From Candidatus Omnitrophota bacterium (GTDB lineage Bacteria > Omnitrophota > Gorgyraeia > Gygaellales > Profunditerraquicolaceae), in contig JAHKAP010000075.1 of assembly GCA_018825985.1 (NCBI GenBank), positions 1 to 42,912 of the forward strand: DNA of 42,912 nucleotides, given 5' to 3'. A program made the translations under genes and the position numbers. A model generated the notes under the pieces. It was not told the DNA's origin. It made no database searches and saw only the letters and a program-made list of their open reading frames with translations. Within the stretch, counting starts at the first letter, position 1. Each line of letters begins with the position of its first letter. Positions 1-42,912 of the stretch are shown one piece after another.

Positions 1-255
1 AGGTACCATTAGACACCTGATATTCTTTGACGTTAAGTAATCATGAAGATAATAACCGGTTACCCCGACTTCATAGGCGCAGATAACCCTTTTGTTATTA
101 TACCTGTTGCGTATATGCTGGTAAAGGTTTTCCGGGCTTGCGGGGATCTTGTGCGAGTTATTCATGGTATCGTGGTTCTTGACAGTAAATGAGAAACTTT
201 TCTGGTCAACATCGATGCCGATAAAAATATCGTATTCGTTTGGGGTATATACCAT
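1..255 (-). CDS. IS110-family transposase, N-terminal part (cut by window edge)
   Basis: This reading frame is absent from the ORF track because it runs off the left edge. The minus strand starts at ATG (253-255) behind a strong AAAGGAGGAGG ribosome site. The 85 visible residues contain the N-terminal RuvC-like DEDD signature of IS110 recombinases: FIGIDVDQKSF holds the first Asp and CAYEVGVTGYYLHDYL holds the Glu of the YExxxxG region. IS110 enzymes are DEDD/Ser recombinases that move circular intermediates. The C-terminal catalytic serine domain lies outside the window, so whether the gene is intact cannot be seen. Family identity is fairly secure; the IS110 versus IS1111 subgroup is not resolvable from this part. 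Confidence 0.85.
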   Translation of the reverse strand, partial: MVYTPNEYDIFIGIDVDQKSFSFTVKNHDTMNNSHKIPASPENLYQHIRNRYNNKRVICAYEVGVTGYYLHDYLTSKNIRCLMVP

Positions 256-440
256 GCTTTCCTCCTCCTTTTAGAATGGTTAGACTATTAGCCTTTAGTT
301 TACACCATTTCTGGGAAAGTTTGGCGCTATTAAGTGAACGCATAAGTTGTGGAGCGGATAATAAGATAAGCACTCGCCACAAAGATTGGCGGGTCCACCC
401 ATGATTTAGTGGCGGACCATAATTTATGCGCGCGGACTTA
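256..440 (-). ncRNA. Candidate IS110 left-end noncoding region, possible bridge RNA
   Basis: In IS110-group elements the stretch between the element end and the recombinase start is known to encode a structured bridge RNA. Here the stretch just upstream of the transposase start holds two hairpins close together: CGCCA/TGGCG at 375-391 and GGTCC/GGACC with an inner CAC/GTG pairing at 392-418. The outer boundary of the element is not visible because no terminal repeat can be defined from one end, so 440 is only an approximate limit. Structure and position fit; guide loops were not identified. Confidence 0.3.
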
Positions 441-537
441 CCTAGCCTAATTTTATATCAAAATAATATTAAAAATTAGTGCTGGGTTTCGCTAAATGCG
501 TCTCGCGGCGCATATTGGTGTTTAAAGGAGGTGTAAA
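441..537. other. AT-rich intergenic stretch before comM with a REP-like hairpin
   Basis: An AT-rich segment (about 445-480) could hold the comM promoter, but I cannot assign -35/-10 boxes with confidence. It is followed by an imperfect dyad, ATGCG (496-500) and CGCAT (509-513), flanked by A/T, which resembles the ATGCGCC/GGCGCAT hairpins of the tandem array at 5260-5513. An AAAGGAGGTG ribosome site precedes the comM ATG by a normal distance. Confidence 0.35.
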
Positions 538-2088
538 ATGTTAGCTAAGGTTTTAAGTTTCTGTCTCGTAGGAATAGAAGCCTTTCCGATAGAAATAGAA
601 GTTGATGTCTCGCGGGGGCTTCCGGCAATAAGCCTAGTCGGTCTGGCAGATATGGCCATAAAGGAAAGTAAGGAGCGGGTAAAAACCGCTATTCGCAATT
701 CCGGCTTTCAATGGCCTGCGGAAAGGATCACCATAAGTTTAGCGCCTTCGGATATCAAGAAAGAAGGGACTGGTTTTGACCTGGCTATCGCCATCGGCAT
801 ACTAGCAGCGACCAAGCAAATTAATTGCCAAAATCTAGAAAATTTCTATTTGCTGGGAGAACTTTCCCTTGACGGGTGCTTAAGGCCGATACGAGGGATT
901 CTCCCCATCTGTATCGCCGTCAGCAAATCCAGACCTAAAAGTACGATCATACCTTTGTCCTGCGCCAAAGAAGCAGCCCTGGTCTCCGAAATCAATATCT
1001 GGCCATTAAGAACCTTAAAAAACGCGGTTGAATTTTTGAACAACCCTCAAGTAATTAAGCCTTTTAAACTAGATCTAAAAAATATTTTCCAGCAAAACAG
1101 CGAATATAAAGTGGACTTCTCCGAAATAAAAGGCCAGTTTATGGCCAAAAGGGCTCTAGAGGTGGCGGTTGCCGGTGGACACAATGTCCTGATGATCGGG
1201 CCTCCGGGAAGCGGCAAGACCATGCTGGCAAAAAGAGTTCCTACTATTATGCCTGATTTAACCCTGGAGGAAGCTTTAGAAATAACTAAAATCCATTCAG
1301 CAGCCGGAACCTTAATAGGTAAGGAGGGGATTATCTCCTGTCGGCCATTTCGTTTTCCGCATCATTCTATCTCCGATGCGGCTTTAGTCGGAGGAGGATC
1401 CCTGCCTAAACCAGGAGAAATAAGCCTTTCCCATCAGGGCGTATTATTCTTAGACGAACTTCCGGAATTCCGCAGGGATTGCTTAGAGGGTTTAAGGCAG
1501 CCCCTGGAAGATGGTTTTATATCTGTATCCAGGGTAGCTAGATCCTTTGTCTTCCCGGCTTCTTTTATGCTGATCTGCGCTATGAACCCCTGCCCCTGCG
1601 GGTATTATACCGATCCTAAAAAAGTCTGTTCTTGTGGGACTAACAAAATCGTTAATTATATGAGCAAGATCTCCGGACCATTGTTAGACAGGATCGACAT
1701 TCACCTGGAAGTGCCCGCGATAAAATATAAGGAACTCACTGATACAAAAGACGCGGAAGCCTCTAAAATAATCAAGGAGAGAGTGGAAAAGGCCCGGGGG
1801 ATCCAGAGAGAACGATTCTATGCTGAATGCGGTTCTGCCTCTGGCGGAAGAGATGAAAGAATATTTTACAATGCTTCAATGAATACCCGGCTCATAAAGA
1901 AATACTGCATCTTAGAAGAAGAGGCCAAAGAACTCCTTAAATTGGCTATGACCGAACTAGGTCTATCAGCAAGGGCTTATGATAAGATACTGAAGATGAG
2001 CCGCACGATAGCGGATTTGGCAGGCTCAGACATCATACTCGCGACACACATCGCGGAAGCAATACAGTATAGAAGCCTAGATAGATAG
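538..2088 (+). CDS. comM: YifB/ComM-family Mg-chelatase-like AAA+ ATPase
   Basis: ComM is a hexameric AAA+ helicase that promotes branch migration when single-stranded DNA is integrated during natural transformation; YifB homologues also occur in non-competent bacteria. The order is typical: an N-terminal Lon-S5-like fold (about 20-165), the Mg-chelatase AAA+ core with Walker A GPPGSGKT near residue 221 and Walker B VLFLDE near 301, and a C-terminal Mg-chelatase domain ending at the normal place. CPCGYY and CSCG motifs lie in the middle, as usual for the family. At 516 aa the length is normal. A short extra segment (AECGSASGGRD) after RERF is longer than I expect and may be a small in-frame insertion. 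The start is supported by AAAGGAGGTG. A RAYT element begins directly after the stop codon. Confidence 0.95.
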   Translation: MLAKVLSFCLVGIEAFPIEIEVDVSRGLPAISLVGLADMAIKESKERVKTAIRNSGFQWPAERITISLAPSDIKKEGTGFDLAIAIGILAATKQINCQNLENFYLLGELSLDGCLRPIRGILPICIAVSKSRPKSTIIPLSCAKEAALVSEINIWPLRTLKNAVEFLNNPQVIKPFKLDLKNIFQQNSEYKVDFSEIKGQFMAKRALEVAVAGGHNVLMIGPPGSGKTMLAKRVPTIMPDLTLEEALEITKIHSAAGTLIGKEGIISCRPFRFPHHSISDAALVGGGSLPKPGEISLSHQGVLFLDELPEFRRDCLEGLRQPLEDGFISVSRVARSFVFPASFMLICAMNPCPCGYYTDPKKVCSCGTNKIVNYMSKISGPLLDRIDIHLEVPAIKYKELTDTKDAEASKIIKERVEKARGIQRERFYAECGSASGGRDERIFYNASMNTRLIKKYCILEEEAKELLKLAMTELGLSARAYDKILKMSRTIADLAGSDIILATHIAEAIQYRSLDR

Positions 2089-2105
2089 GGGAAACTGTTT
2101 CCAAC
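2089..2105 (+). repeat. Left inverted repeat of the RAYT unit
   Basis: GGGAAACTGTTTCCAAC starts one base after the comM stop codon. It is the exact reverse complement of 2642-2658 and is itself palindromic (GGAAAC-T-GTTTCC), as expected of a REP-type hairpin. Similarity continues less perfectly inward (TTAGGGAAACTGGG against a GGGACAGTGGG-type arm on the other side). Confidence 0.85.
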
Positions 2106-2138
2106 TTGTTAGGGAAACTGGGATTGAAAGGAGATAAA

Positions 2139-2621
2139 ATGACTAAAACAAGATTACTTATAAAAAATGCCTGTTATCATATTTACGTAAGAGGCAATCA
2201 AAAACAAACGGTGTTCAAAGAAAAAGAGGATTTCGAATTCTATCTTCGTCAATTAAAGTATTATAAAAGAAAGTATTTTTTCTCTATGTACGGCTATTGC
2301 TTGATGCCAAATCATATTCATTTAATAGGTGAACCGTTGTGCCCTGAAAAACTTCCTAAATTTATGCAATGTCTGCAGCGCTCTTATACTGCTTACTACA
2401 ACAAAAAATACACCAAGGTTGGGCATCTTTGGCAAAATAGATTTAAAGCAAAAGTAATAACCAAAGATGGATATTTATTGAACTGTCTTGCCTATATAGA
2501 GCAGAATCCAATAAGAGCTAATTTAGTCCAGAAGATAGAAAAATATGAATTCAGTAGTTACCAAGAAAGGAATTTGATTTATACAAATTACTCTGCGCTA
2601 ATAGACAAATTATTGTTCTAA
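2139..2621 (+). CDS. REP-associated tyrosine transposase (RAYT, Y1/HUH family)
   Basis: RAYTs are single-copy Y1 transposases, related to IS200/IS605 TnpA, that cleave and disperse palindromic REP sequences. The 160-aa protein has the HUH metal motif as NHIHLI (His59, His61), the preceding GYCLMPNH block typical of the family, the GHLWQNRF block and the YIEQNPIRANLV helix, in which Tyr119 is the likely nucleophile. The ORF track starts at 2106, but ATG 2139 lies behind AAAGGAGATAA and matches the family N-terminus, so I use it. A perfect inverted repeat flanks the gene immediately after comM, so the whole 2089-2658 block looks like one inserted unit. No disruption is visible and the enzyme is probably functional. 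Confidence 0.93.
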   Translation: MTKTRLLIKNACYHIYVRGNQKQTVFKEKEDFEFYLRQLKYYKRKYFFSMYGYCLMPNHIHLIGEPLCPEKLPKFMQCLQRSYTAYYNKKYTKVGHLWQNRFKAKVITKDGYLLNCLAYIEQNPIRANLVQKIEKYEFSSYQERNLIYTNYSALIDKLLF

Positions 2622-2641
2622 CAACCCACTGTCCCGATTAG

Positions 2642-2658
2642 GTTGGAAACAGTTTCCC
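2642..2658 (-). repeat. Right inverted repeat of the RAYT unit
   Basis: GTTGGAAACAGTTTCCC is the exact reverse complement of 2089-2105 and contains the same internal palindrome. Together the two arms bracket the RAYT gene. Confidence 0.85.
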
Positions 2659-2695
2659 GTGTTGGGAAAAAACATTTAGATATTTAATTACCTCG

Positions 2696-3511
2696 GTGTA
2701 TAATCAAAATGTGAACCATCTTGATGAGCTGGAAAATAAAACGATTTTTCTGGTCCGCGAGGCTTATGCCCGTTTTCGGAATATCGCCTTACTCTGGTCA
2801 ATGGGAAAAGACTCTACAGCTTTACTCTGGATAGCCCGCAAGGCATTCTTCGGAAAGATCCCATTTCCTGTAATTCACATTGACACCGGATATAAATTCC
2901 GGGAGATCTATGACTTTAGGAATACTTATAGTAAAAAATGGGGGATAGATGTTATTATCAGTAAAAATTCCACTGCGTTAAAAAATAAATTCTCCTCTAA
3001 GGATGGAAAATTCAACTGTTGTAATGCGTTAAAAACCGAGGCCTTAAAGATTACGCTTAAAAAATATGGCTTCAGGGCTTTATTATTGGCTATCCGCAGA
3101 GATGAACACGGGATACGGGCCAAAGAAAGATATTTTTCGCCCCGGGATATACACTTTAATTGGAATTATCAGGATCAGCCGGCGGAATTATGGGATTTTT
3201 ATAAAATTCGCGCCGCCAATAATGAGCATTTACGTATCCATCCCATGCTCCACTGGACCGAATTATCTATCTGGAAATATATTCGCCGAGAAAAAATCCC
3301 AACAGTAAGACTATATTTCTCCCGGGGAGAAAAGAGGTACAGAAGTATTGGCTGTCAGTGTTGCTGTGAACCTGTTTTTTCCAGCGCCAACACCATAAAT
3401 AAAATTATCAAAGAATTGGAGACCACTAAAGACGCGGAGAGAAACGGCCGGGCTCAAGATAAAGAAAACGCGTACAATATGCAACGGCTGAGAAGCCTGG
3501 GTTATATGTAA
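2696..3511 (+). CDS. cysD: Sulfate adenylyltransferase subunit 2 (ATP sulfurylase small subunit)
   Basis: CysD with CysN converts ATP and sulfate to adenosine 5'-phosphosulfate. This is a PAPS-reductase-fold nucleotidyl transferase: the PP-loop SMGKDST is near residue 35-41, followed by PFPVIHIDTGYKFREIY, HPMLHWTELSIWKYI and the C-terminal SIGCQCC segment and an ERNGRAQD-type ending, all in CysD order. The length (271 aa) is slightly short of the roughly 300 usual for the family. The start is uncertain: GTG 2696 and GTG 2711 both lack a good ribosome site, and a TATAAT lies between them. It is followed two bases later by cysN. No APS kinase or APS/PAPS reductase gene is nearby, so the use made of activated sulfate is unknown. 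Confidence 0.92.
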   Translation: MYNQNVNHLDELENKTIFLVREAYARFRNIALLWSMGKDSTALLWIARKAFFGKIPFPVIHIDTGYKFREIYDFRNTYSKKWGIDVIISKNSTALKNKFSSKDGKFNCCNALKTEALKITLKKYGFRALLLAIRRDEHGIRAKERYFSPRDIHFNWNYQDQPAELWDFYKIRAANNEHLRIHPMLHWTELSIWKYIRREKIPTVRLYFSRGEKRYRSIGCQCCCEPVFSSANTINKIIKELETTKDAERNGRAQDKENAYNMQRLRSLGYM

Positions 3512-3513
3512 AA

Positions 3514-4788
3514 ATGGAGAAAAAAACTGTCCACTTAGTTATGATCGGTCACATAGACCACGGTAAATCTACTCTCATAGGAAGATTATTACTTAACACA
3601 AATTCTCTGCCGGACGGAAGATTAGATGAGATCAAGAAAATATCCAGAGAAAATAATAAAGCGACAGAGTTATCTTTTTTAGTCGATCAATTGAAAGAAG
3701 AAAGACTGCAAAACAGAACTATTGAAACAACGCAGATAAATTTTAAAACGGAAAGGAGAAATTATGTGTTAATCGACGTGCCAGGACACGCAGAATTTAT
3801 CAAAAATATGCTCACCGGGGCAAGCATGGCAGATGCCGCAGTATTAATAATTGACGCGCACCAGGGGATTAAAGAACAAACCCGAAGGCATGCATATCTC
3901 ATAAAACTTCTGGGCATACAAAAGGTAATGGTAGTCTTAAATAAAATGGACTTGACTCACTATAAAAAAGAAAGGTTCGAAACTCTTAAAGCCGAGCTTT
4001 TAGAGTTTTTTAAAAAACTAGGCTTGACTTTTTCTTTTATAATACCGGTATCGGCAAAAGAAGATCAAAATATCACCTGCCGTTCAAAAAGGATGCGCTG
4101 GTACAAAGGCCCGGCTTTCTTACAAGCCCTGGACAGAATTAAGACGGTCCGGGAAACCCGCAAAAAACCTTTAAGGTTCTGTATACAGGATGTTTTCCGG
4201 GTCAATAAAGAGAATTTGGCCATGGGTAAGGTATTATCGGGAAATATTCGCACCGGACAGGATGTTACAGTGATGCCTTCTGGGAAAAGAACACGAGTAA
4301 GCTTTATTAAAGTTTTTAACAGATCTAAAAAATCGGCGCAGGCAGGAGAAAATATCGGAATTAAACTTCATGACCCCTCGGCTATAGCCCGAGGACAAAT
4401 CATAACCGGGGCAAATAATCAACTTCTGCCGGTTTATAATTTTAAAGCGAGTGTTTTCTGGATCTGCCGGAAAACACTACGGTTGAATAAGCCGTTTTTT
4501 TTGAGGTTCGCGGCCCAGGAAGTAAAGTGTACGGCCGAAAGAATAGAAAAACGGATAAACTCAGTAACGCTGAAAGCATTAAAAGGATCCACGGGTAAAT
4601 TAATGAAAAATGAAGCAGCTATTGTTGTCTTTAGAACAAGAGGACCTTTGGTAATCGAAAATTTTTCGTTTATCGAAGAATTAGGCAGGTTTGTTATAGA
4701 ACACAAAAATAGCTTATGCGGAGTCGGTATTGTAAATGACCCAAAACTTAAATATAATACACGAATTACAAAAATCTTCCGGAAGTAA
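3514..4788 (+). CDS. cysN: Sulfate adenylyltransferase subunit 1 (GTPase)
   Basis: CysN is the translation-factor-like GTPase whose GTP hydrolysis drives APS formation by CysD. Visible motifs are G1 GHIDHGKST near residue 12, G3 DVPGH near 88, G4 NKMD near 143 and G5 SAKE, followed by EF-Tu-like domains II and III. QTRRHAYLIKLLGI is a CysN hallmark rather than an EF-1A one. The protein is 424 aa and lacks a fused C-terminal CysC (APS kinase) domain, unlike NodQ-type fusions. It is shorter than typical proteobacterial CysN. It is translationally coupled to cysD with a two-base gap. The 3' end overlaps the convergent PilZ gene by 23 bases. Confidence 0.92.
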   Translation: MEKKTVHLVMIGHIDHGKSTLIGRLLLNTNSLPDGRLDEIKKISRENNKATELSFLVDQLKEERLQNRTIETTQINFKTERRNYVLIDVPGHAEFIKNMLTGASMADAAVLIIDAHQGIKEQTRRHAYLIKLLGIQKVMVVLNKMDLTHYKKERFETLKAELLEFFKKLGLTFSFIIPVSAKEDQNITCRSKRMRWYKGPAFLQALDRIKTVRETRKKPLRFCIQDVFRVNKENLAMGKVLSGNIRTGQDVTVMPSGKRTRVSFIKVFNRSKKSAQAGENIGIKLHDPSAIARGQIITGANNQLLPVYNFKASVFWICRKTLRLNKPFFLRFAAQEVKCTAERIEKRINSVTLKALKGSTGKLMKNEAAIVVFRTRGPLVIENFSFIEELGRFVIEHKNSLCGVGIVNDPKLKYNTRITKIFRK

Positions 4789-5179
4789 AAATCTTTGGCT
4801 GGCAGCCGGGGGTTCTCTGATATTTATTGTGATAATATCTAGACTTGGCATTTATAACCCTTAAAATTATCGGTATGGGCTTAAGGGTTGCTTGCGCGAT
4901 ACTTAAGCCTACCCTCCACTGGTTAGAATAAATCATTTTTGACCAAACCACTCTTCCTTTTGCATAAATCTCTTCCTCATTATCGGGGATTTTAAGCCTT
5001 ATATTTAAGCTGCTATGTATGGGCAGATCCCTATCAGCCAACAAACTCAGGCCAGTATTACTTATATCGTGGGTTTCAGCCAAGCACACTGATCTAGTGC
5101 CGCAGTCCAGACACTGTACCGGGATCGCAAGGGAAAATCTTATTGAATCTCTTTTTTCTATAGAATATTCCGCAGGCAT
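4766..5179 (-). CDS. PilZ-domain protein (c-di-GMP receptor)
   Basis: This is a 137-aa protein consisting mainly of one PilZ domain. The two c-di-GMP-binding motifs are present: RxxxR as RDSIR near residues 10-14, and (D/N)xSxxG as DISNTG near 38. A beta-barrel pattern follows (RVVWSKM, WRVGLSI). After residue about 110 there is a basic tail with no recognised domain. PilZ proteins act as soluble c-di-GMP effectors; the partner here cannot be inferred because the gene stands alone, convergent with and overlapping cysN and next to a repeat array. A second PilZ domain sits in the 651-aa protein at 24989-26944. Confidence 0.88.
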   Translation of the reverse strand: MPAEYSIEKRDSIRFSLAIPVQCLDCGTRSVCLAETHDISNTGLSLLADRDLPIHSSLNIRLKIPDNEEEIYAKGRVVWSKMIYSNQWRVGLSIAQATLKPIPIILRVINAKSRYYHNKYQRTPGCQPKIFTSGRFL

Positions 5180-5259
5180 ACCTAGCCTTTCTAATATAAA
5201 TATGCTTTATTAATTACAGCATTTCAAGGGTAATTATGGTTAGTTTGAAAACGGTTTCA

Positions 5260-5513
5260 CGAGCACAAATATGCGCAGCAGGCGCATCCAGCGAGATCCC
5301 GTGTAACGGGGACGAGCACAAATATGCGCAGCAGGCGCATCCAGCGAGATCCCGTGTAACGGGGACGAGCACCTGCTGTTTTTATATAGTGAGATGCCGC
5401 TAGGCGGTAACGAGCACAAATATGCGCCGTAAGGCACATCCAGCGAAATCCCGTGTAACGGGGACGAGCACAAATATGCGCCGTAAGGCGCATATTTAGT
5501 AGAAATTTCTGCT
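5260..5513. repeat. Tandem array of about 53-bp double-hairpin repeats
   Basis: Five units start with CGAGCAC at 5260, 5313, 5366, 5411 and 5465 (periods 53, 53, 45 and 54). Units 1, 2 and 4 each encode two hairpins: ATGCGC-AGCAG-GCGCAT (or ATGCGCC-GTAA-GGCGCAT, a GNRA-type loop in RNA) and CCCGT-GTA-ACGGG. Unit 3 is diverged (CCGC-TAG-GCGG). The last, partial unit is a perfect 11-bp stem, AAATATGCGCC-GTAA-GGCGCATATTT (5472-5497), followed by the dyad AGTAGAAATTTCTGCT. There is no T-run, so it is not a simple terminator. It looks like a REP/BIME-type array, possibly mobilised by a RAYT, but it does not match the sequence of the 2089/2642 repeats. Confidence 0.85.
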
Positions 5514-5554
5514 GACCGAGTAATTGCTGAACGAGTAATTTAGGAAAGGAGGGA

Positions 5555-5893
5555 TTATCTTTTTTTTAACAAAAATCCTTTATTCCCCGCGGCGGGGGTT
5601 TCTTTTGGCTTGCTGGAACCTGATTTTGCTGTCTCCTGGGCCAGGACGGCTTCCAGAACCGCTATTTTATTTTTTAATTCATTGTTCTCTTTGGTCAGCG
5701 CGGCGAGTCTAGCGCTCCAACGTTCGCTGTTATTCCTGGACTCAAAAGATATTATTTGTTCTTTTATGTCATCGACATTAGCTATCAGTAGATCATTCTG
5801 TTTCTTCAAAAAGATAGTATACTGAAAAACAACAAAGAAGACGATGATTATTAAGGCCAAGAGGATAACAAAAAGTTTATTCTGGCTTTTCAT
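5555..5893 (-). CDS. Small membrane-anchored coiled-coil protein, unknown function
   Basis: I do not recognise a family. The 112-aa protein has a short basic N-terminus, one strong membrane helix (about 7-28, LFVILLALIIIVFFVVF), then a long charged helix with heptad-like spacing (about 30-92) and a disordered Ser/Lys/Pro/Gly tail ending in Lys-Lys-Arg. The layout resembles FtsL/FtsB-like or SPOR-less bitopic proteins, but there is no specific signature. The start ATG is preceded by AAAAGGAGGTCAT. It is the last gene of the folate-centred operon, 63 bases after folE. Confidence 0.7.
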   Translation of the reverse strand: MKSQNKLFVILLALIIIVFFVVFQYTIFLKKQNDLLIANVDDIKEQIISFESRNNSERWSARLAALTKENNELKNKIAVLEAVLAQETAKSGSSKPKETPAAGNKGFLLKKR

Positions 5894-5956
5894 ATGACCT
5901 CCTTTTAACCACTTTAATATTCTATACCTTCCGCAGGGCTTTTCAAGTAAAAATTT

Positions 5957-6514
5957 TTATTTTCCCATAAGGGCCAAAGCCTCGGAGCGGGTCTTTTCAT
6001 TTTTTTGGAAAATTCCCCTGACCGCTGAGGTAACCGTAAGCGTTCCCGGTTTTTTCACTCCCCGCATGGACATACACAGATGCTCGGCTTCAATAACTAC
6101 CATACAACCCAGCGGCCTTAACTTAGACATAACGATTTCAGCAATCTGGGTGGTTAATCGTTCCTGCACCTGAGGACGTTTGGATAAAATATCCACCACT
6201 CTGGCTAATTTGCTTAACCCGGTAACCCTGCCCTGCTTGGGGATATAAGCAACATTGGCTTTACCTATAAAAGGAAGGAGATGGTGTTCACACACGCTAT
6301 ATAAAGGAATGCCCTTGAGTAGTATAATTTCATCGTGCTTTTGTTCTAAAATAACCTCCAGCTCCTTTTCCGGATCCTGAGAAACCCCGGCGAATATCTC
6401 TTCATACATCTCCGCTACCCTCCTGGGCGTATCCAAAAGGTCTTTTCTTTTGGGATTTTCACCTATGCTTTCCAGTATAGCCGCTACCGCTTTCTCAATT
6501 TTCTTTTTATCCAT
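5957..6514 (-). CDS. folE: GTP cyclohydrolase I
   Basis: FolE converts GTP to 7,8-dihydroneopterin triphosphate, the first committed step of folate (and in some bacteria queuosine) synthesis. The zinc ligands are visible: Cys75 and His78 in CEHH and Cys147 in EHLCMSMRG. The substrate-binding region [12 protein letters not shown] and the C-terminal TSAVRGIF strand are intact. At 185 aa the length is normal. The neighbours folC, purH and mnmE make or use folate, so an operon for one-carbon metabolism is likely. folB, folK and folP are not in this window. Confidence 0.96.
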
Positions 6515-6574
6515 TATATCCTCCGTTTACCCCGCCAGAAAAAACTGAACATAGGTATTATTTTGCGACAGGGG

Positions 6575-7984
6575 CTATTTGCCAATGCAAAACTGGCTGA
6601 ATATCTTATCTAATAAATCACTGGAGAACCTTCTGCCCATTATATCATCAAAACAAGCCAAGGCGTCCTTAATATCCTGCGCGATTACCTCCAACGTTAA
6701 ATTCTGGCCTAAAGATTTATCTGCGGCCAGGATAAATTCACTGGCTTTTTTAAGAGCCTGGATATGCCTGGCGTTACTGGCTATTGCCGAATCCCGAACA
6801 CTGACTTTACCGTGATACACTAAATTTAAGATAGCCTCCTCCAATAGATCAATATTCTTCAGTCTTTTAGCGGAAATCTCGACTACCCCGCTAAATTTCT
6901 TATAGACCCTGTCTTTTTGAATACGCGATTTCAGATCAATTTTATTAATAACTGCCACTGTAGTCTTTGTGCCTATTTTTTTTATGAGCGAATTATCATA
7001 TTTATCTAACCTCTTGCTGGCGTCAAACATCAAAATTACCAAGTCCGCGTCACTAATATGTTTTTTTGCCCGCCGGACCGCTTTTTTTTCCACCAGGTCC
7101 CGGGGTTCAATAATTCCGGCCGTATCTACAATCCTTACCGGAACCCCTCTTATATCGATTATCTCCTCGATAGTATCCCGGGTAGTCCCGGCCATAGAAG
7201 AAACAATTGAGCGCTCCTGTTTCAATAAAGCGTTTAAAAGAGATGACTTGCCCACATTCGGCTTTCCACAGATAACCGCTTTTATGCCCTCGCGCATTAT
7301 TTTACCGAACCTTGAGCTTTCTAATATATTTTTAAGCTCCGCGCCTATGCCAGATATCTTCCTGCGGCAGTTTTCCAGATCCGCCGGGGTTATTTCTTCG
7401 TCTGGAAAATCAATATTCGCCTCAAAAATAGAAAGCATGCTTAGAAGTTTATCTCTCAGTCTATTTATCCGCGAAGACAAACCTCCTTTCAATTGGTCTA
7501 TGCCAACTTTCAAAGCCGAGTCTGTCTTAGCCCTGATAACGTCCAAAACCGCTTCGGCCTGGGATAAATCGATCCTACCGTTTAAAAATGCCCTGCGGGT
7601 AAATTCGCCCGGCTCAGCTAAGCGCGCTCCATTTGCCAAAACTAATTCTAAAACTGCCCTAAGAACCACAATTCCCGCATGACAGTTTATCTCAACCACA
7701 TCTTCCCGGGTATAGCTTCTAGGGGCGCGCATTACTGTTAGAATAACTTCGTCAATAACTTCAGGTGGTTTGCCTGCCGACCGGGTATAAAACCTAGAGG
7801 TAATCCACCCGTAATTGATGCTATGGCTGGCAAAGGTTGAAGGCTTTTTACCGTTAGGAGAAACAAATATCTTATTTGCTATAGATAGGGCGCGCTTTCC
7901 GCTAAGACGAACAATACCAATTCCGCCATCGCCAATAGGCGTAGCAATCGCCGCTATAGTATCATTTTGATTAAAACTAGGCAT
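6575..7984 (-). CDS. mnmE: tRNA uridine-5-carboxymethylaminomethyl modification GTPase
   Basis: MnmE with MnmG modifies U34 of certain tRNAs using methylene-tetrahydrofolate. The N-terminal folate-binding domain (about 1-120), the helical domain and the inserted G domain are present, with G1 GKPNVGKSS near 240, G2 TTRDT, G3 DTAG, G4 NKID, and the C-terminal catalytic CIGK. The length, 469 aa, is normal to slightly long. Around residues 60-72 the segment FYTRSAGKPPE is longer than usual. Its DNA (CCGGTCGGCAGGCAAACC) resembles a palindromic repeat found inside folC, suggesting a small in-frame insertion. The use of folate fits the purH-folC-folE context. Confidence 0.96.
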   Translation of the reverse strand: MPSFNQNDTIAAIATPIGDGGIGIVRLSGKRALSIANKIFVSPNGKKPSTFASHSINYGWITSRFYTRSAGKPPEVIDEVILTVMRAPRSYTREDVVEINCHAGIVVLRAVLELVLANGARLAEPGEFTRRAFLNGRIDLSQAEAVLDVIRAKTDSALKVGIDQLKGGLSSRINRLRDKLLSMLSIFEANIDFPDEEITPADLENCRRKISGIGAELKNILESSRFGKIMREGIKAVICGKPNVGKSSLLNALLKQERSIVSSMAGTTRDTIEEIIDIRGVPVRIVDTAGIIEPRDLVEKKAVRRAKKHISDADLVILMFDASKRLDKYDNSLIKKIGTKTTVAVINKIDLKSRIQKDRVYKKFSGVVEISAKRLKNIDLLEEAILNLVYHGKVSVRDSAIASNARHIQALKKASEFILAADKSLGQNLTLEVIAQDIKDALACFDDIMGRRFSSDLLDKIFSQFCIGK

Positions 7985-7992
7985 ATCAAATA

Positions 7993-8151
7993 TTAATTAC
8001 TGGAGTTTTCTTCCACAAATTTTCTGATCTCTTCGATATTCTCCAGGATTAATTTAGCTTTGCTTACGCCAAAAGAAAACGGGTATTGGTCTTCTTCGCT
8101 TCTTTTAATTACAATTAACGGTTTGCCCTTGAATTCGCTTCTCTCAACCAT
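7993..8151 (-). CDS. Small conserved protein of unknown function (52 aa)
   Basis: The ORF track starts further upstream, but ATG at 8149-8151 lies behind AAAAGGAGAATAC and gives a compact 52-aa protein, so I prefer it. The sequence has a beta-strand-rich core (KGKPLIVIKR), a PFSFGVSKAKLIL block and an acidic helix ending in FVEEN. Short proteins with this FSFG-KAKL pattern occur as uncharacterised genes in various bacteria, as far as I recall. Its start overlaps the folC stop by eight bases and it precedes mnmE by eight bases, so it is cotranscribed. No function is assigned. Confidence 0.75.
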   Translation of the reverse strand: MVERSEFKGKPLIVIKRSEEDQYPFSFGVSKAKLILENIEEIRKFVEENSSN

Positions 8152-9526
8152 GTATTCTCCTTTTCTGTTGGAAATTAACCCTAAATTCACCTACTACAAA
8201 CAACGAACCGCAAACTAAAATTAAATCCTCTTTTTTTGCTAGTTGGATAGCCTTATTCTTGGCTTCCTTAATACTATTCAAAATATAGCTCTCCTTGCCT
8301 TCAAAGCCTTCGTTCAAAACTTGCGGCTCAGCAGCCCGGGGATTATTGGCCCTGGTTAAAATAACTACATCCGCTAAGTCATATAATTCAGTACAGATGC
8401 CTTTTATATCCTTATCCTTGGAAACGCCTAAAACTAAAATTAATTTCTTATACCGGAAATACTTCTTTATAGTTTTTTTTAAGGCTCTGGCGGAAGCAAT
8501 ATTCTGGGCTCCGTCCAGGATTACATACGGCATTCTGGAAACAACCTCGCATCTCCCCGGCCAGGCAGTATTATAGAGCCCTTTTCTTATTGTATCAACA
8601 TCTACTTTTACTTTATACGCACGTAAAGCCTCAACAACGCCTATTGCTATCGCGGCATTTACTAATTGATGTTTTCCGATCAATTGAATCATTAAATCAG
8701 TGTATTTCTCAGCTCTAATCTTAACTTCAAAGCCATATATAGTTTTCTTATAAATTATATCCCTGCCGAATTCATATAACCTAGCCTTGACTTCCCGGCA
8801 GCGCTTGCGAATAACTACCATTGCCTCAGGTTCTTGCGGAGCAGAAATTACTATTTGGCCCGAAGTTTTAATGATACCGGACTTCTCAGAAGCGATCTCC
8901 TTTAAAGTATTGCCTAATTTCTGAGTATGTTCATAACTTAACGGGGTTATGGCGCAAACCAGTGAGTCTGCCGCGTTTGTAGCATCCAGCCTTCCGCCTA
9001 AACCTGTCTCTAATACCGCGAAGTCAACTTCATTCTCTTTGAAATAAACAAAAGCCATAGAGGTATAAACTTCAAAGAAAGAAAGCGGTCCATATTTGGA
9101 GTTTTTATTATATTCTTCTACGTCTGGTTTTAATTTACCAACCAAGGCGCTAAGTTCGCCTTTTGAAATCATTCCTTCAAAATCACCTGAAAGTCCGGGG
9201 CCTGAGGCCTGAAGCTTGCCTGCCTCACCGGTAGGCAGAGAACAGAGGATACGAATCCTCTCGCGAAAATCAGACAAATGAGGAGAAGTATATAGGCCGA
9301 CTTTATACCCGGCCTCTTTCAAGATATAAGCAATAAAAGCGCAGGTAGAGCCTTTACCCTTGGTTCCGGCGATATGAACACATTTTAAAGAATCCTGAGG
9401 ATTGCCTATTATTTCAAGGAAATCCGCAATCCGTTCCAGTTTTAATGATTCTTTATAAGACCAAACCGGTATCCTTTCATAATTAATAAACGACTCTAGA
9501 TATTTGATTGTTTCAAGGTAGGGCAT
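8144..9526 (-). CDS. folC: Folylpolyglutamate synthase / dihydrofolate synthase
   Basis: FolC adds glutamate to dihydropteroate and folates. It belongs to the Mur ligase family: P-loop GTKGKGST near residue 54-61, YTSPHLSDFRERI, ETGLGGRLDATN, and the C-terminal Mur-type domain with LVLGVSKDKD. At 460 aa it is slightly long because of an extra segment of roughly 20 residues after RERIRI (CSLPTGEAGKLQASGPG...). The DNA there holds a near-perfect palindrome, CTGCCTCACCGGTAGGCAG (9220-9238), and an AGGCCTCAGGCC dyad, which looks like a repeat inserted in frame. The gene follows purH by nine bases. Confidence 0.95.
   Translation of the reverse strand: MPYLETIKYLESFINYERIPVWSYKESLKLERIADFLEIIGNPQDSLKCVHIAGTKGKGSTCAFIAYILKEAGYKVGLYTSPHLSDFRERIRILCSLPTGEAGKLQASGPGLSGDFEGMISKGELSALVGKLKPDVEEYNKNSKYGPLSFFEVYTSMAFVYFKENEVDFAVLETGLGGRLDATNAADSLVCAITPLSYEHTQKLGNTLKEIASEKSGIIKTSGQIVISAPQEPEAMVVIRKRCREVKARLYEFGRDIIYKKTIYGFEVKIRAEKYTDLMIQLIGKHQLVNAAIAIGVVEALRAYKVKVDVDTIRKGLYNTAWPGRCEVVSRMPYVILDGAQNIASARALKKTIKKYFRYKKLILVLGVSKDKDIKGICTELYDLADVVILTRANNPRAAEPQVLNEGFEGKESYILNSIKEAKNKAIQLAKKEDLILVCGSLFVVGEFRVNFQQKRRIHG
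9220..9238. repeat. Palindromic repeat inside folC
   Basis: CTGCCTCACCGGTAGGCAG is palindromic except at one position pair around its ACCGGT centre. It encodes part of a segment (LPTGEAGK on the minus strand) absent from the usual FolC alignment. Related sequence appears within mnmE near 7770-7790. Confidence 0.6.
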
Positions 9527-9535
9527 TAGGGACTA

Positions 9536-11083
9536 TTAGTGTTTAAAGTGCCTGACCCCAGTAAAGACCATGGCGATCTTGTGCTTATCGCAGGCTGAAA
9601 TCACTTCTTTATCGGCGATTGAACCGCCGGGCTGGATTATAGCTTTGATCCCCGCTTTAGCCGCAACAATTATTGAGTCGGGTTTGGGGAAAAAACCGTC
9701 TGAGGCTAAACAAGAATTTTTGCTTAAGTGGCCGGCTTTATTCCCGGCCAAAACCACCGAATCCACCCTGGACGTCTGGCCTGCTCCTATCCCTACTGTC
9801 CGGGTATCTTTGGCCAAAACTATGGCGTTGGATTTAACATGCTTAGCCACTTTCCAGGCAAAGATAAGGCTTAAAGCCTGTTTTCTGGTCGGCTTTTTCT
9901 TAGTAACCAATTTAAAACTTGACTCATCTATCATCAAGCTATCCTTATCCTGCAACAACAACCCGCCTTCAATTTTTTTAATATCATATTTATCCCCGGA
10001 TTCAGAATTCTCTAACTTCAGAATACGCAGATTCTTTTTAGAAGATAAAATCTCTAAGGCTTCTTCGGAAAAAGAAGGGGCAATGATGCATTCCAGGAAT
10101 CCGCTGGCAAAAATCGCCTTAGCAACCTTTAAATCCACTTCCTGGTTTAAACCTACAATCCCCCCGAATGCCGATAAAGAGTCGGATTTAAAAGCATCCT
10201 TATAAGCCTCAGCCAAACATTCAGCCTGGGCAACCCCGCAAGGATTATTGTGCTTGATAATTACCGCTGCAGGATCATCAAATTCCCGGACCAGATTCCA
10301 GGCGCTGTTTAAATCCAAAAGGTTATTAAAAGAGAGTTCCTTGCCGTGGAGTTGTTTTAAATCCGGTAGCCCGCCGGAACCGCAAATTTGCTTATAAAAA
10401 GCTGCTTTTTGATGGGGATTTTCCCCGTAACGCAGATCCTGGATCTTAATAAATCCCAGGCTCAAGGCTTCAGGAAGAATTTCTTGCTGCAATTCTTTGT
10501 TGCCCAGATATTCGGCAATAGCCGCATCATAACGCGAGGTGAGCTCAAATACCCGCCGGGCAAATTTTTTGGCTATTCCTTCATTAATCGCGCCGCTATT
10601 ACACTCTAACTCCCGGATTATCTGAGGATATTGGGCAGCGGAAGAAACCACTACCACTGAAGCATGATTTTTAGCTGCTGAACGCAGCATCCCCGGTCCG
10701 CCGATATCTATATTTTCAATTGCCTCTTCCTCGTTCGCTCCGGGCTTTGCCAGGGTTTCCTCAAAAGGGTAAAGATTAATCACCACCATATCGATCAACC
10801 CCAGGCCAAGCTCTTTGATTTTTTGCATATGCCCAGGGTTGTCGCGCCGGGCCAATAGCCCGGCATGCACTTTAGGGTGGAGAGTTTTAACCCTGCCGTC
10901 GAGGATTTCCGGAAACCCGGTATAATCTGATATCTCTATAACCGGAATATTGTTTTCTTTTAAGGTTTTGGCTGTGCCACCCGTAGAGATAATCTCAACC
11001 CCCGCCTTAACCAGGGCCAGACATAGTTCCACTATCCCCTCTTTATTCGAAACGCTGACTAACGCTCTTTTGATCTTTATCAT
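9536..11083 (-). CDS. purH: Bifunctional AICAR transformylase / IMP cyclohydrolase
   Basis: PurH performs the last two steps of IMP synthesis: formyl transfer from 10-formyl-tetrahydrofolate to AICAR and ring closure. The N-terminal MGS-like cyclohydrolase domain is clear (ALVSVSNKEGI, STGGTAKTL, DGRVKTLHPKVHAGLL, about 1-130), as is the transformylase domain with the catalytic Lys-His in KHNNPCG near residue 275 and the C-terminal SDGFFPKPD and QPGGSIAD blocks. At 515 aa it is full length. The ATG overlaps the stop codon of the preceding YchF-like gene by four bases, implying translational coupling. Confidence 0.97.
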   Translation of the reverse strand: MIKIKRALVSVSNKEGIVELCLALVKAGVEIISTGGTAKTLKENNIPVIEISDYTGFPEILDGRVKTLHPKVHAGLLARRDNPGHMQKIKELGLGLIDMVVINLYPFEETLAKPGANEEEAIENIDIGGPGMLRSAAKNHASVVVVSSAAQYPQIIRELECNSGAINEGIAKKFARRVFELTSRYDAAIAEYLGNKELQQEILPEALSLGFIKIQDLRYGENPHQKAAFYKQICGSGGLPDLKQLHGKELSFNNLLDLNSAWNLVREFDDPAAVIIKHNNPCGVAQAECLAEAYKDAFKSDSLSAFGGIVGLNQEVDLKVAKAIFASGFLECIIAPSFSEEALEILSSKKNLRILKLENSESGDKYDIKKIEGGLLLQDKDSLMIDESSFKLVTKKKPTRKQALSLIFAWKVAKHVKSNAIVLAKDTRTVGIGAGQTSRVDSVVLAGNKAGHLSKNSCLASDGFFPKPDSIIVAAKAGIKAIIQPGGSIADKEVISACDKHKIAMVFTGVRHFKH

Positions 11084-11784
11084 TTATTAAACCTGAACAC
11101 CATATAATCGCCGTCCTGGACCAGGTATTCTTTATTCTCCAGTCGCAGGTGGTTATTATTTTTAGCTTGATTTAAGCCCTGATCATTGATTAAATCCTGG
11201 TAGGCTACTACCTCTGCCCGGATAAAACCCTTTTGGATATCAGAATGTATCGCCCCGGAGGCTTCCCAGGCATTAGCCCCTTTTCTAACTGGCCAGGCAT
11301 GGGCATCTTTTTCCCCGGCGGTAAAAAAAGACACGTATCCGAAATGATAATACGCCGAGAATAAAAGCTTATTCTTATTCTCGATCTCTGAAGGTGTTGT
11401 CAGGTATACCGGTTTTATGGTTAATAAAGAGTAGCCGGCAATTAATTTTTTCTCTTCTTCGCTTAAGGGTACCTGCGAAAGAAAACCTTCTTTATCCAAA
11501 ATCTCCTTAAAACGGGTGAATAAATTTTTTTCCAGGGCATCGGCAGAGCGCTCCAGCCTGGCCTCAACAAATTCAATATCACTGATAATTAAATCCAGCT
11601 TTGCCTGCTCCGGGGCGATAATCCCGTCTGCTTCACAAAGCTTTTCCTTCTCGGTAAGCAGATCAACCTGGATACAGACCTTCTTGGCGGATTTAAACAT
11701 ATCTTTCAAGACATCTAATCTTTCATCATCGATATTCCCCTTACCTGGGGATAAACTGTCAATTCCAATTATACCTATTTTCAT
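11080..11784 (-). CDS. YchF/OLA1-like protein lacking the GTPase P-loop, TGS domain at C-terminus
   Basis: The start ATG (11782-11784) follows GAGGAGTAAA, in which the EF-G-like stop codon is embedded, so the two genes are translationally coupled. The 234-aa product aligns by eye with YchF: a short N-terminus (KIGIIGIDSL) where the G1 loop should be, an ERLDVL segment equivalent to the DPRLDxL region, a helical coiled-coil arm (about 75-140, EARLERS..., LSEEEKKLI), and a full C-terminal TGS/DUF933 region (WPVRKGANAW, GAIHSDIQKGFIRAEVVAYQDL, YLVQDGDYMVFRF). No GxxxxGKS, DxxG or NKxD motif exists. YchF is normally about 363 aa and hydrolyses ATP/GTP on ribosomes. The ORF is intact, so this looks like a nucleotide-independent derivative and not a decaying gene. 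Confidence 0.85.
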   Translation of the reverse strand: MKIGIIGIDSLSPGKGNIDDERLDVLKDMFKSAKKVCIQVDLLTEKEKLCEADGIIAPEQAKLDLIISDIEFVEARLERSADALEKNLFTRFKEILDKEGFLSQVPLSEEEKKLIAGYSLLTIKPVYLTTPSEIENKNKLLFSAYYHFGYVSFFTAGEKDAHAWPVRKGANAWEASGAIHSDIQKGFIRAEVVAYQDLINDQGLNQAKNNNHLRLENKEYLVQDGDYMVFRFNK

Positions 11785-11785
11785 T

Positions 11786-13723
11786 TTACTCCTCTTCTTC
11801 GTGTTTCCTGGTGGCCTGATATTGAGCAATAATAGTATTAGCAATTTTTACCGGCACCTGTTCATAATGGTTGAATTTCATAATATAACTACCCTTACCC
11901 TGGGTCATTGAACGTAAATCATTGGCATAAGTGAACATTTCAGCCAAAGGAACAATAGCCTTGACTGCCTGGCTTTTTCCTTTTACCTCCATCCCCATCG
12001 GCCTGCCCCGGCGCTGATTTAGATCTCCGGAGATCTGGCCCAAAAATTCTTCCGGGATAAAAACCTCCACATCCATTATCGGCTCTAATAACGCCGGTCC
12101 CGCGGCTAAGGCTGCCTTTCTTAAAGCCATTGAGCCCGCCCGCTGAAAAGCATTATCTGATGAATCTACTTCGTGGAATGAGCCGTCGTAAAGAATTACC
12201 TGAATATCTACCATCGGATTGCCGCTGACTGCGCCTTCAGCCATGGCATGCCTTACTCCTTTTTCAACCGAAGGGATGAAATTCTTGGGGATCGCTCCGC
12301 CGACTATCTTATCTACAAATTCAAATCCCTTACCATGCTCTAAAGGGTGCACTTCGATCCAGACATCTCCATATTGGCCCCGGCCGCCGGACTGGCGCTT
12401 AAATTTACCCTGGACCTTGGCAGTCTTGGTTATGGTTTCTTTATAGGGCACTTTGGGCGTGCCCAGGTCTACTCCGACATTAAATCTTTTCTTAAGCCGG
12501 TTGACCATGACATTCAAATGCAAATCTCCTAAGCCGGAGATGAGCATTTCCTTGGTTTCCTGGTCTACTTTTACCCGAAAAGTATGGTCTTCTGCCACCA
12601 ATTTAGCCAGAGCCTGGGATATTTTCTCCTCATCCTGGCGGGTATGAGGCTTAACTGAGGCTGAAATCATGGCCTCGGGATAGACTACCGGTTTAAAAAT
12701 AACCGGATGAGCCTGATCAGCGATACTATCCGATGCCTGAGTCTGCTTTAATTTCGGGACCGCCACAATATCCCCGCAAGCGGCAACATCAACCCCCCTC
12801 TGTTCTTTTCCTTGTAAAAAATATATCTGGCCGATACGCTCGCTGGCCTTCTGGGTAACATTATAAAAACTGGTATTGGCAGATAATTTTCCGGAAAAAA
12901 TCCTGACCATGCTTAATTGGCCCACATAAGGGTCGATAATGTTCTTAAATACAAAACCGGCTAAAGGAGAAGTCTCACTAAAACTGATTTGGCCCTCCTG
13001 CATCTCTAAAGCAGGCCGGTAAATAGGAGAGGCTGAATAATCTTTAATTATCTTTAATAGTTCTTCGATGCCGGTGCCACTCTGGTTAGAACCAAAAACT
13101 ATCGGAAAAACCTTGGATAATCTTATCGCCTTACCCAAACCCTGGCTTACTTCTTCACCGGAAAGTTTACCGTCATTGAGATATTTTTCTAAAAGCTGAT
13201 CGTCGCTTTCGGCAACCAGCTCGGCTAATTCATCTTCTTTGGCGGTTGAGATAACCACAGCTTTTGAAGAAAGGGTATCTTTGATATCCTTTACTACTTT
13301 ATTCAGATCCACATTCTCTTTATCAATCTTATTTACGAAAATTATCCTGGGAAGGTTGTTTTCTTCGGCCAGGGCCCAGGCTCTTTCAGCGCCTACCTCT
13401 ACTCCGGAAACAGCATCTATTACTATAACCGCGTTATCCACCGCCCGGATGCAAGCTAAGACATCTCCGTAGAAATCAGCGTATCCCGGGGCATCTACAA
13501 TTTGTATCTGCGCGCCCTGATATGAGCAATTTAAGAAACTAGCGTTGATCGAACTTTTGCGTTCGATCTCGTCGGAATTATAATCGCTTACAGTATTCCC
13601 TTCCAAGACTGTGCCTTTGCGCGAGATCGCGCCACATTTGAATAGGATATTTTCGGCAAGTGAGGTTTTACCGGATTGGGCATGGCCTAAAAAGATTACG
13701 CTCCTTTTGTCGTGAATGTTCAT
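11786..13723 (-). CDS. Elongation factor G-like GTPase (FusA2-type)
   Basis: This is a five-domain translational GTPase of the EF-G family, 645 aa, about 45-50 shorter than canonical EF-G. G1 is GHAQSGKT (canonical GHIDAGKT), G3 is DAPGYADF, in which Tyr replaces the catalytic His of DTPGH, and the switch I RGITI motif reads SSINAS; G4 VNKID is intact. These changes are typical of the FusA2/EF-G-like subgroup whose role is unclear and which usually coexists with a true EF-G. Domain IV and V motifs (GGAIPKNFIPSVEKG, PLAEMFTYANDLRSMTQG) are well kept. It is the first gene of its operon, behind a good promoter and AAAGGAG. Confidence 0.92.
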   Translation of the reverse strand: MNIHDKRSVIFLGHAQSGKTSLAENILFKCGAISRKGTVLEGNTVSDYNSDEIERKSSINASFLNCSYQGAQIQIVDAPGYADFYGDVLACIRAVDNAVIVIDAVSGVEVGAERAWALAEENNLPRIIFVNKIDKENVDLNKVVKDIKDTLSSKAVVISTAKEDELAELVAESDDQLLEKYLNDGKLSGEEVSQGLGKAIRLSKVFPIVFGSNQSGTGIEELLKIIKDYSASPIYRPALEMQEGQISFSETSPLAGFVFKNIIDPYVGQLSMVRIFSGKLSANTSFYNVTQKASERIGQIYFLQGKEQRGVDVAACGDIVAVPKLKQTQASDSIADQAHPVIFKPVVYPEAMISASVKPHTRQDEEKISQALAKLVAEDHTFRVKVDQETKEMLISGLGDLHLNVMVNRLKKRFNVGVDLGTPKVPYKETITKTAKVQGKFKRQSGGRGQYGDVWIEVHPLEHGKGFEFVDKIVGGAIPKNFIPSVEKGVRHAMAEGAVSGNPMVDIQVILYDGSFHEVDSSDNAFQRAGSMALRKAALAAGPALLEPIMDVEVFIPEEFLGQISGDLNQRRGRPMGMEVKGKSQAVKAIVPLAEMFTYANDLRSMTQGKGSYIMKFNHYEQVPVKIANTIIAQYQATRKHEEEE

Positions 13724-13772
13724 CGGCGCTCTCCTTTATTAAGGTGGAAATCACTACAAGGATAACCAGTTT

Positions 13773-13801
13773 ATTTTAATATAAAGAGGTGTCTGGGTCA
13801 A
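13773..13801 (-). promoter_or_regulatory. Sigma70-type promoter of the EF-G-like/purH/folC/mnmE/folE operon
   Basis: On the minus strand TTGACC (13796-13801) and TAAAAT (13773-13778) are separated by exactly 17 bases. The predicted start lies about 40 bases before the EF-G-like ATG. No operator is obvious. Confidence 0.65.
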
Positions 13802-13844
13802 GGATAAAAGGGTTAGCTAAGTACCGAAAGTAGACAGAAATGAA

Positions 13845-15101
13845 TCACAGACTGAAAGTATCCATTATCGAAACCATTTCATTATTGATCTTTTTAAGAT
13901 GCTCCGGAACCGATTCCATCCCTTTAAAAGTGCCGGTCATTTTCGCCGTAAGATTATTCATCTGCTGCAAGAAAGAGAATATTTCCTTGATATCTTTATC
14001 TATATTATTAAGCTGGTCCCAAAAAAGTTCGGTTTTATTAATTTGTTCGTTTATTACCGAATTTATCTTAAAATACTTCTCGCTCGTATCGTTCATCAAC
14101 GTAAGCTGAGCGGAAAATTCCTGAAGAGTAATTTTAAGATTAGATATATTCTTCATATAATCGTTTTCGATCATCTCTTGTGCCTGGTTAAAGCCGGTAA
14201 AGCTCGAAATAATCCCATTAACAATATCGTATACTTCCTTAACCGAATCCTTGGTGTTATTAGACAGTTTGTGGACTTCTTCTGCCACCACCGCAAATCC
14301 CCTCCCCGCCTCTCCAGCGCGGGCAGCCTCGATAGCGGCGTTCAGGGCCAAAAGGTTAGTCTGTGAAGAGGTATTATCGAGTATTTTAGCTATCTCTTTG
14401 GCTTTCTCGGTATTAATAAGAACGCTGCTTATCTTCTGGTTCCAATCCATTATTATACTATGGACTGTATCTAATTTAGAGAGCGACTCCGCGGCCTGTT
14501 TTATAACCGTAGAGTTTTTCGTGAGAAATTGCACTGTTATATTATTAACATCATCCACTTCCGCAGAAATACGGAATAATACTTTTTTGAATTCCCCTAC
14601 CGTCTCCGATAATTGATGGGCGCTTGAATTTATTACCTCGGCCTTTTCGCTGCTCTTGGATGCCTTTGATACGATATTATCGAATTCCGCAAATGCGCTA
14701 TCGTAACCCTGCTTAAAAATAACGGTTACTTCGTTATTTTCTTCAATGCTTCTTTTGATCTTATAGAGGATATTGCGAATATATGCCGCAGCGATATTTA
14801 GGCCACCGGCAATCTTACCTATCTCATCATTCCTCGTGAGCAGCTCTTTTTGAATGGAGAATGTTTTAAGATTCCCATCGGATAAATTAGCTACATCTTT
14901 TAAAAGGATTTTGATATCGCGCTGATGGAAGAAAATGGTTACCAGGAAAGATAGGACGCCGCAGAAAAAGATAGCAAAGAAAATGGCCAGGCGGTGCTTG
15001 AATATAGCTTCGTCCCAGAATGACAATAACAGATATATAAAGCTATAAACTAAAACAAAAAATATACCACGTTTGATATTTTTATTCAATAATTCTGCCA
15101 A
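13845..15101 (-). CDS. Methyl-accepting chemotaxis protein without a periplasmic sensor domain
   Basis: The 418-aa protein has two membrane helices close together (about 11-28 and 38-58), leaving no room for a periplasmic ligand domain. A HAMP-like linker follows (about 60-115), then the antiparallel coiled-coil signalling domain with the conserved tip [27 protein letters not shown] split over the hairpin. Such receptors sense through the membrane or cytosol, or with partner proteins. It is the last gene of the KamA operon, four bases after a YeeE/YedE transporter, so it may respond to that transporter's substrate. No cheA, cheW or cheR is in the window. Confidence 0.9.
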
Positions 15102-15105
15102 GGCA

Positions 15106-15627
15106 TTACTTTTTCTTTCCTATCAGATAAAGGCAAACGAGAGAAAAAAGCACTAGAATGGCCGCTATTGCGCCATTAGGAATTTTCAAAATATCACCTA
15201 AAAGTATGGCCTTTGTATTGTAGGCATCCTTGAGAAACGGATCTACGAACTTTATGACTAACGCCATGCCCGGGATAAAAGAGAGAAAAACAATAAGATA
15301 GAAAAGGTTTCCTTCCCCGATCTGCCTTAAGGTCCCAAGAATACATCCCCCGGCAAGCGATATGCCTATCCCGAATATAATCCCGGAAAGCACGTTAAAA
15401 AATCCATATCCTCTTAACTGGCCGACAGGCTTAAAACCGCCGAAGTAAAACCCGATTGTTGTAATTATAAAAATTATAAAAAATATGGTCATTATCCTCT
15501 TCGCTCTTCCGGCCATTATTGAAGCTAAGCCTTGTGAAAAACATATTCCCGCCCTTTGGACAAAAAAACCGAACCCCACCCCAAAGATAAATCCTACCAA
15601 TAATAATTTACCAAAGCTCATCTTCAA
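15106..15627 (-). CDS. YeeE/YedE-family transporter, second half-size subunit
   Basis: A 173-aa membrane protein with about five hydrophobic helices. It carries the family's paired Gly/Cys motifs: [14 protein letters not shown] in helix 1 and [21 protein letters not shown], where the Cys sits in the substrate path in thiosulfate transporter YeeE. Full-length YeeE has two pseudo-repeats; here they are separate genes (see 15643-16077). The transported substrate is likely a reduced sulfur species such as thiosulfate, given tusA upstream. It is preceded by AAAGGGAGG and follows its partner by 15 bases. Confidence 0.85.
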
Positions 15628-15642
15628 CCTCCCTTTCTATTA

Positions 15643-16077
15643 TTATTGAGAAATATTTTTGGTAAATATGGCATAGGTCAGAAAAGCACCGATGAATATG
15701 CCGGCGGCGGATAAAAAAGCATTGACGCTTAACATGGGCATGCCGGTAACAAAAACCGTAGTGCAAGTTCCCGGAGCCAACGTTACCCCTATCCCTATGA
15801 GGGTTCCGCTTAATATTGCCAAACCGATATCTCTGGCTTTAGGTAATCTTAAAATAAACTCTCCGAAAATTACCGCTCCCAATAGCGCGCCCGCTATCAC
15901 TCCGAGGTTGACTATAAATGCGAAAACAAAAGCATTGTTTGGACCGAAGGTTCCGATCATAGGAAGAAAGCTAGAGCCACCAATCCAAAATTTCTTAATA
16001 CTTAAATACATAATCACATTTAATAAAGCAAACCCGGCGGCCATGAGTTTGAAATTCGAAAATAACTTTTTTAACAT
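15643..16077 (-). CDS. YeeE/YedE-family transporter, first half-size subunit
   Basis: A 144-aa protein with about four membrane helices and the motif GTLIGIGVTLAPGTCTTVF, equivalent to the Gly-rich Cys motif of YeeE/YedE (DUF395) proteins. With the 173-aa neighbour it makes the two halves of a YeeE-like sulfur transporter, as in other two-gene arrangements of this family. It lies 40 bases downstream of tusA in the same operon. The substrate is inferred from the neighbours only. Confidence 0.82.
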   Translation of the reverse strand: MLKKLFSNFKLMAAGFALLNVIMYLSIKKFWIGGSSFLPMIGTFGPNNAFVFAFIVNLGVIAGALLGAVIFGEFILRLPKARDIGLAILSGTLIGIGVTLAPGTCTTVFVTGMPMLSVNAFLSAAGIFIGAFLTYAIFTKNISQ

Positions 16078-16117
16078 CCCCGCCCCCTTTCCAAAGGAAT
16101 GACCTTTTAAGTAAAAA

Positions 16118-16342
16118 TCATACTTTTTTATTGATTGTGATCTTCCAGCCCTTCTCTATCTTTTCTACCCGGACATCAGATTCGAAACTACCCAGCTCTT
16201 GGGGTATGCTCTTTATTGCTAAAGGATCATCTACGGTTATCTCGAGCTCATCTCCTTTCTTCAACTGATTAAAGACCCTTAGGGCAGTAATAACCGGGAT
16301 TGGACAGACTTTTCCTCTACATTCTACGATTTTCTTTTCCAT
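16118..16342 (-). CDS. tusA: TusA/SirA-family sulfur carrier protein
   Basis: The 74-aa protein has the TusA fold and the active-site motif CRGKVCPIPV, where the second Cys of the CPxP motif carries persulfide sulfur. TusA-like proteins receive sulfur from desulfurases or incoming thiosulfate and hand it to tRNA thiolation or other acceptors. It lies beside YeeE/YedE transporter genes, a pairing known from thiosulfate uptake systems (YeeD-YeeE). It follows kamA by 15 bases, so it is in the same transcript. The paralogue type (TusA, YedF or YeeD) is not decided by sequence reading alone. Confidence 0.88.
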   Translation of the reverse strand: MEKKIVECRGKVCPIPVITALRVFNQLKKGDELEITVDDPLAIKSIPQELGSFESDVRVEKIEKGWKITINKKV

Positions 16343-16357
16343 ATCGCTACCACTCCT

Positions 16358-17545
16358 CTATTCTAAATAAGTATATATCTTACTGCGGTAATTACGCAAA
16401 ACATACTTGCCCTTAGCCTGGGATAAGACGTAATTGGGGCCGACCGGAATCTTTCCGCCGCCTCCCGGGCCGTCTATAACATAGGTAGGCACGGCATAGC
16501 CGGAAGTATGCCCCCGGAGTTTTTCAATAATATTTATCCCGACGCTTACCGGAGTGCGAAAATGGCCTGTCCCTCTTACCGGGTCACACTGATAGATATA
16601 ATACGGCCTAACCCTGATCTTTAAGAGCTCTTGCATAAGTTTGCGCATAATATAAGGCCGGTCATTAACCCCCTGTAAAAGCACCGTCTGACTTCCCAGA
16701 GGAAATCCGGAATCAGAAAGCATATCGCAGGCAATCTTAGAGCGCTTAGTGATCTCTTTAGGATGGTTAAAATGGATGCTTATCCAGATCGGCGCGTATT
16801 TCTTAAGCATAGTAACCAGGCTTTCGGTGATTCTCTGAGGCAAGGTTACCGGAACCCTGGTACCTAAGCGCAAAAATTCAACACTGGATATACTGCGCAA
16901 TTTCTTTAATAGGTCATCTAATACCTCTTCTTCTAAAATAAGCGGGTCTCCGCCTGAGATCAAGACATCCCGAATCTTTTTGTTGGAACGAATATAGTCT
17001 AAAGCAGCGTCCCATTTATTGTTTGAAGATGTTTCTGAGCGTTCTTCATTACCAACCAGCCTTCTTCTGGTGCAATGCCGGCAATACATCGCGCAGGCCT
17101 CTGTAGCCAATAACAATACTCTGTCCGGATAACGATGGATTAAATGCGGGGCCGGGGAATCATTATCTTCGCCGCAAGGATCAACCATTTCATGGGGACC
17201 AACCTGAAATTCGTTCGCCGTGGGGATCGCCTGCCTGCGAATAGGACAATTTGGGTCTTCAGCGTCAATTAGGACAGCCCAATAAGGAGTGATCGCCATC
17301 GCCATCCTGCCCTTTGCGCTCTTGATCCCTTCTTCCTCCTGGGGAGTCAATTTAACTACTTGGGCTATTTGATCCAGCTTGGTAATCCGATTCTTAACCT
17401 GCCAACGCCAATCTTCCCAATCCAGAGGATTTACGTCTTTATATAAATTTATCTGCTGATAATCCCGCGACCTTTTACCGTAAAGGGCGATGATATTCTC
17501 GGACAGTAATTTTTGGTTATCGGTAATTACTGTATTATTTTCCAT
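16358..17545 (-). CDS. kamA: L-lysine 2,3-aminomutase (radical SAM, PLP)
   Basis: KamA interconverts L-lysine and L-beta-lysine with S-adenosylmethionine, a 4Fe-4S cluster and PLP. The cluster motif CxxxCxxC is CAMYCRHC near 150-157, followed by TRRR. The PLP lysine sits in GGGGK near 363. The two aspartates that bind the substrate side-chain amine in the clostridial enzyme (YQCD and VxDxPGGGG) are both present, which favours lysine over glutamate. At 395 aa it is similar in length to the clostridial enzyme. Its start overlaps the stop of a Ddl-like ligase by 11 bases. No ablB-type acetyltransferase, which would make the osmolyte N-acetyl-beta-lysine, is adjacent. Confidence 0.93.
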   Translation of the reverse strand: MENNTVITDNQKLLSENIIALYGKRSRDYQQINLYKDVNPLDWEDWRWQVKNRITKLDQIAQVVKLTPQEEEGIKSAKGRMAMAITPYWAVLIDAEDPNCPIRRQAIPTANEFQVGPHEMVDPCGEDNDSPAPHLIHRYPDRVLLLATEACAMYCRHCTRRRLVGNEERSETSSNNKWDAALDYIRSNKKIRDVLISGGDPLILEEEVLDDLLKKLRSISSVEFLRLGTRVPVTLPQRITESLVTMLKKYAPIWISIHFNHPKEITKRSKIACDMLSDSGFPLGSQTVLLQGVNDRPYIMRKLMQELLKIRVRPYYIYQCDPVRGTGHFRTPVSVGINIIEKLRGHTSGYAVPTYVIDGPGGGGKIPVGPNYVLSQAKGKYVLRNYRSKIYTYLE

Positions 17546-18545
17546 GTTTTGCCTTCCTCCTTTGGTAGGCGCTCATTAGTACCATGTCGATAATATCGTC
17601 GTATTTCATGCCTGCGGCATAAGCCATGATCGGAAAATTCGATTCCTTGGGGTTGAGGCCCGGCAGGGGATTTATCTCTAATACGTATGGAATATTGTCT
17701 TTGTTTAAGCGGATGTCTGTACGAGATATATCCAGGCATCCGACAGCCCGATGCGTCCTTAAGGCCGTATCTTTCACTAATTTTTCGATTGTCTTATCCA
17801 GGCGGGCCGGGCAATGAAAAGTAGGAGTGAGACCTAACGCGCTATCGCCCTGGTATTCTTTCATTCTCCAGGAATAAAAATATTCTCCGCTTTTAATACA
17901 GGTGGAAAAATCTATCTCTAAGATCGGCAGGACCGTAGCCAACCCGTTTTCTAAAATACCTACTGTCAACTCCTTACCTTCGATAAATTCCTCAACCAGC
18001 ATTTCCTGTTTATAACGGTTTTTTAATTCCGTGATCCGCTCATAGAGTTCGCTTTCAGAATGGACCACGTTTGAGGCATTAATGCCTTTTGCCGAACCTT
18101 CATAGTTGGGCTTGACGATCAGAGGGAACTTAAGGCTTGGATCAAGAAATTCGCTGCCTTTAGTAAAAACCTGAAAAGCAGGCGTAGGTATGCCTTCAGC
18201 CTTAAGGATCTTCTTGGTCAAGGCTTTATCTAACGCCAGAGCCAGAGAAAAAGTTTCCGAGCCGGTGTAAGGTATGTTTAAATAATCTAAAACTGCCGGC
18301 AATTCAGACTCCCTAAACTTACCGTTAACGCCTTCGGCAATATTAAAAACCATATCAATACGGTTCTTTTTAAAATAAGAGAACAGGTCCTGCTCTGCCA
18401 CGTCAACACATTCCACATGATGGCCCCTGGATACCAAAGCGCTGGTGATCGCATCCACGGTTTCATAGGAATCAAATTCGGAAAAATAATCCGCCGGTTT
18501 GGTTTTATCTTCTTTCTTCAGATTATAGGTTAAAGTTATCTTCAT
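17535..18545 (-). CDS. D-Ala-D-Ala ligase-like ATP-grasp enzyme (second of pair)
   Basis: The 336-aa protein has the Ddl-like order: an N-terminal domain (MKITLTYNL, FNIAEG), a central ATP-grasp lid (LALDKALTKKIL, FPLIVKPNYEGSAKGI, EEFIEGKELTVG) and the metal-binding end (DISRTDIRL, LEINPLPGL). The N-terminal signature NIAEGVNGKFRES differs from the HGxxGEDG of true Ddl, so the acceptor or donor substrate is probably not the usual D-alanine pair. It is a paralogue of the gene just upstream, 14 bases away, and overlaps kamA. I infer an amino-acid or dipeptide ligase using beta-lysine or another partner; a true Ddl is possible but less likely. Confidence 0.85.
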   Translation of the reverse strand: MKITLTYNLKKEDKTKPADYFSEFDSYETVDAITSALVSRGHHVECVDVAEQDLFSYFKKNRIDMVFNIAEGVNGKFRESELPAVLDYLNIPYTGSETFSLALALDKALTKKILKAEGIPTPAFQVFTKGSEFLDPSLKFPLIVKPNYEGSAKGINASNVVHSESELYERITELKNRYKQEMLVEEFIEGKELTVGILENGLATVLPILEIDFSTCIKSGEYFYSWRMKEYQGDSALGLTPTFHCPARLDKTIEKLVKDTALRTHRAVGCLDISRTDIRLNKDNIPYVLEINPLPGLNPKESNFPIMAYAAGMKYDDIIDMVLMSAYQRRKAKHGK

Positions 18546-18559
18546 TTTTTATTCTTCCG

Positions 18560-19552
18560 CTATTCGGCAAAATTATATCTTTTTATGGCTGTTTTTAATA
18601 TCCTGCCGATTATTTCATCGTAAGAAATACCTATTCTTTTAGCTATAACCATAAATACATCTTCGCTAGACAAAGATGGGAGAGGATTTATCTCTAATAC
18701 GTAAACGTTGCCTTTTTCATCAACCCTGAAATCAACCCTGCCGAAATCCCGGCATTCTATAGCATTGTAAGTCTTTAAAGCCAGGTCTTCGATCCTTTTT
18801 TTAAGCTTTTCGTTTATGGCGTCGGGGCAAACATATTCCAGGGCGTCGGATTTTATGTGGCCGAAGGTATAGAATTTATCATCGAGGTTCAACTTTCCCT
18901 CTATCTTTATCTGGACGATCGGCATAACCTCTACCGGATCATTGCCGATCAGGGCTACGGTAAATTCCTCTCCCCGGATGAATTCTTCGACTAACGCCGG
19001 CTGTTTATAAGTAACGACTATATGTTCCACCTGTTTTTTAAGTTCCTCGGGGTTGCTGACCCGGGAAGCCTCACTCAAGCCTTTAGAGGAACCTTCAAAC
19101 CGCGGCTTAACTATCAGGGGGAACTTAAGATGATCCATATTTATCAATGAATCCCCGGGTTTTACCTCAAAGAATTTAGGAGTGGGGATTCCCTCAGCCA
19201 TGAAAATCTTCTTGGCCATGATCTTATCCAAAGAGACGCCTAAGCTTAAGGCATCCGCGCCTACAAACGGAATATCTCTCATCTCCAGCAAAATAGGAAC
19301 CTGGGATTCCCGGTTTCTGCCGATAAGCCCTTCGGAGATATTAAAAACAATATCTACATCAAGCTTGTCCAAATTCTCCATAAGGAGATCAACATTTCCG
19401 ATTTTTTTTACTTTGAATCCCTGGGATTTAATTGCTGAGGCGATAACATTGATAGTGGAGGGATGGTCGAATTCGGCATTCGCATCCGGAGGGTCATTCT
19501 CTTTGAATTCGTAATCTGTCTTTAAATCGTAGGTTAATCCGACGGTTTTCAT
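18560..19552 (-). CDS. D-Ala-D-Ala ligase-like ATP-grasp enzyme (first of pair)
   Basis: At 330 aa this is parallel to its neighbour: MKTVGLTYDL, FNISEGLIGRNRES, LGVSLDKIMAKKIF, FPLIVKPRFEGSSKGL, EEFIRGEEFTV, RDFGRVDFRV and LEINPLPSLS. ATP-binding and Mg-binding residues are all visible; the N-terminal NISEG-type motif again differs from classic Ddl. The two paralogues plus KamA suggest sequential ligation steps on a small amino-acid product. The ATG has no ribosome site in front of it: the U-tract of an intrinsic terminator (19563-19592) lies there instead, so expression probably depends on read-through and possibly coupling to a leader reading frame ending ATGA over this start. Confidence 0.85.
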   Translation of the reverse strand: MKTVGLTYDLKTDYEFKENDPPDANAEFDHPSTINVIASAIKSQGFKVKKIGNVDLLMENLDKLDVDIVFNISEGLIGRNRESQVPILLEMRDIPFVGADALSLGVSLDKIMAKKIFMAEGIPTPKFFEVKPGDSLINMDHLKFPLIVKPRFEGSSKGLSEASRVSNPEELKKQVEHIVVTYKQPALVEEFIRGEEFTVALIGNDPVEVMPIVQIKIEGKLNLDDKFYTFGHIKSDALEYVCPDAINEKLKKRIEDLALKTYNAIECRDFGRVDFRVDEKGNVYVLEINPLPSLSSEDVFMVIAKRIGISYDEIIGRILKTAIKRYNFAE

Positions 19553-19562
19553 ATGGGTTTAT

Positions 19563-19592
19563 AAAAAAAGGCTCCTGGTAAATAAGAGCCTT
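19563..19592 (-). terminator. Intrinsic terminator just before the ligase start (attenuator candidate)
   Basis: On the minus strand AAGGCTC, an 11-base loop and GAGCCTT are followed by a run of T. The run ends about 10 bases before the ATG at 19552, so no promoter fits between. Upstream, TAACCT can pair either with AGGTTA, which overlaps an AAGGAGG, or with AGGT further on, and GGTA can pair with TACC in the terminator loop. These stems are short. The arrangement fits transcription attenuation. Confidence 0.7.
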
Positions 19593-19667
19593 CGTCTTCT
19601 ACCTGGTTTTTCAATTTAGGTTATCTAACCTCCTTAAGTTCTTATAATATCTCGTAGTTACAATTAT

Positions 19668-19696
19668 TTTTTATCACAAGCTGCTTGTGTTGTCAA
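19668..19696 (-). promoter_or_regulatory. Promoter of the ligase-kamA operon with a palindromic operator in the spacer
   Basis: On the minus strand a perfect -35 TTGACA (19691-19696) and a TAAAAA -10 (19668-19673, with an upstream TG) are 17 bases apart. The spacer is almost filled by CACAAGC-A-GCTTGTG (19675-19689), a perfect 7-bp inverted repeat. A palindrome there is the classic position for a dimeric repressor or MerR-like regulator. The regulator is not identifiable here. Confidence 0.65.
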
Positions 19697-19704
19697 GCAA
19701 AAAA

Positions 19705-19825
19705 TGCCGGCTGGCGTATATTTTTTGCTTGGTGCCGCAAAGACTTTTGCGGCGCAAGTTCCTCAATCATTGCCGGAGTGGCGTATATTTTTTGCTTGGT
19801 GCCGCAAAGACTTTTGCGGCGCAAG
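19705..19825. repeat. Direct repeat of a 54-bp hairpin unit, two copies
   Basis: Copies at 19705-19758 and 19771-19825 are nearly identical (TGCCGG..TGGCGTATATTTTTTGCTTGGTGCCGCAAAGACTTTTGCGGCGCAAG). Each contains the hairpin GCCGCAAA-GACT-TTTGCGGC, extended by CTTG/CAAG. There is no T-run directly after the stem on either strand. It is a REP-like intergenic pair in the 339-base gap (19553-19891) that also holds the ligase promoter and leader. Confidence 0.85.
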
Positions 19826-19891
19826 ACATCATTACCTAAACAGCGATTAAATTTTTCCTGATTTTAAAAATATCTTGCTAAATATCTCCGG

Positions 19892-20626
19892 TTAAACCAA
19901 CTCAATGTCTCCCCAGCAAAACAAATTATTCTTAAAAATAATCAGGGCTGCGCTTACCCCTTTTATAGCGCGGCAAAAAGCTATCCCCTTCGGCAAATCA
20001 TTTGCCGAATGAATTATATTCCCGGCTGCGGTGGCTACCGCATCAGACAAGATAGCATCCATAGAAATAATTACTACGCTCTCAGCACAGCCAAAGCTTA
20101 AAGAATGCCCTATGGTCCCAGATGAAGCGCATATCCCTAAGGCGGAATTTTTTGGTTTTACCTTGAGAGCTATTTTTTTTGAAAATTTTGATCTGCCTGA
20201 ATAAATACCTACTTTTACCGGCCGGGTTGTTTTTAAAAATATATCCCCGCCATTCTCAATTATTACATCTTTGTATCCTTTTCTTAACAGGTCTTTTCCT
20301 AAAAATTGGGCGATAGCTCCGGCAACAGTTGCCATTGGCCCGACATTCGCTTTCCCGGATGCCCTGGCCATTTCCCTGACAATCGGCGGAGAATTAATCT
20401 CTACTGCAATAGGCTTAAGGCTGGTAAGAAACCTTTTATCCCTGGTTATGTATTTTTCTATCTGCCCGCGGTAATCTCTAATCCTGCCTAACACAAATAC
20501 CTTATCTATCGGCTTATCAGTTAAAATCTGTAAGTCAGTCTCCCGAACCTCGATCCGTTCCTGAAATAAATCCTTAGAGTACACCCAATCTCGGTAAAAC
20601 CGCTTCTGGTATTTAGCGCTCTTCAT
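19892..20626 (-). CDS. UPF0280 / ApbE-like protein
   Basis: The 244-aa protein matches the UPF0280 family, structurally related to ApbE flavin transferases: SPPIVREMARASGKANVGPMATVAGAIA, VIIENGGDIFL, GICASSGTIGHS and SDAVATAAGN. Enzymatic activity is not established for this family. No signal peptide is visible, so it is cytoplasmic. The ATG has no clear ribosome site (AATATGTATTT precedes it). It is the last gene of the long yggT-led series, 63 bases after the HAD gene, and directly upstream of the ligase-kamA operon. Confidence 0.87.
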   Translation of the reverse strand: MKSAKYQKRFYRDWVYSKDLFQERIEVRETDLQILTDKPIDKVFVLGRIRDYRGQIEKYITRDKRFLTSLKPIAVEINSPPIVREMARASGKANVGPMATVAGAIAQFLGKDLLRKGYKDVIIENGGDIFLKTTRPVKVGIYSGRSKFSKKIALKVKPKNSALGICASSGTIGHSLSFGCAESVVIISMDAILSDAVATAAGNIIHSANDLPKGIAFCRAIKGVSAALIIFKNNLFCWGDIELV

Positions 20627-20689
20627 AAATACATATTATATACTATTTTAACCATATACCTACTAATGACCCCTGTCAGACTTTCTCGC

Positions 20690-21310
20690 TCAGTTCGATT
20701 TTACCCCGCAGCTGATCAGGTCATATTTTAATTGCTCAAACCCTTTATAGACAAAACCGCGCAGGCCGAACTTTTTAGCTGCGTCGATCAATTCTTCTCG
20801 GTCATCGGTATAAAATATTTCTGCGGGCTGGCATTCCAGGGCATTGATTGCTTGTTGATAGATGCGGTAGTCAGGTTTAATTAATCCCAATTCGCAGGAA
20901 GCGAGAATAGGATCAAAAATATCAAAAACCGGAAATTCTTTTTTAATATAATCCAAGTGCAGGATGTTGACATTGGATAAAAGCGCCAACTTATAGTTAT
21001 TCTTTAAATCCCCGGCTAAATGAAAAGTTTTTTTATTTTCTTCGGTCATATAAAATATCTCATTCCATATCGGCAGGAACTCCTTAAAACCTATTCTAAG
21101 GCCAAGGACTGTTTTTACTTCTTTAAAAAAAATGCCCGGGGATATCTTGCCTTCCTCGAAAGAATTGGTAAGGGGGGAATTAAAAAAGAGGCTGGTAATT
21201 TCCTGCGGAGTTTTATCGCAAAACCGGGATATTCTTTTAACTCCTGACAAATAGTCAAAATCAATCAGGACCCTGCCCAGATCAAAAATTACGGCCCGGA
21301 TATTATCCAC
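20690..21310 (-). CDS. HAD-superfamily hydrolase, YihX-like
   Basis: The 206-aa protein carries HAD motif I as FDLGRVLID, where Gly replaces the second Asp as in YihX-like phosphatases, motif II LLSN, motif III Lys in LIKPD and motif IV TDDREE. The alpha-helical cap of subclass I lies between residues about 16 and 85. Substrates of this group include sugar phosphates; none can be inferred here. It starts one base from the PAC2 stop codon. Confidence 0.88.
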   Translation of the reverse strand: MDNIRAVIFDLGRVLIDFDYLSGVKRISRFCDKTPQEITSLFFNSPLTNSFEEGKISPGIFFKEVKTVLGLRIGFKEFLPIWNEIFYMTEENKKTFHLAGDLKNNYKLALLSNVNILHLDYIKKEFPVFDIFDPILASCELGLIKPDYRIYQQAINALECQPAEIFYTDDREELIDAAKKFGLRGFVYKGFEQLKYDLISCGVKSN

Positions 21311-22279
21311 TTAATTGTTTTTATCCTTGTTTTTCTTAAAAAGATCGAGAAATCTGTCTTCATATTCCTTATAGGCGTTCCACTTATCCAGTATGATCTT
21401 TAATTCCTGAGCCTTGGCAATATCGCCATTAGCCTGGACAAATAGTTTTTCGATCTTCTCTTTTATGGAGATCGGCAGTTTGGTCAACTGGCTTAAAGAT
21501 TTCTTGATCTTTTCTATCTCGTCTTCACTGATCGGACCGGGAGTAGAAGGCCCTAGTTTAAGGTATTCCAAAAGGCTATTTATCTGGTTTTCGATAAAAC
21601 TAGTCTGTTCGTTTAGGTCATGAAAGTCTATTTGGATCTTTAGTATCCTGCTTAAGGCCTCCAGCACCGCGTAAGATGCCCTGGGATTCTCGATTTGGAT
21701 GGTATAAAGAGGTATCTCGCCCAATAAACAAAAACCGTTAAACCCCTCCCTTTTGGCAATGCCTAAAAATAAACCGTTCATTCCGCTGACCTGGCCTTCG
21801 GATAAAGGATGCAAATTGTAAGGTTTAAGATTGTTATTGATCTCATTATTGGTGGATGAAAACCAGACATTAGGCTGTTGATTGTGGTCGATTGCCTGGG
21901 GCATAGCCGCGAAACTAACCACCATTTTTACTTTAAAGGTCCGGGCAACCTGAATTATCCTGCGGGAATATTCCTCTGCCTTTACCAGGTCCGGTTGGGA
22001 ATCACTGATAAAAATTATCAGATCATTTTCCCCGGCCTTATTTTTCCAGTAATAGAATTTGCTTTGGGGCGCCTCCGGCAGGCTTAATACTCCGGCCTTG
22101 ACCACGCTCTCCATCAGGTAAAAGAACTCCTCTGGAGGAATCTGGGCAAACTCCTCAGCCTTAAGCTTATCCGCCAAATAAGTCGCGGCCTTAAAAGCTA
22201 CCTCGCCCATGCCCGGCCAGGCTACTATAAGATAAGGGTTTTTTAATCTTGGTTTTTTTATCATCTTGATAACTTCCAT
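21311..22279 (-). CDS. PAC2-family protein
   Basis: PAC2 (DUF75) proteins are related to the proteasome-assembly chaperone 2 fold and are found in archaea and several bacterial groups; their bacterial role is unclear. Visible family features are YLIVAWPGMGEVAFKAATYL at the N-terminus, LIIFISDSQP, VVSFAAMPQ and SGMNGLFLGIAKREG, with a C-terminal helical extension (about 215-322) rich in Glu and Lys. I chose ATG 22279, behind AGAGG; the track uses GTG 22285. It sits between an M20 peptidase and a HAD gene. No proteasome gene is present. Confidence 0.85.
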   Translation of the reverse strand: MEVIKMIKKPRLKNPYLIVAWPGMGEVAFKAATYLADKLKAEEFAQIPPEEFFYLMESVVKAGVLSLPEAPQSKFYYWKNKAGENDLIIFISDSQPDLVKAEEYSRRIIQVARTFKVKMVVSFAAMPQAIDHNQQPNVWFSSTNNEINNNLKPYNLHPLSEGQVSGMNGLFLGIAKREGFNGFCLLGEIPLYTIQIENPRASYAVLEALSRILKIQIDFHDLNEQTSFIENQINSLLEYLKLGPSTPGPISEDEIEKIKKSLSQLTKLPISIKEKIEKLFVQANGDIAKAQELKIILDKWNAYKEYEDRFLDLFKKNKDKNN

Positions 22280-22289
22280 ATCCACCTCT

Positions 22290-23420
22290 TTAATTATTAA
22301 CCGGTTGGTAAATTTTTAAGAATTCTTCCAATACCCTGGCGCCTTTATATAGATTATCGATCTTGGCGTGTTCATTGATTGTATGCGCGCACCCCCCGCA
22401 GCCAAAACCAGTGGCAACCGCCGGGATTTTTTTATCCTGGAAAAAAGTGATCACCGTAGCTCCCTCTGAACCCCGGACCTTCGGGCTGGCCCTGAATTTA
22501 TCAGCCGCTTGTTTTAAATATTTTACCAAAGGATGCGCTTCTTTTATCTGATACGGAGCCTGGATCCCATCCACCTCAATACTGAATTTACGGGTAAATT
22601 TTGCGGCAATCTTTTTTACCTCTTTTAAAAAATCCTTAGCCCGGCTTCCGGGGAGGAATCTATGATCCATCTCTATCTCGCACCAATCAGCCACTACATT
22701 AACCTTATCCCCGCCCTTGATAGTCCCGATATTCAAAGTCGGCGGATGCAGGTATTTATTTTTACGGAAGGCGTATTTTTTGTTTCTAAGCCCTTCTATT
22801 ATTGCCGCGGCCATACTGATCGCGTTCGCCCCGAGCCAAGGATATGCCCCATGGGCCCTCTTACCTATAATTTTTAGTTTGAAATGCAATAGCCCTTTTT
22901 GGGCCACAATAATCTCAAAATCATCAGCGTCTAAAACGATTGCGGCATCCGGCCTTAATATACCTTTATTCAATAAAGGTATCAACCCATGCGTTGAGCC
23001 GCTCTCTTCATCAGCGGTAGCGGCAAAAATAAGATTATAGTCTAATTTTATCTTTTGTTCAACTAAACAATTTATTGCTTCTAAAGCGCAAGCTAAATTC
23101 CCCTTGCAGTCAGTGGCCCCTAAGCCGTAAATTTTATTTTTATAGACCCTGCCTGCAAAAGGAGGGAAACGCCAGTTTTTTCCTGCGGGCACGGTATCCA
23201 GGTGCGGAGTAAGAAGTAAGGAATGGCCTGCCCCGCCGTTAAGCAAGCCGATCACATTAGTCCGGCCCTTCTTAAATTCAACCAGTTTAACTTTTAAGCC
23301 TATCTTATGAAGATAATCCCGGAGGAAACCAGCGATCTTTGCTTCATTTCCCGGCGGATTCTGGGAATCGATCCGGATCAGGTCTTGGATTAATTTTACC
23401 AGTCTTTTTTTATTGGTCAT
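22290..23420 (-). CDS. M20-family metallopeptidase (ArgE/DapE/ACY1-like)
   Basis: The 376-aa protein has the co-catalytic metal motifs of M20 hydrolases: HLDTVP (His and Asp), GLGATDCKGN (bridging Asp), TADEESGS (catalytic Glu pair), VLDADD and the C-terminal His in TINEHAK. A dimerisation domain lies between about 175 and 285. The family removes acyl groups or cleaves dipeptides; ArgE, DapE, succinyl-diaminopimelate and carboxypeptidase G2-like roles are all possible. The gene is one base downstream of fmdB-like and 10 bases upstream of PAC2. Confidence 0.92.
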   Translation of the reverse strand: MTNKKRLVKLIQDLIRIDSQNPPGNEAKIAGFLRDYLHKIGLKVKLVEFKKGRTNVIGLLNGGAGHSLLLTPHLDTVPAGKNWRFPPFAGRVYKNKIYGLGATDCKGNLACALEAINCLVEQKIKLDYNLIFAATADEESGSTHGLIPLLNKGILRPDAAIVLDADDFEIIVAQKGLLHFKLKIIGKRAHGAYPWLGANAISMAAAIIEGLRNKKYAFRKNKYLHPPTLNIGTIKGGDKVNVVADWCEIEMDHRFLPGSRAKDFLKEVKKIAAKFTRKFSIEVDGIQAPYQIKEAHPLVKYLKQAADKFRASPKVRGSEGATVITFFQDKKIPAVATGFGCGGCAHTINEHAKIDNLYKGARVLEEFLKIYQPVNN

Positions 23421-23421
23421 G

Positions 23422-23646
23422 TTATCCTGAACAGTTAGAACAGTTATTGCTGGAGCAGCCCGAGCATCCCGAGGAAGAACTAGTTATATTACCCTTGGAA
23501 TCCTTGGAATTAAAAGCAAAGGCTGAAATCAAGCGCCGGATGTCTTTCTTGGCGCATTTCAAACAAGCTATATCTTCCGAGCTGCTCCGGAGAAAATATT
23601 CAAATCGGGCTTTACATTTATTGCAAACGTACTCGTAAATAGGCAT
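23422..23646 (-). CDS. FmdB-type zinc-ribbon protein
   Basis: The 74-aa protein begins MPIYEYVCNKCKARFEYF, the diagnostic FmdB/CxxC zinc-ribbon start, with a second pair CLKC near residue 33. The tail is rich in Ser, Gly, Asn and Cys (GCSGCSSNNCSNC), often seen in this family. The exact function is unknown. It starts one base after the barrel-protein stop codon. Confidence 0.9.
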   Translation of the reverse strand: MPIYEYVCNKCKARFEYFLRSSSEDIACLKCAKKDIRRLISAFAFNSKDSKGNITSSSSGCSGCSSNNCSNCSG

Positions 23647-23647
23647 T

Positions 23648-24328
23648 TTAAAATTTATAATTAATACTGCAGGCTAGGGCATAGCTGTCAAAAGCCTCGC
23701 CTTCCAGGTTGATCCAGGTTTTTTTGGTTATTGGGATATCCAGGCCGTAGACTAAACCGATATCCTTGGTCAGGTCCGACATGGCTCTTTTTCTTTTTCC
23801 TTCTACGGTGTGGATATAATCTACCCTTGACCAGCGCAAGCCTAAATAGGAGGTAAGTTTAAAAATATCCCTGGATGTCAGAAAAGAAAACTGCCAATCA
23901 TCCAAAATCGCTTTATGGCGGGTATTGCCTAAATGAGTGCTATGGGGATGGACACTGATATGTTGAAAACCAAGAATTATTTTAACTTTATCCTTATCAT
24001 AAGCCTTTATCCGAAATCCATACCCTCCGGCAAAACCTGAACGATAATCAATTTCGTCACTTCCGGCCGGATGTTGTTTTATATTGCCCGCACCGCCCTT
24101 TAGATCGATAGACAGCCAGTTAAAAATCCCATAAGATATAAGCAGGAAATTCTGAAGGCTACGGAGGCGGCCTTTATCTTCCTCTAAATTCCTCTTAAAT
24201 ATAGAATAATTTTCTAATCCGGCGAAAAATTGTTTTTTTTCGGGCAGATTCGTTCCATAACAAGGCGCGGCATAAGCAGCGGTCCGGAAAATAAAGGCCA
24301 ATATTAAAACCAGTAATGCCTTACGCAT
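23648..24328 (-). CDS. Outer-membrane beta-barrel-like protein
   Basis: The 226-aa protein has a cleavable signal peptide (about 1-20, LVLILAFIFRTAAYA). The mature part is full of alternating hydrophobic/polar strands with aromatic ends (IFKRNL, WLSIDLKGGAG, YGFRIKAYD, SYLGLRWSRVDYIHTV) and ends with a terminal aromatic, INYKF, a C-terminal signature of OM barrels. No specific family was recognised. Its ATG overlaps the upstream glycosylase stop by eight bases. Confidence 0.78.
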   Translation of the reverse strand: MRKALLVLILAFIFRTAAYAAPCYGTNLPEKKQFFAGLENYSIFKRNLEEDKGRLRSLQNFLLISYGIFNWLSIDLKGGAGNIKQHPAGSDEIDYRSGFAGGYGFRIKAYDKDKVKIILGFQHISVHPHSTHLGNTRHKAILDDWQFSFLTSRDIFKLTSYLGLRWSRVDYIHTVEGKRKRAMSDLTKDIGLVYGLDIPITKKTWINLEGEAFDSYALACSINYKF

Positions 24329-24980
24329 TAAACCTCCTTTTATTAAAAACCTTTAAGGGACAAATTCCGCACTTGGGGTTATTTTTCAGACAGAATTCCT
24401 TGCCTAATTTTACTATTAAAGCATGATATTCGTTAAATAATTTTACCTCATTCCTAAGATTTTTACTAAATAAATCTTGCGCAATATGATAATCGCAATC
24501 CCCCAAGATAAAACCGTGCCTGGAGAATACTCTTTTGGTATAAGCATCGATTACAAAAACCGGCTTACTTAATGCATAAAGCAGGATCGAATCCGCGGTC
24601 TCTGGTCCGATACCGTTAACCGATAACAAGCCCTGGCGCAATTTATTGGTTTCTGCCCGGGCCATCTTCCGGATATTCCCTTTGTAATGAACGTTGAGGA
24701 AATCCAGAAAATTTTTTATGCGCTCAGCCTTAATATTATAATAACCCGCGCTGCGGATTAAAAGAGCGATTTCTTCCGGCGGTAATTTATGCAGTCTTTT
24801 GACCGATAATACCTTGCGTTTTTTTAAATTATTTACCGCCTTTTCAACATTAGACCAGTTGGTATTCTGAGTAAGTATCGCACCCACCATCACCTCAAAC
24901 GGGGTCTCTGCCGGCCACCAATGCTGGGGCCCAAAAAATGAGTATAGTCTTTTATAAATAAGTTTTAATTTATCGCGCAT
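24321..24980 (-). CDS. HhH-GPD DNA glycosylase (endonuclease III-like)
   Basis: The 219-aa protein has the helix-hairpin-helix VNGIGPETADSI and the catalytic Asp in VIDAYTKR. The position equivalent to the lyase Lys of Nth is Glu (GPETAD), as in MagIII-type and other monofunctional glycosylases, so a base glycosylase without AP-lyase activity is likely. The C-terminal iron-sulfur motif shows C-x6-C-x2-C but the fourth Cys is replaced (CGICPLKVFN), so cluster binding may be altered. Alkylated bases are a plausible target. It is eight bases after the PilZ fusion gene. Confidence 0.88.
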   Translation of the reverse strand: MRDKLKLIYKRLYSFFGPQHWWPAETPFEVMVGAILTQNTNWSNVEKAVNNLKKRKVLSVKRLHKLPPEEIALLIRSAGYYNIKAERIKNFLDFLNVHYKGNIRKMARAETNKLRQGLLSVNGIGPETADSILLYALSKPVFVIDAYTKRVFSRHGFILGDCDYHIAQDLFSKNLRNEVKLFNEYHALIVKLGKEFCLKNNPKCGICPLKVFNKRRFNA

Positions 24981-24988
24981 TTACAGGA

Positions 24989-26944
24989 TTATTCCAGCTG
25001 CAAAGGATTAAAATTGTTGTAAGCAAAAAGGGTATAGGAGGTTCCGGAAACCGAACCGGTATATTTACCCTTGGGCGTAAACCAGCCGTGCCCGGTATCC
25101 GCTGAATCCAAAGTAGCATAAGGAAGGCAGCCCTCGCCTTGGCCCGAAGGAGACGGGCTGGAAATAATCATATTCCAAAGTTGCTCTAAATATTCATTGG
25201 CCTTGGTTTCATAGACTCTGGACTTAGCCGGCATATTTTTCTTGTTATAATAACCCGCCATGATCTTAAAAGACAAGGTCATCTGGGCGGTCCACTCCGA
25301 AGAGACCACGCCGCCCCTGGACAAATGTTTCTGGGGAGCAAAATCAAAACCCTTGATCTTTACTGTCTGGCCTTCTGGCCGGACGAAAGAAACCTCCACC
25401 CCGCAGGCCTCTTCGGCAAATTCCATTATTTTATCCGGGTTCATCCCCAATTCTTCCAGTTTCTGGGGGCCTATTGCGGCGATGGACCAGGCGTAAGTAT
25501 CGGTAGCAATGGTAGAATCTCCTTTACCCCTCATGATCGGAACATCAGGCCTATCATAGGTATGCAGCATGAGCCAGGATAAAACCTTATCCCTGGCTGT
25601 CAGATAAATTTCCTTTCCGGTTAGTTTATGCAACATATCAAAAAACGAATATGCGTCCAGGTTATGCTCAGCAGCATACCAGGTTACGTTTGGCCCGCCG
25701 CGAATCCCGCCGTCCTTATCTTCTTTTTGTATCTCCATTATGCTGCGGGCAATATCTTCGGCTAACCCTAAATATTTATTATCATTTGTCTTTTTAGTAT
25801 ACTGAGCCATGGCTATGCCCAGCCAGATATTCGGGCCGCAGTGTAGAGTATATTCAGCCGGGCTGCCGTCGTTAGTGTAATAAGCGTTGAAAAATAAACC
25901 GCCGGATTTCTTGATCTTGCGGGTGAAGAAATCTAAAACTTTCCTGGCCCGTTCAAAGTCTGAAAAGATCATATACACCTGCGAGACCAGGGACTGATCG
26001 TAGATAAACGCCCAATTAGAGACATCTGCGTCTCCCTCAAAACTCATTACCAGCCCGGTGCGGGGATTCTGATGTATCAACAGCCATTTATACATTTTAT
26101 CTAAATTCGCCTTCTCTAAAACGATCTTTTTTTCATCTAAGCGCAAAAGCTGCTCAGCCACAGTATTTTCTTTCTGCTGGGAATGAATCAATCCTTCTTG
26201 AAGCTGGGTCTTTTCTTTGGATAACTGATCGACCATAAAATTAAGTTCCCCTATTTTTTGAACGGCCTTTCTCTCCTCGGCTTTTACTTTCTCAGCCAGG
26301 CCCTGACGCTCCTCATCAATTGATTTTATGCGCACCTCCAAAGACTGGATCTTTAATTGGGCGTCTTCTTTATCTTTGCTTATCTGTTTTATCTTATCCT
26401 TAGCTATTGTTGATTCCTGTAAAATACCCACCAACTCGCCGACTAAGGCCTGGTTACCTTTTACTAATTTATAATTAAGATAGGTATTAGCCCCAAGCCC
26501 CAGACCAAAAATAATAACCAAAGCGGCCATGACCGGAAAGACCGATCTTCTCACCCGGCCATAATTAATTATCCCTTTATTGTCATCATTATTTATCTGT
26601 TCATAGTTTAAACCAATAAGGTATTTATTACTGGCTTTGTCAATTTCGCCAATCCAGGATATTTTCGCGGAAGCATTTATCGGCGTAGCCCTCAAAGGAA
26701 TATCTATCTCCAGGCTCAACCTGGCTTGTTTATTCTGGATCAGCTCGATCAGGTTAGAAGGCAGGTTATTTACTTTGAGGCAAAGGCCTCCCTTGCCGAT
26801 ATCATTGGTGAAACCCTGCAGCCATTCAGATAAAGGAGTTTCCGCCTGCAGGCTTAATAACCTGAACTGAACCGGGAATACCGTATCCAAACGCATGTAT
26901 TTCCTGCGTTCGGATTCCGGGGGTAATTTTTTAAATATGCTCAT
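24989..26944 (-). CDS. PilZ domain fused through a membrane helix and coiled coil to a six-hairpin glycosidase-like domain
   Basis: The 651-aa protein is ordered as PilZ domain (about 12-125; RxxxR as RKYMR, NDIGKGGLCL), one membrane helix (about 135-158), a coiled coil (about 165-280) and an alpha-alpha toroid of the six-hairpin glycosidase type (about 285-645; SNWAFIYDQSL, GPNIWLGIAMAQ, AEHNLDAYSFF, TDTYAWSI, DSADTGHGWF). The PilZ part must be cytoplasmic and the toroid outside the inner membrane, so c-di-GMP could control a polysaccharide-binding or -cleaving domain across the membrane. A short SPSPSGQGEG insert near the C-terminus looks repeat-derived. Four-base overlap with the transglutaminase gene. 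Catalytic residues of the toroid were not identified. Confidence 0.85.
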   Translation of the reverse strand: MSIFKKLPPESERRKYMRLDTVFPVQFRLLSLQAETPLSEWLQGFTNDIGKGGLCLKVNNLPSNLIELIQNKQARLSLEIDIPLRATPINASAKISWIGEIDKASNKYLIGLNYEQINNDDNKGIINYGRVRRSVFPVMAALVIIFGLGLGANTYLNYKLVKGNQALVGELVGILQESTIAKDKIKQISKDKEDAQLKIQSLEVRIKSIDEERQGLAEKVKAEERKAVQKIGELNFMVDQLSKEKTQLQEGLIHSQQKENTVAEQLLRLDEKKIVLEKANLDKMYKWLLIHQNPRTGLVMSFEGDADVSNWAFIYDQSLVSQVYMIFSDFERARKVLDFFTRKIKKSGGLFFNAYYTNDGSPAEYTLHCGPNIWLGIAMAQYTKKTNDNKYLGLAEDIARSIMEIQKEDKDGGIRGGPNVTWYAAEHNLDAYSFFDMLHKLTGKEIYLTARDKVLSWLMLHTYDRPDVPIMRGKGDSTIATDTYAWSIAAIGPQKLEELGMNPDKIMEFAEEACGVEVSFVRPEGQTVKIKGFDFAPQKHLSRGGVVSSEWTAQMTLSFKIMAGYYNKKNMPAKSRVYETKANEYLEQLWNMIISSPSPSGQGEGCLPYATLDSADTGHGWFTPKGKYTGSVSGTSYTLFAYNNFNPLQLE

Positions 26945-29310
26945 CTTATTTTTTCCAGGATAACCCTTTGTTTGGCCTTTTTAGCCAGGCGTTCAAAAAA
27001 AACCTTAAAATCCGGGTATTCATTTTCGGAAATTATGCTTTTCTTGGATTCGATAACCTGATGGAAGTATATTTTATTATTTTTATATTTATATTCAACA
27101 TTAAATTTAAACCAGGGGAAATCTTCGCTTATGCCTTCAGGAAGATATTTAACTTTAAACTGAGAAGGCAGCTCTATTTCAATTTTAACTTCCTTGGTAT
27201 CAAGTATTTCAAAGTCAATCGGATATCTACGCGTCTCTTTGGCAGTTAATGATGTATCCAAACTGATTAATTGGGGCATTATCCTTAGCATACCGGCGCT
27301 GGTAAAATATTCCGGGCCCTGGAAATCATAGTTCAAGACAACCGGTTTATTTAAGTCATTTAGGTTATCCACATTGTAACTTGTCAGCGTAGCGCCAATA
27401 GAAACTTCTTGGATCTTTTTCTTTAGTATCTCTGCGATAAGTTCGGGCTGGGTATATAAAAGCCAGTAGCGCTGCCCTTGGTCATAAATACCTTGGCTAT
27501 AAACGCTTTTGGCTGCGGATAAAGTTTCATCCGGTTTTATCTTCAACCTTACCAACTGGCGGTTTAAATTATGCTGCGCAGGATATAGGGGCGTATCGAT
27601 AATATCGTAAGCCTCTTCCTTAGAAACTAAAACCTTACGCCCCTGGTCGCCTGACGGAAGGTCGTCAAGAGAACAGGTCTCGGCGGTAGGGTCAAGAAAA
27701 ATTACCCTATCTTTCAAGACTAAGGCAGCGATGCAATGGTTAAAGAATGCCGCCGGAAAATCTTCTTTGAGATTATAGTAATCTTTGGTCCCGATAAGCA
27801 CCGGCCAGGCTCTAAATCCTGCCTCTTTTAGCATGGTTACCAGCAATATTGCCTGATCTTTACAGTCCCCATATTTATTCCGGAATATATCCTCGGCTTT
27901 ATGCGGCTCATATCCTGCTTGGCCGTATTCCACCGCAACGTAGCGGATCTTCCGGGCGCAAAAATTATAAATAGCCCGGACCTTAGCCTCATCATTATCT
28001 AACCCCATCAGCAGCTCTTTAACCTTATCCTTAATCGCCTGGTCTGCCCTAATCTTATCCTGGGCTAAACCCCACCACCAGTTATAAACTTCATCCCATT
28101 TACTAAAAGTAGAGATTAATATAGTCGGATTTATATCCACCGGGGCAGGCATATTTGATTCGGGGATGATTTGAGGTAAGTTTTTAAACTCCCATTTATA
28201 AATTTTAACCTCGTCTTTTTCTTCTATCCGGGGTTTTAATAAAGCGCCAAAATCATTATATTTATCGTTTATGGAGCAGGTATATATAATTTTATCTTTG
28301 GGCAGGGTAATGGCAAAATTGGCCGAGATAACCGGATCGCTGTTTAAAACCGGATAATTTAAAATAAAATCCTTCCTGTTCATCAACTGGCTGCGGTATA
28401 TTTTTACCTTGTATTCTATGGCCGCGTTTTCGGAGATCTCCGGGAAAGATATAATAAAAACTCGGGCATTGGAGTAAAGGGGAAAATTCAGGTATTTAGA
28501 AACATCCCGGATATGCCGGCTACCTACCTCTGTTACACTCCCGTCGGGTTTAATGGTCCGGGCATAAACCAACTCCACCCTTTCAAAAGTAGTGTCGTAA
28601 TCAATATGGGCTTCGGAAAAATTCTCTTTTCCCCGTTCATTTAATATCTTAACCAGGTAATGAAATGTGGAGGCCTGAGTATCGGAAGGAGTGATTTCTA
28701 CTCTTTCGTCGCAATAAAGGACCAGCGCGCCGGCCTGAGGATATTCTTTGGAAGTTGGCGCATTATCCAGGATATTGCTTATTTCAGAAGAGATATCTTT
28801 AATCCGGGCCGACTTAACTTCTTTCTCAATAATTGCCAGTCGCTCCCGGGCTTTAAGTTTAAGCCCTGTCTGGGTTATCTTAAGGTAAGCTGAAATTGCC
28901 TGGTCAAAAAGATTCAGCTTTTCACAAGTAAGCCCCAGATAATAAAAATATTCGCTGTCCTCTAATTTTATCTGACTTAAAATTTCAAGGGCATCAGTAA
29001 AATCCCCCAGGCGATAATGAGAAATGGCCAGATATTTTTTGGCTTCGGGCAGAGCGGTCTTTTTAAATTCATCTATTGCTTGTGAAAATTCACCGCGCTG
29101 ATAATATAATTTTCCCAGATCATAATGCACCCTGTCTAAATTCCGGCCCCGGGATATTAATTTATTATATTCTGTAATTGAACCATGGTAAAATCTCTCC
29201 GATTTTAAAGCCAGCTCTTTGGCTTTTTCCGGTGAATCTTTTGGACCACAGCCTAAAATTAAGCTCGGGATCAGAAAAATAGCAATAATGAATATTTTAT
29301 TTTTTTTCAT
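26941..29310 (-). CDS. Lipoprotein with TPR, DUF3857 and transglutaminase-like domains
   Basis: The signal peptide ends in LILGC, so Cys21 should be lipidated. Tetratricopeptide-like helices span about 30-165, DUF3857 about 190-370 and a transglutaminase-like protease core about 400-560, with the triad visible as Cys in YGDCKDQA (near 481), His in FNHCI (near 523) and Asp in FLDPTAE. A C-terminal beta domain (DUF2569/DUF3858-like region) completes the usual order. The product is periplasmic or surface-facing; its substrate is unknown. It overlaps the next gene by four bases, so it may work with the PilZ-glycosidase fusion at the envelope. Confidence 0.9.
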   Translation of the reverse strand: MKKNKIFIIAIFLIPSLILGCGPKDSPEKAKELALKSERFYHGSITEYNKLISRGRNLDRVHYDLGKLYYQRGEFSQAIDEFKKTALPEAKKYLAISHYRLGDFTDALEILSQIKLEDSEYFYYLGLTCEKLNLFDQAISAYLKITQTGLKLKARERLAIIEKEVKSARIKDISSEISNILDNAPTSKEYPQAGALVLYCDERVEITPSDTQASTFHYLVKILNERGKENFSEAHIDYDTTFERVELVYARTIKPDGSVTEVGSRHIRDVSKYLNFPLYSNARVFIISFPEISENAAIEYKVKIYRSQLMNRKDFILNYPVLNSDPVISANFAITLPKDKIIYTCSINDKYNDFGALLKPRIEEKDEVKIYKWEFKNLPQIIPESNMPAPVDINPTILISTFSKWDEVYNWWWGLAQDKIRADQAIKDKVKELLMGLDNDEAKVRAIYNFCARKIRYVAVEYGQAGYEPHKAEDIFRNKYGDCKDQAILLVTMLKEAGFRAWPVLIGTKDYYNLKEDFPAAFFNHCIAALVLKDRVIFLDPTAETCSLDDLPSGDQGRKVLVSKEEAYDIIDTPLYPAQHNLNRQLVRLKIKPDETLSAAKSVYSQGIYDQGQRYWLLYTQPELIAEILKKKIQEVSIGATLTSYNVDNLNDLNKPVVLNYDFQGPEYFTSAGMLRIMPQLISLDTSLTAKETRRYPIDFEILDTKEVKIEIELPSQFKVKYLPEGISEDFPWFKFNVEYKYKNNKIYFHQVIESKKSIISENEYPDFKVFFERLAKKAKQRVILEKIR

Positions 29311-30139
29311 GCGGCATAACTTCCAATTCTAAAATATTACTCACTTTAAAAGTGCGTTCTTCATTCCGTAAACAGCAATGCGCTACCAGGTATTGGCGGG
29401 ATTTATCCCGTTTTATTTCTTTTGGCGCAACATCCCGAAGAGAGACTTCTAAACCCGAGCCAGAAAGATATTTTATCCTGAGATTAAACCCTAAGTCAAT
29501 AGCTTCTTGTATCCGGATAATTTTCTGATTATTAGAATCTGCCTGGGCCGCGGGATTGATTCCGAATAGATTAAGAAAGTCGTTAAAATTAATTGCTGCG
29601 CCCTTTTGGGCCAATATCTCCTTGAGCCGGTTAAAAACCTCCCAAGTAAGCTCTACATCAGATAACGCCCGGTGTTTCTGCTCAACCCTGACGCCTAATT
29701 TATCCGCCACAAACCAAAGAGCGTAACGATTCAGTCCCGGTAATAATCTTTTGGCCATAAGCAATATATCAACAACCGCTATATCTTCAGGCAGAGATAC
29801 TTTTCCGGCTGATTTTATCGCCTGGTTAAGAAAACCCAGGTCAAAAGAAGCATTATAAGAAGCCAGGCAGCTGCCCTGTATAAATTCCAGGAACCCCGGT
29901 AAAACATCATCCATTTTCGGAGCATCCTTTAGCATCTCCGCAGTTATCTGGTTGACTGCAAACGCTCCGGAAGATACCGGCCTTTGGGGATTGACCAAGC
30001 TATGGAAAACAGCTATTTTTTCTTTACCCTTAAAACGGATACCGGCGATCTCCGCTATCCTATCCCCCCTGGCAAAATCCAAACCAGTGGTTTCGGTATC
30101 AAATATCACGAATTCTATCTCTTCCAGCTTATTATCCAT
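29297..30139 (-). CDS. DEDDh 3'-5' exonuclease fused to a WYL-type domain
   Basis: The 280-aa protein has a DnaQ-like exonuclease domain (about 8-170): Asp14 and Glu16 in FDTETTG, Asp in SYNASFDLGFL and His-Asp in HRALSD. A C-terminal WYL-like domain (about 208-275) follows (IQEAIDLGFNLRIKYL, QYLVAHCCLRNEERTFKVSNI). WYL domains bind ligands or nucleic acid and often occur in regulators, including those of phage defence. The exonuclease could be a DNA repair or polymerase-proofreading type enzyme; no polymerase domain is present. No clear ribosome site precedes ATG 30139; a hairpin repeat (30153-30208) lies just upstream. Confidence 0.88.
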   Translation of the reverse strand: MDNKLEEIEFVIFDTETTGLDFARGDRIAEIAGIRFKGKEKIAVFHSLVNPQRPVSSGAFAVNQITAEMLKDAPKMDDVLPGFLEFIQGSCLASYNASFDLGFLNQAIKSAGKVSLPEDIAVVDILLMAKRLLPGLNRYALWFVADKLGVRVEQKHRALSDVELTWEVFNRLKEILAQKGAAINFNDFLNLFGINPAAQADSNNQKIIRIQEAIDLGFNLRIKYLSGSGLEVSLRDVAPKEIKRDKSRQYLVAHCCLRNEERTFKVSNILELEVMPHEKK

Positions 30140-30152
30140 AAGTATTTTTATT

Positions 30153-30208
30153 AGGAACAGCGACTATTTTCCGCCTACTTGCGAGTGAGAAAAATAGTCG
30201 CTGTCCCT
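30153..30208. repeat. Inverted repeat (18-bp arms) overlapping the DUF2156 3' end
   Basis: AGGAACAGCGACTATTTT (30153-30170) and AAAATAGTCGCTGTCCCT (30191-30208) are complementary at 17 of 18 positions with a 20-base loop. The element encodes the last residues of the DUF2156 protein (SDYFSHSQVGGK). It lacks a downstream T-run. It appears to be a mobile REP-like palindrome that supplies a new C-terminus. Confidence 0.85.
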
Positions 30209-31108
30209 ATTTAAATTTTTTCTTTTAGCTATATAACTGGGGATCAACTTCACCGGATGATAAGAAAGTTTAACTTTTTTCAAATTCTCCAGGCCGGAAT
30301 CATCCATAACATTAATGTACTTATTGCCTTTCAGCTCTGAACAAAATGAGCGAAAAATGAATTGGGCTAATCCTCTAATAGATAGATCGGTTATTTCGTA
30401 TAATATGCAAAAGGTCTGTGGATTTAATTTAAACCCAAAACTAAAAGCCTTGATCCGGTTTTCAATTCTTACTACTCGGCCGCGGCAACCCAGGTCTTTA
30501 TAATTATCCAGCAATATTCGCAGGCTCTTAAGGCTGTCCTCCATCATCGCCTGATAGACCGGGTCGGGGTTGGATGATTTACGCCCCGCCATCCATTTCC
30601 GGTATAATCCCAGGCAGTTTTCTTTGGACTCCAGAGAAAATGGAGCGTATTCAAAAGAGTAGTGCTTGGTAAAATAATTATAAGAGGCCCTTTTAGACTT
30701 GAAGACATTGCCTTCTAATTTAGCCAGGCCGCTTCTTAAACAGAGATAATCGTATGACTTGAATACGCAATCATACCCTAAATCGCGGTAAAAAGATAGC
30801 TCTTCCTGCTCTATATTTTCTATGCGCGAGTTTTCCGGATTTGGGTTAAATTCATCCATCACCTCAAAGGCGCGGGAGATAGTTTCAGGCCTTATTCTTT
30901 CCCCTAATACCGGAAGGTATAAAAATGAGCCTAATTTATCCTTGAAAAATAAACAGAAGTTCCCTTTTTCAACCGACCAGAGAATATCAAATAGCCCCTT
31001 CCAAATATAAATATTGTTAAAATTATAGACCGACAGATCGCGCCGGCTTAAGAAAAGGTAACGGCCAATCAAACCTTTATCCCGCAGAGAAATCTTATTT
31101 AATTTCAT
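30164..31108 (-). CDS. DUF2156 protein (MprF C-terminal/GNAT-like)
   Basis: The 314-aa protein resembles DUF2156, the aminoacyl-tRNA-dependent lysyltransferase fold seen in MprF and in soluble relatives: double GNAT-like folds, the DLSVYNFNNIYIW start, the KSKRASYNYFTKHY helix and the FILxEITDLSIRGLAQFIF, NVMDDSGLENL block. Soluble family members may attach an amino acid to a lipid, peptide or cell-wall component. The C-terminal dozen residues are encoded by an inverted repeat, so the natural stop was probably replaced. The start overlaps the YkgJ gene by 14 bases. Confidence 0.85.
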   Translation of the reverse strand: MKLNKISLRDKGLIGRYLFLSRRDLSVYNFNNIYIWKGLFDILWSVEKGNFCLFFKDKLGSFLYLPVLGERIRPETISRAFEVMDEFNPNPENSRIENIEQEELSFYRDLGYDCVFKSYDYLCLRSGLAKLEGNVFKSKRASYNYFTKHYSFEYAPFSLESKENCLGLYRKWMAGRKSSNPDPVYQAMMEDSLKSLRILLDNYKDLGCRGRVVRIENRIKAFSFGFKLNPQTFCILYEITDLSIRGLAQFIFRSFCSELKGNKYINVMDDSGLENLKKVKLSYHPVKLIPSYIAKRKNLNRDSDYFSHSQVGGK

Positions 31109-31604
31109 CGCTTAGTTTAAGCTCCACGATTTCCGAGACTTCTTCATAAGCCTGGAGAAGCTGGGGGTTATTTTTAAGAATCTTTATTTGAGCGGAAGAA
31201 TTGAGAAAAGATACCAGATAATCGATATACTCATTTAATTCTTTGCTGTTTAAATGATCTTTAATATACGGGCAATTCAAGTCAACTGTCAAAAGCACTC
31301 TTTTATTTCTTAAATTGATAAGGAAGGGGTAGAGCTGGCACTCAAAAGGCCGAAATCTATAGACCCCGCACTTATTATCTTTACATCCTAAAAAAGCGCA
31401 TACAAATCCTTCTCCTCCGGGATTAGGCTTAGGTTGTATCTTCTTATCTATTGAAATAGATACCGCGGGGATTCCTTCTCTGTCCGCCAATTCCTGGGCC
31501 TCTTCATTCAAAAGACAAGGCAGCCATACGGAATCTGCTTCCTTGAACCTGCAGCATCCGGCGCATTTTAAACATGCGCTTTCCGGAACAAATTGTCTGA
31601 TCAT
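31095..31604 (-). CDS. YkgJ-family cysteine-cluster protein
   Basis: The 169-aa protein begins with the YkgJ Cys cluster CLKCAGCCRF, followed by CxxC-type residues in GFVCAFLGCKDNKCGVYRFRPFECQLYP. The family (zinc/iron-chelating domain) is thought to bind Zn or Fe-S; its biochemical role is unknown. The sequence spacing is conserved over the whole cluster. It overlaps the tRNA-binding protein gene by four bases at its start. Confidence 0.9.
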   Translation of the reverse strand: MIRQFVPESACLKCAGCCRFKEADSVWLPCLLNEEAQELADREGIPAVSISIDKKIQPKPNPGGEGFVCAFLGCKDNKCGVYRFRPFECQLYPFLINLRNKRVLLTVDLNCPYIKDHLNSKELNEYIDYLVSFLNSSAQIKILKNNPQLLQAYEEVSEIVELKLSDEIK

Positions 31605-31921
31605 TTTACTACGCTTCCTAATTTTACCTGCCTTTGCGGAGAGACTATGGCTATACCGGTCTCATCCGAAGCCGCCAAAAGCATGCCCTGGCTCTCTACT
31701 CCTCTTAAAATCGCAGGCTCTAGATTGTCCACCAAAATAACCTGTTTGTCCAAAAGCTCTTCCTTAGTATAGGAGCCCTTGATACCGGCCACTATCTGCT
31801 TAGTCCTGTCCCCCAGATCAACAATGATTACATAGAGTTTATCGGCATTGGGATGGTCCTGGATTTCTTTAACCCTGGCCACTCTTAATTCTAATTTTTT
31901 AAATTCTTCGATATTAACCAT
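31601..31921 (-). CDS. Stand-alone tRNA-binding domain (MetG C-terminal/CsaA-like)
   Basis: The 106-aa protein is a single OB-fold EMAP-II/Trbp111-type domain: the start IEEFKKLELRVARV, HPNADKLYV, QIVAGI and the C-terminal ESQGMLLAAS. This domain is normally the C-terminal dimerisation part of methionyl-tRNA synthetase; as a separate protein it can act as a tRNA chaperone or as the beta subunit of a split MetG. No metG catalytic gene lies next to it. Confidence 0.92.
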   Translation of the reverse strand: MVNIEEFKKLELRVARVKEIQDHPNADKLYVIIVDLGDRTKQIVAGIKGSYTKEELLDKQVILVDNLEPAILRGVESQGMLLAASDETGIAIVSPQRQVKLGSVVK

Positions 31922-31932
31922 TTGCTTTCTCC

Positions 31933-32859
31933 TTACTTATCCCTCGTCATGTAATTATATGCCTTTAAAGCAATGTCGGCTATGAAATCTTTGGCTATTT
32001 TAGAAGTCTTATTTTTATGCCTGGTAAGGACGCAAACTAAAAGGTCGCCTTGATCGGTAAAAACTATTCCCGCATCATGACAGACGCTTCTTTCCAGGCC
32101 GGTTTTGTGGGCGACAATTACCTGAAGAGGCAATCTTGCCGGAATCCGGTCGCGAATCTTTTGTTTTTTTAGTATATTTAAGCACTCTTGGGAAACATTT
32201 TTATTCAATAATTTACCGTGGTAAATTTTTTCTAAAAGCAACGACAGGTCTGCGGCGTTAATAAAATTTTCAATACCGTTGCGACGGCTCTTAAAATCCA
32301 TCATCCTGCGGGCAATGTTGGTATTATTCAATCCCAGCTTTTTAAATGCAGCATTTAAATAATCATCCCCCAATAAATCAATGAGCATGTTAGCCGCGGT
32401 ATTGTCGCTTTCGGCTATCATCATCTCGACCAAATCTCTTATTTTAACCGGAGTGCCTTCGGGTAACTCTCTTAATTTACCTGAACCCAAAACCTTAAAC
32501 CTGTTTTTAAGGAGTGGCTCATCCTCCAAATTGATCTTGGCTTCAGAATAGGCCAGAAAACAGGCAGCCATGATTGGTATCTTGACTATGCTGGCTGAAG
32601 GGAATAATTTATCTTCATTGACCCTGACCTGCCATCCGTTTTCTAAATCTACGACTACCAGCCCGCATTTGCCGGAAAAATTGGAAGCCGAACCCCTGAT
32701 ATCCGCCGACAAAGCGGCCCAAGCAGCTTTTTGCTTTTTAGTTTTAATCTCTTCCTTGATTACGGCAGAAAAATAAAGGTAAAGCGAAAAGGAGATGAGT
32801 ATTAAGAAAACCCCGGAAAGTATGAATTTAGTCTTTTTTGACCTAAGCGGAAAGGACAT
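31933..32859 (-). CDS. Serine hydrolase of the class A beta-lactamase fold, membrane-anchored
   Basis: The 308-aa protein has an N-terminal membrane helix (about 10-32). The catalytic motifs are SxxK as SIVK near 88, SDN near 150 and KTG near 250. The omega-loop Glu expected of a true class A beta-lactamase is not at the standard place in the text I read, so a low-activity penicillin-binding or peptidoglycan-editing role (beta-lactamase-related family) is as likely as resistance. The protein should face the periplasm. It lies between yggT and the tRNA-binding gene. Confidence 0.88.
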   Translation of the reverse strand: MSFPLRSKKTKFILSGVFLILISFSLYLYFSAVIKEEIKTKKQKAAWAALSADIRGSASNFSGKCGLVVVDLENGWQVRVNEDKLFPSASIVKIPIMAACFLAYSEAKINLEDEPLLKNRFKVLGSGKLRELPEGTPVKIRDLVEMMIAESDNTAANMLIDLLGDDYLNAAFKKLGLNNTNIARRMMDFKSRRNGIENFINAADLSLLLEKIYHGKLLNKNVSQECLNILKKQKIRDRIPARLPLQVIVAHKTGLERSVCHDAGIVFTDQGDLLVCVLTRHKNKTSKIAKDFIADIALKAYNYMTRDK

Positions 32860-32888
32860 TTATTTTGGAATAGATAAACCATTAATAA

Positions 32889-33194
32889 TCAGGTTTTAAG
32901 TCTCATCGCTAAATCCAGCAACGTCCTGACCAGAAAAGATTTAAAGAATAAGATTAACAAAAATGCTATTATCGGAGAAATATCGATGCCGAATTTAAAA
33001 TCCAGGGGAAGTATTTTTCTGATCGGGTAGAGTATGGGCTCGGTGGTTTTATACAAAAACTGGACGATCGGATTATACGGATCAGGCTGGACCCAACTTA
33101 TCAAGGCCCGGATAAGGATAAGCCAATAAAGGACACTGAAAACAATATCCAGGATCTGGGCTAATGCGGCTAAAAGATTGGACAATATAAACAT
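32889..33194 (-). CDS. YggT-family membrane protein
   Basis: The 101-aa protein has two hydrophobic blocks (about 5-28 and 66-92), the motif RALISWVQPDPYNPIVQFLYKTTEPILYPIRKILP, shortened here for description, and the terminal helix expected of YggT/YlmG. Homologues in other bacteria and chloroplasts affect membrane and nucleoid organisation. It is the first gene of the long series behind the promoter at 33317-33345. No strong ribosome site is adjacent to ATG 33194; GGGAGGG lies about 20 bases upstream. Confidence 0.87.
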   Translation of the reverse strand: MFILSNLLAALAQILDIVFSVLYWLILIRALISWVQPDPYNPIVQFLYKTTEPILYPIRKILPLDFKFGIDISPIIAFLLILFFKSFLVRTLLDLAMRLKT

Positions 33195-33310
33195 ATACTA
33201 TTGTAATTTATCAACCCTCCCGGCCGACCCTAAATGTGATTAGGGACAACCGGGAATTATTATATTAACCCTTGTCCGTATCACTACGGCAAGGTATCTC
33301 TTATTTAAAC
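33195..33310 (-). ncRNA. Structured 5' leader of the yggT operon
   Basis: From the predicted start near 33310 the minus-strand leader has two strong hairpins. The first is CCTTGCCGTA-GTGA-TACGGaCAAGG (GNRA-type loop, one bulged A). The second is CCCGG-TTGT-CCCTAA-TCACAT-TTAGGG-TCGG-CCGGG, a two-part stem with a symmetric internal loop. I do not recognise a known riboswitch class. A U-tract is missing, so it is not a terminator. It may be a regulatory leader; this is inference from structure. Confidence 0.55.
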
Positions 33311-33316
33311 AGGTGT

Positions 33317-33345
33317 ATTATAGCCGCAATACCTTGTTATATCAA
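33317..33345 (-). promoter_or_regulatory. Near-consensus sigma70 promoter of the yggT-led operon
   Basis: On the minus strand TTGATA (33340-33345) and a perfect TATAAT (33317-33322) are separated by exactly 17 bases. The distance to the yggT ATG is about 116 bases, filled by the structured leader. Confidence 0.75.
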
Positions 33346-33528
33346 GAGATTTTCGAGTTTAGGGATAGATTTTCACGGTGATTTCTGGAGTAGCGAGCAG
33401 TTATTTTGAAGCGGCAAGCCGACAAAAATGGGCTGAATTATGTCCGTTTTGCCCGGTCTTTTTTGGCTAGAAATTACATAAATAATTGAGTTACTACGTA
33501 TTGAAAGGAGATTATTTTCAACAGTCTT
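33346..33528. other. Gap between the signalling block and the yggT promoter
   Basis: The gene-free stretch 33195-33528 (334 bases) contains the yggT leader and promoter in its left part. In this right part I see only a weak dyad (GGGC/GCCC at 33430-33454, followed by ATTTTTG on the minus strand) that could be a weak terminator of the receiver gene. No ORF or clear repeat is visible. Confidence 0.4.
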
Positions 33529-33927
33529 CTATACCATTTTGACTATTTTAGTAAGCAGACTTAATTCCAGATAAGCCAGATCAAAAGGCTTGATAATATA
33601 ATCGTAGGCGCCTTCGCTTATCGCCTCCTTGGCCTTATCTTCATCCGGATAGCCGGTGATCATGATCACCCCAATATCCCTTTTTATAATCTTCTTTATC
33701 TTACGCAACAATTCTAAGCCGTTAATATCCGGGAGCATAATATCCAGAAGTATTATTCTTACTTTATCTTCCTCAGCCAAAAGCTTTAAACCTGCTTCTC
33801 CCGTAGATGCCAGAAGCACCTGGATATACCCTTTTTTCTTCAAAAACATCTCCAAGAAACTACGTACGCTATCGTCATCATCAATAATTAATATCTTATT
33901 CTCTCCCGGAGCTTTGTTTTCTTCCAC
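33529..33927 (-). CDS. Single-domain response regulator
   Basis: The 132-aa protein is one receiver domain with a short N-terminal tail: acidic pocket IDDDDS, phospho-acceptor Asp in LLDIMLP, Thr in ITGY and Lys in IKPF. No output domain is present, so it should act by phosphorelay or protein contact. It is the last gene of the signalling series, 32 bases after a double-receiver gene. Confidence 0.93.
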   Translation of the reverse strand: MEENKAPGENKILIIDDDDSVRSFLEMFLKKKGYIQVLLASTGEAGLKLLAEEDKVRIILLDIMLPDINGLELLRKIKKIIKRDIGVIMITGYPDEDKAKEAISEGAYDYIIKPFDLAYLELSLLTKIVKMV

Positions 33928-33959
33928 ATTACCCTCCTCAAATTAACGCTTCCCTCTGA

Positions 33960-34685
33960 CTACTGAATAACCTTATCAATTTCATTAAATATCTTTTCAA
34001 TCTGAAATGGTTTTCCTAAAAAAACCTCGGCTCCGGAATCCAAAATATCCTTGACATCATGAAGATAGCCGCTCATCAATATAATCCTTAAATCAGGCTT
34101 AATCTTCTTTATCTCCCGCGATACCTCCAGGCCGTTGCCGTCTTTTAATATCGCATCCACAAAAACCAGGTCAAAATCGCTTTTAATGACTTTTTCCATA
34201 GCGTCTTTAACCGTCTCAACAATAACCACATTGTAATTGCGGTATTTAAAAAGCATGCGGAAAAAATCGCGCACGCTCTTATCATCGTCCAGCACCAGAA
34301 TATTCAAAGGCTTACTCGGCTCTTTACTATGGAGGTTGTTCACCAGGCTAATTATATAGCTTATATCAAATGGCTTCTTAAGAGAGGTTAATGCCCCGAT
34401 CTCCTGGGCTTGTTTTAATAAATCATCTACCAAATATCCGGTTATCATAACGTAAGTAGCGCCGGGCCGGATCTGTTTTAATTCCCTTAATACATCCACT
34501 CCGCCCATCTTAGGCATTTTAATATCTATTAATACAATATCAAAAGCCTCTTCTTTCGATATCTTGATCGCGGCAGGCCCGTCCTCTACAGCCTTAGCCT
34601 CTACGCCTCTTAAGGATAAAAGCCTGACCAGAAACTCCCTGACCACTAACTCATCATCCACGATTAACGCCTTGATATTCTTCAT
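33960..34685 (-). CDS. Tandem double-receiver response regulator (second of pair)
   Basis: The 241-aa protein contains two receiver domains (about 4-118 and 126-240). REC1 has VDDE, Asp in LIDIKMP, ITGY and LKKPF; REC2 has LDDD, Asp in FVDAIL, MSGY and LGKPF. Both look phosphorylatable. No DNA-binding or enzymatic output is attached. It is a paralogue of the adjacent 249-aa gene, overlapping it by four bases (ATGA), so it arose by local duplication. Confidence 0.9.
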   Translation of the reverse strand: MKNIKALIVDDELVVREFLVRLLSLRGVEAKAVEDGPAAIKISKEEAFDIVLIDIKMPKMGGVDVLRELKQIRPGATYVMITGYLVDDLLKQAQEIGALTSLKKPFDISYIISLVNNLHSKEPSKPLNILVLDDDKSVRDFFRMLFKYRNYNVVIVETVKDAMEKVIKSDFDLVFVDAILKDGNGLEVSREIKKIKPDLRIILMSGYLHDVKDILDSGAEVFLGKPFQIEKIFNEIDKVIQ

Positions 34686-35431
34686 ATCGCCTCCTTGGCT
34701 CTCCTGGCTTCTTCTACCACGGATAATATCTGTTGGACATCAAACGGCTTATAAAGGCAGCCTTTGATATTCAGGCTATTGATATTGGCAGCTTTATCCA
34801 CCAGCCCGGTCATCAAGAAAATATTCAGGTCGGGTTTAAGGTTGCGGATCTTAAAATACAACTCTATACCGCTTGACTCAGCCAGGTAAACATCCAGAAA
34901 AACCAGGTTAAATTCCTGGTTTTTTACCGCATCCAGGGCCTGCTTGTCGGTATTAACTAATAAGGCGTTGTATTTTTCATCTTTAAATAAAGCTCCGAAA
35001 AAACTTAAAACCGCGTTATCATCGTCAACCACCAATATATTAAGCGCCTCCTTACTATCTTTGGGCGCGACATCATCAATAAGCGTAATCACCTGGCTTA
35101 TATCAAAAGGCTTCTTTAAAAACGCTGTTGCCCCTTCTTCCCGGGCCTTCTTAAGAATCTCATCTACCGCATAGCCGGTCATCATAACATATTTGCCCAG
35201 AGGATTTATCTTTTTAAGTTCTCTGTATGTTTCTAACCCATCCATCCCGGTCATCCTGACGTCTAAAAAAATTATATCGAATTTGGCCTGCTTAGCCGCC
35301 CCGATCGCCTTATAGCCGCTATCTACAGCCGTAACCGTTACCCCTCCCAGAGCCAAAAGCCTGAGCAGAAAATCCCTCACTACTTCTTCGTCATCCACCA
35401 CCAGGACTTTAATATCTTTCTTGGCTGTCAT
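34682..35431 (-). CDS. Tandem double-receiver response regulator (first of pair)
   Basis: The 249-aa protein has two receiver domains (about 7-122 and 130-244). REC1 has VDDE, Asp in FLDVRM, MTGY and LKKPF; REC2 has VDDD, Asp in FLDVYL, MTGL and YKPF. Output is by protein contact only. It follows the PilB/GspE gene by 15 bases, so a link between the receivers and the ATPase is plausible. The same double-REC plan is repeated in the next gene. Confidence 0.9.
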   Translation of the reverse strand: MTAKKDIKVLVVDDEEVVRDFLLRLLALGGVTVTAVDSGYKAIGAAKQAKFDIIFLDVRMTGMDGLETYRELKKINPLGKYVMMTGYAVDEILKKAREEGATAFLKKPFDISQVITLIDDVAPKDSKEALNILVVDDDNAVLSFFGALFKDEKYNALLVNTDKQALDAVKNQEFNLVFLDVYLAESSGIELYFKIRNLKPDLNIFLMTGLVDKAANINSLNIKGCLYKPFDVQQILSVVEEARRAKEAI

Positions 35432-35446
35432 AATCCATACCTCCTC

Positions 35447-36979
35447 TTATTCATCAATAAATGCTACCCGCAATACTTCCTCTATAGTAGTAATGCCTTT
35501 TAAAACTTTATCGAAACCATCATCTTCTAACAAACTCATCCCGGCTGTTTTGGCCGCTTCTTTAATTGCCGAGGCGGGTTTATTGCTGATAATTAATTCT
35601 CTTAAATTGTCATCTAAAACCATTGCCTCAAAAATACCGATCCTGCCTTTATATCCGCTGTTGCGGCACTGGACGCAGCCTTTGCCGCGATAAAGATGGA
35701 TCGACTTATCTTTGCTTAACCCCAGCCTTTTATATACTTCCTCGCTAGCAGCATATTCTTCCTTGCAATTCGGGCAAATAACCCTTACCAGCCTCTGAGC
35801 TAAAACACCGATAAGGCTGGAGGCGATTAAAAATGGCTCAATCCCCATATTTATCAGGCGGGTAACCGCGCCGCTGGCGTCATTTGTATGCAAGCTGGTT
35901 AAAACCAGATGTCCGGTCAATGCCGCGCGGATAGAAATTTCAGCTGTCTCAGCGTCCCTTACTTCCCCCACTAGGATGATATCCGGATCCTGCCTTAATA
36001 TTGACCTAAGGCCATTGGCAAAAGTAAAACCTATCGCCGGATTAACCTCCGCCTGATTTATCCCCTCAAAAATATATTCCCGGGGGTCTTCTAAGGTAAC
36101 AATATTCCTGTCCTGGGACTTAATACTGCCTAAAGAGGCGTATAAAGTCGAAGATTTTCCGCTGCCGGTAGGCCCGGTAACCAGGATTATCCCGTAAGGT
36201 TTTTGGATCATCACCTCAAATTTTTCGAGTACCTCAGGCGAAAATCCCAACTTATCCAGGCTTAAAAGAGTAGTGGAGCGGTCCAGGACACGCATCACTA
36301 CTTTTTCTCCGAATGTAATCGGAAAGGTAGAGACCCTTAAATCTATATTCCTTTCGCCGATGCTCATAGAAAAATGGCCATCCTGAGGAAGCCGGGATTC
36401 AACTATATTCAACTTAGAAATAACCTTGATCCGGCATACTATGGGCATCAACATTTCCAATGAAAAAGTTAAAACATTATGCAGTATACCGTCTATCCTG
36501 AAACGGACCTGGATATTTTTTTCTTCCGGCTCAATATGGATATCCGAAGCCCGGTCCTTTAAAGCCTGGAATATTATCAAATTGACCAGCCTAATTATAG
36601 GCGGCTCACCCACAATCTTCTCCATCCTCTGAGCGTCAATCTTCTTTCCCGAGAGAAAATCAACTTTCATCCCTTCCAGGCCTTTGACGATCTCTTCAAT
36701 AGAATCGCTTATATTGTAATTCTGCTCAATCACCATGATAATCTCGCTCTCATCAGCCCGGATAGCCTGAATATCACATCCGGAGGCCAGCCTTGCCTCA
36801 TCCAGGGCAACGATATCGGATGTATTAGGAATAGCTACGGTCAAGGTCTCCCGGATTTTAAAAATAGGGACCATCGTATATTTCCTGGCTATGCTTTCAG
36901 GGATTAATTTTAAGGCTTCCGGCTCAATGATATAATTACTCAAGCTAACCGAAGGCATATTATGGTCTGAACCAGGCAT
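35447..36979 (-). CDS. PilB/GspE-type assembly ATPase
   Basis: The 510-aa protein is a type IV pilus/type II secretion extension ATPase. An N-terminal MshEN/T2SSE-N domain (about 10-105) precedes the core: Walker A GPTGSGKSST, Asp box TLEDP, Walker B ILVGEVRD, His box TSLHTNDA, and the zinc tetra-Cys motif CPNC...CVQC. It is full length for a PilB-like protein. The unusual point is the setting: no pilC, pilT, pilM or pilin gene is nearby; receiver and kinase genes flank it on both sides, three bases after a receiver. It probably powers a pilus or secretion system encoded elsewhere and is regulated by this phosphorelay. Confidence 0.93.
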   Translation of the reverse strand: MPGSDHNMPSVSLSNYIIEPEALKLIPESIARKYTMVPIFKIRETLTVAIPNTSDIVALDEARLASGCDIQAIRADESEIIMVIEQNYNISDSIEEIVKGLEGMKVDFLSGKKIDAQRMEKIVGEPPIIRLVNLIIFQALKDRASDIHIEPEEKNIQVRFRIDGILHNVLTFSLEMLMPIVCRIKVISKLNIVESRLPQDGHFSMSIGERNIDLRVSTFPITFGEKVVMRVLDRSTTLLSLDKLGFSPEVLEKFEVMIQKPYGIILVTGPTGSGKSSTLYASLGSIKSQDRNIVTLEDPREYIFEGINQAEVNPAIGFTFANGLRSILRQDPDIILVGEVRDAETAEISIRAALTGHLVLTSLHTNDASGAVTRLINMGIEPFLIASSLIGVLAQRLVRVICPNCKEEYAASEEVYKRLGLSKDKSIHLYRGKGCVQCRNSGYKGRIGIFEAMVLDDNLRELIISNKPASAIKEAAKTAGMSLLEDDGFDKVLKGITTIEEVLRVAFIDE

Positions 36980-36982
36980 ATC

Positions 36983-37351
36983 TTACTCCTTTATAAATTC
37001 TTTGATCTTATTTAAGAGTTCTTTTGCCTCAAAAGGCTTGGTCATGTAAAAATCTGCTCCTGCCTTTGCTCCCCAATCTTTATCTTCCTGCTGGCCTTTA
37101 GCCGTAAGCATGATAATGGGTATCTGTTTATACTTCTGGTCAAATTTAAGCAGACGGCAGACCTGATAACCATCCATTCCGGGCAGCATCAAATCCAGAA
37201 TGATCAAATCCGGATTTTCAGCTTTAGCCGTATTATAAGCGGCATTACCGTCGCTGGCGGTGAGTATTTCATAACCAGAGGCCTCTAAACGCATTTTTAA
37301 CATACTCACGATATCCTGCTCATCATCAACCACTAATATTTTCTTCGACAT
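36983..37351 (-). CDS. Single-domain response regulator
   Basis: The 122-aa protein is a CheY-like receiver: VVDDEQD, phospho-acceptor Asp in ILDLMLPGMDG, Thr in MLTAKG and Lys in MTKPF. No output domain. It lies six bases downstream of the GAF-PAS kinase and three bases upstream of pilB, so it is the natural partner of that kinase. Confidence 0.94.
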   Translation of the reverse strand: MSKKILVVDDEQDIVSMLKMRLEASGYEILTASDGNAAYNTAKAENPDLIILDLMLPGMDGYQVCRLLKFDQKYKQIPIIMLTAKGQQEDKDWGAKAGADFYMTKPFEAKELLNKIKEFIKE

Positions 37352-37357
37352 AGAAAA

Positions 37358-38908
37358 TCACTCCTTTATTACCGGTAAAGTAAAACTGAAGGTAGAGCCT
37401 CTGCCTAATTCACTTTCAACCCAGGCCCTTCCCCCGTGCTTCTCTATGATCCCCCTACAGATAGGAAGCCCCAATCCGGTGCCTTTGCGTTGGATATTGA
37501 TGTCGCCATGATCTACCTGATAAAACTTATTAAACACCCTATCCAGATCCTGATGAGGTATGCCTATACCGGTATCCTTTATACTTACCTTAAGATATCC
37601 ATCCGCTATAGAGACCTTTATGCTTATCTCGCCGCCTTTAGGAGTAAATTTCATGGCATTGCTGAGCAGATTAGTCACCACCTGAGTAATCTTATCCGGA
37701 TCAATATCTACACGATGAAGGCCTTCATCAAAAACAGCGGATAACTTTACATTTTTATGCAAAGCGACATCCTTAAAGAAATATAAAACTTCTTCTATGA
37801 TAGGCGAAATAGCAGCTGCCTGCTTATTCAATTGTATTTTTCCGGCCTCAATGCGGGAGATATCCAGAAGATCAGAGATAAGCCGGCTGAGCCGGTTAAT
37901 ATTGCGCTGAGTAAGTATTATACATTCTTTCTGCGTATTGTTCAATTCTCCGCAAACCCCATCCATAAGATTATCCACCGCCCCTTTCATCGCCGCCAGC
38001 GGGGTCCTTAATTCATGGGATACTATAGAAACGAAATCTGACTTCATCTGGTCGATCTCGCACTCTTTAGTAACATCCCTTAATAAGAAAATCGTGCCTA
38101 ATGACCTTCCTTCCTCTTCCTCTATACATATCCCTTCGCTATGAATGACTCTCGGATATGGCTTCTCTAAAGGAATATCCAACTTGTGCATATTTCTAGG
38201 TTTTTTTTTCACTTCCTGCAGATTGCCGAGCAGCAACAGGTCATACCCCAGCATCTCCTTGGCCGCGGCGCTAAATATAATCAGTTGATCCTTTTCATCA
38301 AACATCACCACGCCCTCAGACATCCCCTCAACCATCGCCCTCATCTTGCTCTTTTCCGCCAGCAATACAGCCTGCAGCCTCTCAATAGCTAACTGGGCCT
38401 GGGAAGCCAAAGTGTAAAGCAATTTGGTATCCCCGTCAGAATATTCTATATCTTTAATAGAGGATACATTTAATATGCCGACAGGCCTATTCCGCACGAA
38501 TAAAGGGACATCAAAAGAGGATTTAATCCTATCCGGGGAATCATTCCGCGCCTCTCCTTTTATATCAAAGGCGATGTCCTGCCTGGGGATCTTAGATCCT
38601 CTTAAAGCTGCCAGGGCATCAATGACTTTAGTCTGTATCTCATCAACAGTAGCCTGGCTGACCGGATGGGCTAAACGCATCAGCATCTTCGCTTCTTTGT
38701 TTTCATCGGGTAAAATCAAAGAAGTGCAGACATCATAATCAACGATCTTATGCAGAGAATCCATCATCAACCGCAAGAGGTCATCATAGCCTAAAGTATA
38801 ACTTATATTATGGGAGATATCGTAAAGTATGGATGATTCAAAAACCTTCTGCTTTAACTCCTGGGTGAGCCGTTTATTCTCTTCTTTTAATTCTTCCAGT
38901 TCAGGCAT
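37358..38908 (-). CDS. Cytoplasmic GAF-PAS sensor histidine kinase
   Basis: The 516-aa protein begins with a short coiled coil (about 1-25), a GAF domain (about 30-190), a PAS-like domain (about 200-290), HisKA with SHELRTPLAAMKG and HATPase with LLSNAMKFTP (N box), DTGIGIP (G1) and GTGLGLPI (G2). No membrane helices are visible, so it senses a cytoplasmic signal. The N-terminal GAF could bind a cyclic nucleotide or another small molecule. It is followed by a receiver gene. Confidence 0.94.
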   Translation of the reverse strand: MPELEELKEENKRLTQELKQKVFESSILYDISHNISYTLGYDDLLRLMMDSLHKIVDYDVCTSLILPDENKEAKMLMRLAHPVSQATVDEIQTKVIDALAALRGSKIPRQDIAFDIKGEARNDSPDRIKSSFDVPLFVRNRPVGILNVSSIKDIEYSDGDTKLLYTLASQAQLAIERLQAVLLAEKSKMRAMVEGMSEGVVMFDEKDQLIIFSAAAKEMLGYDLLLLGNLQEVKKKPRNMHKLDIPLEKPYPRVIHSEGICIEEEEGRSLGTIFLLRDVTKECEIDQMKSDFVSIVSHELRTPLAAMKGAVDNLMDGVCGELNNTQKECIILTQRNINRLSRLISDLLDISRIEAGKIQLNKQAAAISPIIEEVLYFFKDVALHKNVKLSAVFDEGLHRVDIDPDKITQVVTNLLSNAMKFTPKGGEISIKVSIADGYLKVSIKDTGIGIPHQDLDRVFNKFYQVDHGDINIQRKGTGLGLPICRGIIEKHGGRAWVESELGRGSTFSFTLPVIKE

Positions 38909-38967
38909 AACATCCCCAAATTATTGAACCCGCTCAAAACCTGGGCAGGATCTCCCCCGGAATAAAC

Positions 38968-39360
38968 TCATATTGCCTTACCCTCTTTGGAGGCGATTAC
39001 TTTGTTGATCTCCTGCAGCAATTTTGAAAAATCATATGGCTTGGTAAAATATCCCACCACTCCTAATTTATAGGCTTTTTCAATATCAGCGTAACCGGAT
39101 AAAGCCGATATCATAATAATAGGTATGCCCTGGATCTCTTTATCATCGTTTAACATCTGGCAAATTTCTAAGCCCCCTAAATTAGGCATTAACATATCCG
39201 GCAGGATTATATCAGGCTTAAAAGACTTAATAGAACGCAGGATATCCCTGGCGCTGCTCAGCGCCAATACCTCAAAACCTGACACCTCCAAAAGCCTTTT
39301 TAAACTCTGTAAAACCGTTTCGTCATCATCAACTATAAGTATCCTTTTCTTGTCGCTCAT
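38968..39360 (-). CDS. Single-domain response regulator
   Basis: The 130-aa receiver has VDDDETV, the phospho-acceptor Asp in ILPDMLMPNLGG (the residue before it is Pro where Leu is usual), Ser in MISA and Lys in FTKPYD. No output domain. It lies between two kinases, 107 bases after the membrane kinase, and may take phosphate from either. Confidence 0.92.
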   Translation of the reverse strand: MSDKKRILIVDDDETVLQSLKRLLEVSGFEVLALSSARDILRSIKSFKPDIILPDMLMPNLGGLEICQMLNDDKEIQGIPIIMISALSGYADIEKAYKLGVVGYFTKPYDFSKLLQEINKVIASKEGKAI

Positions 39361-39379
39361 AATATTGACTAGGTAATTT

Positions 39380-39432
39380 GGTTAAGGTAAAGGTTGGGAA
39401 GCCGGTCTGGTACCGGCATCTTTACCCTTACC
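39380..39432. repeat. Long intergenic hairpin between kinase and receiver genes
   Basis: Outer arms GGTTAAGGTAAAG (39380-39392) and CTTTACCCTTACC (39420-39432) pair at 11 of 13 positions, with one more G-U pair on the minus strand. Inside is GCCGGT-CTGGT-ACCGGC (39401-39417). There is no T-run, so it is not a terminator. It may stabilise the mRNA or be a REP-like element. It resembles a fragment of a cobalamin riboswitch only by chance (see rejected list). Confidence 0.75.
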
Positions 39433-39468
39433 TGACTACAAATATACTAACGGATTATTACATTTATT

Positions 39469-41556
39469 TCAAATTTCTGAAATTACGGGAAAACTTATCT
39501 TAAAAGTGGTGCCGACGCCCACTTCACTTTCAACCGTAATCTTGCCTTTATGGACGCTCACGATCCTATAAACAATTGAAAGGCCTAATCCTGTGCTTTG
39601 CCCCACTTCTTTAGTGCTAAAAAACGGCTGAAAAATATTGTCTAAATTCTCTTTTGAAATCCCTATACCGGAGTCGGAAATAGAAAGGCATACTTCATTT
39701 TTCCCCGTTTCATATTGCGTTTTTATGGTAATGGCCCCGCCGGTTTTTTCGGATTTCTTCTCTATTGCCCATTTGGCATTAAAAATAAGATCAAAAACAA
39801 CTTGCTGCAAAAGTTGGGGGTCTCCTAAGATTGCCGGTAGGCCAGGCTGGAAGTCCTGCTGAATAAGGATATTTTGAAGTTTTAACTCATGCGTAACCAA
39901 AATACTTACTTTTTCAACTATTTCATTTAAAGAAAGAAGCAGAGATTCTTTTTTCGAGGCGTGTGAAAAATCCAGGAGGGACCGGGTTATTTTCGTGCAA
40001 CGCAAAGCAGATTCCTCGATAACGTCCAAAAGCTGTTTGAATTCCTCAAAACTGAAATCCTTCTTATCCGTCGCTATCATTTTAATCAGCTGTACATTAT
40101 TTAAAACACCGGTTAAAGGATTGTTTATTTCATGCGCCACCCCGCCTGCCAGCATGCCCACAGTGGCCATCTTGGAGGATTGAATAAGCTGTGCCTGAAC
40201 TTCTTTTAATTCATTCAAACTCCTTTCTAAGTCTTCCCTGATTTTGTTATTATCATCCAACATACTAGCCATTATTTCGCGGGATTTTATCTCTTCTGCC
40301 AAGAGTTTAATTAACTTATCTTCCGCTTTCTTGCGTTCGACGATTTCTTTATTCAGTCTTTCAATAGAGACTGTCGTACTCATTAAATCATCAGTCATTG
40401 CATTAAACGAGGTGGCGAGGTCTTCTATTTCATCCCCGGTCTTCAAGTTAAGTCTATAGTCCTGTTTCCCTTCGGAAAAACGCCGCATTCCCTTATTAAT
40501 CTCGTTCAGCGGCAAAATAAAAAATTTTCTGGTGATGCCTTGCACGAATATTATGACGAAAAGAGACAAGACCAACGTAAAAATTAAAACTATACTAAAG
40601 ATTTTATACAGCGGTAAAAAAACCTCACCTTCATCTTGCAATATAACAGAATACCAATGAATATTGTTTCTTTTAAAGTATGTGCTATTTACCTCTGAGA
40701 TAGACACAATCGACTTTTCTGAGCGGCCTAGATTAATAATCGAAAAGGCATACTTGCTATCTACGAGCTTCTTTATCAAAATAGCCGATAGAGGTGCTGC
40801 GCTCATCGGTTTAATGCCAGCGCAATAAATCACCCGTCCATATTCATTAATCAATACCGAATGACCAGTTTTATCAATTATATAATTTTCAGTTTCTTTA
40901 AAAAAATTACTAATATCTACTACGGCTTTTACGATAGCGATAATCCGGCCTTTCTCATCCCTGGCTGGAATCGCTATAGCGCTACTTATTACCCCGCTGG
41001 ATTCATCAAGCTCAACTTCGCCAAAATAATTATGGCCTATACCGTTATTATAGGCTAATTGCCACCATTCTTCATCCGCCTGATAAAAATCGCTGGTTTT
41101 GCCTGACGCAGCAATCAATCCGCCATATTGGTCCGTCAGAAATATTTCTGCGATATTTGAATCATTCTCCACCAGCGACTTCAGCCGCTGGCCCAGGGCG
41201 CTACCCAACCATTCCTGCAGCTGATTATCCGACAAAGCAACCCACTGCTTATCCATACGTGCCATATACTCCTGAATAGCTTTTGATTCCCAGTTTTCAT
41301 AACGCAGATTCGCTTCTTTAATTGCATCAAGCCACCACGGACTGTTTACGTAAGTATTCATATTTTCAACTTGTTGATCAATCTGACGCGCGATGAATTT
41401 GGAGAATATCTGCGAAATTTGCGCATGTCTGCTACCGATGTCATTAAAACGCAATTTCCATATACTGATAAAAAATATTATTAACATGAATATTGCAATG
41501 ATACTGATAGTTGTGATTAAAATACTTGAGATTTTTTTACTAATGCTTGTTTTCAT
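39469..41556 (-). CDS. Membrane sensor histidine kinase with extracytoplasmic Cache-type domain
   Basis: The 695-aa protein has a first membrane helix (about 10-32), a large periplasmic sensor region of Cache type (about 45-305), a second membrane helix (about 315-340), HAMP (about 342-395), a coiled coil, HisKA with GGVAHEINNPLTGVL (the NtrB-like H box) and HATPase with IFNAKWAI, ISDSGIGIS and STGLGLSIV. It should detect a small periplasmic ligand. It follows the PAS protein by six bases and precedes a receiver gene. Confidence 0.94.
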   Translation of the reverse strand: MKTSISKKISSILITTISIIAIFMLIIFFISIWKLRFNDIGSRHAQISQIFSKFIARQIDQQVENMNTYVNSPWWLDAIKEANLRYENWESKAIQEYMARMDKQWVALSDNQLQEWLGSALGQRLKSLVENDSNIAEIFLTDQYGGLIAASGKTSDFYQADEEWWQLAYNNGIGHNYFGEVELDESSGVISSAIAIPARDEKGRIIAIVKAVVDISNFFKETENYIIDKTGHSVLINEYGRVIYCAGIKPMSAAPLSAILIKKLVDSKYAFSIINLGRSEKSIVSISEVNSTYFKRNNIHWYSVILQDEGEVFLPLYKIFSIVLIFTLVLSLFVIIFVQGITRKFFILPLNEINKGMRRFSEGKQDYRLNLKTGDEIEDLATSFNAMTDDLMSTTVSIERLNKEIVERKKAEDKLIKLLAEEIKSREIMASMLDDNNKIREDLERSLNELKEVQAQLIQSSKMATVGMLAGGVAHEINNPLTGVLNNVQLIKMIATDKKDFSFEEFKQLLDVIEESALRCTKITRSLLDFSHASKKESLLLSLNEIVEKVSILVTHELKLQNILIQQDFQPGLPAILGDPQLLQQVVFDLIFNAKWAIEKKSEKTGGAITIKTQYETGKNEVCLSISDSGIGISKENLDNIFQPFFSTKEVGQSTGLGLSIVYRIVSVHKGKITVESEVGVGTTFKISFPVISEI

Positions 41557-41562
41557 GATGGT

Positions 41563-42567
41563 TTAGGCCCCTTTAAGCTTTTTCTCCAGCTCCGCCACCT
41601 GCTTTTTCAACTCCATTATGCGCTCTTCCCTGCCTATACTGGCCTTATAAAAAATTTCCAATTCCAGCAAATGTTTCTGCGCTTCTTCGTCTGTTTTCTT
41701 ACGCTCGGTGACGTCTCTAAATATCTCCAAGAGATACGTTCTTCCAGCCAGTATTATAATGGAAGAGCTAACGTCAGCGTAAAAAACGCTTCCGTTTTTT
41801 CTTTTCACCGGCAAATCTTTAGCCACTGCGATCTCTTTTCTTACTTGCCTCTCAAACTGTCCTAAAATATAGGGTAAATCTTCCTTGGGATGAATGTCTA
41901 TGACCCCTAAATTTTTAATTTCTTCAGAACTATAACCTAACATTTGACAGATTGTATTATTGCCGGTATAAAAAAATTTTGTCTCTTCATCCGCCAGAAG
42001 TATTCCGTCGTTTGCATTATCAAAAATGATTCTAAATTTTTCTTCGGATTCCTTAAGCGCATCCTCCGCCTTTTTGCGTTCAGTGATATTACGCTCTACT
42101 AAGGCAAACCCGATTGGCTTGATGATGTCACGGCTTGTGGAGATGATTCTATCTGTTGGATGTTCCATCAATTTCGTCACTGTCAGCCATACATCGAGAA
42201 TGTTTCCGTCTTTGGTTATCCTTTGAGTCTCAAATGAGACAACCATCTCGCCAGCCATCAGCCGGCGGGTAAGCTCTTTTTGTTCTACTATTTTTTCTGG
42301 GGTCGTAAGGCACTCAATGTTCATTCCAAGCGCCTCTTTCTCGCTATAACCATACATCAGTTCAGCGCCGCGGTTCCAGGCGATGATCCGGCCATCGATT
42401 TCCTGTATGATAACCGCATCGTTTGAGTCACGCACCACCGTCGCTAAACGTCTAACATCCTGCTGCTGCTTGCTTTTACTATCCAGTATCTCAAATTCTG
42501 CTATCCGCTTTTGCAGGAGCTTTATCTCTTCAATTAGTTCTTCTTTGGTTTTGTCTTCCTGTGCCAT
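41563..42567 (-). CDS. Double-PAS signalling protein without output domain
   Basis: The 334-aa protein has an N-terminal coiled coil (about 5-40), PAS1 (about 42-165, NDAVIIQEIDGRIIAWNRGAE), PAS2 with PAC (about 175-295, IFDNANDGILLAD, RDVTERKK) and a C-terminal coiled coil (about 295-334). There is no kinase, GGDEF or EAL domain. It probably acts as a sensory partner of the kinase six bases downstream. The ATG is behind TAAGGGGG, directly against the U-tract of a terminator. Confidence 0.9.
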   Translation of the reverse strand: MAQEDKTKEELIEEIKLLQKRIAEFEILDSKSKQQQDVRRLATVVRDSNDAVIIQEIDGRIIAWNRGAELMYGYSEKEALGMNIECLTTPEKIVEQKELTRRLMAGEMVVSFETQRITKDGNILDVWLTVTKLMEHPTDRIISTSRDIIKPIGFALVERNITERKKAEDALKESEEKFRIIFDNANDGILLADEETKFFYTGNNTICQMLGYSSEEIKNLGVIDIHPKEDLPYILGQFERQVRKEIAVAKDLPVKRKNGSVFYADVSSSIIILAGRTYLLEIFRDVTERKKTDEEAQKHLLELEIFYKASIGREERIMELKKQVAELEKKLKGA

Positions 42568-42579
42568 AGCTACCCCCTT

Positions 42580-42621
42580 AAAATTAAAAACCCAAGGCCT
42601 GCATTTCGGCAGCGCCTTGGG
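42580..42621 (-). terminator. Strong intrinsic terminator with competing antiterminator, before the PAS gene
   Basis: On the minus strand CCCAAGGC, a 15-base loop and GCCTTGGG are followed by TTTTTAATTTT and, 13 bases later, the PAS ATG. An upstream segment CAGCCTT (42644-42650) can pair instead with AAGGCgCTG in the 5' arm (seven pairs, one bulged G), which would prevent the terminator. This is a textbook antiterminator/terminator arrangement. The ligand or sensor is not identified. Confidence 0.8.
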
Positions 42622-42669
42622 CTAACATTCAGTAATTAACTAAAAGGCTGTCCTTGTTTACTTGTTTAT

Positions 42670-42786
42670 TTATCGTTTCATTCTTCCTCTCCAAAGGATC
42701 TCCTTTGTAAGTTTTCTAATTAGCATTATACTCTCTTCTGTATTTGAAGCAACAACAAACATCAGGCCGCTTGGAAATGATACCAT
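42670..42786 (-). CDS. Candidate 38-aa leader ORF upstream of the PAS gene
   Basis: On the minus strand ATG 42784-42786 opens a 38-codon frame (MVSFPSGLMFVVASNTEES...) ending at TAA 42670-42672. A GGGGGG ribosome site lies nine bases upstream. An alternative ATG four bases further upstream opens a different, 24-aa frame. The product has a hydrophobic start and a basic tail (ILWRGRMKR). It could be a leader peptide coupled to the attenuator at 42580-42621, or a small protein. No homologue is recognised. A CAAAGGA/TCCTTTG hairpin sits within its 3' half. Confidence 0.4.
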   Translation of the reverse strand: MVSFPSGLMFVVASNTEESIMLIRKLTKEILWRGRMKR

Positions 42787-42790
42787 ACAT

Positions 42791-42912
42791 CGTTACCCCC
42801 CTGCTTATAAGGGAAAGTTAACGAAATTGCTTTGTATAAGCAAAGAAATTTTTGAGAAATTAAGCTTAACTACGCGGGAATCTAATACCCAACAAACTGT
42901 AGCTAAGGATAC
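42791..42912. other. Right-edge noncoding stretch
   Basis: No coding frame is visible. The segment is AT-rich with short dyads (CTTTG-CTTATA-CAAAG; CTTATAAG). It presumably holds the start of the PAS leader transcript, but I cannot assign a promoter. Confidence 0.35.

Follow-up and report, generated by a model that had tools for sequence, protein, structure and literature searches.

Can one polypeptide carry a c-di-GMP signal from the cytoplasm to the processing of an envelope polysaccharide? Known c-di-GMP control of envelope polysaccharide is exerted mostly on the inner-membrane synthase. The question is raised by a gene in a 42,912-nucleotide stretch of DNA (the window) from a Candidatus Omnitrophota bacterium of the family Profunditerraquicolaceae (GenBank assembly GCA_018825985.1, contig JAHKAP010000075.1). 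Its initial annotation, made by reading the sequence, described a fusion of a PilZ domain, a membrane helix, a coiled coil and a glycosidase-like toroid. The open reading frame was found exactly where it had been placed (Table 1), and the domain order was borne out by Pfam, AlphaFold2 and full-length relatives. The PilZ-toroid fusion is present in 113 of the 285 sampled Omnitrophota genomes (match E<=1e-112), and in 48 of the 50 sampled genomes of the window's own family. All 67 proteins in an alignment of full-length relatives across the phylum, the window protein included, retain the order PilZ, stalk and toroid, so a chance or mis-called fusion was ruled out. The best 80 of 216 relatives in a genome scan are all Omnitrophota. 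A viral origin was rejected, there being no relative in viral contigs; only weak partial matches were seen, to Thermus phages at 26% over 47% and to plasmids from Massilia (E 3e-6, 30% over 157 aa) and Streptomyces. The literature searched yielded no paper that describes a PilZ-glycosidase fusion or deals with PilZ or c-di-GMP in Omnitrophota.

Table 1. Features of the fusion gene and its neighbours, in window coordinates.
Feature	Coordinates	Strand	Details
CDS, 651 aa, PilZ - TM - coiled coil - (α/α)6 toroid	24989..26944	(-)	ATG start
PilZ domain, residues 12-128	26561..26911	(-)	Pfam PF07238 E 1.6e-4; β-barrel in AlphaFold2 model
PilZ motif 1, RxxxR (R14..R18)	26891..26905	(-)	Invariant, 67/67 and 74/74 aligned proteins
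PilZ motif 2 position, residues 48-53, DIGKGG	26786..26803	(-)	Consensus D/NxSxxG
Single predicted transmembrane helix, residues 134-152	26489..26545	(-)	Hydropathy 2.23; positive-inside
Predicted periplasmic coiled-coil stalk, residues ~155-290 (~136 residues)	26075..26482	(-)	AlphaFold2 helix; heptad-step indels
Predicted (α/α)6 toroid, residues 276-651	24992..26119	(-)	AlphaFold2; Foldseek to GH76, MmpH, 2-epimerase and endo-β-1,2-glucanase folds
D316, conserved acid, N-terminus of inner helix 2	25997..25999	(-)	47/49 toroids
E426, invariant acid, N-terminus of inner helix 6	25667..25669	(-)	49/49 toroids
D482, conserved acid, N-terminus of inner helix 8	25499..25501	(-)	48/49 toroids
E550, invariant acid, N-terminus of inner helix 10	25295..25297	(-)	49/49 toroids
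Upstream partner lipoprotein (LILG-C): TPR, DUF3857, transglutaminase core, DUF3858	26941..29310	(-)	4-nt overlap with PilZ-toroid gene (26941-26944)
Endonuclease III-like (HhH-GPD), downstream neighbour	24321..24980	(-)	Adjoins PilZ-toroid gene in 65/70 near relatives
226-aa putative outer-membrane β-barrel, downstream	23648..24328	(-)	Signal peptide and C-terminal NYKF by inspection of translation; no Pfam match

The predicted membrane helix is the best hydrophobic window of the protein, and it is the strongest hydrophobic segment in all but one of the 67 aligned proteins (in the exception the strongest window lies elsewhere). In 131 of 140 proteins, Lys and Arg are in excess on the N-terminal, PilZ side of this helix, against four with the excess on the C-terminal side; this argues for an N-in/C-out orientation with PilZ in the cytoplasm and the toroid outside. 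Both the membrane helix and the topology claimed in the initial annotation, for which a protein without such a helix would have been fatal, are thus supported. For the stalk, AlphaFold2 predicts a long helix (residues 119-219/224-290). Indels in this spacer cluster at 7-residue steps, with lengths of 116, 123, 130 and 137 residues, and the stalk length falls in one heptad phase in 50 of 74 relatives. Because the lengths mostly differ by multiples of seven, the stalk is likely to be a coiled coil. By arithmetic from its residue count, it would be ~20 nm long if helical throughout and could span much of the periplasm.

The gene partly overlaps that of a lipoprotein, in which Cys483, His525 and Asp540 lie at the catalytic motifs of a transglutaminase core. 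This partner had been named in the initial annotation as cotranscribed with the fusion. The lipoprotein and the overlap are real, but the pairing is not universal: in 41 of the 67 near relatives the two genes lie side by side. From the overlap and its conservation we infer cotranscription. In other near relatives the transglutaminase is missing and dnaQ-WYL directly precedes the PilZ-toroid gene; six of these loci come from genomes of a single genus. In other families, the transglutaminase lies upstream at a distance of one or two genes, separated from the fusion by a TPR protein and an M48 protease. Downstream, the endonuclease III-like neighbour probably has no functional link with the fusion, and the 226-aa putative barrel is next-but-one to the fusion gene in part of the family. 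That the neighbours (transglutaminase and endonuclease III) form a passive operon, uninformative on function, is a serious possibility, since the endonuclease III, Era and M20 peptidase neighbours resemble housekeeping genes, and some loci have lost the transglutaminase yet kept the fusion. We nevertheless lean against it, as a transglutaminase gene also lies near the fusion on the same strand in a diverse set of loci (17 of the 32 informative ones). Another gene of the window (31933-32859, minus strand) encodes a serine β-lactamase/transpeptidase-like protein that matches PF13354 (E 3.9e-61) and has a hydrophobic segment at its N-terminus.

The diverse set, 38 loci in all, displays two contexts: 21 loci are of the transglutaminase type and 14 of a glucan type, defined by GH161, GH94, GH116, GH158/72-like, secreted or barrel genes near the fusion. 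No locus has both, and the transglutaminase is absent from glucan-type loci. The genes of the latter encode GH161 and GH94 phosphorylases, GH116, GH158/GH72-like TIM-barrel lipoproteins and a secreted choice-anchor-J-like protein, together with sugar ABC permease-like proteins and a large putative outer-membrane barrel (the last two assigned by eye). The GH161 neighbour matches solved GH161 phosphorylases with an E of 3.6e-216. GH161 has been characterised on β-(1→3)-glucooligosaccharides (PMC6484121), and bacterial GH161 genes co-locate with β-glucosidases, ABC transporters and sometimes GH94 (PMC6484121), like the loci here. The GH161, GH94, GH116 and GH158/GH72-like genes and the barrel in the loci of relatives therefore make β-1,3-glucan a candidate substrate. 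The window genome has a GH161 of its own (52% identical), which is located on another contig beside a 938-aa protein of the same barrel family.

In a tree of the toroids, rooted by midpoint only and with many weak branches, a branch with SH-aLRT 90 sets apart the window's transglutaminase-type proteins as the PT_TG clade of 28 rows. The glucan-type proteins are split between a neighbouring group and one that branches earlier, and the toroids of secreted proteins and giant ORFs are placed outside these groups or between them; that the glucan context is ancestral is a suggestion. The substrate could also be something other than β-glucan, in which case the window clade with its transglutaminase partner would act on another envelope component (lipopolysaccharide, peptidoglycan-linked glycan or glycoprotein) and the glucan link would hold in other lineages only. 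This would fit the PT_TG clade, which is without a nearby glucan gene and near whose genes the transglutaminase, a TPR protein, an M48 protease and an M20 peptidase recur. We regard it as possible but on the unlikely side: the pocket residues of the toroid are identical in both clades, and the window genome retains the GH161 and barrel that adjoin the fusion in other lineages. Among the neighbours examined, none was recognised as a GT2 synthase gene, and the PilZ-toroid gene does not adjoin a cellulose synthase gene. Two further observations concern genes of the glucan type. The GH161 gene of the window genome (contig C24, 8479-14612) is oriented oppositely to that of the 938-aa protein, which combines TPR with the putative outer-membrane barrel, ends in YRKKF and has no Pfam barrel match. 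A secreted family of ~210 aa with the motif NHYIPSGWMGD and a weak choice-of-anchor J match recurs beside glucan-type PilZ-toroid genes, at eleven loci.

When modelled alone with AlphaFold2, the toroid (pLDDT 87.9, pTM 0.90) has 12 long helices. As assessed by AlphaFold2 and Foldseek, it consists of six helical hairpins, the arrangement of the (α/α)6 sugar-enzyme fold. The initial annotation had this fold right and its boundaries, 285-645, slightly short. The top 50 Foldseek matches are sugar-active proteins, of which MmpH is the best (E 1e-7, TM 0.67/0.72), and include GH76, glucose/cellobiose 2-epimerases, endo-β-1,2-glucanase and cyclic β-1,2-glucan synthase. With 9-15% identity, an rmsd mostly of 5-8 Å and no GH family defining the toroid, these matches indicate a fold class only. 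No known Pfam or NCBIfam family covers the toroid, and the window protein matches only PilZ and coiled-coil noise. A profile of 49 toroids, drawn from three architectures (membrane-anchored, secreted and giant-protein), matches GH76 with an E of 4e-7 over ~100 residues. GH76 enzymes have consecutive catalytic Asp-Asp residues before the inner-helix W segment, but this pair is replaced by Gly-Pro-Asn in the toroid profile, and membership of GH76 was rejected. So was membership of the N-acylglucosamine 2-epimerases, whose inner helices 8 and 12 carry a catalytic pair of His residues; the toroid is without it, and its helices 8 and 12 start with ATDT and SxxGTAY.

Active sites of the (α/α)6 fold lie at the N-termini of the inner helices. 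In the 49 toroids, these N-termini hold 16 of the 42 most conserved positions (hypergeometric P 1.7e-4), the outer-helix N-termini three. All 49 have Y315, E426, G473, E550 and Y609, and nearly all have D316 and D482, which puts the four acids at 96-100% conservation. E426/E550 with D316/D482 are thus candidates for the conserved acidic pair that was sought, and the toroid is not the pocketless domain that would have pointed to a structural role. Like the acids of a glycosidase pocket, these four conserved residues lie at inner-helix N-termini, which makes a purely structural toroid unlikely. The toroid might still bind glycan without catalysis, the protein tethering or gating a polysaccharide under c-di-GMP as the scaffold of a secretion or uptake system. 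The missing GH family signature would agree with this, and an inner-membrane tether with a long stalk, encoded near putative outer-membrane barrels, would suit a scaffold. We find it improbable, however, because the four acids and their surroundings are near-invariant in the membrane-anchored, secreted and giant versions, which is more typical of catalysis.

At the other end of the protein, relatives align with the window protein across the PilZ domain, which is a β-barrel plus helix in the full-length AlphaFold2 model. Its PF07238 score, 22.4 bits, is just below the curated cut-off of 22.5. The Ser of motif 2, replaced by Gly50 in the window protein, is found in 44 of 67 diverse proteins (Gly in 21) and in 41 of 74 near proteins (Gly in 33, the window protein counted), and residue 48, the first position of the motif, is Asp or Asn in 66 of 67. 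The window genome encodes eight GGDEF domains, at least four of them with an intact GGEEF, and seven HD_5 (HD-GYP-type) domains; no EAL domain was found in it. GGDEF was found in all 285 sampled genomes of the phylum. Since RxxxR is invariant, Asp/Asn48 nearly so and c-di-GMP enzymes are present in the same genome, binding of c-di-GMP by the window copy is plausible. Least probable of all is an active glycan enzyme whose PilZ domain has lost c-di-GMP sensing and acts instead to anchor the protein in the cytoplasm or to bind other proteins: the Ser to Gly change and the sub-threshold Pfam score would suit it, but RxxxR and Asp/Asn48 are retained in essentially all relatives, Ser in most of the phylum set and diguanylate cyclases in the genome. 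The window genome also encodes a stand-alone PilZ protein (168-aa open frame; contig C7, 5935-6291) that shares 30% identity with the fusion's PilZ part.

On balance, we consider it somewhat probable that the fusion is a c-di-GMP-responsive, membrane-tethered periplasmic glycan-processing protein, most likely for β-1,3-glucan. This reading is based on the sequence, the topology signals, the predicted fold, the conserved pocket, the genome's own c-di-GMP enzymes and the glucan-enzyme loci of relatives; c-di-GMP binding, signal transfer across the membrane, catalysis and substrate are its deduced parts. The cytoplasmic PilZ domain would sense c-di-GMP and signal across the membrane helix and along the coiled-coil stalk, ~20 nm long and probably dimeric, to the periplasmic toroid. 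The toroid would then cleave or otherwise process an envelope or extracellular glucan, most likely β-1,3-linked, near the outer membrane. Counting against it are Gly50 in place of the motif-2 Ser together with a PilZ score just under the Pfam threshold, a modelled toroid that matches a fold class and is defined by no GH family, and a gene neighbourhood that, in the window clade, consists of transglutaminase and DNA repair rather than glucan enzymes. If true, c-di-GMP would act on a periplasmic glycan-processing enzyme within one polypeptide. The toroid represents an (α/α)6 domain family of an uncultured phylum, outside existing families, with β-1,3-glucan as candidate substrate. A bolder version, which we think unlikely, is a phylum-wide one-protein switch, in which cytoplasmic c-di-GMP would directly control a periplasmic β-1,3-glucan enzyme ~20 nm away at the tip of the stalk, and enzymes of this family would also supply the polysaccharide-active module of Omnitrophota proteins that are secreted or giant, and possibly predatory.

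The closest layout among known systems that we compared is that of Alg44, the Pseudomonas alginate co-polymerase, which has an N-terminal cytoplasmic PilZ domain, a single transmembrane helix, a C-terminal periplasmic domain and a link to polysaccharide (PMC8461298). PilZ, one membrane helix and a periplasmic domain are common to both proteins. However, the periplasmic part of Alg44 is a membrane-fusion-protein domain that works with the Alg8 synthase, whereas the fusion has a long coiled coil and an (α/α)6 toroid with a conserved acidic pocket. Because of this different periplasmic domain, the fusion is not a member of the Alg44 family, although it would work like Alg44. In the BcsA/BcsZ cellulose synthase, PilZ control and an (α/α)6 periplasmic glycanase belong to one pathway as two separate proteins; here, PilZ and toroid are in one polypeptide, and the toroid is not GH8 by Pfam. 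The GH76 α-1,6-mannanases and MmpH share the (α/α)6 fold, as the GH76 profile match and the best Foldseek match indicate, but identity to the toroid is 10-15% and the rmsd 5-7 Å, and the Asp-Asp of GH76 is Gly-Pro-Asn in the toroid. Effectors with PilZ, a membrane helix and a periplasmic part are already known; no description of the combination with the toroid, or of the toroid family itself, was found in the literature searched.

Besides the fusion, the toroid occurs as secreted proteins of ~440 aa and inside open frames of 1,485 to 16,310 codons in other Omnitrophota. In the toroid-bearing giant ORFs, no PilZ-stalk arrangement was seen. Giant proteins of the phylum include one of 39,678 aa in Velamenicoccus archaeovorus LiM (PMC10066038); the toroid was found in several other giant ORFs. 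Few domains are annotated in Omnitrophota giant ORFs, and for one of them a role in degrading surface polysaccharides has been proposed (PMC10066038). A glycan-enzyme-like toroid in giant ORFs supports this proposal in part, and it provides a recognisable domain for some that are otherwise unannotated. Seven long or giant frames (2,556 to 16,310 codons) have one toroid each, with a second, partial toroid in one of them. GGDEF was also found inside giant frames, one of 42,913 codons (genome G079, contig C2, 444880-445359) and one of 70,450 codons (genome G108, contig C2, 82064-82540). The first stretch has a single frame open over 19.9 kb; in the second, all other frames also have open runs of ~2,600 codons, so that masked N bases probably inflate its length. 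The window genome itself has a 12,589-codon frame with a remote toroid copy carrying insertions (contig C69, 17593-18561; profile E 7.5e-25, 22% identity).
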